Assembly (NCBI RefSeq): GCF_000383855.1
Contig: NZ_KB912877.1
Span: 3,392,282 to 3,456,281 of the forward strand
DNA from: Methylobacter marinus A45
GTDB taxonomy: Bacteria > Pseudomonadota > Gammaproteobacteria > Methylococcales > Methylomonadaceae
DNA length: 64,000 bases
Direction: 5' to 3'
The notes under the pieces: generated by a model
The model's database searches: none
Told to the model about the DNA's origin: nothing
What the model saw: only the letters and a program-made list of their open reading frames with translations
Position numbers and translations under genes: made by a program
Part shown: piece after piece, positions 1 to 64,000 of the stretch
Position numbering within the stretch: position 1 is the stretch's first letter
How the letters are laid out: every line of letters starts with the position of its first letter

Positions 1-876
1 GTCTTTTACACCGGCGCCGCGCCGAATCAGCAGGCCATTCCGGCAATCGATTATCTGATGAACGATTTAAAGGCGGAGCGCTGGGTACTGGCCGGCACCG
101 ACTACGTTTACCCGCGCACGACCAACAAGATTCTTGAAGCGTATCTGGTCGCCAAGGGCGTGGACAAGAAGGATATCATGATCAACTACACGCCGTTCGG
201 GCATTCCGACTGGCAGAGCATCGTCGCCGAAATCAAGAAATTCGGCTCGGCCGGCAAGAAGACGGCCGTGGTGTCGACCATCAACGGCGACGCCAACATT
301 CCGTTCTACAAGGAACTGGGCAATCAGGGCATTTCCTCGGAACAGATTCCGGTAGTGGCGTTTTCGGTGGGCGAAGAGGAACTGTCGGGCATGGACACCA
401 AGCCGCTGGTGGGCCATCTGGCCGCCTGGAACTATTTCATGAGCATCGATACCACTAAAAACGCCGATTTCATCTCCAAATGGCATGACTTTATCAAGAA
501 TCCGAAACGCGTGACCAATGATCCCATGGAAGCGCACTACATCGGCTTCAACATGTGGGTCAAGGCCGTGGAAAAAGCCGGCACCACCGATCCGGATGCC
601 GTACAGAAAGCGATCATCGGCATGGAGTTTCCGAACCTGACCGGCGGCATCGCCAAAATGCTGCCCAACCATCACATCAGCAAACCGGTATTGATCGGCG
701 AAATCCAGGACGACGGCCAGCTGTTGACGGTCTGGCAGACCAACACACTGGTCGAAGGCGATGCCTGGTCCGATTTCCTGCCGGAAAGCAAACCCATTAT
801 TGCCGACTGGACGGCGCCGATCAGCTGCGGCAATTACAACACCGAAACCAAGCAATGCTCCGGGCAGAATTTTTGA
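1..876 (+). CDS. urtA: Urea ABC transporter, substrate-binding protein UrtA (5' part missing)
   Basis: C-terminal 291 residues of a type I periplasmic binding protein; the frame is open from base 1, so the gene starts outside the window. It is read as UrtA because it is followed in order by UrtB, UrtC, UrtD and UrtE and then urease. The protein would bind urea in the periplasm and deliver it to UrtBC. Visible stretches typical of the family include the ATNxx-like core around DYVYPRTTNK, the EAHYIGFNMWVKAVEKAG helix region, and a C-terminus ending in a short Cys-containing tail (CGNYNTETKQCSGQNF). The TGA stop is at 874-876. A 166-bp gap carrying a dispersed hairpin repeat separates it from urtB. 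Confidence 0.93.
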   Translation, partial: VFYTGAAPNQQAIPAIDYLMNDLKAERWVLAGTDYVYPRTTNKILEAYLVAKGVDKKDIMINYTPFGHSDWQSIVAEIKKFGSAGKKTAVVSTINGDANIPFYKELGNQGISSEQIPVVAFSVGEEELSGMDTKPLVGHLAAWNYFMSIDTTKNADFISKWHDFIKNPKRVTNDPMEAHYIGFNMWVKAVEKAGTTDPDAVQKAIIGMEFPNLTGGIAKMLPNHHISKPVLIGEIQDDGQLLTVWQTNTLVEGDAWSDFLPESKPIIADWTAPISCGNYNTETKQCSGQNF

Positions 877-934
877 TCTGAAGGCATTGGCCGGGTTGGT
901 GAATCCGGTGTTTCGAGGGGCGTCTGTATCGCAT

Positions 935-1003
935 GGATGCATTGTAGGGGCGGACCTGCGTGTCCGCCCTGTTTCGGGTGCACAACAGGCTATCGGAGAA
1001 CCG
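935..1003. repeat. Dispersed hairpin repeat, copy 1
   Basis: A 69-bp segment matches 14578-14646 at 68 of 69 positions. Its core is an inverted repeat, GGGCGGAC-ctgcgt-GTCCGCCC. It sits between urtA and urtB, so in the transcript it would form a hairpin that could modulate the ratio of binding protein to permease; that role is inference. Confidence 0.85.
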
Positions 1004-1042
1004 CTGACCAGCCGGCCGTTGATTATGATTATTGGAGAGGAC

Positions 1043-2689
1043 ATGAAAGCGAATTCTTTCAGGTGGTGCAGCGGGGCGGTCTTGGCCGTCATCCTGATGC
1101 TGCCAACGTTGGGCCTGGGTCAGGAGAACGCTTCCGAGGCGGCTTTCTCGGCCGCGTTGAGCACGCTTAAGGGCGCGTCCATGGCCGAACGCGGCCAGGC
1201 TATCGAACAACTGGCCGCGGTGCGCCAGCCGCGCGTCGTTGTCGTGCTGCAGGCGCTGCTGGAGGGTCGGCTGTTTAACCTGAAGGCCGATGACCGGCTC
1301 GTGATCGGCGAGACGGTTGAGGAAGGCTACCGGCTTATCGATGCCCAAAGCGCCGAAAGCCTGGGCACGGCGGCGCGCTCCGCGATGCAAAAGATTGCCG
1401 TCACCAACAATCTGCGCGCCTCGCTGCGGAAACTCATCGGCCGGCTGCAGCTGAATAACGATGACGCCGATGTCCGGCTGGCCGCGGTCAAGGCCATCGG
1501 TAAGGCCGTGGATGCCGACAGCCTGGCGCTGCTGCGCGATCATCTGGTGCTGGAACAGGACGCGGGCGTGCAGAAAGCCATTAAGCTGATCCTGGGGCTG
1601 GAGCAATTGAAGCGCGGCGACAAGGCCCAGCGCCTGGCCGCGATCGCCTTGTTGAAAGATCAGGCCAGCCGCGATGTCGTCAACCGCTTGAACGGGCTGG
1701 TCGAGAAAGACACCGAAGGCCGTTTCCGGGAGCCGGACGGCGAGGTGCGCCGCCAGGCCGAGGCGGCACTGGCGAGCATCAATGCCAGGCTGCAGCTGTA
1801 CGCCGCGGCCGAAACCCTGTTTTTCGGCCTGAGCCTGGGCGCGGTGCTGGTGCTGGCGGCGATCGGCCTGGCCATTACCTTCGGCGTCATGGGCGTGATC
1901 AACATGGCGCATGGCGAATTGATGATGCTCGGCGCTTACACCACGTACGTCACGCAACAGCTCATGCCGGACAGTCTGGGCTGGTCGCTGGCGATCGCGA
2001 TACCGGCCGCGTTCGTTATTTCCGGCCTGACCGGGATCGCCATCGAACGCGGCATCATCCGCTTTCTGTACGGCCGCCCCCTGGAAACGCTGCTGGCAAC
2101 CTTCGGCGTCAGCCTGTTTCTGCAACAGACGGTGCGGTCGATTTTTTCTCCGCTGAACCGCAGCGTCGCCACGCCGGACTGGATGAGCGGCGCCTGGCGG
2201 ATCAATGATTTCCTGTCGCTGACCTGGAACCGCTTCTACATTCTGGTGTTCTGCCTGCTGGTGTTCGCGTTGCTGCTGCAAATCCTCAGACGCACGCGTT
2301 TGGGGCTGGAAGTGCGGGCCGTGGCCCAGAACCGCAATATGGCCAAAGCCATGGGCATACCGACCGGCCGGGTCGATGCCCTGACTTTCGGGCTGGGCTC
2401 GGGCATTGCCGGAGTGGCCGGCGTGGCCTTGAGCCAGATCACCAATGTCGGCCCGAATCTGGGGCAGGTCTACATCGTCGATTCGTTCATGGTCGTGGTG
2501 TTCGGCGGCGTCGGCAATTTGTGGGGCACGCTGGTGGCGGGGTTTTCCCTGGGCATCGCCAACAAATTGCTTGAACCCTACGCCGGCGCCGTGTTGGCGA
2601 AAATACTGGTGCTGGTGTTCATCATTTTATTCATTCAAAAACGCCCGCGCGGCTTGTTTCCGCAACGGGGCAGGGCAGTGGAGGGCTAG
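1043..2689 (+). CDS. urtB: Urea ABC transporter permease UrtB
   Basis: 548-residue inner-membrane permease of the LivH/UrtB family, partner of UrtC. The start is the ATG at 1043, chosen because GGAGAGG lies just upstream and a signal-like hydrophobic segment follows (MKANSFRW...LMLPTLGLG); the frame is open further upstream but only through the repeat. The first ~250 residues are a soluble, helical, HEAT-like region, as found in proteobacterial UrtB proteins. The rest holds the permease membrane segments, including AIGLAITFGVMGVINMAHGE and the C-terminal VFIILFIQKRPRGLFPQRGR tail typical of the family. The stop abuts the GTG of urtC. Confidence 0.93.
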   Translation: MKANSFRWCSGAVLAVILMLPTLGLGQENASEAAFSAALSTLKGASMAERGQAIEQLAAVRQPRVVVVLQALLEGRLFNLKADDRLVIGETVEEGYRLIDAQSAESLGTAARSAMQKIAVTNNLRASLRKLIGRLQLNNDDADVRLAAVKAIGKAVDADSLALLRDHLVLEQDAGVQKAIKLILGLEQLKRGDKAQRLAAIALLKDQASRDVVNRLNGLVEKDTEGRFREPDGEVRRQAEAALASINARLQLYAAAETLFFGLSLGAVLVLAAIGLAITFGVMGVINMAHGELMMLGAYTTYVTQQLMPDSLGWSLAIAIPAAFVISGLTGIAIERGIIRFLYGRPLETLLATFGVSLFLQQTVRSIFSPLNRSVATPDWMSGAWRINDFLSLTWNRFYILVFCLLVFALLLQILRRTRLGLEVRAVAQNRNMAKAMGIPTGRVDALTFGLGSGIAGVAGVALSQITNVGPNLGQVYIVDSFMVVVFGGVGNLWGTLVAGFSLGIANKLLEPYAGAVLAKILVLVFIILFIQKRPRGLFPQRGRAVEG

Positions 2690-3784
2690 GTGATGCTGTT
2701 AAACGGATTAAAAAACGACAAGGTCATGGCCTCGGTGCTGGCGGCCCTGGCCGCGATCAGCCTGATCGTGCCGCTCTGCAATTTGCTTTTCGCGCCGGAT
2801 TCGCCGCTGTATTTTTCCGCCTATACGGTTTCGCTGATAGGCAAGTACCTGACCTTCGCCCTGCTGGGCATGTCGCTGGACCTGGTCTGGGGTTATTGCG
2901 GCATTCTGGCGCTGGGGCAGGGCGCGTTTTTTGCGCTCGGCGGCTACGTCATGGGCATGTACCTGATGCGCCAGATCGGCAGTCGCGGCGTGTACGGCGA
3001 TCCCGTGCTGCCCGATTTCATGGTGTTCCTGGACTGGAAGGAACTGCCCTGGTACTGGCACGGATTCGACCAGTTCTGGCTGGCGGCGTTAATGATTGTG
3101 CTGGTGCCGGGCTTGCTGGCTTTCGTGTTCGGCTGGCTGGCGTTCCGCTCGCGGGTGACCGGCGTGTATCTGTCGATCATCACGCAGGCTTTGACCTATG
3201 CGCTGATGCTGGCTTTTTTCCGCAATGAAATGGGCTTCGGCGGCAACAACGGCCTGACCGATTTCAAGGACATCCTGGGCTTCAATATCCAGTCCGACGC
3301 CGTGCGCGCCTGCCTGCTGATGGCTTCAGGCATCACGCTGATTCTGGCCTTGCTGATCAGCCGCCGGGTGATCAACAGCAAATTGGGCCGGGTGGTGACA
3401 GCGGTCCGCGATCAGGAAATGCGCGTGCGTTTTCTGGGGTATCGCGTCGAGAACTTCAAATTATGGGTTTTCGTGTTTGCGGCCATGCTGGCCGGCATGG
3501 CCGGCGCCCTGTATGTGCCGCAGGTCGGCATTATCAATCCCAGCGAGTTTTCGCCCCTGAATTCGCTGGAAGTCGTCATCTGGGTCGCGGTCGGCGGGCG
3601 CGGCACGCTGTACGGGGCCATCGTCGGCGCGGTGCTGGTCAATTATGCCAAGACGCTGCTGACTGGATGGGCGCCGGAAATCTGGCTGTTTTTTTTGGGG
3701 GCGGCCTTTATTCTCGTTACCGTGCTATTGCCTGACGGCTTGCTCGGGTTCTGGCGGCGGCATCCGAAGGAGCAAAAGCAATGA
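2690..3784 (+). CDS. urtC: Urea ABC transporter permease UrtC
   Basis: 364-residue inner-membrane permease of the LivM/UrtC family that pairs with UrtB to form the urea channel. About ten hydrophobic segments are visible, with the family motifs YCGILALGQGAFFALGGYV near residue 70 and EVVIWVAVGGRGTLYGAIVGA near residue 300. The start is GTG at 2690, directly after the urtB stop, or the adjacent ATG at 2693; the sequence does not decide between them. The stop overlaps the urtD start (ATGA), showing tight translational coupling. Confidence 0.93.
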   Translation: MMLLNGLKNDKVMASVLAALAAISLIVPLCNLLFAPDSPLYFSAYTVSLIGKYLTFALLGMSLDLVWGYCGILALGQGAFFALGGYVMGMYLMRQIGSRGVYGDPVLPDFMVFLDWKELPWYWHGFDQFWLAALMIVLVPGLLAFVFGWLAFRSRVTGVYLSIITQALTYALMLAFFRNEMGFGGNNGLTDFKDILGFNIQSDAVRACLLMASGITLILALLISRRVINSKLGRVVTAVRDQEMRVRFLGYRVENFKLWVFVFAAMLAGMAGALYVPQVGIINPSEFSPLNSLEVVIWVAVGGRGTLYGAIVGAVLVNYAKTLLTGWAPEIWLFFLGAAFILVTVLLPDGLLGFWRRHPKEQKQ

Positions 3785-4560
3785 GCGTACCCGCCTTGAA
3801 AGCAGGCCAGGTCGATACCCGGCACGGCACGATACTTTATCTGGAAGATGTCAGCGTCAGTTTCGACGGCTTCAAAGCCCTCAATAACCTGTCGCTGTAT
3901 ATCGGCGCGGGAGAACTGCGCTGCCTGATCGGCCCGAACGGCGCCGGCAAGACCACGCTGATGGATGTGATTACCGGCAAGACCCGTCCCGACAGCGGTT
4001 CGGTGTTTTTCGGGCAAACCATCGATCTGCTGCAAATGGATGAGCCGGCTATTGCCCAGGCGGGCATCTGCCGCAAATTCCAAAAGCCCAGCGTCTTCGA
4101 AACGCTGAGCGTGTTCGAAAACCTGGAACTGGCCCTGGCGACCGATAAGGGCGTCTGGGCGACCCTGTTCGCCAGACTCAACGGAACGCAGCGGGAGCGC
4201 ATCGAGCAAGTGCTGGAAACGATAGGGCTGACCGGACACCGTTCGCGGCCGGCCGGCATTCTGTCGCACGGGCAGAAGCAATGGCTGGAGATCGGCATGC
4301 TGCTGATGCAGGAACCTCAGGTCATGCTGGTCGACGAACCGGTCGCGGGCATGACTCATCAGGAAGTCGAACGCACGGCGGAGCTGCTGCTGTCGCTGCG
4401 GGGCGAGCGTTCCATCATCGTGGTCGAGCATGATATGGAATTCGTGCGCTCGATCGCCCAGCGCGTGACCGTGCTGCATGAAGGGACGGTGCTGACCGAA
4501 GGCAGCATGGACGAAGTACAGAACGACCCGCGCGTCATACAGGTTTATTTGGGGGACTGA
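3781..4560 (+). CDS. urtD: Urea ABC transporter ATP-binding protein UrtD
   Basis: 259-residue ABC ATPase that powers urea import with UrtE. Walker A is GPNGAGKTT at residues 51-59, the signature LSHGQ at 161-165, Walker B VMLVDEP at 181-187 and the switch His lies in VVEHDMEF. The LSHGQKQWLEIGM form is characteristic of UrtD as opposed to LivG. The start overlaps the urtC stop and the TGA overlaps the urtE ATG (TGATG), so the five genes are translated as one operon. Confidence 0.95.
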   Translation: MSVPALKAGQVDTRHGTILYLEDVSVSFDGFKALNNLSLYIGAGELRCLIGPNGAGKTTLMDVITGKTRPDSGSVFFGQTIDLLQMDEPAIAQAGICRKFQKPSVFETLSVFENLELALATDKGVWATLFARLNGTQRERIEQVLETIGLTGHRSRPAGILSHGQKQWLEIGMLLMQEPQVMLVDEPVAGMTHQEVERTAELLLSLRGERSIIVVEHDMEFVRSIAQRVTVLHEGTVLTEGSMDEVQNDPRVIQVYLGD

Positions 4561-5336
4561 TGCTGAAAATTACCGGACTGAATCAATATTACGGCGGCAG
4601 CCATACCTTGTGGGATGTCGATCTGGCCGTGCCGGCCGGCTCCTGCCTGTGCCTGATGGGACGCAACGGCGTCGGCAAGACCACCCTGCTCAAGTGCATC
4701 ATGGGGCTGATCGCGGTGCGCGAGGGCGCCATCGATTATCAGGGCGCGGCGTTAACCCTGGCCAGGCCCGAACAGCGCGCCGGGCTGGGTATCGGCTTCG
4801 TGCCGCAGGGGCGGGAAATTTTTCCGCTGCTGACCGTGGAGGAAAACCTGAAGACCGGTTTGCGCGCGGCGCGCGGGCAGGGCATCAAAAAAATCCCGGA
4901 CTCTGTCTTTGAGATTTTTCCGGTACTGAAGCAAATGCTCAAGCGGCGCGGCGGCGATCTGTCCGGCGGCCAGCAGCAACAGCTGGCCATCGGCAGGGCC
5001 CTGGTGCTGAATCCCAAATTGCTGATTCTGGACGAGCCGACCGAAGGCATACAGCCTAACATCGTCAGCGAAATCGGCGATGTGATCATCCGCCTGAACC
5101 GGGCCAGAAACATACCGACGCCGCTGCTGAAAGAGGGCGAAAGGGATGCCGTGCGCGAAGGCATCATCAAAATCAAAAACGAACTGGGCGTGACCGTCCT
5201 GCTGGTGGAGCAAAAACTGCCTTTTGCGCGCAAAGTGGCGGATCGGTTCTATATAATGGACCGCGGTCGAGGCGTCGCCGCCGGCGCCATGGACCAGTTG
5301 AGCGAAGATATGGTGAAACGCTATTTGACGGTTTGA
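4560..5336 (+). CDS. urtE: Urea ABC transporter ATP-binding protein UrtE, with an internal insert
   Basis: 258-residue second ATPase of the urea importer. Walker A GRNGVGKTT is at 34-42, LSGGQ at 134-138 and LLILDEPTEG at 154-163. Its C-terminus (QKLPFARKVADRFYIMDRG ... VKRYLTV) is typical UrtE. The family usually has about 230 residues. The excess is a segment of about 26 residues after IIRLN (near 181-206, containing NIPTPLLKEGERDAVREG), lying between Walker B and the switch His in LLVEQ. It begins and ends with similar IIxxxN stretches 78 bp apart. The reading frame stays open and the motifs are intact, so activity is plausible but unproven. Confidence 0.93.
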   Translation: MLKITGLNQYYGGSHTLWDVDLAVPAGSCLCLMGRNGVGKTTLLKCIMGLIAVREGAIDYQGAALTLARPEQRAGLGIGFVPQGREIFPLLTVEENLKTGLRAARGQGIKKIPDSVFEIFPVLKQMLKRRGGDLSGGQQQQLAIGRALVLNPKLLILDEPTEGIQPNIVSEIGDVIIRLNRARNIPTPLLKEGERDAVREGIIKIKNELGVTVLLVEQKLPFARKVADRFYIMDRGRGVAAGAMDQLSEDMVKRYLTV

Positions 5337-5360
5337 CGGGTAATGTATAAAACATCATGT

Positions 5361-5381
5361 AAGGTACGCAGTGCGTACCTT
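5361..5381. repeat. Perfect palindrome after urtE
   Basis: AAGGTACGCA-g-TGCGTACCTT: ten-base arms around one base, ending in TTTT. It could act as a weak terminator of the urt operon, but the same palindrome core recurs at 5415-5429 where the mobile element has landed, so it is better read as a REP-type repeat. Confidence 0.75.
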
Positions 5382-5429
5382 TTGGGATGTTGATAAATTC
5401 TGACATTTTAAAAGGTACGCGATGCGTAC

Positions 5430-5547
5430 GAGACTGTGAAAGTATTCGTTTTTTGAAATTTTAACCACAATATATTGTGCATTTGATATTTGTATATAAC
5501 AGCATATAGACATTGAAGAGAAAAATGCTGAATACTTTCACAGTCTG
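5430..5547. mobile_element. MITE-like element with 17-bp inverted ends, 4-bp target duplication
   Basis: AGACTGTGAAAGTATTC (5431-5447) is exactly inverted at 5530-5546. GTAC flanks both sides (5426-5429 and 5548-5551). Taking out the 118-bp element plus one GTAC restores a palindrome, GGTACGCgatGCGTACC, so the element split a pre-existing repeat. It is too short to code for a transposase. The ends match those of the larger element at 20025-20281; the GAGACTGT terminus is reminiscent of IS5-type ends, which is inference. Confidence 0.8.
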
Positions 5548-5568
5548 GTACCCTACAGGAACCGAGCG

Positions 5569-5671
5569 GGACGGGGCATGTTGCCCCGTCCGAAATGTTT
5601 CAGGCTGGTAGGGTAGCCACTTGACCCAGGCATCATGAAAACGTTAGGGGCGGGGTTACAAACCCCGCCCC
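5569..5671. repeat. Two GC-rich hairpin repeats before hupE
   Basis: First hairpin 5569-5591: GGACGGGGCA-tgt-TGCCCCGTCC. Second hairpin 5647-5671: GGGGCGGGGTT-aca-AACCCCGCCCC, perfect 11-base arms. Neither is followed by a T-run, so they look like repeats, not terminators. Confidence 0.75.
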
Positions 5672-5716
5672 GCTTGAGTACCCTACGGGAATTTAAAATA
5701 ACACTGGGGAATCTTT

Positions 5717-6292
5717 ATGAAAGCGAACAAATTGCTAATTTTTATCGGTTTGATGTTGTCCTTGCCGGCGCAGGCGCATACCGGCGCCGGAGCGGTGCAT
5801 GGCTTTATCGACGGCTTGCTGCATCCGTTACTGGGTGTCGATCATTTGCTGGTCATGCTGGGTATCGGGCTATGGGCGGCGATGCGCGGCGGCAGGGCAT
5901 TGTGGCTGCTGCCAATGAGTTTTTTGTTAACGATGGCGGCGGGCGCGGGCGTCTCTCTGCTCGGTATCGCCATCACCGCGGCGGAAAGCTGGGTGGCGTT
6001 TTCGGTGCTGGCTTGCGGATGGCTGGTCTGGAGTAACTGCCGCATGTCCTCCGGTCTGGCGGTCGTCCTGGCTGCCGTGTTCGCGTTCGGTCACGGTTAT
6101 GTCCATGCCGCCGAGCTGCAAGCGGGAGCCGATGCCGTCTCGTACGCGGCGGGTTTTTTGCTGACCACGGCGTTGCTGCATGGCTTGGGTATCGCGGCAG
6201 GCTTATCGGGGTCGGCCAGGCTGAAAACTATCGGCACCGGCTTTGGCCTGCTGTGCGCCGTCGTCGGCACGACCTTGCTGGCCGGAGCCTGA
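5717..6292 (+). CDS. HupE/UreJ family nickel transporter
   Basis: 191-residue polytopic membrane protein of the HupE/UreJ family, thought to take up nickel (or cobalt). It has an N-terminal signal-like segment ending AQAH, then about six hydrophobic helices. The family motif HPLLGVDHLL spans residues 36-45, with the conserved His and Asp-His expected to bind metal; another His-rich patch is FAFGHGYVHAAEL. Position immediately before ureD supports a role supplying Ni to urease. The ATG at 5717 follows GGGGAATC. Its TGA ends 4 bp before the likely ureD start. Confidence 0.88.
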   Translation: MKANKLLIFIGLMLSLPAQAHTGAGAVHGFIDGLLHPLLGVDHLLVMLGIGLWAAMRGGRALWLLPMSFLLTMAAGAGVSLLGIAITAAESWVAFSVLACGWLVWSNCRMSSGLAVVLAAVFAFGHGYVHAAELQAGADAVSYAAGFLLTTALLHGLGIAAGLSGSARLKTIGTGFGLLCAVVGTTLLAGA

Positions 6293-6296
6293 TCGG

Positions 6297-7151
6297 GTGC
6301 TGGCGGATCTGAAGGAGGCAGGCTGCGCCAGCGTAGCGGGCAACTCTGCTCAAGGCTGGGAAGCGAAACTGGCGCTGGGGTTCGCGCAGCGACACGGCAA
6401 AACGGTCCTGGCGCACCGCCGTCATTACGGCCCGCTGACGGTACAGCGGCCGTTTTATCCGGAAGGCGGAGTGTGCCATGTCTACATGCTGCATCCGCCG
6501 GGCGGCATCGTGGCGGGCGATCACTTGAGTCTTGAGATCGATGCCGAGGCAGGCAGCCACGCCCTGATCACCACGCCGGCGGCGGGCAAGTTTTATCGCA
6601 GCGCGGGCGGGCTGGCCAGGCAGGATGTCTCGATAACCGTGGCGGAAGGCGCGGCGCTGGAATGGCTGCCTCAGGAAACCATTATTTATGAAGGCGCCCG
6701 CCTGCGATCAACGATTCAGGTTGAACTCGCTTCAGGGGCGCGCTTTATCGGTTGGGAAATCCTGTCCCTGGGCCGGCCCGCCTGCGGTGAGCGTTTCGAC
6801 GAGGGGCTGGCGGATCTGGACTGGCAGGTTTATTGTCGGGACCGGCCTCTGCTGCTGGAACGCCTGAAGCTGGATGCCAGGGCTTTTGCAGCGCGCTGGG
6901 GCCTGCAGGGTTGTTCGTCGTGCGGAACGCTGTTCGCTTACCCTGCCGGCGCTGAAACGCTGGCCGCCGTGCAGCAGTTGATCGGCGATGCCAAAGGCCG
7001 GGGCGTGACGCGCATGGACGATCTGCTGGTCTGCCGGGCGCTTGATTGCCGAAGCGACCGGCTGCGCGCTTTCTTCGAACGGGTTTGGGCGGTTGTACGG
7101 CCGGGCTGCGTGCGGCGCGAAGCCTGCGCGCCGCGGATTTGGGCGACTTGA
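6297..7151 (+). CDS. ureD: Urease accessory protein UreD
   Basis: 284 residues from the GTG at 6297, 4 bp after hupE. UreD scaffolds apo-urease and joins UreF and UreG for nickel delivery. Family blocks visible are GWEAKLALGFAQRHGKTVLAHRR, HYGPLTVQRPFYPEG, CHVYMLHPPGGIVAGD and ALITTPAAGKFYRS; the C-terminus RREACAPRIWAT is the usual UreD end. The frame is open up to an ATG at 6243 inside hupE, but homologues begin near the GWEAKL block, so the GTG with GGAG-poor context is the simpler choice; the start remains uncertain by some 20 codons. Confidence 0.9.
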   Translation: MLADLKEAGCASVAGNSAQGWEAKLALGFAQRHGKTVLAHRRHYGPLTVQRPFYPEGGVCHVYMLHPPGGIVAGDHLSLEIDAEAGSHALITTPAAGKFYRSAGGLARQDVSITVAEGAALEWLPQETIIYEGARLRSTIQVELASGARFIGWEILSLGRPACGERFDEGLADLDWQVYCRDRPLLLERLKLDARAFAARWGLQGCSSCGTLFAYPAGAETLAAVQQLIGDAKGRGVTRMDDLLVCRALDCRSDRLRAFFERVWAVVRPGCVRREACAPRIWAT

Positions 7152-7187
7152 CTCACTACCATTACCAGAAAGTCGTTAATTAAAGCC

Positions 7188-7273
7188 CGTGGGAGCGACG
7201 TGGGAGCGACGCCTACGTCGCGACAAGCGTTTAACAATACTCGCTCTAGTCGCGACGTAGGCGTCGCTCCCAC
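7188..7273. repeat. GTGGGAGCGA palindrome repeat, copy A
   Basis: A perfect 25-bp inverted repeat: GTGGGAGCGACGCCTACG (continuing CGCGAC) at 7200-7224 is mirrored at 7249-7273, with a 24-base loop. A partial duplicate of the left arm (GTGGGAGCGAC) lies just upstream from 7190. It sits in the gap between ureD and ureA. Related copies are at 22655-22720, 27879-27903 and 39307-39399. Confidence 0.9.
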
Positions 7274-7408
7274 AACCGGCTTGGTAAAATTAACTTTATG
7301 ATCGTTAAGTTTATCCATTCATGGTTCGACAAGGCTCTCCCGAGCATAGCCAAAGTGATCACCACAAAAGGCTTAACTTAACGAGTGGCAACTTGGGAAA
7401 ATAAAACA

Positions 7409-7711
7409 ATGCAATTAACACCACGCGAAAAAGACAAACTGCTGATATTTACCGCCGCTCTGCTGGCCGAACGGCGCAAGGCCCGCGGCCTCAAGCTGAA
7501 TTATCCCGAAGCCGTGGCTTTTATCAGCGCCGCGATCATGGAAGGCGCGCGCGATGGCCGCACGGTCGCCGAATTGATGGAGTTTGGCCGCACGCTGCTC
7601 AGCCGCGACGAGGTCATGGAAGGCGTTGCCGACATGCTGCCCGATGTGCAGGTGGAAGCGACTTTTCCCGACGGCACCAAGCTGGTGACCGTGCACAACC
7701 CCATCGAGTAG
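7409..7711 (+). CDS. ureA: Urease gamma subunit UreA
   Basis: 100 residues, the standard length of the gamma subunit, from the ATG at 7409 ([20 protein letters not shown]). An in-frame GTG at 7385 would add eight residues not seen in the family, so it was not used. The product is a small subunit of the trimeric urease (UreABC)3. The motif [18 protein letters not shown] and the end [14 protein letters not shown] are diagnostic. A 257-bp gap with a large palindrome precedes it, so the structural genes may have their own promoter; none could be pinpointed. Confidence 0.96.
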
Positions 7712-7721
7712 GAGTGAAGCC

Positions 7722-8033
7722 ATGATTCCGGGAGAGATTATCGCCGCCGCCGGCGAGTTGGAACTGAACGCGGGCCGCGAGACGATCCGCGTGGTGGTCG
7801 CCAACAGCGGCGACCGGCCGATTCAGGTCGGCTCGCATTATCATTTTTTCGAGACCAATCCCGCCTTGCACTTTGACCGCGCCGCGACGCGCGGCTTCCG
7901 GCTGGATATTCCGGCCGGCACGGCGATGCGCTTTGAACCCGGCCAGCAGCGCGAAGTGCAGCTGGTGGCCTTTGCCGGCTTGCGCCGGGTTTATGGTTTT
8001 CGCCAGGCCGTGATGGGAGAGTTAGATGAGTAG
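7722..8033 (+). CDS. ureB: Urease beta subunit UreB
   Basis: 103 residues, the usual beta-subunit length. The start ATG at 7722 follows GGAGTG with good spacing. Conserved blocks are [45 protein letters not shown] and [10 protein letters not shown]. It is 10 bp downstream of ureA and overlaps ureC by 8 bp, indicating coupled translation. Confidence 0.96.
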
Positions 8034-9729
8034 AATCAGCAGACAGGCTTATGCCGATATGTTCGGGCCGACTACCGGCGACCGCGTGCGCCTGGGCGAC
8101 AGCGGCCTGTTTCTGGAAGTGGAGGAAGACCGCACGGTTTACGGCGATGAAGTCAAATTCGGCGGCGGCAAGGTCATCCGCGACGGCATGGGGCAAAGCC
8201 AGGTTGATGGCACTCAGGCTATGGACCTGGTCATCACCAATGCCTTGATCGTCGATTACTGGGGCATCATCAAGGCTGATGTCGGCATCAAGAACGGCCG
8301 CATCGCTGGCGTCGGCAAGGCCGGCAATCCCGATACGCAACAGGGCGTCGACATCGTCATCGGCCCCGGCACCGAAATCGTCGCCGGGGAAGGCCAGATT
8401 CTGACGGCCGGCGGCATCGACGCGCATATCCATTTCATCTGTCCGCAGCAAATCGACGAAGCCCTGATGTCGGGCATCACCACCATGATCGGCGGCGGCA
8501 CCGGCCCCGCCACGGGCACGAACGCGACGACCTGCACGCCCGGCGCCTGGAATATTCATAATATGCTGCAATCGCTGGATGCGTTTCCCATGAACTTCGG
8601 CCTGCTCGGCAAGGGCAACGCCAGTCTGCCTGCGGCGTTGGAAGAACAGGTGCGCGCCGGAGCCATGGGCCTGAAGCTGCACGAAGACTGGGGCACGACG
8701 CCGGCGGCCATCGATTGCTGCCTGTCCGTGGCCGAGCGCTTTGACGTGCAGGTCGCGATTCACACCGACACCTTGAACGAGTCCGGGTTTGTCGAGGACA
8801 CCTTCGCCGCCTTCAAAGGCCGCGCCATCCATACCTATCACACCGAGGGCGCCGGCGGCGGCCATGCCCCCGATATCATCAAGGCCTGCGGCGAGGCCAA
8901 CGTGCTGCCGTCGTCGACGAATCCGACCCGGCCCTACACGGTCAACACCGTGGACGAGCATCTGGACATGCTGATGGTGTGCCACCATCTGGACCCGGGC
9001 ATCGCCGAGGACGTGGCTTTCGCCGAATCGCGCATTCGCCGCGAGACCATCGCCGCCGAGGATATTCTGCATGACCTGGGGGCCTTCTCGATGATCGCGT
9101 CCGATTCGCAGGCCATGGGCCGGGTCGGCGAGGTCATTATCCGCACCTGGCAGACCGCGCATAAAATGAAGGCGCAGCGCGGCAGCCTGGCGGAGGATTC
9201 GTCCCGCAACGACAATTTCCGCATCAAGCGCTATATCGCCAAATACACGATCAATCCGGCCATCAGCCATGGCATCGCGCATGAAGTCGGGTCCGTCGAA
9301 GTCGGCAAGCTGGCCGATCTGGTGCTGTGGCAGCCGGCCTTTTTCGCGGCCAAGCCCAGCCTGATCATTAAAGGCGGATTCATTGCCGCGGCACCCATGG
9401 GCGATCCCAATGCCTCGATTCCGACGCCGCAGCCGGTGCATTACCGGCCCATGTTCGGCGCCTTCGGCAGGGCCGCCGCGGCCAACTCGATGGTGTTTTT
9501 GCCGAAGGTCGCGGCCGAGGCCGACATGGCCGCGCTGCTGAAGCTGAACAAGCGGATCGGCGTGGTGGCGAACACGCGCACGATCGGCAAGAAAGATTTG
9601 ATTCACAATCATTACCAACCGCATATCGAAGTCGATCCGCAAACCTATTCGGTGCGCGCCGACGGCCTGCTGCTGACTTGCGAGCCGGCCGATGTGCTGC
9701 CTTTTGCCCAACGTTATTTTTTGTTTTGA
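8026..9729 (+). CDS. ureC: Urease alpha (catalytic) subunit UreC
   Basis: 567 residues, the same length as the well-studied Klebsiella subunit, and the active-site residues fall at the same numbers. The nickel ligands are His134 and His136 (DAHIHF), carbamylated Lys217 (GLKLHEDWG), His246, His272 ([15 protein letters not shown]) and Asp360 (ASDSQAMG). The mobile-flap Cys319-His320 (MVCHHLD) is present. The enzyme hydrolyses urea to ammonia and carbamate in the cytoplasm. All catalytic residues are present, so it should be active once metallated by UreDEFG. Confidence 0.98.
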
Positions 9730-9731
9730 AA

Positions 9732-10163
9732 ATGCTGAAACTTACTGAACTGGCTCCGCCGGAGACGACTCCGGACGATGTGGTGACGCTGCCGTACGAA
9801 GCCCGGCAGAAAAGCCGGCTGTTGGTCAACACCGACAGCGGCACCGAAATCGGACTGTTTTTGCCGCGCGGCCAGGTGCTGCGCGAGGGGCTGATTTTAA
9901 CCGGCCCCGATCATTACCGCGTGCGCGTCGATGCGGCGCCGGAACCGCTGTCGGTGGTGCGCGCGGACGATGCCTTGCAATTCGCGCGCGCCTGCTATCA
10001 TCTCGGCAACCGGCATGTGGCCTTGCAGATCCGGCCCGGCGAGCTGCGTTTTCCGGCCGATCATGTCCTGGATCGCATGCTGGAAGGTCTGGGGCTGACG
10101 GTTACGCATGAGGAACTGCCGTTCGAACCGGAACAGGGCGCGTATCACGGCGATGGTCACTGA
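9732..10163 (+). CDS. ureE: Urease accessory protein UreE (nickel chaperone)
   Basis: 143 residues from the ATG at 9732, two bases after the ureC stop. UreE dimers carry nickel to the UreDFG-urease complex. The N-terminal peptide-binding-like domain includes LPYEARQKSRLLVNTDSGTEIGLFLPRG; the metal-binding domain includes CYHLGNRHVALQI, whose His residues are the expected dimer-interface ligands. The C-terminus is only GAYHGDGH, so there is no long His-rich tail as in some homologues. The frame extends upstream into ureC, but that would add unrelated residues. It overlaps ureF by 11 bp. Confidence 0.94.
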   Translation: MLKLTELAPPETTPDDVVTLPYEARQKSRLLVNTDSGTEIGLFLPRGQVLREGLILTGPDHYRVRVDAAPEPLSVVRADDALQFARACYHLGNRHVALQIRPGELRFPADHVLDRMLEGLGLTVTHEELPFEPEQGAYHGDGH

Positions 10164-10827
10164 TCTGGCCTTGCTGCGTTTGCTGCAGCTGGTCAGCCCC
10201 GGCCTGCCGGTCGGCATGTACAGTTATTCCCAGGGCCTGGAGCGAGCGGTCGACGATGGCTGGATAACCGATGCAGGCGAAGCCGGCGCATGGCTGGACG
10301 GCCTGATGCATGGCGGCATGGTGTGCATCGACCTGCCTGTGCTGGCGAGGTTTTATCAGGCCTGGCAAGGCGGGGCCATGGAACAGCTGGAGCACTGGAG
10401 CCGGGTTCTGATCGCCTGCCGCGAAACGGCCGAGCTGCGGGCCGAGGACCGGCAAACCGGCCAGGCCCTGGCGCGCCTGCTGGACGGTTTGGCGATAACT
10501 GAAATGCAGCCCTGGATACGTAAGCCGGAAGCGACGCTGGCCGCGGTGTTCGCGTTTGCCGCCGTCAACTGGAGCATTCCCCTGCGCGAAACCGCCATCG
10601 GCTATCTGTGGAGCTGGCTGGAAAACCAGGTGCTGTGCGCGGTAAAGCTGGTGCCGTTGGGGCAGGTGGCGGGGCAGCGGCTATTGGCCGATCTGGCCGG
10701 AAACATACCGGCCCTGGTCGATGAGGCGTTAACCCTTGCCGATGAGGGCATCGGCGGCAGCGCTTTCGGTCTGGCCCTGGCCAGCAGCCGCCATGAAATG
10801 CAGTATTCCCGATTATTTCGTTCTTGA
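10153..10827 (+). CDS. ureF: Urease accessory protein UreF
   Basis: 224 residues from the ATG at 10153, inside the 3' end of ureE. UreF is an all-helical protein that bridges UreD and UreG and acts as a fidelity checkpoint for nickel insertion. Typical blocks are [24 protein letters not shown] near residue 5, [21 protein letters not shown] near 160, and a C-terminus [14 protein letters not shown]. An upstream in-frame ATG at 10108 lies deeper in ureE and gives a basic tail absent from the family. Confidence 0.94.
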
Positions 10828-10835
10828 GAGGATGT

Positions 10836-11447
10836 ATGAGTGACAAACAGGTATTGAGAGTCGGCGTCGGCGGGCCGGTCGGCTCCGGCAAAACGGCGCT
10901 GGTGGATGCGCTGTGCAAGCGAATGCGCGATCGCTTCGAAATCGGCGTGGTGACCAACGATATTTATACCCGCGAGGACCAGGAATTCCTGATTCGCAGC
11001 CAGGCGCTGCCGGAAGCGCGCATTTTGGGCGTGGAGACCGGCGGCTGCCCGCACACGGCCATTCGCGAGGACGCCTCGATGAATCTGGCGGCGGTCGATG
11101 AGCTGATCGAGCGTTTTGATAATCTCGACTTCATCATGGTGGAGAGCGGCGGCGACAATCTCAGCGCCACGTTCAGTCCGGAACTGGCCGATCTGACGAT
11201 CTACGTGATCGACGTATCGGCCGGCGACAAGATACCGCGCAAGGGCGGACCCGGCATTACCCGCTCGGATCTGCTGGTCATCAACAAGATCGATCTGGCG
11301 CCTTACGTGGGCGCATCGCTGGACGTCATGGACCGGGATGCGCGTAAGATGCGCGGCACACGGCCGTTTGCCTTTACCAACCTGAAAACCGGGGAAGGCC
11401 TTAAAGCGGTCGAGGATTTCATTATCCAGGCGGGCATGCTGGACTGA
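10836..11447 (+). CDS. ureG: Urease accessory GTPase UreG
   Basis: 203 residues from the ATG at 10836, preceded by GAGAGG; the spacing to ureF is 8 bp. UreG is the SIMIBI-class GTPase whose GTP hydrolysis drives nickel transfer into urease. The P-loop GGPVGSGKT is at 12-20, the metal-binding Cys-Pro-His is at 71-73, the [17 protein letters not shown] block follows, and NKID is the base-specificity motif. This is the last gene of the urea operon; the next gene is convergent. No clear terminator with a T-run was seen in the 44-bp gap. Confidence 0.96.
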
Positions 11448-11491
11448 CGGCAGCACCACCACCGGGGCAAACCGCCCGCGCCCCCGGCGGA

Positions 11492-12094
11492 TCAGTCAAT
11501 GCCGCGGCCCCACTGTCCGGCATAAAAGCGTTCATTCAGCGCGGCCCGGGTACGTGCGGCCCGTTCGGCGTCCTTGAAACCGTCATCGAGCACGTCAATA
11601 CCGGCCTGGTAACCGACAGCCAGCATCGCCATCGGCCGGCAATCGTCCGGCAGGTTAAAAGCCTCGCGGGCCTTATCGCCATCAAAGCCGGCCATTTGAT
11701 GCACGCTCAGCCCCAATGCGGTCGCCTGCAAACTCAGGCTGAGGCTGGCGGCGCCGGTATCGTACATCGCGCTGCGGTTAGGCTGGCCGTTATGATTGAA
11801 ATTGTCCATGGCTATGGACAGGATCAGTACCGGGGCGTTTTTGGCCCATTGCCGGTTGCGTTCCGACAGCGTTGCCAATGCGCGCTGCCAGGCGGCTTCA
11901 TCAACGGCTTTGTCGCACACGATAAAACGCCAGGGCTGATCGTTAAAGGAAGAGGGCGCCCAGCGCGCGGCTTCCAGCAGCGCCAGCAAATCGTCACGGC
12001 CCACCTGCCGGTCAGGATCGAAGGCTCTGGGGCTCCAGCGCGACTGGATAAGATCGTGGATTTTTACCCGGGTTATCGCAGGTTTTTGCGGCAT
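11492..12094 (-). CDS. Nitroreductase family protein
   Basis: 200-residue FMN-dependent oxidoreductase of the nitroreductase family. Features seen are SRWSPRAFDPDRQV near residue 17 (the SxRxF-type FMN phosphate contact), EAARWAPSSFNDQPWRFIV near 41, and the GAASLSLSLQATALGLSVHQM helix; the C-terminal MLAVGYQAG closes the FMN site. The physiological substrate cannot be told from sequence. It is the last of three minus-strand genes (DoxX, pirin, nitroreductase), 36 bp after the pirin gene, a redox or electrophile-stress type grouping. Confidence 0.88.
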   Translation of the reverse strand: MPQKPAITRVKIHDLIQSRWSPRAFDPDRQVGRDDLLALLEAARWAPSSFNDQPWRFIVCDKAVDEAAWQRALATLSERNRQWAKNAPVLILSIAMDNFNHNGQPNRSAMYDTGAASLSLSLQATALGLSVHQMAGFDGDKAREAFNLPDDCRPMAMLAVGYQAGIDVLDDGFKDAERAARTRAALNERFYAGQWGRGID

Positions 12095-12130
12095 GTTCGT
12101 CTCCTTATGTCGGGTTGGATTAAAACGGAT

Positions 12131-12991
12131 TCACAGCGTCAGCACGCCATCCCGGTAATCACGAAACGCCTGTTCGATTTCCTCGGTGCTGTTCATGACA
12201 AACGGACCGGCCTGCACCACCGGTTCGTTCAACGGCAGCGCGGCCATCACCAGAAACCGTGCCGGCTGATCCTGTGTTGCCAGCCGCAGGTTGTCGCCGT
12301 CAATTAACTGCCCCAGTTGCCCGGCCTTTAAAATCCTGGCCGAGCCGCCGACAGCCAGCTCGCCCTGGTAAACATGGATCAAGGCGGTATGCCGCATGCT
12401 TACCGGTATGTCCAGTTGTTGCCCAGGAGCCAGCCGGACGTCGAAAAACAGCGGCCGTGTCGTCACGCCGGTTACCGCGCCGGATATCGTTTGCGTTTCG
12501 GTCACATAGTCGCCGGCGATGATCTTGATGTAACCGCCATCCGCCAATGCAATCCGGGGGATGTCCGCAGCCTCAAAATCCTGGTAATGCGGCGGCTTCA
12601 TTTTTTCCCTGGCGGGCAGGTTAATCCATAATTGAAAGCCGTGCAACGAGCCGTTTTCCTGCTCCGGCATCTCTGAATGAATAATGCCATGCGCGGCCGT
12701 CATCCATTGCACGCCGCCCGCGCGCAGATGCCCTTCATTGCCCAGATGGTCGCGGTGCAGCATGGCGCCCTCGAGCATATAAGTCACGGTCTCAAAGCCG
12801 CGGTGCGGATGATCCGGGAAGCCGCCGATGTAATCCGCCGCCTGATCCGATCCAAATTCATCCAGCAGGATAAAAGGGTCGAAAGCGTTGTTTTGCTGTG
12901 GGCTGATGATCCGTTTCAGTTTGACGCCGTGGCCATCCGAGGTGCTTTGCCCGGTGATAACGGCCGCGAGTTGCCGAGTTTGCTTATTCAT
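12131..12991 (-). CDS. Pirin family protein
   Basis: 286 residues with the two-cupin pirin fold. The N-terminal cupin has DEFGSDQAADYIGGFPDHPHRGFETVTYMLEG, where the His-x-His and the later HSEMPEQ supply the expected metal ligands; the C-terminal half is the pirin-C domain. Some bacterial pirins act as quercetin dioxygenases or as redox sensors; no specific role can be assigned. It overlaps the DoxX gene by 8 bp, so the two are co-translated. Confidence 0.92.
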   Translation of the reverse strand: MNKQTRQLAAVITGQSTSDGHGVKLKRIISPQQNNAFDPFILLDEFGSDQAADYIGGFPDHPHRGFETVTYMLEGAMLHRDHLGNEGHLRAGGVQWMTAAHGIIHSEMPEQENGSLHGFQLWINLPAREKMKPPHYQDFEAADIPRIALADGGYIKIIAGDYVTETQTISGAVTGVTTRPLFFDVRLAPGQQLDIPVSMRHTALIHVYQGELAVGGSARILKAGQLGQLIDGDNLRLATQDQPARFLVMAALPLNEPVVQAGPFVMNSTEEIEQAFRDYRDGVLTL

Positions 12992-13439
12992 AATTCGTCT
13001 CCCGTGTGTCGATCAAATAGCGGTCCAGCGAATACCGGCCGCCGCCGATAACCGTCAATGCGAGGGTTGCCGACAATAATGCCAGCGCGTATTCAATGCC
13101 GTGGCTAGACAGAAAAAAGCCGTTGCCCCAATGCACCCAGAACAAGGCGACCAGCATGGTAACGGCGCTAATCACCGCCGCGGGCCGCGTCAGTAAACCC
13201 AGAACCAACGCAATACCGCCAAAAAATTCGGCACTGCCCGCCAATAACGCCATAACAAACCCCGGATTTAACCCCACCGATGCCATCCATTGTCCTGTGC
13301 CTTCCAGTCCATTGCCGCCAAACCACGCAAATAATTTCTGGCTGCCATGCGCGGCCAGGATTAAACCGATGGGAACCCGCAGTATGATGGCTTCCAGGCC
13401 CGCATCGGAAATCAGCGTTCTTTTGATTAAATTGTTCAT
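12984..13439 (-). CDS. DoxX family membrane protein
   Basis: 151-residue protein with four hydrophobic helices of the DoxX/DoxD-like family. Seen features are RVPIGLILAAHGSQKLFAWFGGNGL near residue 20 and FFGGIALVLGLLTRPAAVISAVTMLVALFWVHWGNGFFL. Members often accompany pirin and nitroreductase genes and are linked to redox homeostasis. It is first in its operon, divergent from a LysR regulator across 123 bp. Confidence 0.9.
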   Translation of the reverse strand: MNNLIKRTLISDAGLEAIILRVPIGLILAAHGSQKLFAWFGGNGLEGTGQWMASVGLNPGFVMALLAGSAEFFGGIALVLGLLTRPAAVISAVTMLVALFWVHWGNGFFLSSHGIEYALALLSATLALTVIGGGRYSLDRYLIDTRETNYE

Positions 13440-13528
13440 AACCGCTCCTTAGAATGTTCAAGTTGGAAACTTCGAATTGATTATAGAGTTGGCTGAAATA
13501 ATAAAAAGCGATAGATTCTGCTCAATAA

Positions 13529-13545
13529 GTTCAAAATATTTGAAC
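13529..13545. promoter_or_regulatory. Putative LysR-type operator
   Basis: GTTCAAA-ata-TTTGAAC is a perfect interrupted palindrome containing the T-N11-A form typical of LysR-family sites. It lies between the divergent DoxX and LysR genes, 18 bp before the regulator's start. A weaker related dyad (TTCAAGTTggaaACTTCGAA) is near 13456-13475, on the DoxX side. Binding is inferred from position and symmetry. Confidence 0.6.
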
Positions 13546-13562
13546 AATAAACACAGGCAGAC

Positions 13563-14456
13563 ATGAAATATCCTATTACTCTCGACGCGCTGGAAGTGCT
13601 CGATGCCATTGACCGGAAAGGCAGTTTTGCCGCCGCGGCCAATGAATTATTCCGGGTTCCTTCGGCTATCTCTTATACCGTGCAGAAATTGGAGCAGGAC
13701 CTGAATGTGGTCTTGTTTCGCAAAGAAGGCAGAAAAGCCGTGCTGACACAGGCCGGAAAAGTATTGCTTGAGCAAGGCCGGGACATTCTGGAGGCAACGG
13801 AGCGTTTGGCGATAGCCACGAAAAAAGCCCATGGCGGCTGGGAACCTGTTTTCAATATCGCGATAGATTCAATTTTGAGTTTTGATTTCATCTATCCGTT
13901 GATAGCCAGGTTTTACGAGGTGATGCCGGATATCGAAATCAATATTTATGAGGAGGTATTAGGCGGCGCGCAGGAAGCGATCACCAGTAATCGCGCTGAT
14001 CTGGTAATAGGAACGGGCGCTGAGCCGATGCCGGGCCAGGCGGTTAAATATCAACAGATTCAGCGCATCGAATGGATTTTCGCTGTTGCGCCGGGGCATG
14101 AGCTGACCAAAGCATCTCTGCCGCTGTCCCGGCAACAGATTGAGCAGCACCGTTTTATCGTGGTCAGGGATTCATCCAGGAATCAGGCGCCGCGAAGCCA
14201 GCGCGTGTTTAGCAAGCGACCGGTACTGAGCGTGCCGTCGGTAACGGAGAAAATACAGGCCCAATGTCTGGGCTTAGGTGTCGGTTTTATACCGGCGCAC
14301 CGGATTCGGGACTTGCTTGAACAGGGTCGGCTTATTGCTCTGCCGGTAGAAAACACGGCACCGGTAGAAATTATCGGCATGGCCTGGAAAACAACAAATA
14401 ATGGCAAGGTCCTGGGCTGGTTTATCGAGCAGTTGTCCCGGCATGATTTCGCTTAG
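13563..14456 (+). CDS. LysR family transcriptional regulator
   Basis: 297 residues with an N-terminal winged helix-turn-helix (LDAIDRKGSFAAAANELF ... SAISYTVQKLEQDL, residues ~8-45) and a C-terminal periplasmic-binding-like effector domain. It is divergent from the DoxX-pirin-nitroreductase operon, the usual arrangement for a LysR protein controlling its neighbour. The effector is unknown. Stop TAG at 14454. Confidence 0.92.
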   Translation: MKYPITLDALEVLDAIDRKGSFAAAANELFRVPSAISYTVQKLEQDLNVVLFRKEGRKAVLTQAGKVLLEQGRDILEATERLAIATKKAHGGWEPVFNIAIDSILSFDFIYPLIARFYEVMPDIEINIYEEVLGGAQEAITSNRADLVIGTGAEPMPGQAVKYQQIQRIEWIFAVAPGHELTKASLPLSRQQIEQHRFIVVRDSSRNQAPRSQRVFSKRPVLSVPSVTEKIQAQCLGLGVGFIPAHRIRDLLEQGRLIALPVENTAPVEIIGMAWKTTNNGKVLGWFIEQLSRHDFA

Positions 14457-14835
14457 GAATATTTTATCCGACATCCCGCAGCCGATTCAGCCACTACCGG
14501 AATAATATGAAACATGGAAATCACCTAATAATTTGCGATGCGGCTTATACAAATCAAAGGGGTCGCCTGCATCGTGCGGATGCATTGTAGGGGCGGACCT
14601 GCGTGTCCGCCCTGTTTCGGGTGCACAACGGGCTATCGGAGAACCGTTAGCCAAAGGTGAACCGTTGGGCAAGGGCGAACACACAGGTTCGCCCCTAACG
14701 TGTCCGCCTCCACACCAGCTATAGACAATGCGGGTTTTTTACCCGTCAAAACAGCCTGGTTTTTGGAATTCATCCACGATTAAGATTCAAAGGTTATGCT
14801 AGCGCTTCACGTTATTTTCACTAAGAGACAAATTC
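14457..14835. other. Gene-free gap with dispersed repeat
   Basis: 379 bp between the LysR gene and a small secreted protein. Most of the middle (14578-14709) is the hairpin repeat described separately. The last ~100 bp before 14836 presumably hold the promoter of the downstream gene. No credible ORF with a ribosome site was seen. Confidence 0.7.
14578..14709. repeat. Dispersed hairpin repeat, copy 2 (longer)
   Basis: The first 69 bp match 935-1003 with one difference. Copy 2 continues with a second inverted segment, GGGCGAAC-acacag-GTTCGCCC at about 14671-14692, followed by another GTGTCCGCC near 14700. The extra arms suggest a composite repeat of which copy 1 is a truncated form. Confidence 0.8.
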
Positions 14836-15261
14836 ATGCGAAACAAAGCGATTTTATTCAGTTCCTTGTTGATGGCATCCGGCACGGCACTGGCCGGAGA
14901 AAGTTTACTGGAAGCGGCCGCCAAACAAGTAGCCAGGGATGTCGCCACGTCCACGGCTCCCGAGGCTGCCCAGGGAGCGGCCGAGGCAGAGCGGATACTG
15001 CAGCAGACTCAACAGTTAAAAGGACGCGTGGAAAGCGCACCTCAGGCCGTTAAAGAGCGGACGCTGAACGCGGCAAAGGAAACGGCGAGACAACAACTCG
15101 AGCGGGCGACGCCGGAACAAGTCAGGCAGGGCACGGAAACCGTAAAAAGGCTGAAAGGCCAGGTTGAAAACATGCCGCAATCCACCGAACAGGCCGCCGA
15201 GGCGGCCAAGACCCGGGCCAAGCAAAAAACCGCCGAGAAAGTGCTCGAACTGTTGCGCTGA
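14836..15261 (+). CDS. Small secreted helical protein of unknown function
   Basis: 141 residues. A signal peptide is clear (MRNKAILFSSLLMASGTALA, cleavage after ALA), giving a mature protein of about 120 residues dominated by Ala, Gln, Glu, Arg and Lys, with no aromatic residue, predicted wholly helical. Two related stretches, QQLKGRVESAPQAVKERT and VKRLKGQVENMPQSTEQA, about 60 residues apart, suggest an internal repeat. I do not recognise the family; a periplasmic helical or apolipoprotein-like role is only a guess. It is followed 29 bp later by a strong terminator, so it is probably a single-gene unit. Confidence 0.75.
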   Translation: MRNKAILFSSLLMASGTALAGESLLEAAAKQVARDVATSTAPEAAQGAAEAERILQQTQQLKGRVESAPQAVKERTLNAAKETARQQLERATPEQVRQGTETVKRLKGQVENMPQSTEQAAEAAKTRAKQKTAEKVLELLR

Positions 15262-15290
15262 TATTCTTGGAACCAAGACCCATTTCGGGC

Positions 15291-15320
15291 AAAAAGGCCG
15301 GTTTATCCGGCCTTTTTTTT
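15291..15320 (+). terminator. Rho-independent terminator
   Basis: AAAAAGGCCGG-tttat-CCGGCC followed by eight T. It ends the transcript of the small secreted protein gene. Confidence 0.9.
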
Positions 15321-15540
15321 CTGGCGCCGGCCAGGCGCGATGTAAAGTCAATTATGCCGCCCGTGGCGCTGCCTGCGGACGGAACCTCGTTCGCTCATCA
15401 ATATCGAGCTAATTAACTGATTGATTCACAATGCAATAACAAAAAGGGATGGATTTTTGTTCTCTTTTTGCTCTCTTTTTTGCTGTCAGTTCAGACCGAT
15501 TTTGCTAAGCTTGCAAAAAAATAACTTCTCAGGAAAGGCT

Positions 15541-16176
15541 ATGAATGCATTAACCCGGCGGCAGCGGGAAATCCTCGATTTTCTGCGTGACAATCAGGAG
15601 AAATTTCCATACCCGCCCACGCTGGATGAACTCTGCGCGGCGCTGGGCATGTCCTCGCGGGGTTCACTGCACAAGCACATCTCGGCCTTGATTGACGCGG
15701 AACTGGTGCAGCCGTTCGATGGCAACAAGCAAGGCGGTATCCGTCTGACCGATCAGGCGCGGCGCGGCGAGGACGCTGGCGAGCAAGGCTTGCCGTTTGT
15801 CGGCAGGATCGCCGCCGGCAAGCCGATCGAGGCTATCGAGAATATCCATTACATGGCCGTGCCCGAAGTCCTGAAAAGCGATAAGCCCTGCTATGTGTTG
15901 CAGGTCAAGGGCGAATCGATGATCGAGGCCGGCATTTTCGACGGCGACTGGGTGGTCATCGAGCAACGCAATTATGCGCAGAACGGCGAGATCGTCGTGG
16001 CGCTGGTCGACAAATCGGAAGCGACCCTGAAATACATCGAGCAGACGCCGGATAAGGTGCTGCTGATCCCGGCCAATGCCAGCATGGTCGCCATGGCCTA
16101 CCTTCCGGAGCAGGTAGAGATCCAGGGTGTGCTGGTGGGGCAGATGCGCAGTTATCGTTCGCTATTAAATAAATAA
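15541..16176 (+). CDS. lexA: LexA repressor
   Basis: 211 residues from the ATG at 15541, preceded by AGGAAAGG. LexA represses SOS genes and self-cleaves when RecA is activated. The N-terminal winged helix spans roughly residues 1-70 (LTRRQREILDFLRDN; DNA-contacting helix about SRGSLHKHISALID). The predicted cleavage site is Ala92-Gly93 in GRIAAGKP, with nucleophile Ser126 (KGESMIEAG) and Lys164 (EATLKYIE). The frame is open 120 bp upstream, but only the ATG has a ribosome site. A classical CTGT-N8-ACAG box was not found in the upstream gap, so autoregulation is not shown. A small membrane peptide gene follows after 14 bp. Confidence 0.95.
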   Translation: MNALTRRQREILDFLRDNQEKFPYPPTLDELCAALGMSSRGSLHKHISALIDAELVQPFDGNKQGGIRLTDQARRGEDAGEQGLPFVGRIAAGKPIEAIENIHYMAVPEVLKSDKPCYVLQVKGESMIEAGIFDGDWVVIEQRNYAQNGEIVVALVDKSEATLKYIEQTPDKVLLIPANASMVAMAYLPEQVEIQGVLVGQMRSYRSLLNK

Positions 16177-16190
16177 AAAGGGGAATCATC

Positions 16191-16340
16191 ATGCCAAGAA
16201 GAATTCACATGCAGGACCAGGTCGGAGCCAACAAAATCGAGGAGATTATGCGCCACGACTACGGGCAGTGCTCTCTGGAATTGTGGGTGGCGAAGTTTGC
16301 CGTGGTGGGCGCATTTATGCTGCTGGGGGTGTATTGGTAA
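16191..16340 (+). CDS. 49-residue single-pass membrane peptide behind lexA
   Basis: Starts at ATG 16191 with AAAAGGGG just upstream and ends at TAA 16338-16340. The first ~30 residues are polar (MPRRIHMQDQVGANKIEEI ...), then a hydrophobic helix (LWVAKFAVVGAFMLLGVYW) runs to the last residue. The 14-bp spacing to lexA implies co-transcription, so it may be SOS-controlled. Small membrane peptides made under SOS control (for example the SulA-independent division inhibitors and TisB) are precedents, but no homology to them is claimed. Function unknown. Confidence 0.75.
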   Translation: MPRRIHMQDQVGANKIEEIMRHDYGQCSLELWVAKFAVVGAFMLLGVYW

Positions 16341-16402
16341 GGGAAAGCGAGGCGTTTTCCCCGGTGAAGGCGTCGTGACTGTTTCCGCTTCCGGGTGGTT
16401 TG

Positions 16403-17638
16403 TCATGACGCCGCTCTGTCGAAGGAGGCTCCCAGCATACGGGCCGACGCGCGGATGTGATGCCTTGCCTGCACGCGCTCGCGGGCACGCCGGCCCAAGG
16501 CCAGTAATTGCGCTTCCGATGCTGCGAGGCACTCCTGGATCGCGTCGGCCAGAGCCACCGGATCGTGGGGCGGCACGAGCCAGCCGGTGATTCCGGTTTC
16601 GACCAGTTCGCGCACCGCGCCCACATCCGGAGCGATGGCGGGCCGGCCGATCGCGTATGACTCCATGATCGCTACAGGCAAGCCTTCATCGTGGCTCGAC
16701 AGCACCAGCGCGCGGCATGCCTGCAGGTGCTGCGCGACCTGTTGTTGAGTGCTCCAACCGCGCAGCAGCACGGACGATTCAAGCCCGTGCCGGGTGATTT
16801 GGCGTTCGACTTCCGCGCGTAGCGCGCCATCACCCAGCAACGTCAACTCGAAGGTAACGCCGCGCGCAGCCAGCAGTACGGCCGCTTCGACCAGCAGCAG
16901 TGGATTCTTTTGCGCGTCGAGTCGGGCGACACACACGAGCCGGGGTGCCTGCGTCACCGGAAACGCAGGCCGCGTGAACCATGCCGGATCGAGACCACAG
17001 CGCACAGTGACCAGTTTGTGCCCGGATTCGGAATGACAAGCGCGCATTGCGCGGCGGCCGGTATCGGAGATGACGGCAATGAACGAGGCGTCTGCGATTT
17101 TGCCGGCGAGATTCAGCCGATCGGGCGTTTCGTATTCATGCGGTCCATGAAAAGTCACACTGTAGGTCAGGTTGCACAAGGTGCGGCACAAACGCGCGAC
17201 ATCGGCCGGGTTGGTGCCGAAGTGCACATGAAGGTGAGGGTAGCCAAGCTGCTGCAGCCGCCGTGAAAGTACGCAGGCCAGGGCGAAGTAGCCCAGGTGG
17301 GCAATGGCCGGGCGTTGGCTGGTTCGGGCGTCGGCCAGGCTGCGCCGGAGCGTGAGCAGCGTGCGCCGGGGATGCCTGATCAGCCAGTAGGCGCCCGCCG
17401 CCAGGAATGTATTCAGACCGGAATCCAGCAGCACGCAAGTGCGTTGCGCTTCGTCGCGGTCGAGCGGGTCGATCAGCGGTGCCTGGCTGCGCCGGTGCGT
17501 GAACCGATGGACCGTCCAACCCTCCGCTTCGAGAGCATGAATCTCACGACGGATGAAAGAGTGGCTGGGTGCCGGGTACTGATTGACCAGGTAGGCGACT
17601 TCGCGTCTTCTGTTTTCTGGCGGTTTTGACCCTTCCAT
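16403..17638 (-). CDS. GT4-family glycosyltransferase
   Basis: 411 residues with a two-Rossmann GT-B fold. The N-terminus VAYLVNQYPAPSHSFIRREIHALE is the acceptor-domain start seen in polysaccharide and exosortase-locus transferases; the C-terminal donor site has SSHDEGLPVAIMESYAIGRPAIAPDVGAVRELV. It resembles in layout the transferase at 57709-58947. It lies 7 bp after the radical SAM gene on the same strand, so the two are co-transcribed and may act on one product. GC-rich compared with the main polysaccharide locus. Acceptor and donor are unknown. Confidence 0.88.
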   Translation of the reverse strand: MEGSKPPENRRREVAYLVNQYPAPSHSFIRREIHALEAEGWTVHRFTHRRSQAPLIDPLDRDEAQRTCVLLDSGLNTFLAAGAYWLIRHPRRTLLTLRRSLADARTSQRPAIAHLGYFALACVLSRRLQQLGYPHLHVHFGTNPADVARLCRTLCNLTYSVTFHGPHEYETPDRLNLAGKIADASFIAVISDTGRRAMRACHSESGHKLVTVRCGLDPAWFTRPAFPVTQAPRLVCVARLDAQKNPLLLVEAAVLLAARGVTFELTLLGDGALRAEVERQITRHGLESSVLLRGWSTQQQVAQHLQACRALVLSSHDEGLPVAIMESYAIGRPAIAPDVGAVRELVETGITGWLVPPHDPVALADAIQECLAASEAQLLALGRRARERVQARHHIRASARMLGASFDRAAS

Positions 17639-17645
17639 CAGGCAG

Positions 17646-19271
17646 TCACATCACGCCTTCGAATTCGCGGGCGCGCGGTGAAAGCTCTCGGCTGTTGATG
17701 CGGTGCACAGCTGCCAGCAGGTGCATGACGGCTTTACGATGCGACGCGGTTTCGAGCTCACCGTAGTGATGTTCAACCTGCGCTGTGCGCGGGTTGGTGC
17801 TGACGATGCTGAAGTTCGCAGGTTGCTGTCCGGGTTTTTGTATGGCGTTGCGATGCAGCGTCGTGCCCATGATGACCTGGAGCCGGTTTAGCGATACTCT
17901 TTCGATGACATCGACGTGCCGCTCGAGAAATTCCGCGCTGGCGCGCACATCGGCGGCCGTCTCGCCCGGGTAGCCGAGAATCATCGTGCAGCGGCAGGAG
18001 ATGCCGGCGGCCGAGGCATTATGCAGAAAGGCGCTGATTGCATCGAGCTGCGTTCCTTTTTTCATCAGATCGATGAGGCGCTGGCTTCCGGATTCGAGAC
18101 CGGTGCTCAGCCTGACACAGCCGCTCGCGGCGGCGGCCCGCAGGTCGGATTCCGTGAGTCCGGTATCTGCCTCGCTGCCCATATGCACGGCGGCGATCCA
18201 TTGCGCGCCCGGCACGACGTCCTGCATGCCGGCGATGAGCGAGCGCCACATGTTGACGTTACTGTTAAGTTTCAGGTCAGTGAACACGAATCGGGACGCC
18301 CGATATCGCTGATAATGGCTGGCAAGTTCGTTCAATACGTTTTCGGGACTGCGGCTGCGGTAGGTGCGTCCCGCAGTGCTGGAGACGTCGCTGCAGAAGG
18401 TGCATGCTCCCCAACCGCAGCCACGGCCGGTTATAACCGGAATGATGCGGTTCGGGTAAGCTGACCAGGGGAAGTCGCTGAAATCGGGGTAGGGCACCGC
18501 ATCAAGCGCCTTTTCCGGCGCGGCAATTCTGCCTCTGATCTCGCCTTGCGGACCCATTGTCATCATGCCTTGATGCAAAGTCACATCGCCGCCGGCCAGC
18601 AGCGTTTTCAGTATGGCGGGCAGCCGCAGTTCGACCTCGCCGGCGGCAAGTGCGGACAATCCGGGGATAGCGCTCCAGTCCTTGATGACCTCGGGCTGCG
18701 CGAAATACGGACCGCCGATCACAACCGGAATCCCCTGATCATGACAGATGGCACAGATCCGTTCGCAGACGTTGCGGTACATCAGGTATGTCGAAATCAT
18801 CACGGCTTGTGGACGGGCGCGCTCCAGTTCGGCCTGGAATTCTTTAATCAAGTGTTCCTCATGCGCGGTGACTTCGGACAGCCGGCTAGAGGCGAGCCGA
18901 CTGCGCCATTGCCGGATTTTGGCGCTGCCGGACGTTGCGGCGCGGTGGTTCAATTTGGCAGCCAGCAAGCTGAATCTGTGGGGCCGTGCTTCTCGCGTGA
19001 CACCATGAACGCCAATCATGAGCGGCGCGAACACACTGACGCGCACGTTCGAAGCGCGCAGGATCGAGGCAAGGTAGCCAATGGGCAAAGTCGGGTAACG
19101 GGAGAAATTGTTCAGATCGACGAGCAACACAGTAATTTGATCGTCTGTCAATCCTGCCTTGAGACGTGGGCTGGTATTCGGCAGGATGGATGTTTTTTCA
19201 TAATTTATACGCCGCATTTCAAAGTTGCTTTTCCAGAGGCTTTTCTTTGTTTTCTTTTTGACTTCTTCCAT
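17646..19271 (-). CDS. B12-binding radical SAM protein
   Basis: 541 residues from the ATG at 19271, chosen because AAAGGAA precedes it; the frame continues 42 codons upstream without a ribosome site. The first ~240 residues resemble a cobalamin-binding domain (VLLVDLNNFSRYPTLPIGYLASIL, VVIGGPYFAQPE), though the DxHxxG base-off motif is not obvious. The radical SAM core has Cys285, Cys290 and Cys293 in GCGWGACTFC, a CX4CX2C spacing with one residue more than the textbook CX3CX2C. TGLESGSQRLIDLMKKG and TMILGYPGET are further radical SAM landmarks. The substrate is unknown; the paired glycosyltransferase suggests a sugar, lipid or peptide product. Confidence 0.88.
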   Translation of the reverse strand: MEEVKKKTKKSLWKSNFEMRRINYEKTSILPNTSPRLKAGLTDDQITVLLVDLNNFSRYPTLPIGYLASILRASNVRVSVFAPLMIGVHGVTREARPHRFSLLAAKLNHRAATSGSAKIRQWRSRLASSRLSEVTAHEEHLIKEFQAELERARPQAVMISTYLMYRNVCERICAICHDQGIPVVIGGPYFAQPEVIKDWSAIPGLSALAAGEVELRLPAILKTLLAGGDVTLHQGMMTMGPQGEIRGRIAAPEKALDAVPYPDFSDFPWSAYPNRIIPVITGRGCGWGACTFCSDVSSTAGRTYRSRSPENVLNELASHYQRYRASRFVFTDLKLNSNVNMWRSLIAGMQDVVPGAQWIAAVHMGSEADTGLTESDLRAAAASGCVRLSTGLESGSQRLIDLMKKGTQLDAISAFLHNASAAGISCRCTMILGYPGETAADVRASAEFLERHVDVIERVSLNRLQVIMGTTLHRNAIQKPGQQPANFSIVSTNPRTAQVEHHYGELETASHRKAVMHLLAAVHRINSRELSPRAREFEGVM

Positions 19272-19900
19272 TGCGTGTTCCTTTAAATAACCATAATCAG
19301 CCCACCTAACCGCTTCCGGCCCTCGCAAGTATGAATCCGCATGCCGGCAATGTTTCATAGTCAGGCAAAGCCAGCATATCGAAACGTTACGAGTCATTCT
19401 CCGCAGCCGCGTAGCATGTGTTTTTTGATCTATTGTTAATAAGTATTGCTCCAGTGAGGGTACGTCGATTAGTAGCTTCGCGAAGACATGGATTCTGGGT
19501 TTTGCGGGTTAATGATAGTGTCGTTCCACGGCCTAAGCGTTACGGCAACGCTAATTATTTTTTATATATTGCCCTTTCCGGGTTTACGTACAGGACTGCT
19601 TCCAACACTGGAACTCTGTTGATCCCCAATCTGTGTATCTGAATCCGCTTAAACGGCAATTCGCTGCGCGGGCGGATCGGTCACCACCGAGGATTCACGT
19701 CCGCGGCCAATGACAGTATCGGGAATGCTACCATAGTTGCGGGCAGCTTACATCAGCGCCTTGCGCTTCGGGCCGGTTAAGGGTTTTGTTGTTTTATTAA
19801 GGCTGTGATGTTTAATACAGGCGGAATTCGCAAGAGAAGCAAATACCGTAAGTGGAGTTGAAGCCGTCTATCGCCAGATGCTATTAATCATTGCTGATCA

Positions 19901-20324
19901 ATAGCATCTGTACGGTGTTTAGAGCGTTTATTCATTAGTCGGAAACATTACCTTCAGACATGCGTCGCCATGAAAAACAAGCCATTCACTGACCGATAGG
20001 GCATTTCCTCGTTCCCACGCGGGAGAGACTGTGAAAGTATTCAATTTAAAGGGTTTAACCACGAAGGACACGAACGCCTCCAAGGATGGAGGCGGTAGAA
20101 TTGCGTCTGGAACAGCAATCGAGAGCACGAAGTTTTAAGTATTTGATTAACTTAATTTTTTCTTCGTGTCCTCGGCAACTGCTCCTGCGTTGCTCTACCT
20201 CCTGCATCCCTGCAGTCGTTCGTGATCTTCGTGGTGAATAAGGCTTTTTATGACGTTTTTCACTAATTCTTTCACAGCCTCGGGAGCATGGGAACCAGGG
20301 AAATAGTATCTGTACGGTGTTTAG
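19901..20324. repeat. Direct-repeat pair enclosing the mobile element
   Basis: ATAGCATCTGTACGGTGTTT (plus AG) at 19901-19922 recurs at 20303-20324 with one change. The left copy is itself part of a dyad with CAGATGCTATT near 19876. The pair encloses about 380 bp including the element at 20025-20281, suggesting an older insertion or duplication. Confidence 0.7.
20025..20281. mobile_element. MITE-like element, 257 bp, inserted in a REP palindrome
   Basis: Left end GAGACTGTGAAAGTATTC and right end, inverted, GAGGCTGTGAAAGAATT. GGGA is duplicated at 20021-20024 and 20282-20285. Removing the element and one GGGA restores GTTCCC-acgcgggagcat-GGGAAC, a palindrome. The ends match the element at 5430-5547; both then continue TTTAACCAC. 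The interior carries its own ACCACGAAGGACACGAA and inverted TTCGTGTCCT / CTTCGTGGT segments, so it may be two nested repeats. Confidence 0.75.
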
Positions 20325-20341
20325 CTGTGGCTGATTTCGCC

Positions 20342-22159
20342 TTATATCAAGGTTTTCATATATTCCACCAGTGCCCAGCGTTCTTCATCGGTGTAATCCC
20401 GATAAGTGCCGTCCTCTTTTTTGGTCTGGGTATAGCCAGGGCCGCTATGTCCGGTATTCCAGTTACCTGTTAACGTTGTATCGAATTCAAATCCTTTTTT
20501 GCCATCGGTTTTGTAACCGACCTGCACGGGGTCGAATTCATTCGTCCCGACAAAGAATTTTTTCACGCGTTGATCTTCAGGCAGCAGGAGCTGATACAGA
20601 TTAGGCACTGAGCCATTATGCAAAAACGGCGCTGTCGCCCAGATGCCATTAAGCGGCCGGGCCTTATAAGTTGACACAAGTGATAACGGCGCATCCACCA
20701 GAGGAGGGGTGCGCATTCCGCTCAACCGGAATGCCAATTCCTGCAACTCTTTTTCCGGCAGGCCGGTTTCGGCCAGTTTGCGTTGTATCGCTCCTTTGAC
20801 TGCCGCTTTCAGGATCAATACCCTGGAAACTTCTTCCTGGGCTTGTACTTCCTTAGGCTCCAGATAATTCCTAAGCGCTCCCGGATTGGCTTTGTAGGCA
20901 AGAATATTCTGTATCATCTGCGGGTCGGTACCGATTTCCTGCAATGTCTTGGCGGATACCGTGGTAACGAATTGCTTGCCGAACTGATTTTTTGGCGTCA
21001 TCGGGAAATTGCCGGCCGCATCGCGTATATGGTGGCACTGCACGCAATCCTGGGCATAAAGCTGCTTGCCCATCTCCGCTTTAACCGGATCAATTTTGCC
21101 CAGGTGCTCAGCGGGCCAGGCCGGTGCCTGCAGCTTTTCGACATAGCCTTCCAGGCGGTCGAGGTTCTGAATATTGACTGTCGAGGTAAATTGGCCGGTG
21201 GCCGGAGTACCCGTCAGTTTGAGGTGCGCATAGACGCCCATGACTTCGCCGACATTCCTGGCCAATGGATTGCCCGCGGAGCTATTGTATTGAACCCAGT
21301 CCAGTTGCGGAGTGGTCCATAGAAACGGGTAACTGACCGGCGCGTCGGAAGGGCGCTTATTGCCGGGAATGTCTAAATTGGTCGCGCAGATACGGTTTAA
21401 AATCGCGCCGAACGCATCCAGTCTGCCATGGCCATAAGGCACGCTGCCTTTGTTCAATTTGACAAGGTCGTCTAAAACCTGGGTATAGGCTATCACACGC
21501 TCTTTAAGCGCATCCTGCTCGCCCTGATTCCAGTTGGGATCAAGCACCCTGCGGGCGAAACGGGACATTTTATCGGGATTTGACGTGGTGGCCTTCAGGG
21601 ATTCCACCAGCTGGGTCAGAAAACCTTCATGATCGGCGTGCGAGGAGCCGCCGTCGATACGAATGAGGTGGCCGTTATAATTAATCTGTGACGTGTGGCA
21701 GTTGGAGCAGGTCTGTCCGAGCCAGGTGTCGGTTACGGGATATTTGTCCTGGTTATAAGACGCGCCCAGGAATTCTTTTTTGATATTGAACGAAATGGCG
21801 GCCGGATTCTCGTTTTTGACAAAACCGATGGGCAAGCCGTCAGGATTGAGGTTTTTATCGGCCTTTTGAGGAATATACCCCAGTTTTTTCATGTTTTCAT
21901 CCGAGCGAAACAGCCCGTCATTATCACTTTGCTCCAGAGCGAGAAACCAGTGATAGGGTAATAATTCAGAACCTTGAGATAAATAATAGAAAGCCTGCCG
22001 ATCGTCATCGGTCCAGCCCTGGTCGAGAAAAACCACGTCCGCCTTATTATCAGGTCGATTTATACCGCCATTTTTAAAAGGATGGGTGCCATCGCAACCT
22101 GTGGTTGTGGCCAGCAAGGTTGGAATCAACAGGGTTATAAGTCGACTATTAAATGACAT
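20342..22159 (-). CDS. Exported two-haem cytochrome c (peroxidase/RoxA-like)
   Basis: 605 residues from the ATG at 22159, preceded by GGAG; the frame opens 12 codons earlier without a ribosome site. The N-terminus is a signal peptide with a possible but weak lipobox (ATTTGC). Two c-type haem motifs are present, CSNCH in the first half and CVQCH in the second, as in di-haem peroxidases and MauG-like enzymes. Blocks such as QGWTDDDRQAFYYLSQGSEL and PYHWFLALEQ resemble, from memory, the RoxA/RoxB and surface-cytochrome group found in methanotrophs; this finer placement is inference. It stands alone on the minus strand. Likely periplasmic or surface exposed. Confidence 0.82.
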   Translation of the reverse strand: MSFNSRLITLLIPTLLATTTGCDGTHPFKNGGINRPDNKADVVFLDQGWTDDDRQAFYYLSQGSELLPYHWFLALEQSDNDGLFRSDENMKKLGYIPQKADKNLNPDGLPIGFVKNENPAAISFNIKKEFLGASYNQDKYPVTDTWLGQTCSNCHTSQINYNGHLIRIDGGSSHADHEGFLTQLVESLKATTSNPDKMSRFARRVLDPNWNQGEQDALKERVIAYTQVLDDLVKLNKGSVPYGHGRLDAFGAILNRICATNLDIPGNKRPSDAPVSYPFLWTTPQLDWVQYNSSAGNPLARNVGEVMGVYAHLKLTGTPATGQFTSTVNIQNLDRLEGYVEKLQAPAWPAEHLGKIDPVKAEMGKQLYAQDCVQCHHIRDAAGNFPMTPKNQFGKQFVTTVSAKTLQEIGTDPQMIQNILAYKANPGALRNYLEPKEVQAQEEVSRVLILKAAVKGAIQRKLAETGLPEKELQELAFRLSGMRTPPLVDAPLSLVSTYKARPLNGIWATAPFLHNGSVPNLYQLLLPEDQRVKKFFVGTNEFDPVQVGYKTDGKKGFEFDTTLTGNWNTGHSGPGYTQTKKEDGTYRDYTDEERWALVEYMKTLI

Positions 22160-22741
22160 ATAGAACTCCAGAATATTTTTATTATTTTTAATCAAAATCC
22201 GGATTATTTAGATTCCCCCCGTCTAGCCTTCCCCATCAGGAGAGGGAAGAATAGCGCCGGATTTTGAAGCGTGATGAGTATAGTTAAGACAGTTCCGAAA
22301 AAAATCGGAACTGAGTCAAGTATAGTCGACAGAACTAGATTCATTAAGTTGTTTTGTATTTCTTTTTTAGATAATTATTCGATCCCGGTTTTCTTGATTA
22401 TGAATAATTAACAGGTATTTTATAAGGTATTTGCATTTACTTTTGCTGGTATGAGTATAGTGCGAATGAATTAGCACTTACGGAAGGCATGATTTATCGG
22501 CGGGCCGCCGAGAACGGTAAACGGGGATAAAAATCGCTCAACATCGCTCGGTAATTGTCTTTTTAGCACTATTGTTTAAAGTCAGTGGATTATATTTATC
22601 AGTGCCCGTTGAATAAATGATGTTACTACGGACAGATAGTCATGCCGCCCGGTGGTGGGAGCGATGCCCACATCGCGACTTGCCGGGCGGTTTAAATCGC
22701 GATGTAGGCATCGCTCCCACGGGACGGTATCCGCCCCTATC
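22160..22741. other. Gene-free gap between cytochrome and maiA
   Basis: 582 bp. The part next to 22160 must carry the cytochrome promoter, but no clear -35/-10 pair stands out. An AGTTCCGA-n6-TCGGAACT dyad is at about 22291-22312, and a REP palindrome is at 22655-22720. No credible ORF was seen. Confidence 0.7.
22655..22720. repeat. GTGGGAGCGA palindrome repeat, copy B
   Basis: Left arm GTGGGAGCGATGCCCACATC (then GCGA) and right arm TCGCGATGTAGGCATCGCTC (then CCAC) are inverted with one mismatch. The copy lies 21 bp beyond the maiA stop, at the end of the tyrosine operon, where it could protect mRNA 3' ends. Confidence 0.85.
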
Positions 22742-23392
22742 CTAATCTTCCGCATCGGGCTGATTTTCAGGCGCGGCATTCTGGAACGCGGACTGCTGCA
22801 TGCAGTTTTCATAAATGCGGCTGATCAAAGGAAATTCGTGCATCTCGCAGTTAAAACGCAAGGCGTTATAAACCTGCGGAATCAGAAACACATCAGCCAT
22901 GCCGGGGCGGTCGCCCAGGCAATACAGGCCATTGCAGTCATGCTGTTCCAGCAACAGCTCCAGCGCGGACAAACCGTTCTGAACCCAATGGCAGTACCAG
23001 GCGTGCCGCGCGTCGTCATAATTCAGCGTGTCCTTGAGATATTGCAGTACGCGCAGGTTGTTAAGCGGATGAATGTCGCAGGCAATCAGTTGCGCCAGGG
23101 AACGCATATAGGCCCGGTCAACGGCCGATTCCGGCAGCAATGCGGGGCTGGGATACATCTCTTCCAGGTACTCGATAATCGCCGAGGATTGGGTCAGCAC
23201 GGTACCGCCGTCGATCAGGGTCGGCACCAGGCCCTGGGGATTAAGCCTCAGGTAATCCTCCCGATGTTGTTCGCCGCCGCTTCTCAGCAGATGGATGGGG
23301 CGGATCTGGTAATCGATTCGTTTGATGTTCAGCGCGATCCGCACCCGGAACGAGGCGGAGCTTCTGTAATAACTGTACAAGATTATGGACAT
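22742..23392 (-). CDS. maiA: Maleylacetoacetate isomerase (zeta-class GST)
   Basis: 216 residues. Converts maleylacetoacetate to fumarylacetoacetate with glutathione. The N-terminal thioredoxin-like domain has SSASFRVRIALN at residues 11-22; the family norm is SSCSxRVRIAL, with Ser as the glutathione-activating residue, here with Ala in place of Cys. NPQGLVPTLIDGG and LTQSSAIIEYLEE form the glutathione site; the C-terminal helical domain includes GDRPGMADVFLIPQVYNALRF. Context decides the role: it overlaps fah by 10 bp and ends the hpd-hmgA-fah-maiA operon. Confidence 0.93.
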   Translation of the reverse strand: MSIILYSYYRSSASFRVRIALNIKRIDYQIRPIHLLRSGGEQHREDYLRLNPQGLVPTLIDGGTVLTQSSAIIEYLEEMYPSPALLPESAVDRAYMRSLAQLIACDIHPLNNLRVLQYLKDTLNYDDARHAWYCHWVQNGLSALELLLEQHDCNGLYCLGDRPGMADVFLIPQVYNALRFNCEMHEFPLISRIYENCMQQSAFQNAAPENQPDAED

Positions 23393-24363
23393 GGCTTGAC
23401 GACCTGCTCGATGGCACCGAAGATGGACTGTCCCTGCGACGTTAACATTTCTATCCTGACCCGGTCCCCATAATACATGAAGGGTGTCACGGCCGCACCG
23501 GATTCCACGATTTCAACGACGCGTTGCTCGACAATGCACGAACAGCCGGCCGCCCGATCATAATTGCTGACCGTGCCCGAGCCGATAATCGTGCCGGCAC
23601 CCAGGCTGCGCGTTTTGGCGGCGTGCTGGATCAGGTGCGCAAAATCAAATTGCATGTCGGTGCCGGCATCGGCCTGGCCAAATAATTGATCATTCCAATG
23701 CACGGTCAGCGGCCGATGCAGTTTATTGTCCCGCCAGGCGTCAGCCAGTTCATCAAGCGTCACGGCGACAGGCGAGAAGGCACTGGCTGGCTTGCCATGC
23801 AGAAAGCCGAAGCCCTTGGCCAGTTCACCGGGAATCAGGTGGCGTAAGGACACGTCATTGACCAGCATGACCAGTTGGATATGGGCGGCGGCGTCAGCCG
23901 CCGAAACGCCCAGGGGAACGTCATCGGTAATCACAGCGACTTCGGCTTCGAAATCGATGCCGTAGTCTTCACTGGCGGCAAGGATGGCGTCACAGGCGCC
24001 GAGCAAGATATCGGAGCCGCCCTGATACATCAGCGGGTCCTCGAGCAACGCGGGCGGTAATTCAGCGCCCCTGGCCTTGCGCACGCGCTCGACATGGCTC
24101 AGGTAAGCGCTGCCGTCCAGCCATTGATAAGCCCTGGGCAGCGGCGCGGCCATCTGCTCCGGCCTGAACGGCTTCGATTCGCAGGCACCGTTGTTCAGTG
24201 CCCGATAGATGTCTTCCAGCCGGGGGCGGATGTTCCGCCAGTCGTCCAGGGCCGCTTGCAGGGTCGGCGCAATATCAGGCGCTGCGACATAGTGCCTCAG
24301 TTGCCTGTCGACCACGACCAGTTCGCCGTCCCGGTGCCTTGTTTTAAGCGTGCCGAGTTTCAT
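23383..24363 (-). CDS. Fumarylacetoacetate hydrolase family protein
   Basis: 326 residues from the ATG at 24363, which overlaps the hmgA stop as ATGA; nine upstream codons lie inside hmgA and were not used. The enzyme should cleave fumarylacetoacetate to fumarate and acetoacetate, the last ring-derived step of tyrosine breakdown. The FAH fold is shown by DYGIDFEAEVAVITDDVPLG (metal-binding acidic residues), VMLVNDVSLR, FAHLIQHAAKTRSLGAGTIIGSGTVSN and GDRVRIEML. Its N-terminal SH3-like part (KLGTLKTRHRDGELVVVD) is typical of the bacterial tyrosine-pathway version. Confidence 0.92.
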   Translation of the reverse strand: MKLGTLKTRHRDGELVVVDRQLRHYVAAPDIAPTLQAALDDWRNIRPRLEDIYRALNNGACESKPFRPEQMAAPLPRAYQWLDGSAYLSHVERVRKARGAELPPALLEDPLMYQGGSDILLGACDAILAASEDYGIDFEAEVAVITDDVPLGVSAADAAAHIQLVMLVNDVSLRHLIPGELAKGFGFLHGKPASAFSPVAVTLDELADAWRDNKLHRPLTVHWNDQLFGQADAGTDMQFDFAHLIQHAAKTRSLGAGTIIGSGTVSNYDRAAGCSCIVEQRVVEIVESGAAVTPFMYYGDRVRIEMLTSQGQSIFGAIEQVVKPCP

Positions 24364-25475
24364 TTCCAGGAATCCACATAGTCCGGCCATTCGATAGCCG
24401 TGGCCTGTTCGCAGACGGCCAGGGCATCGCGGGTATCCACCATGACGGCCACTTCATCGGTCATGCCGCTGCGCTTGCTGTCGGCATTTTTCAGCGCCTT
24501 CGGATGCGGGCCGTGCGGAATGCCGCTCGGATGCAGCGTCATCATGCCCGGATAGATATGATCGCGGGAAAAAAACTGGCCGTAGTGGTAAAAAATCAGC
24601 TCGTCGTAATCGTCATTGCTGTGGAAAAACGGCACATTCAGGACATGGGGGTCGGATTCAAACGGCCGCGGCACAAACGTGCAGACGACGAAACGGCTGG
24701 CGACAAACGTGCTGTGCGCCGACGGCGGCACATGATAGCGATGGCTCATCAACGGCCTGATATCGCGCCAGTTCAGGCGCGCCGGCATCAAGGTGCCGTG
24801 CCAGCCGACCGCATCCAGCGGATTGAACGGATAGGTGATGGTGCTCAATTGATCGCGACGCTTGACCATGACGCGCCATTCCGCCTCATCCTGCTGGGCG
24901 ATAAAGGCCTCATCAATGGCCGGCGTGTCCAGCACCGCCGGATCGAAAATCGCCTGCTGGCTGACCAGGCCTTTGTCCGGCAACCGGTAGCTGTCATTGC
25001 TGGCCTCGATCAACAGCGCCTGGACCGGTTCCGTCACATTCATGCGCCACTGCGTGCCGCGCGGCAGCATCAGGTAATCGCCTTCATTGAAGCCTAAGTG
25101 GCCGTAATCGCAGAACAAATCGCCGGAGCCCTGATGGATAAAAATCAGCTCATCGCCGTCGGCATTGCGCACCAAGTGATCCATGTGCTCTTGCAATGTC
25201 ATAAAACGGATCTGCACATTGGCGTTGGTGAACAGCAAGCTCGCGTGCCAGGGGCAATTGCTGGCCGCGGACAGTTTTTTCGCATCGAAGGCGCGCGGCC
25301 TTAACGGTCCATCGACCGATTGCCAGCCTGTGGGCGGGTGACGATGATGCATCTGCGTCGCCGGCCCGTAAAAGCCTTCCCTGCCCAGTTCGCGCTCGAA
25401 AGTGCCGGCCGGCAGGTCGGCATGTGCCTGACGTGACGCTTGTCCTTCCACTTTGGGTATGCGTATCCAGCTCAT
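24360..25475 (-). CDS. hmgA: Homogentisate 1,2-dioxygenase
   Basis: 371 residues, the shorter bacterial form (the classical enzyme has about 430-445). It opens the ring of homogentisate to maleylacetoacetate using non-haem iron. Seen blocks are GREGFYGPATQMHHRHPPTGW, ADGDELIFIHQGSGDLFCDYGHLGFNEGDYLMLPRGTQWR (cupin), and PFFHSNDDYDELIFYHYGQF ... MTLHPSGIPHGPHP, which hold the likely His/Glu iron ligands. Start TGATG overlap with hpd, stop ATGA overlap with fah. Confidence 0.92.
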   Translation of the reverse strand: MSWIRIPKVEGQASRQAHADLPAGTFERELGREGFYGPATQMHHRHPPTGWQSVDGPLRPRAFDAKKLSAASNCPWHASLLFTNANVQIRFMTLQEHMDHLVRNADGDELIFIHQGSGDLFCDYGHLGFNEGDYLMLPRGTQWRMNVTEPVQALLIEASNDSYRLPDKGLVSQQAIFDPAVLDTPAIDEAFIAQQDEAEWRVMVKRRDQLSTITYPFNPLDAVGWHGTLMPARLNWRDIRPLMSHRYHVPPSAHSTFVASRFVVCTFVPRPFESDPHVLNVPFFHSNDDYDELIFYHYGQFFSRDHIYPGMMTLHPSGIPHGPHPKALKNADSKRSGMTDEVAVMVDTRDALAVCEQATAIEWPDYVDSWK

Positions 25476-26527
25476 CAGATGACTCCACGTTTGATCTGAT
25501 CGAATTCGATCGCTTCAAAGAGTGCCTGAAAATTGCCTTCGCCAAAGCCTTCGTTGCCTTTTCTCTGGATGATTTCAAAGAAAATCGGTCCGATCACGGT
25601 GTTGGTGAAAATCTGCAGCAACAGGCCGACGTCCCGCCCCGGTGCGCCATCGATCAGTATGTGGTCGCGGCGCAGTCGCTCCAGATCTTCCGCATGACCG
25701 GGCACGCGCTGATTGACGGCATCATAGTAGGTATCGGGCACATCCATAAAGACGATGCCGTTGGCGCGCAATTGCTCCACGGTGGCATAGATGTCATGGG
25801 TATGCAGGGCGATATGTTGAATGCCTTCGCCATGATAGGCGTCGAGGTATTCCTGAATCTGGGATTTGGGGTCGGTCGGTTCATTGATCGGGATGCGTAT
25901 TTTGCCGCAAGGACTGACCATGGCCCGCGATTTTAAGCCAGTGGCTTTGCCGTGAATGTCAAAATAACGGATTTCGCGAAAATTGAACAGGCGCCGGTAA
26001 AACTCGGCCCACTTGTCCATGCCGCCATGGTAAACATTATGGGTCAGATGGTCGATGTCGGTCAGTCCGAGACCTGCGGGCTTTAAATTCACATTATCGA
26101 TCGGCACGAAATCGACATCATAAATGGAATGGTCGCCGTAACGGTCGATCAGGTAGATCAGGCTGCGGCCAATGCCCCGAATAGCCGGAATATTGAGTTC
26201 CATGGGCCCGATATCGTTACGCTGGGGTTCAGCGCCGAGGCTAAGCACTCTATCGAAGCATTCGGCGGCATTTTTAACGCGGATACCAAACGCACAAATG
26301 GAGGGGCCGTGCACCTTGGCAAAGGCCTGGGCAAAACTGCTGGGTTCATGATTGATAATGAAATTGATATTACCCTGGCGGTATAGCACGACATCCTTGG
26401 AACGATGCCGGGCGACTGCCGTAAAGCCCATGCGGATAAACAGGTTTTCCAACTCCCGGGTATCCGGCGCCGTGTATTCGACAAATTCAAAGCCATCTGT
26501 GCCGACTGGATTTGATGGATTATTCAT
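25475..26527 (-). CDS. hpd: 4-Hydroxyphenylpyruvate dioxygenase
   Basis: 350 residues, two vicinal-oxygen-chelate domains. Converts 4-hydroxyphenylpyruvate to homogentisate with oxygen and Fe(II). The predicted iron ligands are His160 (DIDHLTHNVY), His238 (GIQHIALHT) and Glu318 (GPIFFEIIQRKGNEGFGEGNF); the last motif is diagnostic. It is the first gene of the operon hpd-hmgA-fah-maiA; its promoter should lie in the 224-bp gap shared with the divergent gene at 26752. Confidence 0.96.
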   Translation of the reverse strand: MNNPSNPVGTDGFEFVEYTAPDTRELENLFIRMGFTAVARHRSKDVVLYRQGNINFIINHEPSSFAQAFAKVHGPSICAFGIRVKNAAECFDRVLSLGAEPQRNDIGPMELNIPAIRGIGRSLIYLIDRYGDHSIYDVDFVPIDNVNLKPAGLGLTDIDHLTHNVYHGGMDKWAEFYRRLFNFREIRYFDIHGKATGLKSRAMVSPCGKIRIPINEPTDPKSQIQEYLDAYHGEGIQHIALHTHDIYATVEQLRANGIVFMDVPDTYYDAVNQRVPGHAEDLERLRRDHILIDGAPGRDVGLLLQIFTNTVIGPIFFEIIQRKGNEGFGEGNFQALFEAIEFDQIKRGVI

Positions 26528-26751
26528 CGTATTGCCTTCTTCTTAAGCTATAACCCATAAGATCAACTTGGAAGGCATTAGTTTCAAAACGCTCGCGGCG
26601 GGTCTTTCGGCAAAGCCTCCGGTCTCGCCTGGCCGAAGGCCAGGACGAACGACTGGACCTTGGCTTGATGGCGGTGCCTGCTCGTGAGTTGGGCACTATC
26701 TGGCCGAATTTCAGTCTTAATTGAAAGTTATTTTGAATTTAGAGGCGCATC
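26528..26751. promoter_or_regulatory. Divergent promoter region, hpd / putative di-iron oxidase
   Basis: The only gap from which both the tyrosine operon and the divergent gene at 26752 can be transcribed. It contains a short hairpin (GCCTGGCC-gaa-GGCCAGGA, near 26628-26645). I could not define -10/-35 boxes or an operator. Confidence 0.4.
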
Positions 26752-27663
26752 ATGAGAGACGATCTCTATAAATCATTGAAAAGCCTTGCACAACAACATC
26801 ATATCGAAGGATTAAGTCTACCTTCCCTGACGGCTCTTAACGCACATCAAGACGGATATACCATCGATAAGGCCCGGCAGTTTCTGCAGTTTCAGCGTCG
26901 CATCGACAGGGAACTGCTCGAGCATCGAGTGATAACCTGTAATCCTTATGCGCTATGGTTTGAACAAGGCAACCAGAACCTGAACCAGATTAAAGCTTTT
27001 ATCATTCAGTTCTCCGTATTTTCCAACCAGTTCCTGATCGCCCAGCTTAATAAAATGATCCATGCCGACACCCTGGAAACCATGCGGGCATCAAAAGAAA
27101 TCCTGGCTAATGAATTGGGCGTCAGCTTCAAGCCTCCGGGAAAAAAAATCGATGCCCATGGCCTGGGTTCCACCGAAGGCAGCGTGGAGGGCAGCATATT
27201 TCATTTCTCCGCCGGCCATTTTGAATGGCTGTATACCATCGCTAAAAAATTGGGCCTGGATTTTGCCGACATAGGCCAACCCAAACATGGGACCGAATCC
27301 ACGCTGTTTTTTTGTGATGAATTGATCCGATTGTACGGTGGCGAAAATTACCAGATTTCCCAGGCGGCCAGTTACGCGGTGGAAAACTGGGCCGCGGCCG
27401 GATTCTGGGGGCAGTTGATCGAAGGCTTCAGGCGCTTCAATGAGCGTACCGGCCTTAAGCTGCCATTGGGGTTTTTTATCTGGCACGATAAGCTGGAGGC
27501 GCAGCACGCTTCGCATACGCAGGAAGAGCTTGAAGAGCTTTATTTTACCCGGCAACTGGATGAAGATCAGTTCATTCATTATGGATGTGAAATGCTGGAT
27601 GGCGTTGCGGCCTTTTGGGATGGTCTGGATGAGCAGCGCCGTGAACTGGCGGCTGTTCACTGA
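26752..27663 (+). CDS. Putative haem-oxygenase-like di-iron oxidase
   Basis: 303 residues, all helical by composition. A run of potential metal ligands fits the haem-oxygenase-like di-iron oxidase (HDO) pattern: Glu146 and His156 (GSVEGSIFHFSAGH), Glu211 (YAVENWAAAGFW), then His245, Glu249 and His252 in HDKLEAQH; His255 is nearby. HDOs include CADD (makes p-aminobenzoate using a tyrosine side chain), UndA, SznF and BesC. The C-terminal HxxxE/DxxH helix is the most telling mark. It is divergent from hpd, so a link to tyrosine or an aromatic product is attractive but inferred. The ATG at 26752 follows GAGGCGC. No cofactor or substrate can be read from the sequence. Confidence 0.65.
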   Translation: MRDDLYKSLKSLAQQHHIEGLSLPSLTALNAHQDGYTIDKARQFLQFQRRIDRELLEHRVITCNPYALWFEQGNQNLNQIKAFIIQFSVFSNQFLIAQLNKMIHADTLETMRASKEILANELGVSFKPPGKKIDAHGLGSTEGSVEGSIFHFSAGHFEWLYTIAKKLGLDFADIGQPKHGTESTLFFCDELIRLYGGENYQISQAASYAVENWAAAGFWGQLIEGFRRFNERTGLKLPLGFFIWHDKLEAQHASHTQEELEELYFTRQLDEDQFIHYGCEMLDGVAAFWDGLDEQRRELAAVH

Positions 27664-27979
27664 AGTGGACACAATTCGAGGTATAGCAGCTCCGCCAGCG
27701 CGACGGTTATTTTGAATACATAGGGTTGAATTGGCTTGTGTCCCGGAGGGGGCGGGCGCTGCCTGTTAGTATCGGCACCACTCTGGCGTTTGTCTTGGGT
27801 CGAATATCCTGAAAGGCACAAGTACCCATAGGGCATAAATGATTCGGCCCTGCTGATTTATCCACTGACGTCCGGCAAGTCGCGATGTAGGCATCGCTCC
27901 CACGGGGATGGCCTTGATATTTTTCGCCGAACCTTTAGGCGCCTGAGCCAATTGTCTGCACATTAGCGATTAAGACGGC
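27664..27979. other. Gap with repeat fragments between convergent genes
   Basis: 316 bp without a gene. An inverted fragment of the TTGTAGGTGCGAATTC family is at about 27801-27840, and a single arm of the GTGGGAGCGA palindrome is at 27879-27903. No terminator with a T-run was seen for either flanking gene. Confidence 0.7.
27801..27903. repeat. Fragments of two dispersed repeat families
   Basis: 27801-27840 reads, inverted, as the ATTTATGCCCTATGGGTACT segment found at 30520 and 37497. 27879-27903 is one arm only (GTCGCGATGTAGGCATCGCT...) of the palindrome family at 7188, 22655 and 39307; the partner arm is missing here. Confidence 0.75.
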
Positions 27980-29935
<1,956 letters not shown>

Positions 29936-29952
29936 ATTGCCCTCCTTATTAC

Positions 29953-30183
29953 TCAATGTTCACGAGCGACAAAACCGTACTTACGCATTTCCTGTATGAC
30001 AAACTGGTTAAACTGCTTTTTTTCTATGTTATCGGTTACTTTATCCATGCTCCATAAGGAGGCGGCTTCGACGCCGTACTCGGCTAAAAGCCTGACATAC
30101 TCTTGGGCTATACTCCGAATTTTATAATTTTGAAAATCCACAACCACAACAGATTCCGCAGGTACAACGTTACCTTTGTTCAT
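29953..30183 (-). CDS. Small protein of unknown function upstream of acetoacetyl-CoA synthetase
   Basis: 76 residues from the ATG at 30183, with GGAGGTG ideally placed upstream. It is soluble and mixed alpha/beta in appearance (ESVVVVDFQNYKIRSIAQEY, then charged helices, ending KYGFVAREH). I do not recognise a family. The stop lies 18 bp before the synthetase start, so the two are one operon. A regulatory or scaffold role is possible but not shown. Confidence 0.7.
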   Translation of the reverse strand: MNKGNVVPAESVVVVDFQNYKIRSIAQEYVRLLAEYGVEAASLWSMDKVTDNIEKKQFNQFVIQEMRKYGFVAREH

Positions 30184-31361
30184 TTGACACCTCCAATATC
30201 TCCTGCCGATATTAATCCATGAAAGATTAATAGGTTCCAGAAGCGATAGGGCAGAGCATTTCTCCTGCCTTATAAAGAAAAATGTACAGCATTTCGATAT
30301 CACATTGCGCCATTTGTACCCGTAGGGATTTCGTCATTACATTTAGGCCTTAACCGTTTGAACCCTCCGGCTTAACTTCATGGCAGTGACCGATAGGGAC
30401 AAATGGGATCGATGTTTAGCCTCCAGCCATCCAATGAAGGCGACTGGAGGCGCTGCAGGTCATAACGGTCGCCTAGCACTCAGTCAATTTAAATGGCGGT
30501 TAAATTGCAGGTGCGAATTCATTTATGCCCTATGGGTACTTTTGCCCTTCATGGTATTCGCACTATTCGCATGCCATGAATACTCTGCAAATTTTACTCG
30601 TCAGAACAAGACTGACTAAGGAACACGCATTAAATAACTTCCTCAAGTGTGCGAATACCCTCAGGGGGCACAAGTGAATTCGCACCTACAATTCTCCAAT
30701 TTATTCCATGCTCATTGCTAAGTACTGGTTTTCACTGTTTTCCGAGAATGCAATGACAGGTTACGCCATCCATTTCCCCCATAACCAAAGCAAGCTTCCA
30801 GTGAAACGCACTCCCTGTGGAAACAACATCTTTCGCTTTCTTATAGAGCAGTTAATTAAGCGATAATTCCCAAATCTATAGTGGCAATACTTGGTTGAAT
30901 CGCATTAATGTAAGGTAATGATGAGTAAGGTATTTATCTTAATTTTTTAATAGGAGAGTGAAGTGCGCTTCATTTTGGAACTTTTGATCTGCTTGAGCAG
31001 GTTGATCGTTTAGCTCTATAAGTTGCTGTGGTTAGGCATCAATTGAATGTTATTGCCGCTTATTTTGGGCTCTAGAAAGTAGTATTAAAAATACAAGTTA
31101 TTGAAAATCAGATTATGAGATAACAATTAATAGCCTGATAAATTTATCGGAATAACTTGATTTATAAAGAGTCAATCGACTCAATGCGAAATAACAATTG
31201 AAAAACCGGAATTAAATTCGTGGCTTAGATTTATTAGGAGGATCATGACACTTAGGTTACTATCTTGTAGCGATATCTGAAATGCCTTAGAATCATTGAT
31301 ACTTAACGGTTCGATTTAATCACCCAATAATCTTCAATAAAGTTTAGAAATATTTTTCAAA
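30184..31361. other. Long gene-free stretch before the polysaccharide locus
   Basis: About 1.18 kb. It contains the composite repeat 30504-30692 and then roughly 650 bp of AT-rich DNA leading into the first polysaccharide gene, with many stops in all frames. Composition changes here from GC-rich to AT-rich. The promoter for the polysaccharide locus should be in the last few hundred bases; none could be assigned. Confidence 0.75.
30504..30692. repeat. TTGTAGGTGCGAATTC family, composite inverted element
   Basis: Begins ATTGCAGGTGCGAATTC (30504-30520) and ends, inverted, GAATTCGCACCTACAAT (30676-30692), making a 189-bp element with 17-bp ends. Its right part (30617-30692) is an inverted copy of 39075-39192, minus about 45 bp present there. 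Its left part matches 37481-37575. Confidence 0.8.
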
Positions 31362-32777
31362 GTGAACAGAGCTCAAAAGTTCGGCATAATTCGCCCTCAC
31401 ACTAATAAATTAATTACCTTGATCAGGTTGCTGGATGTTATCGTTATCGGATTGACGTTGTGGGCGATTCTTGAGCTCCATGCTATTGAATGGGATCGTA
31501 AGTATACCTGGTGGCTTCTGATTTCAGTTGTCTCCTTCGGAATTTTTGCAGAGTTCAATGAGCTATACCGGCACAGTCGAGGCCTATCCATTCAGGCTGA
31601 AATAAAACGTATTCTTATTTCATGGTTTTGGGTATTAATTGTAATAATTTGTGCCGATCAAGCTTATCCCCTGGTAGATCCTGTTTTTAGGCAGTATTTT
31701 TGGATGTGGATAGGAATGGTGCCTGTAGAGATAGTATCCTGGCACATTATTATCAGTACCGTTGCGGCTATCATAAGAAAAAATGGCAGAAATACCCGTC
31801 GCGTTGCGATTGTCGGGGCAACGCGATTAGGGGGCGAATTAAAAAGGATATTTATCGAAGATGAATCAATGGGGCTGCATTTTGTCGGCTTTTACGATGA
31901 CCGGCAGAAAATAGAGGACGGCAGGGGCGTCCTGGCTGAAAATAAATTGGAAGGAAACTTGCAGCAACTGATCAAAAATGCCAAGGAGGGCGCTATTGAT
32001 ATTGTTTATATTACACTTCCCTTACGAGCCGAGCATCGAATTAAGGATTTGATTGAACAGTTATCGGATTCAACTGTTTCGGTTTATTATGTGCCTGATT
32101 TATTTGTATTTGATCTGCTTAGATCCAGCCTGCATCATATAAAAGGCATACCTGTCATCAGTATACTTGATACCCCGTTCTATGGGGTTGACGGCATTAT
32201 AAAAAGAGTTTTCGATATACTGTTAAGTCTGATTATTTTAATAATCATTGCAATACCATTTGTAATCATCAGTATAAGTGTTAGAATGAGCTCGCCTGGC
32301 GCCGTGATCTTTAAACAAAGGCGATACGGCATCGGCGGCGAAAAAATAGTCGTCTGGAAATTCAGAACGATGACTGTTAGTGAAGATGGCGATAAGGTTA
32401 AACAAGCAAAAAAGAATGACCCCAGGGTAACGAAATTGGGTGCTTTTTTAAGACGTACATCATTGGATGAATTGCCTCAATTTATTAACGTATTACAGGG
32501 AAGAATGTCAATCGTTGGCCCCAGGCCTCATGCGGTAGCGCATAACGAATGGTATCGTGGACAAATAAAAGGTTACATGCTCAGGCATAAGGTAAAGCCG
32601 GGTATAACCGGATATGCGCAAATCAATGGATATCGAGGCGAAACGGATACCTTGGATAAAATGGAAGGAAGAATAGAATATGATCTGGCCTATATAAGAA
32701 ACTGGTCTCTATGGCTAGATATGAAGATCATATTTTTGACCATATTTAAAGGTTTTTTGGGAGCGAAGGCCTACTAG
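31362..32777 (+). CDS. Undecaprenyl-phosphate sugar phosphotransferase (WcaJ/EpsB type)
   Basis: 471 residues. It should start the polysaccharide repeat unit by moving a sugar-1-phosphate (often glucose) from a UDP-sugar to undecaprenyl phosphate on the inner membrane. There are about four N-terminal membrane helices, a CoA-binding-like Rossmann segment (RRVAIVGATRLGGELKRIF), one further membrane helix near residue 290, and the catalytic bac_transf domain (FKQRRYGIGGEKIVVWKFRTM, RRTSLDELPQFINVLQGRMSIVGPRP, VKPGITGYAQING). The GTG at 31362 has no clear ribosome site, so the start is uncertain, but no in-frame ATG is nearby. First gene of the locus. Confidence 0.93.
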   Translation: MNRAQKFGIIRPHTNKLITLIRLLDVIVIGLTLWAILELHAIEWDRKYTWWLLISVVSFGIFAEFNELYRHSRGLSIQAEIKRILISWFWVLIVIICADQAYPLVDPVFRQYFWMWIGMVPVEIVSWHIIISTVAAIIRKNGRNTRRVAIVGATRLGGELKRIFIEDESMGLHFVGFYDDRQKIEDGRGVLAENKLEGNLQQLIKNAKEGAIDIVYITLPLRAEHRIKDLIEQLSDSTVSVYYVPDLFVFDLLRSSLHHIKGIPVISILDTPFYGVDGIIKRVFDILLSLIILIIIAIPFVIISISVRMSSPGAVIFKQRRYGIGGEKIVVWKFRTMTVSEDGDKVKQAKKNDPRVTKLGAFLRRTSLDELPQFINVLQGRMSIVGPRPHAVAHNEWYRGQIKGYMLRHKVKPGITGYAQINGYRGETDTLDKMEGRIEYDLAYIRNWSLWLDMKIIFLTIFKGFLGAKAY

Positions 32778-33140
32778 CGAATTTGAATATTGTACTTTAG
32801 TACAATATTCAAATAGAAAAAAACAATTATAATCGCAACTGTGCTGGATTTTTAACGTTCAGGAAGAACAAAGTTAATGAAGTTATACCATTTTATAAGG
32901 GGCGGATTGTAGGGGGTAAAGGGTTTGCTGATTTTTGTGCAAACTTATCAAAAATTCCTTCAGCCTAGGTATTTTGGCTATTTGGTTTTTCCCAAATAAT
33001 ATGAAAGTTCTAAATATTAATGTGGCATAAAGTAGTGTTTCCGGCGTTTTGAAATTAACGGCTGGATGCCATTAATAAATATTAGGAGTGGTGGGTTGTA
33101 TGGTGCGTGACCAACCGGGTGGTTGGCATGTTTCACGGAT
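32778..33140. other. Gap ahead of the riboswitch, no gene
   Basis: Contains a perfect 34-bp palindrome right after the sugar transferase stop, AT-rich sequence, and an ACCAACC-ggg-TGGTTGG dyad at about 33112-33127 just before the riboswitch. The promoter for the riboswitch transcript should lie here. Confidence 0.6.
32781..32814 (+). terminator. Perfect palindrome, probable 3' hairpin of the sugar transferase mRNA
   Basis: ATTTGAATATTGTACT-tt-AGTACAATATTCAAAT, 16-base perfect arms, three bases after the stop codon. It lacks a T-run, so it may be an mRNA-stabilising hairpin or a protein site, not a classical terminator. Confidence 0.45.
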
Positions 33141-33227
33141 GATTAAGGCCAAACCTGTTGTGAAGCAGGGGCGGAAAACCGCGAGTCTTGAGAAATGGTT
33201 TTATCAAGATAGTCGGGTTGCAAATTA
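33141..33227 (+). promoter_or_regulatory. Probable cyclic di-GMP-I (GEMM) riboswitch
   Basis: The segment reads GGCCAAACC, a stem with GTGA tetraloop (CTGTT-GTGA-AGCAG), GGGGCGGAAAACCGCGAG, TCTTGA-loop-TCAAGA, then TAGTCGGGTTGC. This follows the GEMM-I layout: AAACC, GNRA-capped stem, G-rich joint with AAA, second hairpin, AGATAGcCGGGTTGC close. Some core positions differ from the consensus (GGCCAAACC for GGCAAACC; GGAAAACC for GCAAAGCC). A CAAATTAT...ATAATTTG hairpin follows at 33221-33244 and could be the expression platform before the start codon at 33260. It would place the sorted surface protein under cyclic di-GMP control. Confidence 0.7.
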
Positions 33228-33259
33228 TGATAATTTATAATTTGTTGCAGGTTTTTGTC

Positions 33260-33784
33260 ATGAAAAAAATTTTTTTTAGTTTTGTATTATTGTCCGTACT
33301 TTCTTTTGGTGCAAACGCGGCTACTTTAACACTAACAGAAGCAGATCCCGATTTGACTGATCAGGCTAATATGGCGGTTAATTTTGGTGGCACCGGTCAA
33401 TTGGTTTCCGGTTCTGGCCAAATTTCGGGCTCGGTCGATCATATTTGGGGTATTGAATCTAATCCAGGAGCTTCATACGTTTCGTCTTTCTCAATTACAA
33501 CGCCACAAAGCACTGCATTTATAGATGGGGTTAATCTTTATGCGGACAGTTCTTTAACTACATTACTAGTAGCGGCGACTCAGGTTGGTCCTGAGTGGAA
33601 ATTTAGTTATTTGTTGGCAGCAAATACTCAGTATTTCATAAATGTACTAGCTCATGGAACTGGTAGCTATACTCTTAATGTTCAAACACCAATTCCAGCT
33701 GCCGTTTGGTTATTCGGCTCAGCTTTGATGGGATTGGTCGGCTTTTCACGTCGTAAAGGCAATTCAGCACAATCTGTTGCATAA
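33260..33784 (+). CDS. VPLPA/PEP-CTERM sorted surface protein
   Basis: 174 residues from the ATG at 33260 (MKKIFFSFVLLSVLSFGANA signal peptide). The mature part is Ser/Thr/Gly-rich with no enzymatic motif. The C-terminus is a sorting signal: TPIPAAVWLFGSALMGLVGF followed by SRRKGN, that is a VPLPA-type motif, a membrane helix and a basic stop. Such proteins are cut and anchored or released by an exosortase; the likely one is at 60113. The frame opens earlier (33188) but inside the riboswitch. It ends 24 bp before a strong terminator, so it is its own transcription unit. Confidence 0.9.
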   Translation: MKKIFFSFVLLSVLSFGANAATLTLTEADPDLTDQANMAVNFGGTGQLVSGSGQISGSVDHIWGIESNPGASYVSSFSITTPQSTAFIDGVNLYADSSLTTLLVAATQVGPEWKFSYLLAANTQYFINVLAHGTGSYTLNVQTPIPAAVWLFGSALMGLVGFSRRKGNSAQSVA

Positions 33785-33808
33785 GGAAATTAATTTTTCC
33801 GTTATACT

Positions 33809-33832
33809 AAAGGGGCGTTCTGCCCCTTTTTT
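33809..33832 (+). terminator. Rho-independent terminator
   Basis: AAAGGGGC-gttct-GCCCC followed by six T. Ends the VPLPA-CTERM gene transcript. Confidence 0.9.
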
Positions 33833-33860
33833 AATTTTTATAAAACAGAAATAAAAAATT

Positions 33861-34412
33861 ATGTCGTTTCTTATCAGAATTGTTTTGCTGTCAACGATTT
33901 TTTTTATTCAAACTGCCCGCGCTGACTCTTATCAATATACGGTTAACCCTGGTGATATTCTCGATATTTCGGTTTGGAATGAGGAAGCCCTGCAACAGGA
34001 ATTGCGTGTATTACCCGATGGCAGCATCAGTTTCCCTCTAGCTGGAAATTTCCAGGTTGCCGGTAAATCGATAGATCAGATAGAGGCTATTCTGAAAGAA
34101 AGACTCGCAGAGTATATTGCCGATCCGGTGGTTAATATTTCGGTCAAATCGGTTGAAGGCAATGCTATTTATGTGATCGGCCAAGTGAAAAAACCCGGCC
34201 AGTTCGTTATGTATCAACCGATGGATGTTATGCAGATGTTGAGTCTTGCCGGCGGTTTGACAGCATTCGCAAAAGCCAATGATATTGTCATTCTGCGTCG
34301 TAACGGCGACAAATCCGAATCCATCGAGTTTGAGTACAGCGATGCGGAAGACGGCGATAAACTGGAAAATAACCACTTGCTGCAGAGTGGAGATGTCATT
34401 GTAGTGCCTTGA
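33861..34412 (+). CDS. Polysaccharide export protein (Wza-like, exosortase-system type)
   Basis: 183 residues with a signal peptide ending ARA. The Poly_export domain (YTVNPGDILDISVWNEEALQ, VLPDGSISFPLAGNFQVAG) is followed by a SLBB domain (AIYVIGQVKKPGQFVMYQP, LSLAGGLTAFAKANDIVILRR) and ends LLQSGDVIVVP. It forms an outer-membrane or periplasmic export channel. It lacks the lipobox and the extra C-terminal barrel helix of full-length Wza, as is usual for the short form in PEP-CTERM loci. Confidence 0.92.
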   Translation: MSFLIRIVLLSTIFFIQTARADSYQYTVNPGDILDISVWNEEALQQELRVLPDGSISFPLAGNFQVAGKSIDQIEAILKERLAEYIADPVVNISVKSVEGNAIYVIGQVKKPGQFVMYQPMDVMQMLSLAGGLTAFAKANDIVILRRNGDKSESIEFEYSDAEDGDKLENNHLLQSGDVIVVP

Positions 34413-34452
34413 TCGCGCTTTATAAACTAAGCAATAAGCGTAGATTGAGCAC

Positions 34453-35721
34453 ATGAAAACAATCTTCAGTAAGCAAGAGTCTTATGCAAGCCGCGCGAGG
34501 ATAGCATTCATTATTGGTGCATTCGCTTTTTGTTCAGGTATCGATGCCGCTGAATGGGGGGTAAATGCCACTATAAATCAGGCGTTATCCTATAACGACA
34601 ATGTCAGAATGTCTCAAAATCCGCAAGGCTCGGTTATTTACGACTTAACGCCTACCATTAATTTTACGCGTAAAACCGAAGTGTGGGATATAGTGGGCAT
34701 GGCCAGTTATGGCCTCCAGCATTATACTGAGATAGAACAGTTCAATAACAACCCGCAGCATTACGGATTGATCACCGCTTATAGGACCGAGCGTAGTAAT
34801 CTGGGATTAAGTGCAAATTACTCTATTGCACCCAGCCAGAATTTCGCGGAACAGGACACAGGTAATTTTTCATCCAATGCGGATCGTAAAAACCTGTCAG
34901 TCACGCCAAGCTATTCTTATAGATTTACGGAGTTGGATAGTCTGATCGGTTCAGCCTCCTATTCAAAATCAACCTATTCCAACGGCGGTTCTAATAATGG
35001 AGCCGACTTTAATAATTTTAATGATAACGAAAATAAGTCGGTCAATATAGGTTGGCAGCGGCAGTGGAGTGAATTGTTTATGCAGTCCATTTCCGTATTT
35101 TATACAAATTATGAATCGACAGGGCAGGTAAACTCGAACAGCGACAGTTACGGGATAAATCTCTCATCGTCATATCAATTTTCTGAAAAATGGCAATTCA
35201 GCGGTACTATTGGCGGGCGAATCACTGACACAAGCACAGAGACAGTGATTATCCCCGGTCTGTTGACGGCAATCGAGCAAAATACCACAGAAGGGTTTTT
35301 AGCGGACGTCGGTGTTCACTATAAAGGAGAAAGGCTGTCATCAAATTTCGGCGTAAGCCGGTCGCTAGTGCCTTCCGGTCAGGGACAGTTAACTGAACAA
35401 ACACGGGTCAGTCTGGACTTGTCGTATCAGATAACCGAACGGCTTTCGAGCGGGGTGGCGGCCAGCTATCAGGAAACGGATTCAGCCAGCGGCGATGATG
35501 ACAGCTTAGGAATAAGCCGCACTAATACGCGGATTTCACCTCATGTGGACTGGAAATTAACGCAGGATTGGTTGATGTCGGCATCCTATGCCTACAGAAA
35601 GCAGGATAGCGGGAATTCCGCAGCAATAACTGGTTCAAGGGGTGCCACAGGAAACGGAGATTCAAATATATTTATGTTATCCATTAATTACAATTGGCCC
35701 GGTTTAAGTATTTCAAGATAG
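34453..35721 (+). CDS. Outer-membrane beta-barrel protein of the polysaccharide locus
   Basis: 422 residues, with a hydrophobic export segment near residues 17-30 (ARIAFIIGAFAFCSGIDA) and then repeated amphipathic strands rich in aromatic residues, such as WDIVGMASYGLQHYTEIEQF and DWLMSASYAYRKQDSG. It matches the general look of the outer-membrane proteins that sit between the export protein and the chain-length protein in exosortase loci; a porin-like role in polymer exit is likely. No enzyme motif is seen. It is 40 bp after the export gene and 8 bp before the next. Confidence 0.82.
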   Translation: MKTIFSKQESYASRARIAFIIGAFAFCSGIDAAEWGVNATINQALSYNDNVRMSQNPQGSVIYDLTPTINFTRKTEVWDIVGMASYGLQHYTEIEQFNNNPQHYGLITAYRTERSNLGLSANYSIAPSQNFAEQDTGNFSSNADRKNLSVTPSYSYRFTELDSLIGSASYSKSTYSNGGSNNGADFNNFNDNENKSVNIGWQRQWSELFMQSISVFYTNYESTGQVNSNSDSYGINLSSSYQFSEKWQFSGTIGGRITDTSTETVIIPGLLTAIEQNTTEGFLADVGVHYKGERLSSNFGVSRSLVPSGQGQLTEQTRVSLDLSYQITERLSSGVAASYQETDSASGDDDSLGISRTNTRISPHVDWKLTQDWLMSASYAYRKQDSGNSAAITGSRGATGNGDSNIFMLSINYNWPGLSISR

Positions 35722-35729
35722 AGACTGCA

Positions 35730-37448
35730 ATGGAAGAAAATGTTAAAACCCTGAAAGATTACCTGCAAATGGCGCGCAGGCGTAAATACATCATTGCCAT
35801 CCCCGCGCTTTTATTGTTGATCGCCAGTGTTGTGGTGGCATTAATTTTACCGCCGGTTTTTCAATCGCAAGCCACCATTTTGATTGAGCAGCAGCAAATT
35901 CCAACCGATCTGGTCAAGTCAACCGTCACCAGCTATGCGGACGAGCGCATCAGCCTGATTCAGCAACGGGTTATGACGACCGACAATTTAACGAAAATCA
36001 TTAACAAATTTGGCCTGTACCCTAAGGAAAGGGGAAAACTGACGGCGGCGGAGCTGGCTGAACAGTTCCGGATGAGTGCCCACCTTGAGCTTGTCAATGC
36101 CGATGTGATCAGTAATGGGAGGCACAGCAAGGCAACCCTTGCATTCAAATTGTCATTTGATGATAAAGATCCGCAGCAGGCACAAAAAGTCACCAATGAA
36201 CTGGTAACCTTGTTTTTGAACGAAAATGTCCGTAACCGGACGGAACGGGCCGAGGAAACAACCCTGTTTCTGGAAGAAGAGGCGCAGAAATTCAAGCTCG
36301 ATATTCAGAAAATTGAAAATGAATTGGCTGAATATAAAGAAAAATACAGGGACAGCCTGCCGGAATTATTGTCTGTCAATTTATCAATGATCAGCCGTAT
36401 CGAAAGTGAAATCCAGCAATTGGGCCTGCGGGAAAAAATGCTTGATGAACGGAAAATCAGTTTAAGGTCGCAAATGGCCGTTGCCAGTCAAGGTCTACTT
36501 GTTTCATCGGCTTCCGATGGACATGCGCCGACATCGCTCGCAGAACTAAAACAAGAACAGGCACGTTTATTGAGCAAATACTCACCAGCACACCCCGACG
36601 TTATACGAATTAAACGACAAGTTGAAATACTTGAAGCGGAACAAAACATTGAGCAGTCTGGGGAAAGTCCCACATTGCAGGAAGCGAAACAGGAACTGGC
36701 AAAATTACAGCAGCACTATTCTGATAATCATCCCGATGTTAAGGCTGCCCAACGCAAAGTAGCCGAACTGACGGATTCGAAAAAACCGTCCTCAGCCAAA
36801 AAGCTGGCGAATCAAATTACTAATAATCCAGCAATGTTGCAAATTAAAAGCGAAATGGATGTGGCTGATATTGAGCTGGCCAGCATTAGAAGGCACCAGG
36901 CCGAATTGCAGCAAAAATTAAAATCGTTGGAAATGAGCGTGTCTCAAACGCATCAAGTTGAACGTGGTTACTATGAATTGATGAGGGATTTGGATAATAA
37001 CAAAGCTAAATACAATGAACTCAAGGCAAAGCAACTTGAAGCCAAATTGGCACAGACATTGGAGGAAGAGCAAAAGGCTGAAAAATTCAGTTTGCTGGAA
37101 CCACCGCGTCTGCCTAGCAAACCAATCAAACCTAACCGGTTTAAAATACTGTTCATGGGTTTCATGGTTTCCATGGGTGCCGGTTTGGGTGCCGGTTATT
37201 TGAGGGAAATGATGGACGGCAGCATCAGAGGGCATCGTTCACTGGCGCATATTACCGGGATGGAGCCTCTGGTTGTAGTGCCATATATTGAAAATCAGGA
37301 AGACCGGGATCGGACCAGAAAAAATATTATCAGCTTCAGCATTATAGCGGGAATATTGTTTTTGGGAATGATAGTATCCGTGCATATGCTTTACATGCCG
37401 CTTGATATTTTATGGTTCAAAGCCTGGAACCGGTTGGGGCTGATATAA
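35730..37448 (+). CDS. Chain-length determinant protein (Wzz/PCP family)
   Basis: 572 residues from the ATG at 35730. The N-terminal Wzz domain has a membrane helix near 25-45 (YIIAIPALLLLIASVVVALI) and FQSQATILIEQQQIP; a long coiled-coil region fills about 180-450 (many Glu, Lys, Gln, Leu heptads), with two similar HPDVI/HPDVK segments (AHPDVIRIKRQVEILE and NHPDVKAAQRKVAELT) about 40 residues apart. A C-terminal membrane helix precedes VPYIENQEDRDRTR and a further helix. It sets polymer length and works with the ATPase at 38055. Confidence 0.92.
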   Translation: MEENVKTLKDYLQMARRRKYIIAIPALLLLIASVVVALILPPVFQSQATILIEQQQIPTDLVKSTVTSYADERISLIQQRVMTTDNLTKIINKFGLYPKERGKLTAAELAEQFRMSAHLELVNADVISNGRHSKATLAFKLSFDDKDPQQAQKVTNELVTLFLNENVRNRTERAEETTLFLEEEAQKFKLDIQKIENELAEYKEKYRDSLPELLSVNLSMISRIESEIQQLGLREKMLDERKISLRSQMAVASQGLLVSSASDGHAPTSLAELKQEQARLLSKYSPAHPDVIRIKRQVEILEAEQNIEQSGESPTLQEAKQELAKLQQHYSDNHPDVKAAQRKVAELTDSKKPSSAKKLANQITNNPAMLQIKSEMDVADIELASIRRHQAELQQKLKSLEMSVSQTHQVERGYYELMRDLDNNKAKYNELKAKQLEAKLAQTLEEEQKAEKFSLLEPPRLPSKPIKPNRFKILFMGFMVSMGAGLGAGYLREMMDGSIRGHRSLAHITGMEPLVVVPYIENQEDRDRTRKNIISFSIIAGILFLGMIVSVHMLYMPLDILWFKAWNRLGLI

Positions 37449-38054
37449 AACACTAGTACTCAATCTAATAATGACGATAAATTGTAGGTGCGAATTCATT
37501 TATGCCCTATGGGTACTTGTGCCCTGCAAGGGTATTCGCACTATGAGTACTCTACAAATTTTACGCGTAAGAACAAGGTTATTTCTAAGCGCGTAGTAGG
37601 CTGGGTTGGAGCTTTGCGGAAACCCAGCATAAGGGGCATTCGAAATGCTGGGTTTATCAAGCCAGCCTACGCACTGACCAGTAAATTGTAGGTGCGAATT
37701 TATTAGCACTATTATGAATGCTCTGCAAATTTTACTTGTGCTCTTTATGATATTTGACCCGCAAGAGCCTAAATTAATACGATAAAGTAACATCATGAGT
37801 TAATTAAAGATCGATTTAACAACCAATCGCTACCGCAATAAACGGAACAAAAAACGTGGCGCGCATAACATCAGTTAATAAACGAAATTAGAGCTTTTCA
37901 TGAAATAACTTTATTCAGAAGAACTATTAAGGGAAAAGCAATATTATTGGTTTAAACTTCTTATGCAGATTTTATTATTTATATCGCGACAGAAAAGGCC
38001 GTACACATGTAAATATATCTATACTCTCAGCAATAGGTATACAATCGGGTATAG
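37449..38054. other. Repeat-filled gap between chain-length protein and ATPase
   Basis: 606 bp with no gene, splitting two genes that are normally adjacent. It contains TTGTAGGTGCGAATT-family copies at 37481-37575 and 37685-37740, and between them an inverted pair (GTAGGCTGGGTT near 37595 and its partner ending AAGCCAGCCTACGC near 37674). Confidence 0.8.
37481..37745. repeat. Cluster of TTGTAGGTGCGAATT-family repeats
   Basis: Two direct copies (ATTGTAGGTGCGAATTC at 37481; ATTGTAGGTGCGAATTT at 37685) flank a different palindromic repeat of about 90 bp whose arms contain GTAGGCTGG and AACCCAGC and their inverses. The first copy shares TTTATGCCCTATGGGTACTT with 30520. Confidence 0.8.
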
Positions 38055-38954
38055 ATGGACAACAGTGAACATGGGGCAATGAAATTGGAACAGATAGAGC
38101 AAACTTTAAATAAAAACAATAAATTGGAACAACCTGAGCCTGCCGGTCCAAAAAAAAACAAGCATCCCGAGGACCAACCGATAGTCTATGCGCAGACCAA
38201 AGTGCAGGCGGTCAATCAGGATGTGATGAAAGAGCGCAGAGTGGTCGCGATGCTGAAGCATGATCCGAGAGCCGAAGTATTCCGGATGTTACGCACCAAA
38301 GTCCTCAAACAGTTGCGGGAAAACAATTGGAACAGTTTTGCCATCACCGCTCCGACACAAGGCGCGGGAAAATCGATGATTGCTGCCAATCTGGCTATCG
38401 CAATGTCCATGGAGGTCAATCAGACAGTACTGCTTGTTGATCTGGATTTAAGATATCCAAAATTACACTGGTATTTCGATCTAGAGGTCGAACTGGGGTT
38501 GAAAGATTACCTTATGTCCGATATACCCTTGTCCGATATTCTGATAAATCCCGGAGGCTATTGGCTAACGGGCACTGAGACCGTAAAAAACGATATAGCG
38601 TTATCTGATATCCTGATAAATCCCGGATTTCAGCGTTTAGTGTTATTGCCTGGTAGAAGCCAGACGATAGACGCTTCGGAAATGCTGTCCAGCCCCAGAA
38701 TGAAGAGTTTGATTGAAGATATAAAAAGCCGTTATGAATCAAGAATCATAATATTTGATTTGCCGCCCATTCTGTCCACGGATGATGTTCTGGCCAGTAT
38801 GGACTATTTCAATGCAGCCTTGCTGGTGGTTGAAGAGGGCGGCAATAAACCGGAAGAAGTAACTAGGGCTTTGCAGATGCTGTCGGGCACTCAATTGTTG
38901 GGCACCGTACTAAACAAATCGGAAACCCTGCCCGATCATCAAGGATATTATTAA
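38055..38954 (+). CDS. P-loop ATPase / tyrosine-kinase-like partner of the chain-length protein
   Basis: 299 residues, CpsD/CapB type, as in the exosortase-associated ATPases. Walker A is TQGAGKS at 101-107, the Walker A' region DLDLRYP begins at 129, and IIIFDLPP is Walker B. It ends in GYY, a short tyrosine tail. The odd feature is LSDILINPG at residues 159-167 repeated at 183-191: the DNA copies (38529-38555 and 38601-38627) match at 24 of 27 bases and are 72 bp apart, so 24 extra codons sit where relatives have one copy. The ATG at 38055 follows TATAG without a good ribosome site. Confidence 0.88.
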   Translation: MDNSEHGAMKLEQIEQTLNKNNKLEQPEPAGPKKNKHPEDQPIVYAQTKVQAVNQDVMKERRVVAMLKHDPRAEVFRMLRTKVLKQLRENNWNSFAITAPTQGAGKSMIAANLAIAMSMEVNQTVLLVDLDLRYPKLHWYFDLEVELGLKDYLMSDIPLSDILINPGGYWLTGTETVKNDIALSDILINPGFQRLVLLPGRSQTIDASEMLSSPRMKSLIEDIKSRYESRIIIFDLPPILSTDDVLASMDYFNAALLVVEEGGNKPEEVTRALQMLSGTQLLGTVLNKSETLPDHQGYY

Positions 38955-39074
38955 CCGAGATTGTAGGTGCGAATTCATTCGCACTGTGTGAACCTATGCT
39001 TTACCGTTCGCCCTGAGCCTGTCGAAGGATGAGTGAACAAGTTATTTAGTAATGGGCATGGAATAAATCAGGGA

Positions 39075-39192
39075 ATTGTAGGTGCGAATTCACTTGTGCC
39101 CTTCAGGGTATTCGCACTGTGCGGATAAATCCGCACCTACATCTGAAATTCGTCCGCGCACTTGAGGAAGTTATTTTATGCGCGTTCCTTAG
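39075..39192. repeat. TTGTAGGTGCGAATTC family, copy inverted relative to 30617-30692
   Basis: Starts ATTGTAGGTGCGAATTCACT and ends TTGAGGAAGTTATTTTATGC (then GCGTTCCTTAG). The inverse of 30617-30692 aligns along the whole length except for a ~45-bp extra piece here that contains GTGCGGATAAATCCGCAC. The two copies face each other across the first polysaccharide module. Confidence 0.8.
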
Positions 39193-39306
39193 GATTCGGC
39201 CGTAACAATTTTCCTGGTTAATAGGGATATACCGGTGACAGAAGGAGCATCGATCGCAATTTACGCGCTTCACTACATTCAGCACATGAGGGAGGCGAAT
39301 ATAGAA

Positions 39307-39399
39307 GTGGGAGCGATGCCCTCATCGCGACTAAAGGACTAACTGGGCCATTTTAAATCGCGACGTAATATTCAAAAGGCATAAAGACATCGTTCCCAC
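39307..39399. repeat. GTGGGAGCGA palindrome repeat, copy D (interrupted)
   Basis: Left arm GTGGGAGCGATGCCCTCATC (then GCGAC) is intact. The right arm is broken: ATCGCGACGTA, then about 18 foreign bases, then GACATCGTTCCCAC. Confidence 0.75.
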
Positions 39400-39968
39400 A
39401 GGAACGCTCTTAACTTGAAGGGATATCGACATAACCGAATCCTTAGCAACTCAGGTTCGACAAGGTTCTCCCTGGCTTGCCGAAGAAAGGGGGGCTCGAG
39501 CAGCTAATGCTAGAGACTTATGTGGCACCGATGCGGCAAAGCACGTTAAAGTTTGATAGGGCATGACCCGATAGGGCAAACGGGATAAAAATCACCCGAC
39601 TCTAACGTCCCTTCTTAAGGGTAAATTAAAGTAGACCGGCCAAAATTTCTGGAAAGTAATAGTTATTGTCTATGATTATTCACGATAAGATAACTTCTAG
39701 AAGGACGGAAGTTTTAAACTCATTACGCTGATTATCAATAGACATATTTTTGATGGGCAATAATGTGGTTGGCAATAAGTTTGACTATAATAAATTATAT
39801 TGTGCGAGAAAACTTGGCTCCGATTATTGCAGTTGGAAAAATTTCTAACGGGATTATTTTTACCTGCTAACTTTCTATTAGGGACTTAATGTGCGTAAAT
39901 AGAAAATAATCGCCTTGTATTTTAAAATTGTTTAAATTAAAAATTTGATTGAGCTGCTTTGGGATGTG

Positions 39969-41198
39969 ATGATGAAAAAAAATATATTTAATGTTAAGCG
40001 GATTCTTTTATTGTTTTGCCTGTTTTCAAGCTCATCCTATGCACAGGATTATTATGTTTGTAACAATGGAAGTGATGGCAACTCCGGCACGTCACCCTAT
40101 GAACCTTGGGCAACATTTGATTATGCCATGTCAAAATTTGGTAAATTAAACGCTGGCGAATCCATCTTATTTTGTAGAGGCGGAACATTTACTTCCTCTT
40201 ATCCCGGGCTATTTAACCAAAACTGTACTCAGGATGTACCTTGCACCATAGCCGATTATATACCTCCAAATATAGCGCCTACAGATGCCAAACTGCCAAT
40301 TATTAAAAGTAGCGGCACTAACGGGGTTTTGAATTTCCAGGATGGCGGTCCGGCCGATCATGATGAAGGCTATGTGGTCCGGAATCTGTCGCTCAAGGGA
40401 AATGGTACCGGTAACGGTGTTTTCCTATACAACGATGTGGATTTTGTAACAATTGATGGACTTATTATAAATGGTTTTGATATCGGCATGTACTCAGCGG
40501 GCGCTAATGCGCCTAATATGGGGGCAAATCAGATCAATGAAAATATAGTTTTAAAAAATTCAGTTATTACTAATAATAAAGGCCAAGGTTGGCTAGGGGG
40601 ATGTAAGGACTGTGTAATAGATCATAATAAATTCATCAATAATGGGTTTGCTAAAAAGAAATTTAACCATAATATTTATATCGCTGGTGACTATAATATT
40701 GGCATTACGGTTTCTAATAATACCCTGTACAAATCAGCTATAGTGGATGGCAAATGTTATGGTGTTTCCCTGGTTGTTCATGGGGTTATAAAAGATTTGA
40801 CCATTAAAAATAATACAATTTATGAAGATATTGGCGCCGCCCATCAATCGTGTTGGGGTATTGCGGTTGATCCCGGTTATGACCATAAAGAAGAATCCTT
40901 TAGTAATGTTGTGATTGCTGACAACAAGATAATCAATGTCGGCAATTTAGGTATCGGCTGCGCTTCCTGCACGGATTTACAGATTTTGAACAATACCATA
41001 ACGCATTCCCAGGATTTTGGGTTCGTTGGAATTAAGGTGCCCGATAGGCCTGAGGATACCGTTAAATCCGATCGTATAGAAATTACAGGCAATTATATTG
41101 ATTTGCTGGATGCTAATAACAGAGGTAAACAGGGTATAGTTATTCCCGATACAGGAAATATCAATATAGAAGCAAATGAGGTTTATGTGTCAAGGTAA
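39969..41198 (+). CDS. Secreted right-handed beta-helix repeat protein
   Basis: 409 residues from ATG 39969 (ATG 39972 is equally possible). A signal peptide ends SSSSYAQ. The mature protein begins YYVCNNGSDGNSGTSPYEPW, the usual start of parallel beta-helix surface proteins, then has many short N-rich turns (VSNNTLYK, IKNNTIYE, ILNNTITH). The fold is shared by polysaccharide lyases, epimerases and tailspikes. No catalytic set could be identified with confidence. Placement in the locus suggests it edits or trims the polymer in the periplasm or outside. Confidence 0.82.
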   Translation: MMKKNIFNVKRILLLFCLFSSSSYAQDYYVCNNGSDGNSGTSPYEPWATFDYAMSKFGKLNAGESILFCRGGTFTSSYPGLFNQNCTQDVPCTIADYIPPNIAPTDAKLPIIKSSGTNGVLNFQDGGPADHDEGYVVRNLSLKGNGTGNGVFLYNDVDFVTIDGLIINGFDIGMYSAGANAPNMGANQINENIVLKNSVITNNKGQGWLGGCKDCVIDHNKFINNGFAKKKFNHNIYIAGDYNIGITVSNNTLYKSAIVDGKCYGVSLVVHGVIKDLTIKNNTIYEDIGAAHQSCWGIAVDPGYDHKEESFSNVVIADNKIINVGNLGIGCASCTDLQILNNTITHSQDFGFVGIKVPDRPEDTVKSDRIEITGNYIDLLDANNRGKQGIVIPDTGNINIEANEVYVSR

Positions 41199-41738
41199 AT
41201 AAATTAATATATGCGCTTATGGATGGTTTAATCTTTATTATCGGTTTTATCGGTAGCTATGCCGTCAATAATACTGTTAACTTAATGACATCGGATTAGC
41301 GTCTTTATGTGCAATTGTTTTTGTTTCGATAATCATTATAAACAGTATTTAGGGCATATAGTAGATTTTGAAATCATTTCAATAATCACCAGTCTCTTAT
41401 CCAAAAGTCGCCGTTTTCTCCGCCCTTTTCAGTTTATAAATAATTATCTGGATTAGCCAACATTTATTTCCGCATTGGCAAAAAGGTACGACAACAATCT
41501 GTAATCGGTAACAGCGGCATTAATAAGACCAAAGTCCGTATTTATCTCGAGGCTAGAAACATTAAACGTTATATAGGAAAGATTTCTGACGTTATTATGA
41601 ACGTCTGGAATTTGAGATCAATGAGAAGTTACGCATTAACAGGCAACGTAGATAATATGAAAATTAAACTAATCGTAGTTTGGTAAATATCCAGTGGTGG
41701 TAATAGAAATAACTAGCTCCTCAGCAGGTAATTAAAAA
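41199..41738. other. Gene-free AT-rich gap before the flippase
   Basis: 540 bp with stops in all frames. A few short stretches could be decayed coding DNA but none is recognisable. No repeat family seen elsewhere in the window was found here. Confidence 0.65.
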
Positions 41739-43097
41739 ATGAATTCACAAGCTATCAGTTTGAAGAAACGGACATTCAAAGCAGGAAGTTGGGTACTAAC
41801 CGGACACTTGTTTTCGCAGTTCTTGCGCTTTGGTGGTAATCTGATTTTGACCCGTTTGCTAGTGCCAGAAATGTTCGGGGTAATGGCCATTGTGAATGTG
41901 ATTTTAGCGGGCTTGGCGATGTTTTCCGATGTCGGCTTGCTTCAGAATATTGTGCAGAGCAAGCGTGGAGAAGAACGCGATTACCTAAATACGGCCTGGA
42001 CAATTCAGATAATCAGAGGTTTTTTGATTTTTTCCATCACTTTAGTTATAAGTGCAAGCCTATATTATCTTAATCAATTTGGCTATTTATCACCTGATAC
42101 TGCTTATGGTAACACTGACTTACCCTTGATATTGGCTGTTATGTCGATAACGGCAGCTATTGCTGGGTTTAATTCTATCCAATTATCACTGTTAAATAGA
42201 AAACTGATGATGGGGAAACTAGTGATGATAGAAATTATCAGCCAATTAGTTGGCCTTGTCTTTATGATTTTATGGGCATGGAAAACTCATGATATATGGG
42301 CGCTGGTATTCGGCACTGTTATTTCGAGTAGTACAAAAATGATTTTATCCCATACTGAAAACATAGGTGAACGTTGCCAATTTTGCTGGGATAGTGAGAC
42401 AGTTAGTGAAATCATTCATTTTGGCAAATGGATATTTGCATCCTCTATTTTAGGCTTTTTGTTAAATCAGGGTGATAGATTGCTTCTCGGTGGGCTAATA
42501 AGTGCCGAAATGTTGGGTGTTTATTCAGTGGCTTTTTTTCTTGCAACAGCAGTCAAAGATTTACTGATGAAATTAGTTAGCTCAGTATTTTTTCCTGTAT
42601 TGAGTGAAACAAACAGAAATAACCCATCAGAACTGGAAAGTATCTATTACAAAGTCAGGTACAAAATCGATGCGATAACAATGTTTGCAGCTGGCATTTT
42701 ATACTCAATGGGTAGTTATATTGTCGCTACCTTGTATGACAGCAGATACAGCGAAGCTGGCTGGATGTTACAGACTTTATCCATAACTTTAATAAGTGTT
42801 GGTTATATGCTTGCAAGCCAATGTTTTTTAGCTACTGGTAAACCAAAACTCGAAATGGTGCAAATAGCTGTTCAATTATTAAGTCTGTATTTATTATTGC
42901 CGATAAGTTTTTATTTTTATGGTATGAGAGGGGCTGTCTGGGTGATAGCTTTGACCTCGCTCATACGATTAATTTGCTCTCTCGTTCTGATGAAAAAATA
43001 TTTATTTATCCGTATTAAGTCTGAGTTTTATGGGTTGCCATTTATTGCTATAGGTTGGCTGGTTGGAAGCACAATAAGGAAAATACTAGTAGTATGA
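41739..43097 (+). CDS. Wzx-type oligosaccharide flippase
   Basis: 452 residues with about 12-14 hydrophobic helices, of the polysaccharide-transporter/MOP superfamily. The N-terminus KKRTFKAGSWVLTGHLFSQFLRFGGNLILTRLLVPEMFGV is characteristic. It should flip the lipid-linked repeat unit across the inner membrane for polymerisation. Monocistronic-looking: gaps of 540 bp before and 414 bp after. AT-rich relative to the urease region. Confidence 0.9.
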   Translation: MNSQAISLKKRTFKAGSWVLTGHLFSQFLRFGGNLILTRLLVPEMFGVMAIVNVILAGLAMFSDVGLLQNIVQSKRGEERDYLNTAWTIQIIRGFLIFSITLVISASLYYLNQFGYLSPDTAYGNTDLPLILAVMSITAAIAGFNSIQLSLLNRKLMMGKLVMIEIISQLVGLVFMILWAWKTHDIWALVFGTVISSSTKMILSHTENIGERCQFCWDSETVSEIIHFGKWIFASSILGFLLNQGDRLLLGGLISAEMLGVYSVAFFLATAVKDLLMKLVSSVFFPVLSETNRNNPSELESIYYKVRYKIDAITMFAAGILYSMGSYIVATLYDSRYSEAGWMLQTLSITLISVGYMLASQCFLATGKPKLEMVQIAVQLLSLYLLLPISFYFYGMRGAVWVIALTSLIRLICSLVLMKKYLFIRIKSEFYGLPFIAIGWLVGSTIRKILVV

Positions 43098-43511
43098 TGT
43101 AAACTTAATAATGGCAGACTCTCCAATACCTGGAGTGACAGAGTCTGTGCAATTTATGTAAAAAATTGATTGAGCGGAGGTATCATGTCAATGTCATTGT
43201 GCCAAAGGCAAAACTATTAACTTTCAAATAACAATTAATACGGACGATTAAAAAATCATTTCGATTTATTAGCCGTTAGCGTCACTTACCTGGAACCAAA
43301 GCGACTAATTACAAGCCTTGATTGTACCTGATGCTTTTTATAATAGCTAAACAGGATGGGCTGAGTTCCGTTCTTCAGTCTAGAAGTTTAGCTATCGAAT
43401 AACAACAGGTAATAATTGCTCGATAGAATTGAGTTATCTGTATTTTAAATAGATTAAAAAATATTTCTCATAAAATTTAATTTTCTTATGTATTTATGAT
43501 CCTAATGGAAG
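43098..43511. other. Gap with a strong dyad, no gene
   Basis: 414 bp. A compound hairpin follows the flippase: CAGACTCTCCA (43114-43124) pairs with TGGAGT...AGAGTCTG (43131-43147), no T-run. The rest is AT-rich and non-coding; ATTTATGATCCTAATGGAAG leads directly into the next ATG. Confidence 0.65.
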
Positions 43512-44909
43512 ATGTACAATTCTAGTTGGTTTGCCTACGTCATTTTAGCCTTATGGCCATTGGTTGCTGTATGGCTATATCGATCTAAATCAGTAACGGA
43601 AGCGACTTTATGGACTATTCTTGGCGGGCATATGTTTCTGCCGGTCAGAACAATGGTTGACTTACCGATGATCCCTCCTCTTGGCAAGGAATCCATTCCT
43701 GCTCTCGCAGCTTTTTTAGGTTGCAGATTTATAGCAGGTCGGAGAATTTCTTTTTTTAGTCAGCGCCGTGACTGGGTGTTCTGGTTATTGCTACTGTTTA
43801 TATTAGAACCTTTTATTACCGCGGAATTGAATGGTGATGCTATTTTTGTCGGTGGTTACCGATTGCCTCCGATGGAACACTATGACGCGCTATCCGCAGT
43901 AATCAATCAGATAATTATTATTATGCCATTTTTTCTTGGACGGCAGCTGTTTCGGACCGAGGAGGATCATGCCCTTCTGTTTCGGATTCTTATTTTGGCA
44001 GGATTATTTTATTCATTGTTGATGTTATTCGAGGTGCGCATGAGTCCTCAGTTACATAGCTGGTTGTATGGTTATTTCCCGCATAGTTTCGCTCAGCAAA
44101 GAAGATTTGACGGTTTTCGCCCAGTTGTTTTTATGGGGCATGGGCTTTGGGTAGCTTTTTTTGCAGCCATTACAGTTATAGCGGCAACAGTATTTTGGCA
44201 GTTAAAAATCAAAGTGCTTAGATTTTCACCGGCAGGCGTTTCTTATTATTTATTGTTAGTGCTATTGTTGTGTAAAAGTGTAGCTTCCGTTATGTATGGT
44301 TATGCTGCATTTCTTTTGATTAAAATGACTTCATTTAAAACTCAGCTTCGAGCAGCCAGAATGTTGGTATTAATAGCACTGCTTTATCCGAGCATGAGTA
44401 TCATGAATGTTTTTCCTCACCAGACCCTGATGGGATGGGCTGAATCAGTGAGTGCTGAACGCGCGGAATCATTGGGTTTCCGTTTTAAAAACGAAGATAT
44501 GTTGCTGAATCATGCGCGGCAACGCTTATTTTTTGGTTGGGGTGGTTGGGGACGTAATCGTGTTCATAATGAAGAGACTGGCGATGATATCTCTGTAACG
44601 GATGGAAAATGGATTATCACTTTCGGAGTATTCGGCTGGCTGGGTTTTATCGCTGAATTCGGACTTTTGGCGTTGCCGGTGTTTCGTGCCGTATCGGTTT
44701 TTAAGTGGGCTAAAACGCAACAAGAAAAGACATTTCTATCGGCACACGCACTTCTTATCGGGATAGTTATGCTAGACCAGTTACCTAATGCTTCGTTGGC
44801 ACCTTGGTTATGGTTGGTGGCTGGTGTGCTGCTCGGCCGTACTGAAGCTATTTTTGATGAAAGCAAGACACAAGGGGAAGGGCGGCAGGTTCTTATAGCG
44901 CAGGTCTAA
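43512..44909 (+). CDS. O-antigen/polysaccharide polymerase-like membrane protein (Wzy type)
   Basis: 465 residues with about 10-12 hydrophobic segments and a large hydrophilic loop in the C-terminal half (FKNEDMLLNHARQRLFFGWGGWGRN), the arrangement of Wzy/WaaL-family proteins; a loop of this type carries the catalytic Arg/His residues. Its place between the flippase and the glycosyltransferases fits a polymerase. Sequence conservation in this family is low, so ligase activity cannot be excluded. GGAAG lies just before the ATG. Confidence 0.82.
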   Translation: MYNSSWFAYVILALWPLVAVWLYRSKSVTEATLWTILGGHMFLPVRTMVDLPMIPPLGKESIPALAAFLGCRFIAGRRISFFSQRRDWVFWLLLLFILEPFITAELNGDAIFVGGYRLPPMEHYDALSAVINQIIIIMPFFLGRQLFRTEEDHALLFRILILAGLFYSLLMLFEVRMSPQLHSWLYGYFPHSFAQQRRFDGFRPVVFMGHGLWVAFFAAITVIAATVFWQLKIKVLRFSPAGVSYYLLLVLLLCKSVASVMYGYAAFLLIKMTSFKTQLRAARMLVLIALLYPSMSIMNVFPHQTLMGWAESVSAERAESLGFRFKNEDMLLNHARQRLFFGWGGWGRNRVHNEETGDDISVTDGKWIITFGVFGWLGFIAEFGLLALPVFRAVSVFKWAKTQQEKTFLSAHALLIGIVMLDQLPNASLAPWLWLVAGVLLGRTEAIFDESKTQGEGRQVLIAQV

Positions 44910-45320
44910 CTAGTAAGGATTGATTTAAAAATATGATAATAAGCGAAATTGTCCCAACAGACGTTCAAGTTATTTCATGCACATTCATAAGTAAATTCAA
45001 TTTAGATGATAATAGTTTGACTAGGAGGCTGTCGGATGAAAATCAACAAAAAACATAAGACATTGATTTTTAATAATAAATTTTTTAACTGCTTTTTGTT
45101 AGGAAAGTATTTTTCAAATTATTTCAATGCCTTGCTAATCCAGATGAATCATAATCCGACAGTCTCCTAGGAGTTTTTAGTGTTATCGGTTAAAGATGGT
45201 AATCTCATTATTATCCAATACTGACAGGGTGGTTTCAGATAGTGATTTCTTATATTTTAAACACTCAAAGTTAATATATTAAAATCTAACATCTTTATAT
45301 GAAATAAACGAATAAAAAGT
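44910..45320. other. Gap containing a small mobile element
   Basis: 411 bp with no gene. Its centre is the 150-bp element at 45021-45170; the rest is AT-rich. Confidence 0.75.
45021..45170. mobile_element. MITE-like element with CTAG target duplication
   Basis: Left end GAGGCTGTCGGAT (45025-45037) and inverted right end GAGACTGTCGGAT (45154-45166) differ at one base; CTAG flanks both (45021-45024 and 45167-45170). The 142-bp interior is AT-rich and non-coding. The GAGACTGT-type end resembles the elements at 5430 and 20025, but the inner sequence is different. IS5-type transposases often duplicate 4 bp such as CTAG; a parent element is not in the window. Confidence 0.78.
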
Positions 45321-46433
45321 ATGAAAATTACATTTGTTGTGCCCTCATTAAACTTTACCGGTGGAATACGTGTTGTATCTATTTATGCAAAGCTTCTTGC
45401 TGAACGGGGGCATATTGTTACCGTTGTCTCGCCAGGTGAAAAGCTGCCAACGTTAAAAGAAAAAATAAAAGAAACAATAAAGTGGAAAGGATATACGTTT
45501 AAATCTGGGTTTAATCGTTCATTTTTTGATAATGCAGACTATGATTTGAAGCTGTTAGATACACATCGACCAGTAACCAGCAACGATGTCCCTGATGCCG
45601 ATGTTATTATTGCAACATTTTGGAATACAGCGGAATGGATATCTGGTTATCCCAGCAATAAAGGTGAAAAGATATATTTTATTCAACATTATGAAGTGCA
45701 CCCTTGGTTACCTATAGAGAGAGTAAAAGCAACTTATAATCTCCCATATAAAAAAATTGTGGTTTCTCAATGGATTGCGGACGCTTTATCGGTGTTGCAT
45801 AATGTTGTTGATATACAGATTGTTCCTAATGGTGTTGATTCTAAGCAATTTTATTCCCCTGTACGCAATAAGCAATCTAATCCTACTTTTGGGGTAATGT
45901 ACTCTCCTCGTTCTTATAAAGGGTGTAATATTGCCTTTGAAGCATTTGCTATTGCAAAAAGAAGTAATCCAGATATGAGGTTAATTGCTTTTGGTTCAAC
46001 AGAACCGGAGCAGATTTTTTCATTACCAACGAGTACTGAGTATTATCGTTTACCTAAACAGAATGAATTAAAAAATATCTATAGTAAGTGTGATGCGTGG
46101 TTGTTTTCTAGCATATCAGAGGGTTTTGGTTTACCAATTCTAGAAGCTATGGCATGTCGCACTCCAGTAATAGGGACAAAAAGCGGTGCCGCACCGATGC
46201 TAATAAATGAAATGAATGGTTTTTTAGTAGATATTAATGATGCATCTGCTCTAGCTAAATCAATGATTACTATTTCAGAAATGAGCAATAACGAATGGAA
46301 ACTTTACTCTGAGTCTGCTTATTTAACTTCAATAAAATATAAATGGACAGAAGCTGTTGAGATGTTCGAAAGTGCATTACTTTTAGCAAAATCCGGGCAG
46401 GTTTCCGTAGGTAGCAGAAGGGTTAAAAGATGA
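45321..46433 (+). CDS. GT4-family glycosyltransferase
   Basis: 370 residues, GT-B fold. N-terminal MKITFVVPSLNFTGGIRVVSIYAKLLAERGH is a classic GT4 start; the donor-site motif SSISEGFGLPILEAMACRTP is at about residues 262-281. First of a tight group of seven genes (45321-51471) joined by overlaps or short gaps. AT content is notably higher than in the flanking export genes, suggesting a recently acquired sugar-specificity module. The exact sugar is unknown. Confidence 0.9.
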   Translation: MKITFVVPSLNFTGGIRVVSIYAKLLAERGHIVTVVSPGEKLPTLKEKIKETIKWKGYTFKSGFNRSFFDNADYDLKLLDTHRPVTSNDVPDADVIIATFWNTAEWISGYPSNKGEKIYFIQHYEVHPWLPIERVKATYNLPYKKIVVSQWIADALSVLHNVVDIQIVPNGVDSKQFYSPVRNKQSNPTFGVMYSPRSYKGCNIAFEAFAIAKRSNPDMRLIAFGSTEPEQIFSLPTSTEYYRLPKQNELKNIYSKCDAWLFSSISEGFGLPILEAMACRTPVIGTKSGAAPMLINEMNGFLVDINDASALAKSMITISEMSNNEWKLYSESAYLTSIKYKWTEAVEMFESALLLAKSGQVSVGSRRVKR

Positions 46434-47464
46434 AATCTGAATTAATGTGTTTGCTGCAACGTAATCCATGTGTTTATTATGGGTTTATAGGCCGTAATAA
46501 TTTAGGTGATGAAGCAATATGGCATGCAACAAGGATACTGTTTAAAGAGATAAATCTACATGCAATTAAGCAGACAAGATTTAACCTTATAAATTCCTTA
46601 CTTGGAAATAAAGATAAACATTTGACTGTACTGGGAGGGGGGACTTTAATTGGTGACAATAAAAGCGATGGTACAAATCCATTTAGAGAACAATTTGTTT
46701 GGCTGAGTAAAACGGCAGGCCACAAGATAGTGTTCGGAACGGGAGTTGGTGCAATTGATATAAATGGTAATACACCAAGTTGGCTGCTGGATTGGAAGTC
46801 ATTGTTATCGGATTGTGAATATATCGGTGTCAGAGGTGAACAGTCTAAAAAGGTATTACAAACAATAGGAATCGAATCTGAGGTCATTGGTGATTCTGCA
46901 TGTGCATTGGCACTACCACATAGAAATCCTGTGCAAAAAAAAGTTATAGGTGTCAATGTCGGTGCTCGAACAGATTTACTTCCAAAGGAAGGAGTTGCTA
47001 CTTACGCTGAGTTTATTGGCAGCAAATATGATGCCGGGTGGCAGGTTGAGTTTTATGTAATAAATCCTGCCGACTACGCTTTGACAAAAAATTTCATACA
47101 TCAATGTGGTATTGATCATCCAGTAATAATTTCTGTTTATAATGATACAGAAAAATACCTTCACAGAGTACGTGAAACACATTGTTTTATTGGTACCAGA
47201 TTACACTCAGTTATTTTGGCATCGTGCGCCGGTGTTCCATCTATTATGCTTGGCTATGCTAGCAAATCATATGATTTTATGGAGTCAATCGGTATGGAAA
47301 AATTTAATATTTTTATTAGTGAATTAACTATTGAAAAATTAGAGCGAGCCTTTGATGATCTATTAACTGATACTACGGGTTTGTCTAATGATATTTTGAG
47401 CCGACTTGTGTTTTATAAAGATATTCAAGAATATAAAGCCAAGCAAATTATTTCTAACCTATAA
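46430..47464 (+). CDS. Polysaccharide pyruvyl transferase family protein
   Basis: 344 residues of the PS_pyruv_trans (CsaB/WcaK-like) family, which adds ketal-linked pyruvate from phosphoenolpyruvate to a sugar. Seen motifs are GFIGRNNLGDEAIW near residue 18, TVLGGGTLIGDN near 65, FGTGVGAIDI near 103, and TRLHSVILASCAGVPSIMLGYASKSYDFM near 250 (the His of TRLHS is a conserved active-site candidate). ATGA overlap with the preceding GT4 gene. Pyruvylation would add negative charge to the polymer. Confidence 0.88.
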   Translation: MKSELMCLLQRNPCVYYGFIGRNNLGDEAIWHATRILFKEINLHAIKQTRFNLINSLLGNKDKHLTVLGGGTLIGDNKSDGTNPFREQFVWLSKTAGHKIVFGTGVGAIDINGNTPSWLLDWKSLLSDCEYIGVRGEQSKKVLQTIGIESEVIGDSACALALPHRNPVQKKVIGVNVGARTDLLPKEGVATYAEFIGSKYDAGWQVEFYVINPADYALTKNFIHQCGIDHPVIISVYNDTEKYLHRVRETHCFIGTRLHSVILASCAGVPSIMLGYASKSYDFMESIGMEKFNIFISELTIEKLERAFDDLLTDTTGLSNDILSRLVFYKDIQEYKAKQIISNL

Positions 47465-47467
47465 ATA

Positions 47468-48646
47468 ATGAAGTCTATTATGGGTAGCCTGATTATAATT
47501 CCAGTACTAGAATGTACTTTAAATTCAAAACAGCAGCTATGTTTAACAAAAAAATTTATTGATGGCGTCATAGAATATTGCAAGTATTGGAATGGGGATG
47601 TTAAAGCGCTTTTGCGTGTAACAAAAAAACCTAGCACAAATATGGATGAAGTAGTAATTGAAACGCTAGATCTCCCATTTGAGATAAGGATTATTGATTT
47701 TAATATTCGTGAAGAAGATATTGAAGATGCTTCGATTGTTTTGGCTGGAATGTCTTATAAGAATGTAAGTATAAGTAGTTTATGTCAATCTTTAAAAGTT
47801 CCTTGTGTATATATTACTGAGTATTCATTGAATACCCAAATACAAATTATTGAAACGAGCAGAGTTAATTTTTTATTAAAAATTAGAAGGATAACTTGGG
47901 CAATTCTGCAAAACTATAAACAAAAAAAATCAATAAAAATAGCATCTGGAGTTCAATGTAATGGCACTCCCACTTATAATAAATATAAAATAATCAACAA
48001 TAATGCCTTGCTCTATTTCGATAACAGAGTTAAGCCCGAACAAGTCATTAGCCATGATTCATTAGAACATCGCTTAGAATATTTAGAAAAAAATAAGCCT
48101 ATTAGATTGGCTTTTTCTGGCAGACTCATTGAAATGAAAGGTGCAGACCATCTAATTAAAGTAGCACGTGAGTTGAAGGAAAATAATTTTCAGTTTAATT
48201 TTTCTATCTTCGGCTCTGGTGTTTTAGAATCTGATATAAAAAAAAATATAATTAAGTACGGACTAGATGATGTTGTATTTATGCGTGGTGTACTTGATTT
48301 TGAATCAGAGCTTTTACCGACAATTCAAAATAATGTAGATTTATTCGTATGTTGTCATCGGCAAGGTGATCCGTCGTGCACTTATATAGAAACTTTAGCT
48401 TGTGGTGTTCCCATTGTTGGATATAGTAATGAAGCATTTGATGGGATTTTACAGTTAACAGATATTGGTCATTCTGTTAAGATGAATGACTATTCTGCAC
48501 TTTCAAATATTATTATTTTCTTGTCAAAAAATAGGGATAAACTGGTAAATTATTCCTATAATGCTGTGAGTTTTGCTAATAATAACTTATTCGATAGCAA
48601 CTTCAAAAAAAGAATTAATCATTTGAAAGTATTATGTCGGCAATGA
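47468..48646 (+). CDS. Glycosyltransferase, GT4-like
   Basis: 392 residues. The C-terminal half is clearly GT-B: RLAFSGRLIEMKGADHLIKVARELK near residue 215 and SCTYIETLACGVPIVGYSNEAFDGIL near 303. The N-terminal half is poorly conserved and I cannot match it to a known subgroup. Very AT-rich, dominated by AAA, AAT and ATA codons, the strongest compositional outlier in the window. It follows the pyruvyl transferase by 3 bp and overlaps the next gene. Confidence 0.85.
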   Translation: MKSIMGSLIIIPVLECTLNSKQQLCLTKKFIDGVIEYCKYWNGDVKALLRVTKKPSTNMDEVVIETLDLPFEIRIIDFNIREEDIEDASIVLAGMSYKNVSISSLCQSLKVPCVYITEYSLNTQIQIIETSRVNFLLKIRRITWAILQNYKQKKSIKIASGVQCNGTPTYNKYKIINNNALLYFDNRVKPEQVISHDSLEHRLEYLEKNKPIRLAFSGRLIEMKGADHLIKVARELKENNFQFNFSIFGSGVLESDIKKNIIKYGLDDVVFMRGVLDFESELLPTIQNNVDLFVCCHRQGDPSCTYIETLACGVPIVGYSNEAFDGILQLTDIGHSVKMNDYSALSNIIIFLSKNRDKLVNYSYNAVSFANNNLFDSNFKKRINHLKVLCRQ

Positions 48647-49641
48647 GCAATGTGAATACCAAAAATAAATTCTTATTGGTTATTGTTATCATTAACTACA
48701 AAACTCCTCAATTAACAATCGACTGTCTCGAATCTTTACTCCCGGAATTAAGTGATTTATCTGTTAAAGTAGTTATTGTCGACAATAATTCACAGGATGA
48801 TTCTTGTGAGCGTATACAAGGCTGGATAGATCAAAAAGATGTTTTGCGACAGGTCGACTTAGTTGCTTCAATTGAGAATTCAGGGTTTTCAGGTGGAAAT
48901 AATCGTGGCATTTGTTATGTCGAAGCTGATTATTATTTATTACTAAACAGTGACACGTTAGTACGAAAAGGAGCGATTGCTTTATTGCTCGATACAGCTT
49001 GTAAAAATAAGCAGGCGGGTTTGGTGAGCCCACGGCTTGAATGGCCAGATGCGACACCACAAGAAAGCTGTTTTCGCTATCACTCGCCAGTCAGTCAACT
49101 CATCTCTTCGGCGAAAACAGGCTTAATTACAAGAGCTTTCAAAAAATTTGTCGTTCCGCAACCTGTATCCGATACACCATCTTTTTATGACTGGACAAGC
49201 TTTGCCTGCGTCTTGGTACGGGCGGAGGTATTTGAAGAGATAAGCCTGATGGATGAAGGCTATTTCATGTATTTTGAAGATGTGGAGTTTTGCCAGCGCG
49301 CTGCAAAAGCCGGCTGGCGAGTACTTCATCAGCCTGCTGCCCATGTTGTGCATCTTCGGGGCGGTACTTCGCCGCTTAAATCTCAAGCTAGATTGCGCAA
49401 ACGGTTGCCGCGCTATTTTTATGAATCAAGAACGCGCTATTTTTATCAGGCTTATGGTAGATCAGGCTTGTTAGCCGCCAATTTGTTATGGACTTCAGGC
49501 TGGCTAATTTCATCATTGCGCCGCTTATTGTCATCGGCCTATACGCCTGATATCTCGGAACGCCAATGGCGAGACATATGGACGAATTTTACAAATCCCC
49601 TAAAACAATACGTTCACCCGGATAATTATGATAAAGCCTGA
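48634..49641 (+). CDS. GT2-family glycosyltransferase (rhamnosyltransferase-like)
   Basis: 335 residues, GT-A fold. FLLVIVIINYKTPQLTIDCLESLLPEL opens the nucleotide-binding fold, VDNNSQDDSCE follows, and NSDT (near residue 109) is the DxD-equivalent metal site. FMYFEDVEFCQRAAKAGW is the acceptor-side ED motif. Two starts are possible: ATG 48634, with GAAAG upstream, or ATG 48643, which overlaps the previous stop as ATGA. It overlaps the sulfotransferase gene by 14 bp. Confidence 0.9.
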   Translation: MSAMSNVNTKNKFLLVIVIINYKTPQLTIDCLESLLPELSDLSVKVVIVDNNSQDDSCERIQGWIDQKDVLRQVDLVASIENSGFSGGNNRGICYVEADYYLLLNSDTLVRKGAIALLLDTACKNKQAGLVSPRLEWPDATPQESCFRYHSPVSQLISSAKTGLITRAFKKFVVPQPVSDTPSFYDWTSFACVLVRAEVFEEISLMDEGYFMYFEDVEFCQRAAKAGWRVLHQPAAHVVHLRGGTSPLKSQARLRKRLPRYFYESRTRYFYQAYGRSGLLAANLLWTSGWLISSLRRLLSSAYTPDISERQWRDIWTNFTNPLKQYVHPDNYDKA

Positions 49642-50494
49642 TTTTATTATTATCGGCGGCATGAAATGCGCTACCAGTACCTTGCACTCCCAATTGGCTC
49701 TGCAGCCGGGTATATTTATGTCAATACCGAAGGAACCCAATTTTTTCAGTGATGATGATCAATTTGCTCGTGGATTGGAGTGGTATGCGTCACTTTTTGA
49801 AAGCGCCGGTCCGAATGATATCTGCGGCGAGTCCAGCACACATTACACCAAGTTGCCAACGTATCCGCATACTGTGCCCAGGATTGGACAGGCTCTTGAG
49901 AACACGAAATTTATTTATGTAATGCGCCATCCGATCGATCGTTTAGTATCGCACTATATGCACGAATGGTCGCAAAAGGTGATTTCCTGCGACATAGAAG
50001 AGGCTATAGAGCTCTATCCCGAATTGATTGAATACAGTTGTTATCATCGGCAACTGAAACCTTATTTCGACGAATTTGGTGTTGATGCCGTTTTGCCGGT
50101 TTTTTTTGATAACCTTAGAATTAATCCGCAAGCCGATTTAGAACGAATTTGTCAATTTATTGGTTACAGTCAAAAGCCTGTATGGAAGGAAATTCCTGCT
50201 GAAAACATTTCTAACGAGAGAATCCGTAAGTTTCCTTTTTATGATTTGTTAGTCGATTCAGAATTGGCGACTACGCTGAGGCGGAATTTTATACCGCAAT
50301 CCATGCGTAATAAGGTTAAAGCATTATTTACGCTGAAGCAGCGCCCAACCCTCTCCGATTCAGCCCGCCAGAAATTAGAAAGCATTTTTGATGAGGATTT
50401 GCGTTTATTGGGTGATCAATTGGGGATTGATTTAAACTGCCGTAATTTTAAACAGGTCACAGCTTCAATAGCACCGGAATGGAAGCGTTTATGA
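49628..50494 (+). CDS. PAPS-dependent sulfotransferase
   Basis: 288 residues of the sulfotransferase fold. The 5'-phosphosulfate loop is IIIGGMKCATSTLHSQL (residues 7-23), the PKEPNFFSDD segment follows, and the 3'-phosphate site is FIYVMRHPIDRLVSHYMHEW near residue 96. It should move sulfate from PAPS to a hydroxyl, most likely on the polysaccharide or its lipid-linked precursor, given its place among glycosyltransferases. The PAPS-making kinase cysC is 1.3 kb downstream. Cytoplasmic; no signal peptide. Confidence 0.9.
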   Translation: MIKPDFIIIGGMKCATSTLHSQLALQPGIFMSIPKEPNFFSDDDQFARGLEWYASLFESAGPNDICGESSTHYTKLPTYPHTVPRIGQALENTKFIYVMRHPIDRLVSHYMHEWSQKVISCDIEEAIELYPELIEYSCYHRQLKPYFDEFGVDAVLPVFFDNLRINPQADLERICQFIGYSQKPVWKEIPAENISNERIRKFPFYDLLVDSELATTLRRNFIPQSMRNKVKALFTLKQRPTLSDSARQKLESIFDEDLRLLGDQLGIDLNCRNFKQVTASIAPEWKRL

Positions 50495-51471
50495 GTACAA
50501 GCGATATTGGTGTTGTTGTCATAGGCAGAAATGAAGGTGAGCGATTGAAAATCTGTCTGCAATCGCTGCTAAAAGCTGCCAGCAAAATTGTATATGTCGA
50601 TTCAGGGTCTCAGGATAATAGCGTACAAATGGCGAAAGGGATGGGGATCAATGTCGTCGAACTGGATTTGACTATTCCGTTTACTGCTGCCCGCGCAAGA
50701 AATACAGGCTTTCAATGGTTATTGAATAATTACCCTGATATCAATTATGTACAGTTTGTGGATGGTGATTGTGAAATTAATTCCAGCTGGTTAACAACAG
50801 CAAAAAAATTTTTAGACGAGCAGAGTGCTTATGCTGTTGCTTTTGGGCGGCGGCGGGAACGTTATCCGGAAAAATCGATTTATAATCTATTGTGCGACAT
50901 GGAATGGAATACGCCTGTCGGAGATGCTAAAGCCTGTGGCGGGGATGCATTGATGCGAGTAGCCGCACTGGCTGCTGTAGAGGGTTATCGGGACGATTTG
51001 ATTGCTGGTGAAGAACCTGAATTATGTGTGCGCTTGCGAGCCGCCGGTTGGCGAATAAGGCGGTTGGCAGAAGAAATGACCCTGCACGATGCGGCGATAA
51101 CTCGGTTTAGTCAGTGGTGGAAACGTGCGCAGCGCGGTGGTTATGCCTTTGCCGAAGGTTTTTTTTTACATGGTGCAACACGGGAACGCTTTAGGGTCAA
51201 GGAATCGCGTAGCCCTTGGTTGTGGGGCTGTTTTATTCCGGTTGTGGCGATAAGCGTAGCGTTTTTTAAAGGGATGGCGGGATGGAGCCTTCTGTTAGTC
51301 TATCCGTTACAGGTTGGGCGCCTGGCTTTGCGGGGTGAGCAGGTGCCCAGGAATAACTGGTTGCGGGCATTTTTTCTGGTATTAGGTAAATTTCCAGAGT
51401 TGTTGGGGCAACTTCAGTTTATATGGAATCGGTTGGCGGGTAGAAAAGGTCGGTTGATTGAGTATAAATGA
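50491..51471 (+). CDS. GT2-family glycosyltransferase
   Basis: 326 residues from the ATG at 50491, which overlaps the sulfotransferase stop as ATGA and has GGAAG upstream; an ATG four codons earlier is possible. GT-A landmarks are VVVIGRNEGERLKICLQSLL, VDSGSQDNSVQMA and DGDCEI (DxD equivalent, near residue 90), then EEPELCVRLRAAGWRIRRL. C-terminal hydrophobic stretches (WGCFIPVVAISVAFFKGMAGW) suggest membrane attachment. Last gene of the 45.3-51.5 kb group. Confidence 0.9.
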   Translation: MSTSDIGVVVIGRNEGERLKICLQSLLKAASKIVYVDSGSQDNSVQMAKGMGINVVELDLTIPFTAARARNTGFQWLLNNYPDINYVQFVDGDCEINSSWLTTAKKFLDEQSAYAVAFGRRRERYPEKSIYNLLCDMEWNTPVGDAKACGGDALMRVAALAAVEGYRDDLIAGEEPELCVRLRAAGWRIRRLAEEMTLHDAAITRFSQWWKRAQRGGYAFAEGFFLHGATRERFRVKESRSPWLWGCFIPVVAISVAFFKGMAGWSLLLVYPLQVGRLALRGEQVPRNNWLRAFFLVLGKFPELLGQLQFIWNRLAGRKGRLIEYK

Positions 51472-51802
51472 GAAGGTGGTGCTTAATGGTTTCGTTAGGG
51501 GGGCTGATATTATTTCCCGAAATGGAATAGCCGAGTCAGACAGGGTTTGGGCTCAACCGACGGCTTAAGATGCCTTAAGGCCAACCGGTATGGATGAGTG
51601 TAGGTCGGGTTAGCTATAGCGTAACTCGACGCTCGAAATTAAAGGTTACGTCTTAGGAAAACGTATAGGGAGAAAATTTAATGTTAATGAAAAATTCATT
51701 CGGGAAATAAAAAAAACAGATTCGCTATTTGATATTTACTATGAGGTTATTGGTTCAGATAACCTGTTAGCTTGGAAGTTTAACCCACATAATAAAAACT
51801 CC
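51472..51802. other. Gap with a short palindromic repeat
   Basis: 331 bp without a gene. GTAGGTCGGGTTAGC (near 51602) and GCGTAACTCGAC (near 51620) form an imperfect dyad of a type common in bacterial genomes. The last 130 bp are AT-rich and probably carry the cysC promoter. Confidence 0.65.
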
Positions 51803-52405
51803 ATGGAAAAATTAGATAAAAACATAGTATGGCATAATGCCACGATCACTCGCGCCAAAAGAGAACAGTTGAACCAGCACCGTTCCATTGTACTTTGGTT
51901 TACCGGCTTATCCGGGGCAGGCAAGTCCACATTGGCCCATGCGGTCGAAGACAGGTTGCACCAACTTAATTGCCGTACTTTCGTATTGGATGGCGATAAT
52001 GTCAGGCATGGTTTGTGTGGCGATTTAGGCTTTAGCGATCAAGACCGTCGCGAAAATATCCGCAGAGTCGCCGAACTTGCCAAGTTGATGCTTGAAGCGG
52101 GCGTTATTACATTGACGGCTTTTATCTCACCTTTCAGAGCGGAAAGGGATCTAGCCAGAAACCTGCTGACTTCCGACGATTTTATTGAAATTCATTGCGC
52201 CTGCAGCCTCGATGTTTGTGAAAAAAGGGATGTGAAAGGGTTGTATAAAAAAGCCCGTCAAGGTGAAATCGCTAATTTCACAGGGATTTCATCTCCCTAC
52301 GAAAGGCCTGAAAACCCTGAGTTAACTATTGATACTGGTTCAATGTCCCTGGATGAATGCGTGGAACAGGTTTTGGTTTTGCTGAAAAACAGGAATGTTA
52401 TTTGA
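51803..52405 (+). CDS. cysC: Adenylylsulfate kinase
   Basis: 200 residues. Phosphorylates APS to PAPS, the sulfate donor. Walker A GLSGAGKS is at 35-42; [30 protein letters not shown] holds the APS-binding residues; [13 protein letters not shown] is the family's flexible lid; YERPENPEL is the C-terminal mark. No ATP sulfurylase (cysDN or sat) is in the window, so its APS comes from elsewhere. Next to a sulfotransferase it most likely serves polysaccharide sulfation. 21 bp separate it from the DHH gene. Confidence 0.95.
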
Positions 52406-52426
52406 TTGCTATGAAGGCGAAAACAA

Positions 52427-53383
52427 ATGAATTTTGATGTGTTTAATGGGGATGCGGATGGCATTTGCGCGCTTGTTCAGTTACGTCTCGCTAGACCGTT
52501 GGAATCCACTTTAGTCACGGGTCTTAAACGTGATATCCAGCTATTGCAAAGAGTTGATGCCAAAGCGGGCGATCAGGTGGTGGTGCTGGATATCTCCATG
52601 GATAAGAATCGAGACCGTTTAAACAAGTTGCTCGAACAGGATGTGGATGTTTTTTATGTCGATCATCATTATCCGGGGGAAGTGCCTGTGCATTGCCGGC
52701 TGAAAAGCTTGATTGACACGAACGCGAACACTTGTACTAGTCTGCTTGTCGATCAGTATCTTGAGGGGCAATTTACCGCCTGGGCTGTGGTTGCCGCCTT
52801 CGGCGATAATTTGAGCGATAGCGCAATCCGGGCGGCCAGTCGGCTTAATTTATTGGATAAGCAGTTAAAGCAGTTGGAAATGTTAGGCATTTGCTTAAAT
52901 TACAACGGCTATGGGGCAAGTCTTGATGATTTGCATTTTTTACCGGATTCCTTATACCGACAGCTTGTGCTTTATGCTTCACCGCTTGATTTTATTGCTG
53001 ACAGTCGGCTTGTTTATGATCAGTTATTGTCGGGATATGAGGATGACATGAACCGTGCCCGAAGCGTTAAAGCCGAATACCAATCGAATGCTGTCGGGCT
53101 TTATATTCTGCCCGATGAGAAATGGGCGAGAAGAGTGAGCGGTGTTTGGGGGAATGAGCTTGCCAACCAGAATCCTGATATAGCACATGCTGTTCTGACG
53201 CACAATGTGCATGGCGGTTATCAAGTCAGCGTTAGAGCGCCGTTGAATAATAAAGCCGGTGCCGACGAACTCTGTTCAAATTTTCCTAGTGGCGGTGGTC
53301 GAAAAGCCGCAGCCGGTATTAATAATCTTGATGAAGACCAATTATCTGTTTTTATCGAAGCATTTAAGGAAAAGTATAAGTAG
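52427..53383 (+). CDS. DHH-family phosphoesterase
   Basis: 318 residues. Motifs of the DHH superfamily are present: FNGDADGICAL (Asp9, Asp11), VVLDIS near 52-57, VDHHYPG with Asp-His-His at 79-81, and the C-terminal DHHA1 GGGRKAAAG. NrnA-type members break down nanoRNA and 3'-phosphoadenosine 5'-phosphate (PAP). PAP is exactly the by-product of the sulfotransferase upstream, and the gene is co-transcribed with cysC, so PAP clearance is a good hypothesis. Direct evidence for PAP specificity is not in the sequence; it could instead be a general exonuclease-like enzyme. Confidence 0.85.
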   Translation: MNFDVFNGDADGICALVQLRLARPLESTLVTGLKRDIQLLQRVDAKAGDQVVVLDISMDKNRDRLNKLLEQDVDVFYVDHHYPGEVPVHCRLKSLIDTNANTCTSLLVDQYLEGQFTAWAVVAAFGDNLSDSAIRAASRLNLLDKQLKQLEMLGICLNYNGYGASLDDLHFLPDSLYRQLVLYASPLDFIADSRLVYDQLLSGYEDDMNRARSVKAEYQSNAVGLYILPDEKWARRVSGVWGNELANQNPDIAHAVLTHNVHGGYQVSVRAPLNNKAGADELCSNFPSGGGRKAAAGINNLDEDQLSVFIEAFKEKYK

Positions 53384-53523
53384 GATTTTGTTTTTAAGGT
53401 TGGCGATCCTATTTTAGAGTCTGCTTTCTCTGGCGCATTTATCGACCTTTGACTTTAAATAAAAATGGATTGACTTGAGTAAACGGTTTATCAGTAGATT
53501 TGTAAACTTAGAATAACTGCACG

Positions 53524-54036
53524 ATGGCAAATAATCAAAAATCAGTAGGGGTTTCCGCCGAAGTACCAAATTGGTCGCGCGAATATAAAAAAACTTTTTC
53601 GTGGAACCCGTCTCGCTCCCTTCTGGCAAGTATACGAGATTACCAGCGGAACTCTAAATCGCGAAATCCTTGGCGGGTATTGTTGAAAAAAGTCGCAGTA
53701 ATACGTCACCGTTTCTGGAGTGTGCTAACCGGAGCCGATATTCCTATTAATAGCCAAATTGGAGGTGGATTACTGTTGCCTCATCCTAATGGGGTCGTGA
53801 TTCACCCAGACTCGAGGATTGGTCCAAATTGTCTTATTTTCCAACAGGTAACTCTCGGTACTCGAAATGGAGAAGGGCCGCCAAATATCGGTGGTCACGT
53901 TGACATTGGTGCAGGTGCAAAAATTTTGGGTGCAGTTACGATAGGTGATCATGCCTGTATCGGTGCGAATGCTGTGGTTTTACAAGATGTTCCGGCGGGT
54001 GAAACGGCGGTAGGTATACCAGCCAAAATTATTTAG
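53524..54036 (+). CDS. Serine acetyltransferase-like hexapeptide-repeat protein
   Basis: 170 residues. The C-terminal two-thirds are a left-handed beta-helix with hexapeptide repeats (IGGGLLLPHPNGVVIHPDSRIGPN, IGAGAKILGAVTIGDHACIGANAVVL) ending AVGIPAKII, as in CysE and in sugar O-acetyltransferases of capsule loci. The N-terminal domain is shorter than in CysE. HPNGVV supplies the usual catalytic His region. In this setting it more likely O-acetylates a sugar than makes O-acetylserine, though the latter is not excluded given the nearby sulfur gene cysC. Confidence 0.82.
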   Translation: MANNQKSVGVSAEVPNWSREYKKTFSWNPSRSLLASIRDYQRNSKSRNPWRVLLKKVAVIRHRFWSVLTGADIPINSQIGGGLLLPHPNGVVIHPDSRIGPNCLIFQQVTLGTRNGEGPPNIGGHVDIGAGAKILGAVTIGDHACIGANAVVLQDVPAGETAVGIPAKII

Positions 54037-54367
54037 CGTCAACGCTAAAAAATAGCATTTGATTTTATAAGTTTACGTTTATAAATCTTTATTTTGGCCG
54101 CCCCGGATGGTTTGTTTTTTAATGCAATCTGACTTTCCACTAAGGGCTAAATTAATACATAATGGTATGCTTAATACGGAGTAATAATTCAGTCCAATAA
54201 ATATCTGATAGTATTCATTTGGGATCTTATGTTCGGATACTGGTAATGTGAAGCAGCAAGAATATCCAGATCAGTACAATGAATGGTATTTTTAAGATTT
54301 TTCTCACTTGAAAAGCTATTTATGGTAGTCCTGGCCAAATAATTAATAAAAAATTTAAATAACGGAT
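54037..54367. other. Gene-free gap before the UDP-sugar dehydrogenase
   Basis: 331 bp, AT-rich, with stops in all plus frames. No repeat or terminator stands out. It may hold the promoter for the downstream group. Confidence 0.6.
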
Positions 54368-55639
54368 ATGAATAAAAATTTGAAAATTGCAATAATTGGC
54401 TTGGGCTATGTAGGGTTGCCTTTAGCGGTTGAATTCGGTAAAAAAATTCCCACATTGGGATTTGATATTAATCAAGCCCGTGTGAACGAATTATTAGCGG
54501 GGGTAGATTCTACGTTAGAAACATCCAGGGAAGAGTTGGCGCAGGCAACTATGCTCACATGCACATCGGACGACGCTTTATTGGCTTCATACAACGTTTA
54601 TATTGTAACCGTTCCCACACCTATCGATGGAAGTAAAAATCCGGATCTTTCGCCGGTCAAATCTGCTACAAGTCTGATAGCCAAATATCTCAAGGAAGGC
54701 GATATTGTCATTTATGAGTCGACGGTTTATCCAGGAGCCACGGAAGAAGTATGCGTGCCGATTCTTGAGAAGATTTCCGGGTTGATTTTTAATCAGCATT
54801 TCTATTGTGGCTACAGTCCTGAAAGAATTAATCCCGGCGATAAAGAACGACGGCTGACTAATATCCTTAAAATTACCTCAGGTTCCACGCCCGAAATCGC
54901 AACCGTTGTTGATGATTTATATAATTCAATTATTACCGCCGGAACGCATAAGGCGAGCAGTATTAAAGTGGCCGAGGCGGCAAAGGTCATTGAAAATACC
55001 CAGCGTGATATCAATATTGCCTTAGTGAATGAGTTGGCTCTTATATTCAATCGTGTCGGCATTGATACTCAAGAGGTTTTAGAGGCTGCGGGCACCAAAT
55101 GGAATTTTTTGCCTTTTCGCCCTGGTTTGGTCGGCGGGCATTGCATCGGTGTCGATCCTTATTACTTAACGCATAAGGCTGAGGCATTAGGCTATCATCC
55201 ACAATTAATTTCCGCCGCCCGGCGCATTAATAATGATATGGGACTGTTTGTCGTCGGTGAAGTCGTAAAACTCATGGCAATGAAAGGTATTAGTATTGTT
55301 AATTCAAAAATATTAATGCTGGGCCTGACATTTAAGGAAAATTGCCCTGATTTAAGAAATACCCGAGTTGTGGAAATGGTCAATGAATTGAATATTTACC
55401 ATGCCAATGTCGATATTTATGATCCTTGGGTGAGTAAGGAAGAAGCTAAGCATGAGTACGGCATCGATGTGATAGATAAGCCGGAAGCTGAAACCTATGA
55501 TGCCATTATTATTGCTGTTTCACATGATCAGTTTAAAAAGATGGGAGCGCATGGAATAAGGGCTTTAGGTAAGGAAAATCATGTTATTTATGATATTAAA
55601 TACCTATTGCCATCTGATCAGGTGGATGGTCGATTGTAA
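54368..55639 (+). CDS. Nucleotide-sugar (UDP-HexNAc-type) dehydrogenase
   Basis: 423 residues of the UDP-glucose/UDP-N-acetyl-hexosamine 6-dehydrogenase family, closest in style to TviB/WbpO ([23 protein letters not shown]). NAD-binding GxGYVG is at 11-16; the catalytic Cys is Cys259 in [21 protein letters not shown]; the C-terminal UDP-binding domain includes [16 protein letters not shown]. It oxidises a UDP-sugar to a UDP-uronic acid, so the polymer should contain an acidic amino sugar or uronate. The start ATG follows AACGGAT. Confidence 0.92.
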
Positions 55640-55671
55640 CCAATTGAGTTTCAAGCCAAGAGAAAAACTAC

Positions 55672-56697
55672 ATGGCAAAAGTGGCAATAGCGCAAGCAGG
55701 AGCGGATCGCTATCAGGTTTTGGATGGATGGCGCGGTCTGAGTATATTAATTGTACTATTTGCCCACTTGTTGCCTCTAGGACCAAAAACCTGGCAATTA
55801 AATCAAACAGCCGGCCCATTGGGAATGAGTCTGTTCTTTACCTTGTCCGGGTTCCTGATAACAAATTTTTTGTTGAAAAAACAAAATGTTTTGGATTTTC
55901 TAATTAGAAGACTATTTCGTATTGTTCCATTAGCCTGGTTATATATCGTTATCGTATTGTTTTTAGCTGAGTCGGGTATAAACCAGTATCTGGCGCATCT
56001 TTTCTTTTATGCCAACTGGCCGCCTATGCAATTAACTTCAGTGACGAGCCATCTCTGGAGTTTATGCGTTGAAATGCAATTTTATATAGGAATTGCTTTT
56101 CTTGTGCTTCTTTTGAAAGGGCGCGGATTATTGCTTATTCCTGTGCTTTGTTTAATTGTGACATTATATCGGGCTCACGATGGTGTGCATGTGGCCATAA
56201 ATACTTGGTACAGGGTTGATGAGATTCTTGCGGGAGGAGTTTTAGCGCTTTCTTTTAACGATAAATTGGGAGAATATCCAAAGAAGTTCCTAGGATGGAT
56301 AAATCAATGGATATTAATTGCTCTTCTTTTATTATCTTGCCATCCTGAAAGTGGATTTATGAATTACTTTAGGCCTTATTTAGCGGCTATGTTAGTCGGT
56401 TCAACATTATTCAGGTGTTCATCTAATCATATATCCCGATTAATGAATAGTAAGATTCTTTTCTATCTAGCCTCAGTTTCATACGCGCTTTATGTTATTC
56501 ATGGAGGATTACGCTATACATGGCTTGGCGAAGGCGAAATAATTGAAAGATATATAAAGCGTCCGTTGTTATTTGCTGTTCTTTTTGCTCTCGCTCATAT
56601 GTCAACTTTTTATTACGAGAAAAAATTTATTTCATTCGGCAAGGCACTTTCTTTAAAAATACAAAAGAAATCTCAGCGCAAAATAATGGCAAATTGA
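55672..56697 (+). CDS. Acyltransferase-3 family membrane protein
   Basis: 341 residues with about ten membrane helices. DGWRGLSILIVLFAHLLPLG holds the conserved Arg and catalytic His; SHLWSLCVEMQFYIGIAF matches the family's WSLxxExQFY motif. Members O-acetylate or otherwise acylate polysaccharides on the periplasmic side. 32 bp after the dehydrogenase. Confidence 0.88.
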   Translation: MAKVAIAQAGADRYQVLDGWRGLSILIVLFAHLLPLGPKTWQLNQTAGPLGMSLFFTLSGFLITNFLLKKQNVLDFLIRRLFRIVPLAWLYIVIVLFLAESGINQYLAHLFFYANWPPMQLTSVTSHLWSLCVEMQFYIGIAFLVLLLKGRGLLLIPVLCLIVTLYRAHDGVHVAINTWYRVDEILAGGVLALSFNDKLGEYPKKFLGWINQWILIALLLLSCHPESGFMNYFRPYLAAMLVGSTLFRCSSNHISRLMNSKILFYLASVSYALYVIHGGLRYTWLGEGEIIERYIKRPLLFAVLFALAHMSTFYYEKKFISFGKALSLKIQKKSQRKIMAN

Positions 56698-56757
56698 TAT
56701 CGGCTATAAGATAGCTGAATAAAGTTTTTTGTAATACAAATTCAGATTAGGGTATAT

Positions 56758-57687
56758 ATGACTAATAACATTTCTAATTATCTAATAGTATCGCCATGTC
56801 GCAATGAAGCAGACTTCATGAAAAAAACACTGGACAGTGTTATTGCGCAATCAATTCAACCAAAGTTATGGGTGATAGTCGATGATGGATCTACAGATGA
56901 AACGCCGGCTATTTTGGCTGATTATGCGAGCCGTTATCCATTCATCAAGATTGTAACGCGCACAAATCGCGGCCATCGTAGCGTGGGGCCGGGCGTGATC
57001 GAGGCTTTTTACGAAGGTTATGATTCAGTTGATTCAAACCAGTTCGATTTTATTTGTAAGCTGGACTTGGATCTAATCATGCCGCCCCGGTATTTTGAGA
57101 TTTTAATTCAGCGAATGAATGAAAACCCCAGGATAGGTACTTGTAGTGGTAAGCCTTATTATGTGGATAAAAACAGCGGCAATTTAATTAGTGAAGGTTG
57201 TGGCGATGAGAATTCAATCGGGGCTTCAAAATTTTATCGGCGACAATGCTTCGAGCAGATTGGCGGCTTTGTCCGGCAAGTCATGTGGGATGGGATCGAT
57301 GGCCATCGTTGTCGGCAGTTGGGATGGATTGCCATTAGCTGGGATGAGCCAGATTTAAGGTTTACTCATTTACGTCCGATGGGATCGAGTCAGCAGAATA
57401 TTTTTGTGGGGAGGATGCGACATGGGTTTGGCCAGTATTTCATGGGCACCGGAATGATCTATATGCTGGCCTCTGCCTTATATCGCATGACGCGTCCTCC
57501 TTATGTGATAGGCGGGCTGGCCATGTTCTGGGGATATTTAAACAGCTTGTTAAAAGGTGTGCCGAAATTTGAGGATGAAGAGTTAGCCAAGTTTATAAGG
57601 AAATATCAATGGGCTTGTTTGCTGAGAGGCAAGGAGCGAGCTACTGCCGAGTTAAATGAGCAGCAGGCTGCGGCTTGGAAAGGCTGA
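56758..57687 (+). CDS. GT2-family glycosyltransferase
   Basis: 309 residues, GT-A fold. VSPCRNEADFMKKTLDSVIAQ opens the domain, VDDGSTDETPAILADYASRYP is the UDP-binding region, and KLDLDLIMPP (near residue 101) is the DxD site. WDGIDGHRCRQLGWIAIS and HLRPMGSSQQNIFVGRMRHG resemble transferases common in exosortase-linked polysaccharide loci. 60 bp after the acyltransferase, 21 bp before the next GT. Confidence 0.9.
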   Translation: MTNNISNYLIVSPCRNEADFMKKTLDSVIAQSIQPKLWVIVDDGSTDETPAILADYASRYPFIKIVTRTNRGHRSVGPGVIEAFYEGYDSVDSNQFDFICKLDLDLIMPPRYFEILIQRMNENPRIGTCSGKPYYVDKNSGNLISEGCGDENSIGASKFYRRQCFEQIGGFVRQVMWDGIDGHRCRQLGWIAISWDEPDLRFTHLRPMGSSQQNIFVGRMRHGFGQYFMGTGMIYMLASALYRMTRPPYVIGGLAMFWGYLNSLLKGVPKFEDEELAKFIRKYQWACLLRGKERATAELNEQQAAAWKG

Positions 57688-57708
57688 TTTAATAATTTAA
57701 TTAAAACT

Positions 57709-58947
57709 ATGAAGAAAAACAAGCTAGCCTATCTTGCCCCTGAGATTCCTGCGTTATCGGCAACTTTTGTTTATAACGAAATTTTTCAGTTGGAGCAGTT
57801 AGGTTACTCCGTCGTGCCGTTTTCAGTTCATCGACCTGGCGTTCCTGTGTCCGACAAAAAACTGACTGATTTGGAAGCGAGCGTTTTCAATTTGTATGCG
57901 CAAAAAAAACACGTTGTACTAAAAGAGAATGTTTTGTTTTTGTTGAAGCATCCGCTTCGGTATTTGATTACGCTGAAGATGCTGTTATCGGATATGTTCA
58001 AGGTGGGTATTTTATCCCGAACGGCAAGTGGCCTAGCTTTTCGCTTTTTTTATTCGGTTGTGCTTGCCAGACAGCTTTTAGGACATGGCGTTCAGCATAT
58101 CCATGTGCATTTTGCTCATGTGCCTGCCGATATTGCCATGTATGCGGCTTCCTTGTCGGATATCTCTTTCAGTGTGACGGCTCATGCCAATGACCTGTTC
58201 GAAAGGGCGTGGTTATTGGCTGAAAAAGTCAAAAGAGCAAAGTTTTTTGCAACCATTTCTGAATTCAATCGGGAGTTTCTTCGCCAGCAAGGGTGTAATA
58301 CTGATCAGATCGTGGTTGTCCGCTGCGGAGTGGATGCCGAACAGTTTCTCGGCAGGAAAAAAGCGGACTCGCCCGGCATACCTAAAATCGGATTTATTGG
58401 CAGATTGGTGGAAAAGAAAGGCGCCGATGATCTGTTGCTTGCCGCCAGTGAATTAAAAAAGCAGGGCGTAAGATTTCAATTGGTCATTGCCGGATCAGGC
58501 CCCTTGCAGGGCCAATTGACGGAATTAACCAGGGAGTTAGGCCTGTCTGACGACTGCGTCTCTTTTACCGGAGCGATCGCCCACTCTGATATCCCCGATT
58601 TTCTTAGTGAGCTGGATGTTTTTGTCTTGCCCTGTAAGAAAGGCACCGCTGGGGATATGGATGGCATTCCGGTAGTGCTGATGGAAGCCATGTTGACTGG
58701 GGTTTCTGTCATCTCCACCCACTTATCGGGCATCCCGGAACTGGTTATAGACCGTGAAACGGGTTTATTGGTTGAACCGGGGAATAAGATACAGCTTGCA
58801 AATGCAATCCGTACTTTAATTGAGGATAAAACCTTATCAAAACAATTAAACCTTAATGCGATTTCGAAAGTTAAAAAGGAATTCAATTTAAAGGACAATG
58901 CCGGCCAGCTTTCCAGACTCTTTGAAAAATACGTGGTTTCAGCTTAA
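57709..58947 (+). CDS. GT4-family glycosyltransferase
   Basis: 412 residues, GT-B fold. AYLAPEIPALSATFVYNEIFQLEQLGY at the N-terminus, VHFAHVPADIAMYAASLSDISFSVTAHANDLF in the acceptor domain, IGRLVEKKGADDLL at the linker, and MDGIPVVLMEAMLTGVSVISTHLSGIPELV at the donor site. Overall layout matches the stand-alone transferase at 16403-17638, so the two are probably distant paralogues. Confidence 0.9.
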   Translation: MKKNKLAYLAPEIPALSATFVYNEIFQLEQLGYSVVPFSVHRPGVPVSDKKLTDLEASVFNLYAQKKHVVLKENVLFLLKHPLRYLITLKMLLSDMFKVGILSRTASGLAFRFFYSVVLARQLLGHGVQHIHVHFAHVPADIAMYAASLSDISFSVTAHANDLFERAWLLAEKVKRAKFFATISEFNREFLRQQGCNTDQIVVVRCGVDAEQFLGRKKADSPGIPKIGFIGRLVEKKGADDLLLAASELKKQGVRFQLVIAGSGPLQGQLTELTRELGLSDDCVSFTGAIAHSDIPDFLSELDVFVLPCKKGTAGDMDGIPVVLMEAMLTGVSVISTHLSGIPELVIDRETGLLVEPGNKIQLANAIRTLIEDKTLSKQLNLNAISKVKKEFNLKDNAGQLSRLFEKYVVSA

Positions 58948-58986
58948 GCTTTTGATTTTCCATTAACTAATTATAAAAATCATTCA

Positions 58987-60081
58987 ATGGAAGCCTTCTA
59001 TAGTCAATCCTGGTGTCTTTGCGGTTTACCTTTCGATGTGGTGGACACGTCTTCTGCAATTTCAGCTCTTAAGCGGGCAATAAAGGAAGAAAGGCCGTTT
59101 TTCATATCGACCCCCAATCTTAATTTTCTGATTGCGGCGCAAACGGATAAAGCTTTTCGGGAATCGGTTATTAACAGCGACTTATCGGTGGCCGATGGCA
59201 TGCCGTTGATCTGGATGGCCAGATTATTAAAAATCCCTTTGCCGGAACGCGTGGCGGGTTCCAATCTGATGGAAGCCTTATTTGCGGAAAAAAATGGTAC
59301 GCCCATACGGGTGTATTTTTTTGGCGGCGAGCCGGGCGCCGGCGAGCGGGCTTGCCAGGTCATCAACCAGGCTAATGCGGGAATACGTGCCGTGGGGCAT
59401 TTTTGTCCCGGCTTTGGCACTATTGAAGCAATGAGTATCGATGACATCATTGATGAAATCAATCGGCATGAGATTGATTTTTTGATTGTTGCCTTAGGCG
59501 CCCGGAAAGGGCAGGCCTGGATTGAGAAAAACAGGCATCGGTTAAAAGCGCCGGTAATCAGCCATTTGGGCGCGGTGATTAACTTCTTTGCCGGAACGGT
59601 GAAGCGTGCGCCGGTCTGGATGCAGCGTATCGGGCTGGAGTGGTTATGGCGTATTCTGGAAGAGCCCTCATTGTGGAAACGCTATTTTTTCGATGGCCTA
59701 CGATTTGTAAAATTGTTAGTGGTTAATGTAATTCCTTATGCCGTTTGGATAAGGTTTAATCAGAAAAAATTAAATGAAACCAGGCCGGTCGTGATTAATA
59801 CTGAAGAAGATGATCATAATATTAAAATTTATTTGATCGGCGCGTGTATAGATAAGACAATTGCTGAGCTAAGGCCGGTTTTTAAAGAGTGTGTGGCAAA
59901 AAAGAAAAACATTCTGATTGATTTACAGGCTGTGCCGGTAATTGATGGGGCATTTTTAGGACTTTGCTTGTTACTTTATAAGCATTTGAACGAGCAGGGC
60001 TGTCAATTAAGCTTTCAAAATATCAATCAGCAAAATAAGAGAATTTTTAGATGGAACCTGGTCCATTTTCTAATTCCATAA
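58987..60081 (+). CDS. WecB/TagA/CpsF glycosyltransferase fused to a STAS domain
   Basis: 364 residues. Residues ~10-255 are a GT26 enzyme (TPNLNFLIAAQ, SVADGMPLIWMARLL with Asp70, RVAGSNLMEAL, YFFGG, LGARKGQAWIEKN, GAVINFFAGTVKRAPVWMQ), ending in the hydrophobic anchor region. Residues ~279-364 form a STAS-like domain (IKIYLIGACIDKTIAELRPV, ILIDLQAVPVIDGAFLGLCL, GCQLSFQNINQQNKRIF). At the loop where anti-sigma antagonists carry a phosphorylated Ser after the Asp, this protein has Gly321, so phospho-switching at that site is unlikely. The fusion may serve partner binding in the polymer machine. Confidence 0.85.
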   Translation: MEAFYSQSWCLCGLPFDVVDTSSAISALKRAIKEERPFFISTPNLNFLIAAQTDKAFRESVINSDLSVADGMPLIWMARLLKIPLPERVAGSNLMEALFAEKNGTPIRVYFFGGEPGAGERACQVINQANAGIRAVGHFCPGFGTIEAMSIDDIIDEINRHEIDFLIVALGARKGQAWIEKNRHRLKAPVISHLGAVINFFAGTVKRAPVWMQRIGLEWLWRILEEPSLWKRYFFDGLRFVKLLVVNVIPYAVWIRFNQKKLNETRPVVINTEEDDHNIKIYLIGACIDKTIAELRPVFKECVAKKKNILIDLQAVPVIDGAFLGLCLLLYKHLNEQGCQLSFQNINQQNKRIFRWNLVHFLIP

Positions 60082-60112
60082 CTTTTAGCGCTGTTCTAGC
60101 AAGGGAATAATA

Positions 60113-61663
60113 ATGAATAAGAATCCAGTCCTCTGGAAATTCGATTATCGATATCTGGCGTTAATCAGCTTTGGTTTGTTGCTGTTGTTATTTGCGTTTG
60201 CCGGCGGGTTGCAGGAATTGGTTGTCCGGTGGGACAAGCAGGAAGAATACAGTCATGGCTATATTCTTCCGTTTATCACGCTGTACTTTATCTGGCAGCG
60301 GAAGAACCTTATTCAACGGTCTGGCTTTTCACCTTCCTGGATGGGGTTCGGCATTGTTTTTTTGGCGCTGATTGTATTTCTGGTGGGCGAGATCAGCGCG
60401 CTTTATATATTGATTCATTACGCCTTTATTGCGGTATTGATGGGCATTGCCTTGGCGATTATGGGATGGCCCGCGGTCAAGCCGGTTATCGTGCCGATTC
60501 TGCTGCTGATTTTTACTATTCCGTTGCCCTATTTTCTTGAAGCCAGCCTTTCCGCCAATTTGCAGCTGTTATCGTCCAAAATGGGCGTGTACTTTATTCG
60601 CTGGTGCCAAATTCCTGTTTATCTGGAAGGCAATATTATTGACCTGGGCAGTTACAAATTGCAGGTGGTGGAAGCATGCAGCGGCTTGCGTTATCTTTTT
60701 CCGCTGATGAGCCTGGGGTTTATTTGCGCCTATCTGTACGACACGACATTCTGGAAACGTGCGCTGGTCGTTTTATCGACGATTCCGATCACCTTGTTCA
60801 TGAACAGTTTCCGTATAGCCATGATTGGCGTGCTGGTGGATAACTGGGGTAATGCCATGGCGGAAGGCTTTCTGCATGATTTTGAAGGCTGGGTCGTTTT
60901 CATGGCTTGTCTGGGGATTTTAATAGTGGAAATGCTTGTGTTGGCCAGGATTGGCGAAGACAGGCGGCCTTTTGCCGAAATCTTCGGGTTGACTGCCGAT
61001 CAGCCTGCCAGCGCTGCGGCCGAGGTAAAAATCAGACCGCTATCGCTTCCTTTTTCCGCCATCGTTGCCGTTCTGGCGGTGGCTACCGTGACGGTGTTTT
61101 CTATCGATAAACGCGATGAGGTCTTCCCCGAGCGCAAAAATTTCCCATTGTTTCCGATGCAGTTGTCGTCCTGGCAGGGCCGGCATGCCAGCATGGAAGA
61201 CAGGGTGATCAACAAGCTGGGCCTGTCGGACTATATTCTGGCCGATTTCAAGCAGGATCAGGGCGCGCCGGTGAATTTATACGCGGCTTATTACGCTTCC
61301 CAGAGAAAAGGCATTTCTCCGCATTCGCCGCGCGTTTGTATTCCGGGCGGCGGCTGGCAGATTGCTGATATTGAGCGGAAAGATCTGGGCCATCTGGCGG
61401 TGAACCGGATTGTGATCAAGAAAGGCGAAATGACACAACTGGTTTATTACTGGTTTCAACAAAGAGGGCGGTCATTGGCGAATGAGTATCTAATGAAATG
61501 GTACTTGTTTAAAGATGCGCTATTGTTAAATAGAACCGACGGGGCGCTGGTACGCCTGACTACGATGGTTAATCCCGGTGAAAATCTCGATCTTGCCGAT
61601 CAGCGCCTGCAGGTTTTTGCCAAAGAAGTTTTGCCGGTTCTGCCGCAATATATTCCTGAGTAA
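60113..61663 (+). CDS. Exosortase with C-terminal EpsI domain (XrtD-like)
   Basis: 516 residues. The N-terminal ~290 residues are an eight-helix exosortase with the catalytic triad Cys189 (VEACSGLRYL), Arg234 (MNSFRIAMIGV) and His255 (FLHDFEGWVVF). The C-terminal ~210 residues are an EpsI domain (FPMQLSSWQGR ... SPRVCIPGGGWQI ... YYWFQQRGR). The fused form and the VPLPA-type tail of the protein at 33260 point to the VPLPA-CTERM-specific exosortase class (XrtD); this placement is from memory. It should cleave sorting signals in the inner membrane. 31 bp after the GT26-STAS gene, 24 bp before the TPR gene. Confidence 0.9.
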   Translation: MNKNPVLWKFDYRYLALISFGLLLLLFAFAGGLQELVVRWDKQEEYSHGYILPFITLYFIWQRKNLIQRSGFSPSWMGFGIVFLALIVFLVGEISALYILIHYAFIAVLMGIALAIMGWPAVKPVIVPILLLIFTIPLPYFLEASLSANLQLLSSKMGVYFIRWCQIPVYLEGNIIDLGSYKLQVVEACSGLRYLFPLMSLGFICAYLYDTTFWKRALVVLSTIPITLFMNSFRIAMIGVLVDNWGNAMAEGFLHDFEGWVVFMACLGILIVEMLVLARIGEDRRPFAEIFGLTADQPASAAAEVKIRPLSLPFSAIVAVLAVATVTVFSIDKRDEVFPERKNFPLFPMQLSSWQGRHASMEDRVINKLGLSDYILADFKQDQGAPVNLYAAYYASQRKGISPHSPRVCIPGGGWQIADIERKDLGHLAVNRIVIKKGEMTQLVYYWFQQRGRSLANEYLMKWYLFKDALLLNRTDGALVRLTTMVNPGENLDLADQRLQVFAKEVLPVLPQYIPE

Positions 61664-61687
61664 ATTTTTTTAAATAAAGGATAAGTG

Positions 61688-63970
61688 ATGCAAATAGTTA
61701 GAACTCTGTTATTGACAGGAGTGGCCTTGAGTTTTCAGGCTTGTGGCGATGCTACCGAAAAAGCGCAGCATTATTTGGACAGTGGCAAGGAGTTTTATAG
61801 TAAGGGAAATTACGATAAGGCCAAAGTTGAGTTTAAAAATGCATTGCAAATTAATAATAAACTCTCAGATGCCTATTTTCATCTGGCGTTAATGGATGAA
61901 AAAAAACAGAATTGGAAAGGCATGTTCGATAATTTGTCGCAAGTAGTCAAATTGTCGCCCGATCATGCCGAAGGCCACAGAAAGCTTGGACAGTTACTAT
62001 TGTTGTCCGGTCAAACCGATAAGGCAGCGGCCGAAGCGGAAACCCTGCTGAAATTAGCCCCCGACAATGCCGATGCTTTTGTATTGAAAGCCACTGTTTT
62101 ATTAAGACAAGGCGACCGGAAGGCGGCTTTGGAAGCGGCTGACAAGGCACTGGCTCTGGCTCCGGGCAATACCGATGCCATCAGCTTAAAAGCGGTCACC
62201 TACATGGAAAGCGAGGATTTTGCCAAGGCACTGGCCATGGTCGAGGATGCGCTTAAAAACAAGGCTGATGACTTGGCGCTTAATCTGCTGAAACTGCAGA
62301 TTGACACGAGACTCAATAAACCGGAAGCGGTGGTGGCGGATTATCAGACTCTGATCAAGAGCTATCCCGATAATCTGGATTTCCAGTATGCATTGGCGAA
62401 GTACTATGATGAAACGGGAAACGAGGCCGATGCCAGATCGATTTTACAACGAGTGATTGATGAACATTCTGACGATGTGAAACCAAAGCTGGTTATGGTG
62501 GATTTTTTAAACAAAAAATCGCCCGATGAAGCGGTAACATTATTGCAGGGTTATATCGCGCAACAACCCGATAATGCCGGATATTATTTGCCGTTTGCGA
62601 AATTGTTAATCAGTCAGAATAAATGGTCGGAAGCAAAAGAATCGCTTAACTGGCTGATCGATAACAGGCCGGAAGACAAGGAAAGCCAGGCGGCCAAGGT
62701 TTTGCTGGCAAAAATAGCCGTTAATGATAAGGACAACGATGCGGCGCTGAAGATGGTTGACGAGGTGCTTGCGGTTAATGCGGGCGATTATGAGGCATTA
62801 TTGCTGCGGGCCAGAATCAAGTTGCTTAACGGCTCGAACGATCAGGCTGTTTCCGATCTGCGCGGCGTGTTGCGCGATTATCCGAAATCCGATGAAGCGC
62901 TGGTTTTATTGGCTAACGCTTATGCGAAACAAGATGCGCATGCGCTCGCCAATGAAAACTTTCGTAAGGCGCTGGAAATTAATCCCGCAAATTTTGCCGC
63001 GGTTATGCCTGTGGTCGCTCAAATGATCAAAAGCAAGGACATCATGAGAGCTGATGAGATTTTGCAGAAAGCATTGGCGGTACAGCCTGATCATGCAGGG
63101 GCTTTACAAGCCCTGGCGCAAGTCAGGCTGTTAAAGAAGGACTGGCTGGGCACCCAGAAAGTCGCCGACTTGATTTCCACAAAACCCCAAGGCGAGGGCT
63201 TCTCAAAATATCTGGGCGGCAAGGTCTCGGAAGGGCAGGGCCTGTATGAAGACGCAATTGCCAAGTACAAAGATGCCCTGGCTGTTTCTCCGGGATTGTC
63301 CGATGCCTTGATGGGATTGATGCGCAGTCATGAGGCGCTCAAACAGCGTAAAGAAATGTTTGCGTATCTGGATAAGTTCATCAAAGCCAATCCCGACAAT
63401 ACCTACCCTCTGATCTTGAAAAGCCAGTTGCTTGTGCTCGATAAACGCCGGGACGAAGCGCTTGGCGTGCTGTCGGGAGCGATTGATAAATGGCCTAAAG
63501 TGGCCGAGTTTTATCAGGTTATGGCGGGCATTCACACCGCCAATCAGGATCGCGACAAAGCCATCGCAATATGTAAAAAAGGTCTGGAAAACGACCCGGA
63601 CAATGTCAGCCTGAGAGTGCTGCTCGATCATTATAAAACCAAGGAGAATATTGAACGCGCCGTAAAACTGGCCGCACGTTTTGAAAAATCCGAACAGCCT
63701 TATTTTCACGATACCTACGGATGGGCGCTTTTAAACAGCGAGCGCAACGACGAAGCCTTGAAGGTGTTTAAGGATGTGGTTGCAAAAATGCCTGAAGTTG
63801 CTGTTTTTAAATATCATTTAGGCCTTGCTTATCATAAGAAAAATAACAGCGCCGCCGCTATCGCCGAACTGGAGCAGGCGCTGGCGATAGGCGAGAAACA
63901 AGGGAATTTTATTGAGAAAGAGGCCGTGGAGAACCTGCTGAAGGAGATCAAAGCCGAACAGCCGGCGTAG
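61688..63970 (+). CDS. TPR-repeat lipoprotein of the exosortase system (PrsT type)
   Basis: 760 residues from ATG 61688 (a GTG sits one codon earlier). A short signal with possible lipobox (SFQACGD, Cys about residue 18) is followed by roughly 20 tetratricopeptide repeats, for example AQHYLDSGKEFYSKGNYDKAKVEFKNALQIN and AFVLKATVLLRQGDRKAALEAADKALALAPG. TPR lipoproteins of this length directly behind exosortase genes are the PrsT group, thought to assist polymer or protein export across the periplasm. The gene is complete, ending 30 bp before the window edge. Confidence 0.9.
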   Translation: MQIVRTLLLTGVALSFQACGDATEKAQHYLDSGKEFYSKGNYDKAKVEFKNALQINNKLSDAYFHLALMDEKKQNWKGMFDNLSQVVKLSPDHAEGHRKLGQLLLLSGQTDKAAAEAETLLKLAPDNADAFVLKATVLLRQGDRKAALEAADKALALAPGNTDAISLKAVTYMESEDFAKALAMVEDALKNKADDLALNLLKLQIDTRLNKPEAVVADYQTLIKSYPDNLDFQYALAKYYDETGNEADARSILQRVIDEHSDDVKPKLVMVDFLNKKSPDEAVTLLQGYIAQQPDNAGYYLPFAKLLISQNKWSEAKESLNWLIDNRPEDKESQAAKVLLAKIAVNDKDNDAALKMVDEVLAVNAGDYEALLLRARIKLLNGSNDQAVSDLRGVLRDYPKSDEALVLLANAYAKQDAHALANENFRKALEINPANFAAVMPVVAQMIKSKDIMRADEILQKALAVQPDHAGALQALAQVRLLKKDWLGTQKVADLISTKPQGEGFSKYLGGKVSEGQGLYEDAIAKYKDALAVSPGLSDALMGLMRSHEALKQRKEMFAYLDKFIKANPDNTYPLILKSQLLVLDKRRDEALGVLSGAIDKWPKVAEFYQVMAGIHTANQDRDKAIAICKKGLENDPDNVSLRVLLDHYKTKENIERAVKLAARFEKSEQPYFHDTYGWALLNSERNDEALKVFKDVVAKMPEVAVFKYHLGLAYHKKNNSAAAIAELEQALAIGEKQGNFIEKEAVENLLKEIKAEQPA

Positions 63971-64000
63971 CTGAAAATTGCTATTGCAGCTTATTAGCTG

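Follow-up and report, generated by a model that had tools for sequence, protein, structure and literature searches.

The leader of a gene for a 174-aa secreted-looking protein in Methylobacter marinus A45 is a c-di-GMP-I riboswitch by covariance, with every appearance of a genuine one; binding of c-di-GMP and regulation by it are predicted from its sequence. The gene lies in the 64,000-nt stretch of DNA that we analysed, hereafter the window. We think it reasonably probable that this class I riboswitch lies in the 5' leader of an mRNA with one gene, that of an exosortase substrate, and that it acts as a translational ON switch. The aptamer match, the order of the genes, their conservation and the repeated association of riboswitch and sorting tail are observed directly; ligand binding, the ON direction, the translational level and sorting by the exosortase XrtD are what we infer from the analyses below. 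The features concerned are collected in Table 1.

Table 1. Features of the riboswitch gene and its locus (window coordinates)
Feature	Position	Strand	Basis or remark
Inverted repeat GTGA-CCAACC-GGGT-GGTTGG-C, just upstream of aptamer	33107..33127	+	candidate operator or 5' leader hairpin
c-di-GMP-I riboswitch aptamer (P1, P2 with GTGA loop, P3)	33138..33225	+	RF01051 covariance match
P1 5' strand ATGATT	33139..33144	+	sequence and enforced fold; partner AATTAT, 33223-33228
AAGGCC, ligand-pocket strand	33145..33150	+	predicted to pair with GGTTTT, 33250-33255, in the unconstrained minimum-energy fold
AT-rich hairpin CAAATTAT/ATAATTTG	33221..33244	+	folding; holds C92 equivalent and P1 3' strand
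Probable Shine-Dalgarno GCAGG, 8 nt before ATG	33247..33251	+	sequence
174-aa secreted-looking protein with VPLPA-CTERM-like sorting tail	33260..33784	+	weak relative of flocculation protein PepA
Terminator-like hairpin and T-rich tail	33809..33838	+	hairpin 33809-33829, then TTTAATTTTT
Exosortase XrtD, VPLPA-specific	60113..61663	+	TIGR04152, 577.7 bits (cut-off 400)

The leader holds a class I c-di-GMP aptamer

In a search of the whole window on both strands, the RF01051 model (c-di-GMP-I, GEMM-I) matched the leader over its entire length (model positions 1-87 of 87) with 59.5 bits, against a gathering score of 35, and an E-value of 4.2e-9. The covariance search proposed in an earlier, sequence-only reading of this DNA is clearly positive, and the GEMM-I layout which that reading had recognised is borne out, with the landmarks AAACC, a GTGA-capped P2, GGAAAA and GATAGTCGGGTTGC all present. 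The P2 tetraloop GTGA (33160-33163) is of the GNRA type. Under RF03167 (c-di-GMP-I-GGC) the same aptamer scored 55.1 bits, below the gathering score of 59, and membership of that variant was rejected on this score.

The sequence-only reading had also reported changes at several normally conserved core positions, which holds in part. Non-standard pairs do exist, two in number and confined to P1 in the alignment to RF03167, the one alignment examined; shifted by one register, P1 forms six pairs including one G-U. The changes, however, mostly preserve pairing: the closing pairs of P2 are C-G and C-G where the consensus has G-C and C-G, and the equivalents of positions G20, A47 and C92 are retained.

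The inverted repeat just upstream of the aptamer was considered as a common upstream operator and rejected. It has one copy in the genome with up to two mismatches allowed, and it stands upstream of 2 of 151 aptamers, namely the one in the window and that of the Methylobacter luteus ortholog, where it is kept with an altered loop. Thus, the repeat is not the mark of a regulon.

The downstream gene and its locus

The start codon lies 34 nt past the aptamer match. The encoded protein ends in TPIPAAVWLFGSALMGLVGFSRRKG plus nine residues, an arrangement of motif, hydrophobic stretch and basic end. Its score under TIGR03370 was 17.7 bits (20.4 bits in the genome search), below the cut-off of 25.35, and under the Pfam PEP-CTERM model 13.9 against a cut-off of 20.7. 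NF033554 (floc_PepA) gave an E-value of 2.4e-8 and 34.1 bits, where the cut-off is 80, in a match that takes in the tail. Since the tail falls below the curated cut-offs, the VPLPA-CTERM assignment is made by motif and context and not by score.

The proposal that this is a single sorted protein with a terminator of its own stands in outline: the VPLPA-CTERM-like tail is there, as is a hairpin followed by TTTAATTTTT, but the tail is sub-threshold and the terminator scan returned two overlapping versions of the hairpin against 1.1 expected from shuffles, a count not beyond chance. In view of this terminator-like hairpin, control by the riboswitch probably stops at this gene, without reaching the polysaccharide genes from 33861 onward. 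A search for sigma-70-like promoters between 32780 and 33900 found none on the + strand; its three sites were all on the - strand.

The same locus encodes XrtD, which is the probable sorting enzyme of the VPLPA tail. Neighbouring matches include an undecaprenyl-phosphate glucose phosphotransferase, an export protein, a chain-length determinant and a tyrosine autokinase, some of them below curated cut-offs. The idea that c-di-GMP sensing is coupled to an exosortase substrate inside a polysaccharide locus is upheld by the covariance match, by the VPLPA-CTERM-like tail, by the presence of XrtD and by a second case in the genome. Indeed, RF01051 has two matches in the whole genome, each ahead of a VPLPA-type gene, at distances of 33 and 34 nt; the second riboswitch stands 33 nt before a protein with the tail PVPAAVWLFGSGLLGLIGAARKK. 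The VPLPA model yielded 15 matches at E <= 1 (10 at E < 0.01, five over the cut-off), and with two riboswitches in the genome only a minority of VPLPA-type genes bear one. The genome also has 26 GGDEF matches, from which c-di-GMP signalling is expected.

Elsewhere in the window, RF02514 (5_ureB_sRNA) matched at 8175-8461 on the - strand with 142.6 bits, antisense within a frame at 8026-9729 (+) that, by eye, we take to be a urease alpha subunit. Because it runs antisense inside this urease-like frame, the match may only mirror conserved coding sequence.

The gene has an ortholog in one of three other genomes of the genus, that of Methylobacter luteus (89% protein identity), and the leader of the ortholog matches RF01051 with 51.7 bits. 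The expression platform from GATAGTCGGG to CAGGTTTTT is identical letter for letter in the two species. The P3 loop differs, and one outer P3 pair is changed on both sides, from A-T to G-C. Four more distant relatives of the protein matched beyond the tail: L177, L178 and L180 over nearly the full length at 33-34% identity and L215 over residues 60-169 at 36% (L numbers denote loci). RF01051 matches lie just upstream of L177, L178 and L215, and no match at the gathering score was found upstream of L180. Of the relatives' loci, 20 of 43 were scanned for RF01051, and 12 of the 20 had a match somewhere.

Riboswitch and VPLPA-type gene recur across the family

An RF01051 match was present in 103 of the 201 genomes of the family. 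The counts that follow were taken from the 150 matches listed, the total being greater than 150, and as first gene we counted, among the frames with a start no more than 300 nt from the aptamer, the longest. The listed matches gave 86 complete first frames, 60 frames that ran off the fetched stretch and four aptamers with no frame. A VPLPA-type tail was found in 60 of the 86 complete first genes, from 36 genomes. Among the matches listed, the tail depended on the distance from aptamer to start: 43 of 45 genes had it below 60 nt, 14 of 21 at 60-120 nt and 3 of 20 beyond 120 nt. As background, the tail pattern occurred in 1 of 359 frames of the window, perhaps the gene at 33260-33784 itself, and in 1 of 693 opposite-strand frames.

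The best-scoring family aptamers (above about 67 bits) showed no VPLPA tail in the fetched part of the next gene, where many frames run off the fetched stretch. Aptamers at about 73-80 bits (L003, L009, L048-L052; L004, L012, L018, L020) precede other proteins, either short with QQFSWGEC-like tails or long and beginning with MNSNSRRSQKNQ or alike. The best-scoring aptamers are perhaps a second set of c-di-GMP targets.

Two arrangements were observed besides. On contig C100 of genome G026 (about 18268-21158), four modules of riboswitch and VPLPA gene (L087, L091, L118, L164) follow within some 3 kb, each with an aptamer of its own. In G074, a genome from the genus of the window, two class I aptamers in tandem lie upstream of one VPLPA-type gene (L145, 126-209 and 301-382).

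In the class as a whole, 67 of 369 genomes had a match, two of the 67 belonging to the family. Outside the family, 69 loci gave 47 complete first frames (15 from 29 loci and 32 from 40), and the tail was present in 6 of the 47. The best-scoring 29 loci, with the tail in none of 15 complete first genes, are a score-biased sample, as the best-scoring aptamers within the family lack the tail too, and we therefore added 40 lower-scoring loci, where it was present in 6 of 32. Two of these six are near copies (L279, L280); PEP-like tails (L277, L278, L284) and a near miss (L269) were left out of the six. With 60 of 86 against 6 of 47, the pairing of riboswitch and VPLPA-type gene is recurrent in the class and, in the samples taken, dominant only in the family. 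That it recurs in the family suggests that surface proteins of the biofilm are under common control.

A proposed expression platform that would expose the ribosome site

The AT hairpin that had been noticed ahead of the start codon is present: CAAATTAT (33221-33228) can pair with ATAATTTG (33237-33244). As it takes up the C92 equivalent and the 3' strand of P1, this hairpin excludes the closed aptamer. The pocket strand AAGGCC, by its predicted pairing with GGTTTT, would cover the GG of the Shine-Dalgarno sequence; this pairing was seen only in the window gene and, by conserved letters, in its ortholog. An anti-Shine-Dalgarno pairing of AAACCTG (33151-33157) with CAGGTTT (33248-33254) is possible, but was rejected as 4 kcal/mol worse (-43.0 vs -47.0).

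We propose that, when c-di-GMP is scarce, the AT hairpin would draw in the C92 equivalent and the P1 3' strand at the aptamer's 3' end; AAGGCC, thereby freed, would pair with the Shine-Dalgarno stretch GGTTTT, keeping translation low. With c-di-GMP bound, P1, P2 and P3 would close, the AT hairpin and the Shine-Dalgarno pairing would be lost, and the protein would be made. It would then be exported and very probably processed by the XrtD of the same locus. A high biofilm signal would thereby coincide with display of the 174-aa protein.

We modelled the cost of opening positions -14 to +3 with four lengths of coding sequence. In the window it was 8.4, 7.9, 6.2 and 3.9 kcal/mol when the leader folded freely and 3.8, 3.6, 4.8 and 4.6 kcal/mol when the aptamer was enforced; in the ortholog the values were 7.7, 7.2, 6.0 and 5.0 kcal/mol free and 3.0, 3.0, 3.9 and 3.9 kcal/mol enforced. 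Seven of the eight model folds thus favour ON (three of four for the window and four of four for the ortholog), the longest window fold pointing in the opposite direction (3.9 free vs 4.6 bound). When folding is computed without a ligand term, the closed-off state comes out 11 to 16 kcal/mol more stable; switching would therefore need co-transcriptional capture or very tight binding.

We extended the folding to 44 close-coupled leaders, the 43 found in the family together with that of the ortholog, which are related and of which 23 are left once similar ones are removed. Between the aptamer and the start codon, the predicted folds are more stable than those of shuffled sequences (mean z -1.59; z < -1 in 28 of 44), the segment beginning with the 3' end of the aptamer. 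Two kinds of leader can be told apart, a CACC kind and the AT-hairpin kind of the window, with class borders that shift slightly between analyses (31 + 13 or 30 + 14 leaders). In the CACC kind, the 3' strand of P1 continues into CCTTATGT, whose pairing partner is ACATAAGG at the Shine-Dalgarno sequence. Arms of 8 nt were found in 12 of the 14 leaders, one of which (L127) pairs badly, the remaining two being L101 and L150; local folding gave a hairpin in L101 and none in L150. One position of the helix is T-A in eight leaders, T-G in two, C-G in one and mismatched in one (n = 12).

In the CACC kind, the helix that covers the Shine-Dalgarno sequence overlaps the P1 3' strand, and closure by the ligand would be expected to uncover the ribosome site. 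The modelled change in opening cost there averaged -3.8 kcal/mol, where shuffled strands gave -1.3; relative to the shuffled control of each leader, 10 of 14 (4 of 6 after removal of similar ones) fell in the lowest tenth. As a group, the window's kind shows no clear direction: the change was -1.1 against -0.5, with 8 of 30 in the lowest tenth, and without similar leaders (n = 17) the mean was -0.2 against -0.3, with the lowest tenth holding 2 of 17. Nor is the window's own leader distinct from its control in this local test (-0.2 vs a control mean of -0.9). With two kinds of leader, and an ON effect clear against controls only in the CACC kind, we rejected a single switching rule for all relatives. 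The models favour the ON direction through an exposed ribosome site, which stands out from controls only in the CACC kind and which for the window rests on seven of eight folds.

Several leaders of the window's kind lean OFF, and the same c-di-GMP riboswitch might work in that direction: a closed P1 would free the 3' arm of the AT hairpin, and this arm or the coding start would cover the ribosome site. In six of the 30 leaders (L024, L087, L096, L105, L145, L164) binding raised the modelled opening cost by 0.1 to 3.4 kcal/mol, and all six top their own control (fraction at least 0.97). The longest window fold leans this way as well, and Vc2 is described as a translational OFF switch (PMC9262584). 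Against this, seven of eight full-leader folds of the window and its ortholog, as well as the sister CACC group, favour ON, and the logic of a biofilm would favour production at high c-di-GMP. We regard an OFF switch as rather unlikely.

The aptamer could also act at another level, on transcription or RNA stability instead of translation initiation. Aptamer and gene are separated by a short, AT-rich spacer, and effects of Rho or of RNase access would leave no mark for analyses of sequence or folding. The terminator scan, however, found no terminator-like site between the aptamer and the start of the window gene, which makes translation the likelier level of control, and the hairpin ends beside the Shine-Dalgarno sequence in the window (11 nt from the ATG) and in many of the 44 leaders. 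Action on transcription or stability therefore seems improbable to us.

Ligand contacts are kept in the window and vary among relatives

We took positions G20, A47 and C92 to be the ligand contacts of the class I aptamer and numbered all aptamers in the manner of Vc2, by alignment to a Vc2 sequence. In the window their equivalents are 33148, 33175 and 33221, all with the letter kept, and these readings agree with the alignment to RF03167. The A at position 20 by which cGAMP riboswitches (GEMM-Ib) are recognised is a G (33148) in the window. A changed ligand, which the sequence-only reading had entertained, is thus unsupported for the window aptamer.

Among 151 aptamers, A47 is conserved in 151, G20 in 147 and C92 in 139. 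In keeping with this, G20 and C92 are described as less conserved than A47 (PMC9049102). The natural variation of relatives, with T at position 92 in 12 and A at position 20 in four, leaves some room for an altered ligand such as 3',3'-cGAMP in the window as well; yet the change tied to cGAMP binding is G20A (PMC6274999, PMC7288161), and with all three contacts retained we consider such a ligand very improbable for the window aptamer.

The variants are of interest in themselves. All 12 aptamers with T (U) at position 92 keep A47; besides L072 they comprise 11 close-coupled, VPLPA-linked leaders with G20 (L081, L086, L100, L107, L109, L111, L124, L128, L136, L150, L152). These 11, out of 44 close-coupled leaders, come from 10 genomes, and 10 of them are of the CACC/CACA kind. 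The four aptamers with A at position 20 are L099, L141, L143 and L010, the alignment of L010 being less sure. The Rfam structural alignment upholds the A20 reading in three of the four (L099, L141, L143) and also backs T92 in L081 and L109. Among engineered RNAs, G20A binds cGAMP and G20A/C92U binds c-di-AMP (PMC6274999, PMC7288161, PMC9049102). It is possible, judging from sequence, that a natural U92 changes the ligand or the affinity. The C92U leaders would offer an evolved, not merely engineered, test of the rule of ligand choice in this riboswitch class.

A wider reading, which we put forward as speculative and rather doubtful, is that in gammaproteobacterial methanotrophs GEMM-I serves as the standard controller of VPLPA substrates with one aptamer per gene, some aptamers having drifted at the ligand contacts so that surface proteins answer to different levels or different cyclic dinucleotides.

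Relation to known systems

The arrangement described here would tie the main biofilm signal via RNA, gene by gene, to exosortase-placed surface or matrix proteins across a methane-consuming family. Should the switch prove to be ON, production of the polysaccharide could be matched to that of its partner proteins with no regulatory protein involved. In the open-licence literature, covered mostly at listing level, we found no description of how far the pairing extends in the family, of the two expression platforms or of the variants in the pocket. The terms 'c-di-GMP riboswitch' and 'exosortase' were not found together in that literature, and VPLPA-CTERM and riboswitch were found together only in a 2025 paper on Methylophaga nitratireducenticrescens GP59 (PMC12530212).

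Through that paper, the pairing of riboswitch and VPLPA gene had already been noted for one organism. Four of seven predicted c-di-GMP riboswitches of GP59 (numbers 4-7) flank VPLPA- or PEP-CTERM genes (PMC12530212, Table 4), and 10 of 11 riboswitch transcripts were higher in biofilm, riboswitch 5 being the exception (PMC12530212). As in the window, the riboswitches stand at VPLPA/PEP-CTERM genes close to polysaccharide genes. Unlike our analysis, the GP59 entries concern another genus and report transcript levels, the available part of the paper giving them without aptamer anatomy, expression platform or family survey (PMC12530212).

Among class I aptamers, the window's is nearly as good a match to the c-di-GMP-I-GGC type as to its own, but stays below the score of that type. 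Two aptamers of the same genus pass it, L105 with 61.2 bits and the second aptamer of L112 with 59.4 bits. The GGC variant reportedly may go back to a 2017 NAR paper.

GbpA is secreted but, in contrast to the window protein, is not known to bear an exosortase tail. Vc1, upstream of gbpA, resembles our case as a class I aptamer before a surface-attachment protein for which positive regulation by c-di-GMP is reported, and differs from it in its long 5' UTR of 225-244 nt (PMC4744006). With Vc2 the window shares the aptamer fold and the identity of the three presumed ligand-contact positions. Unlike the window, where ON is favoured, Vc2 is described as a translational OFF switch whose key element is P1 (PMC9262584).
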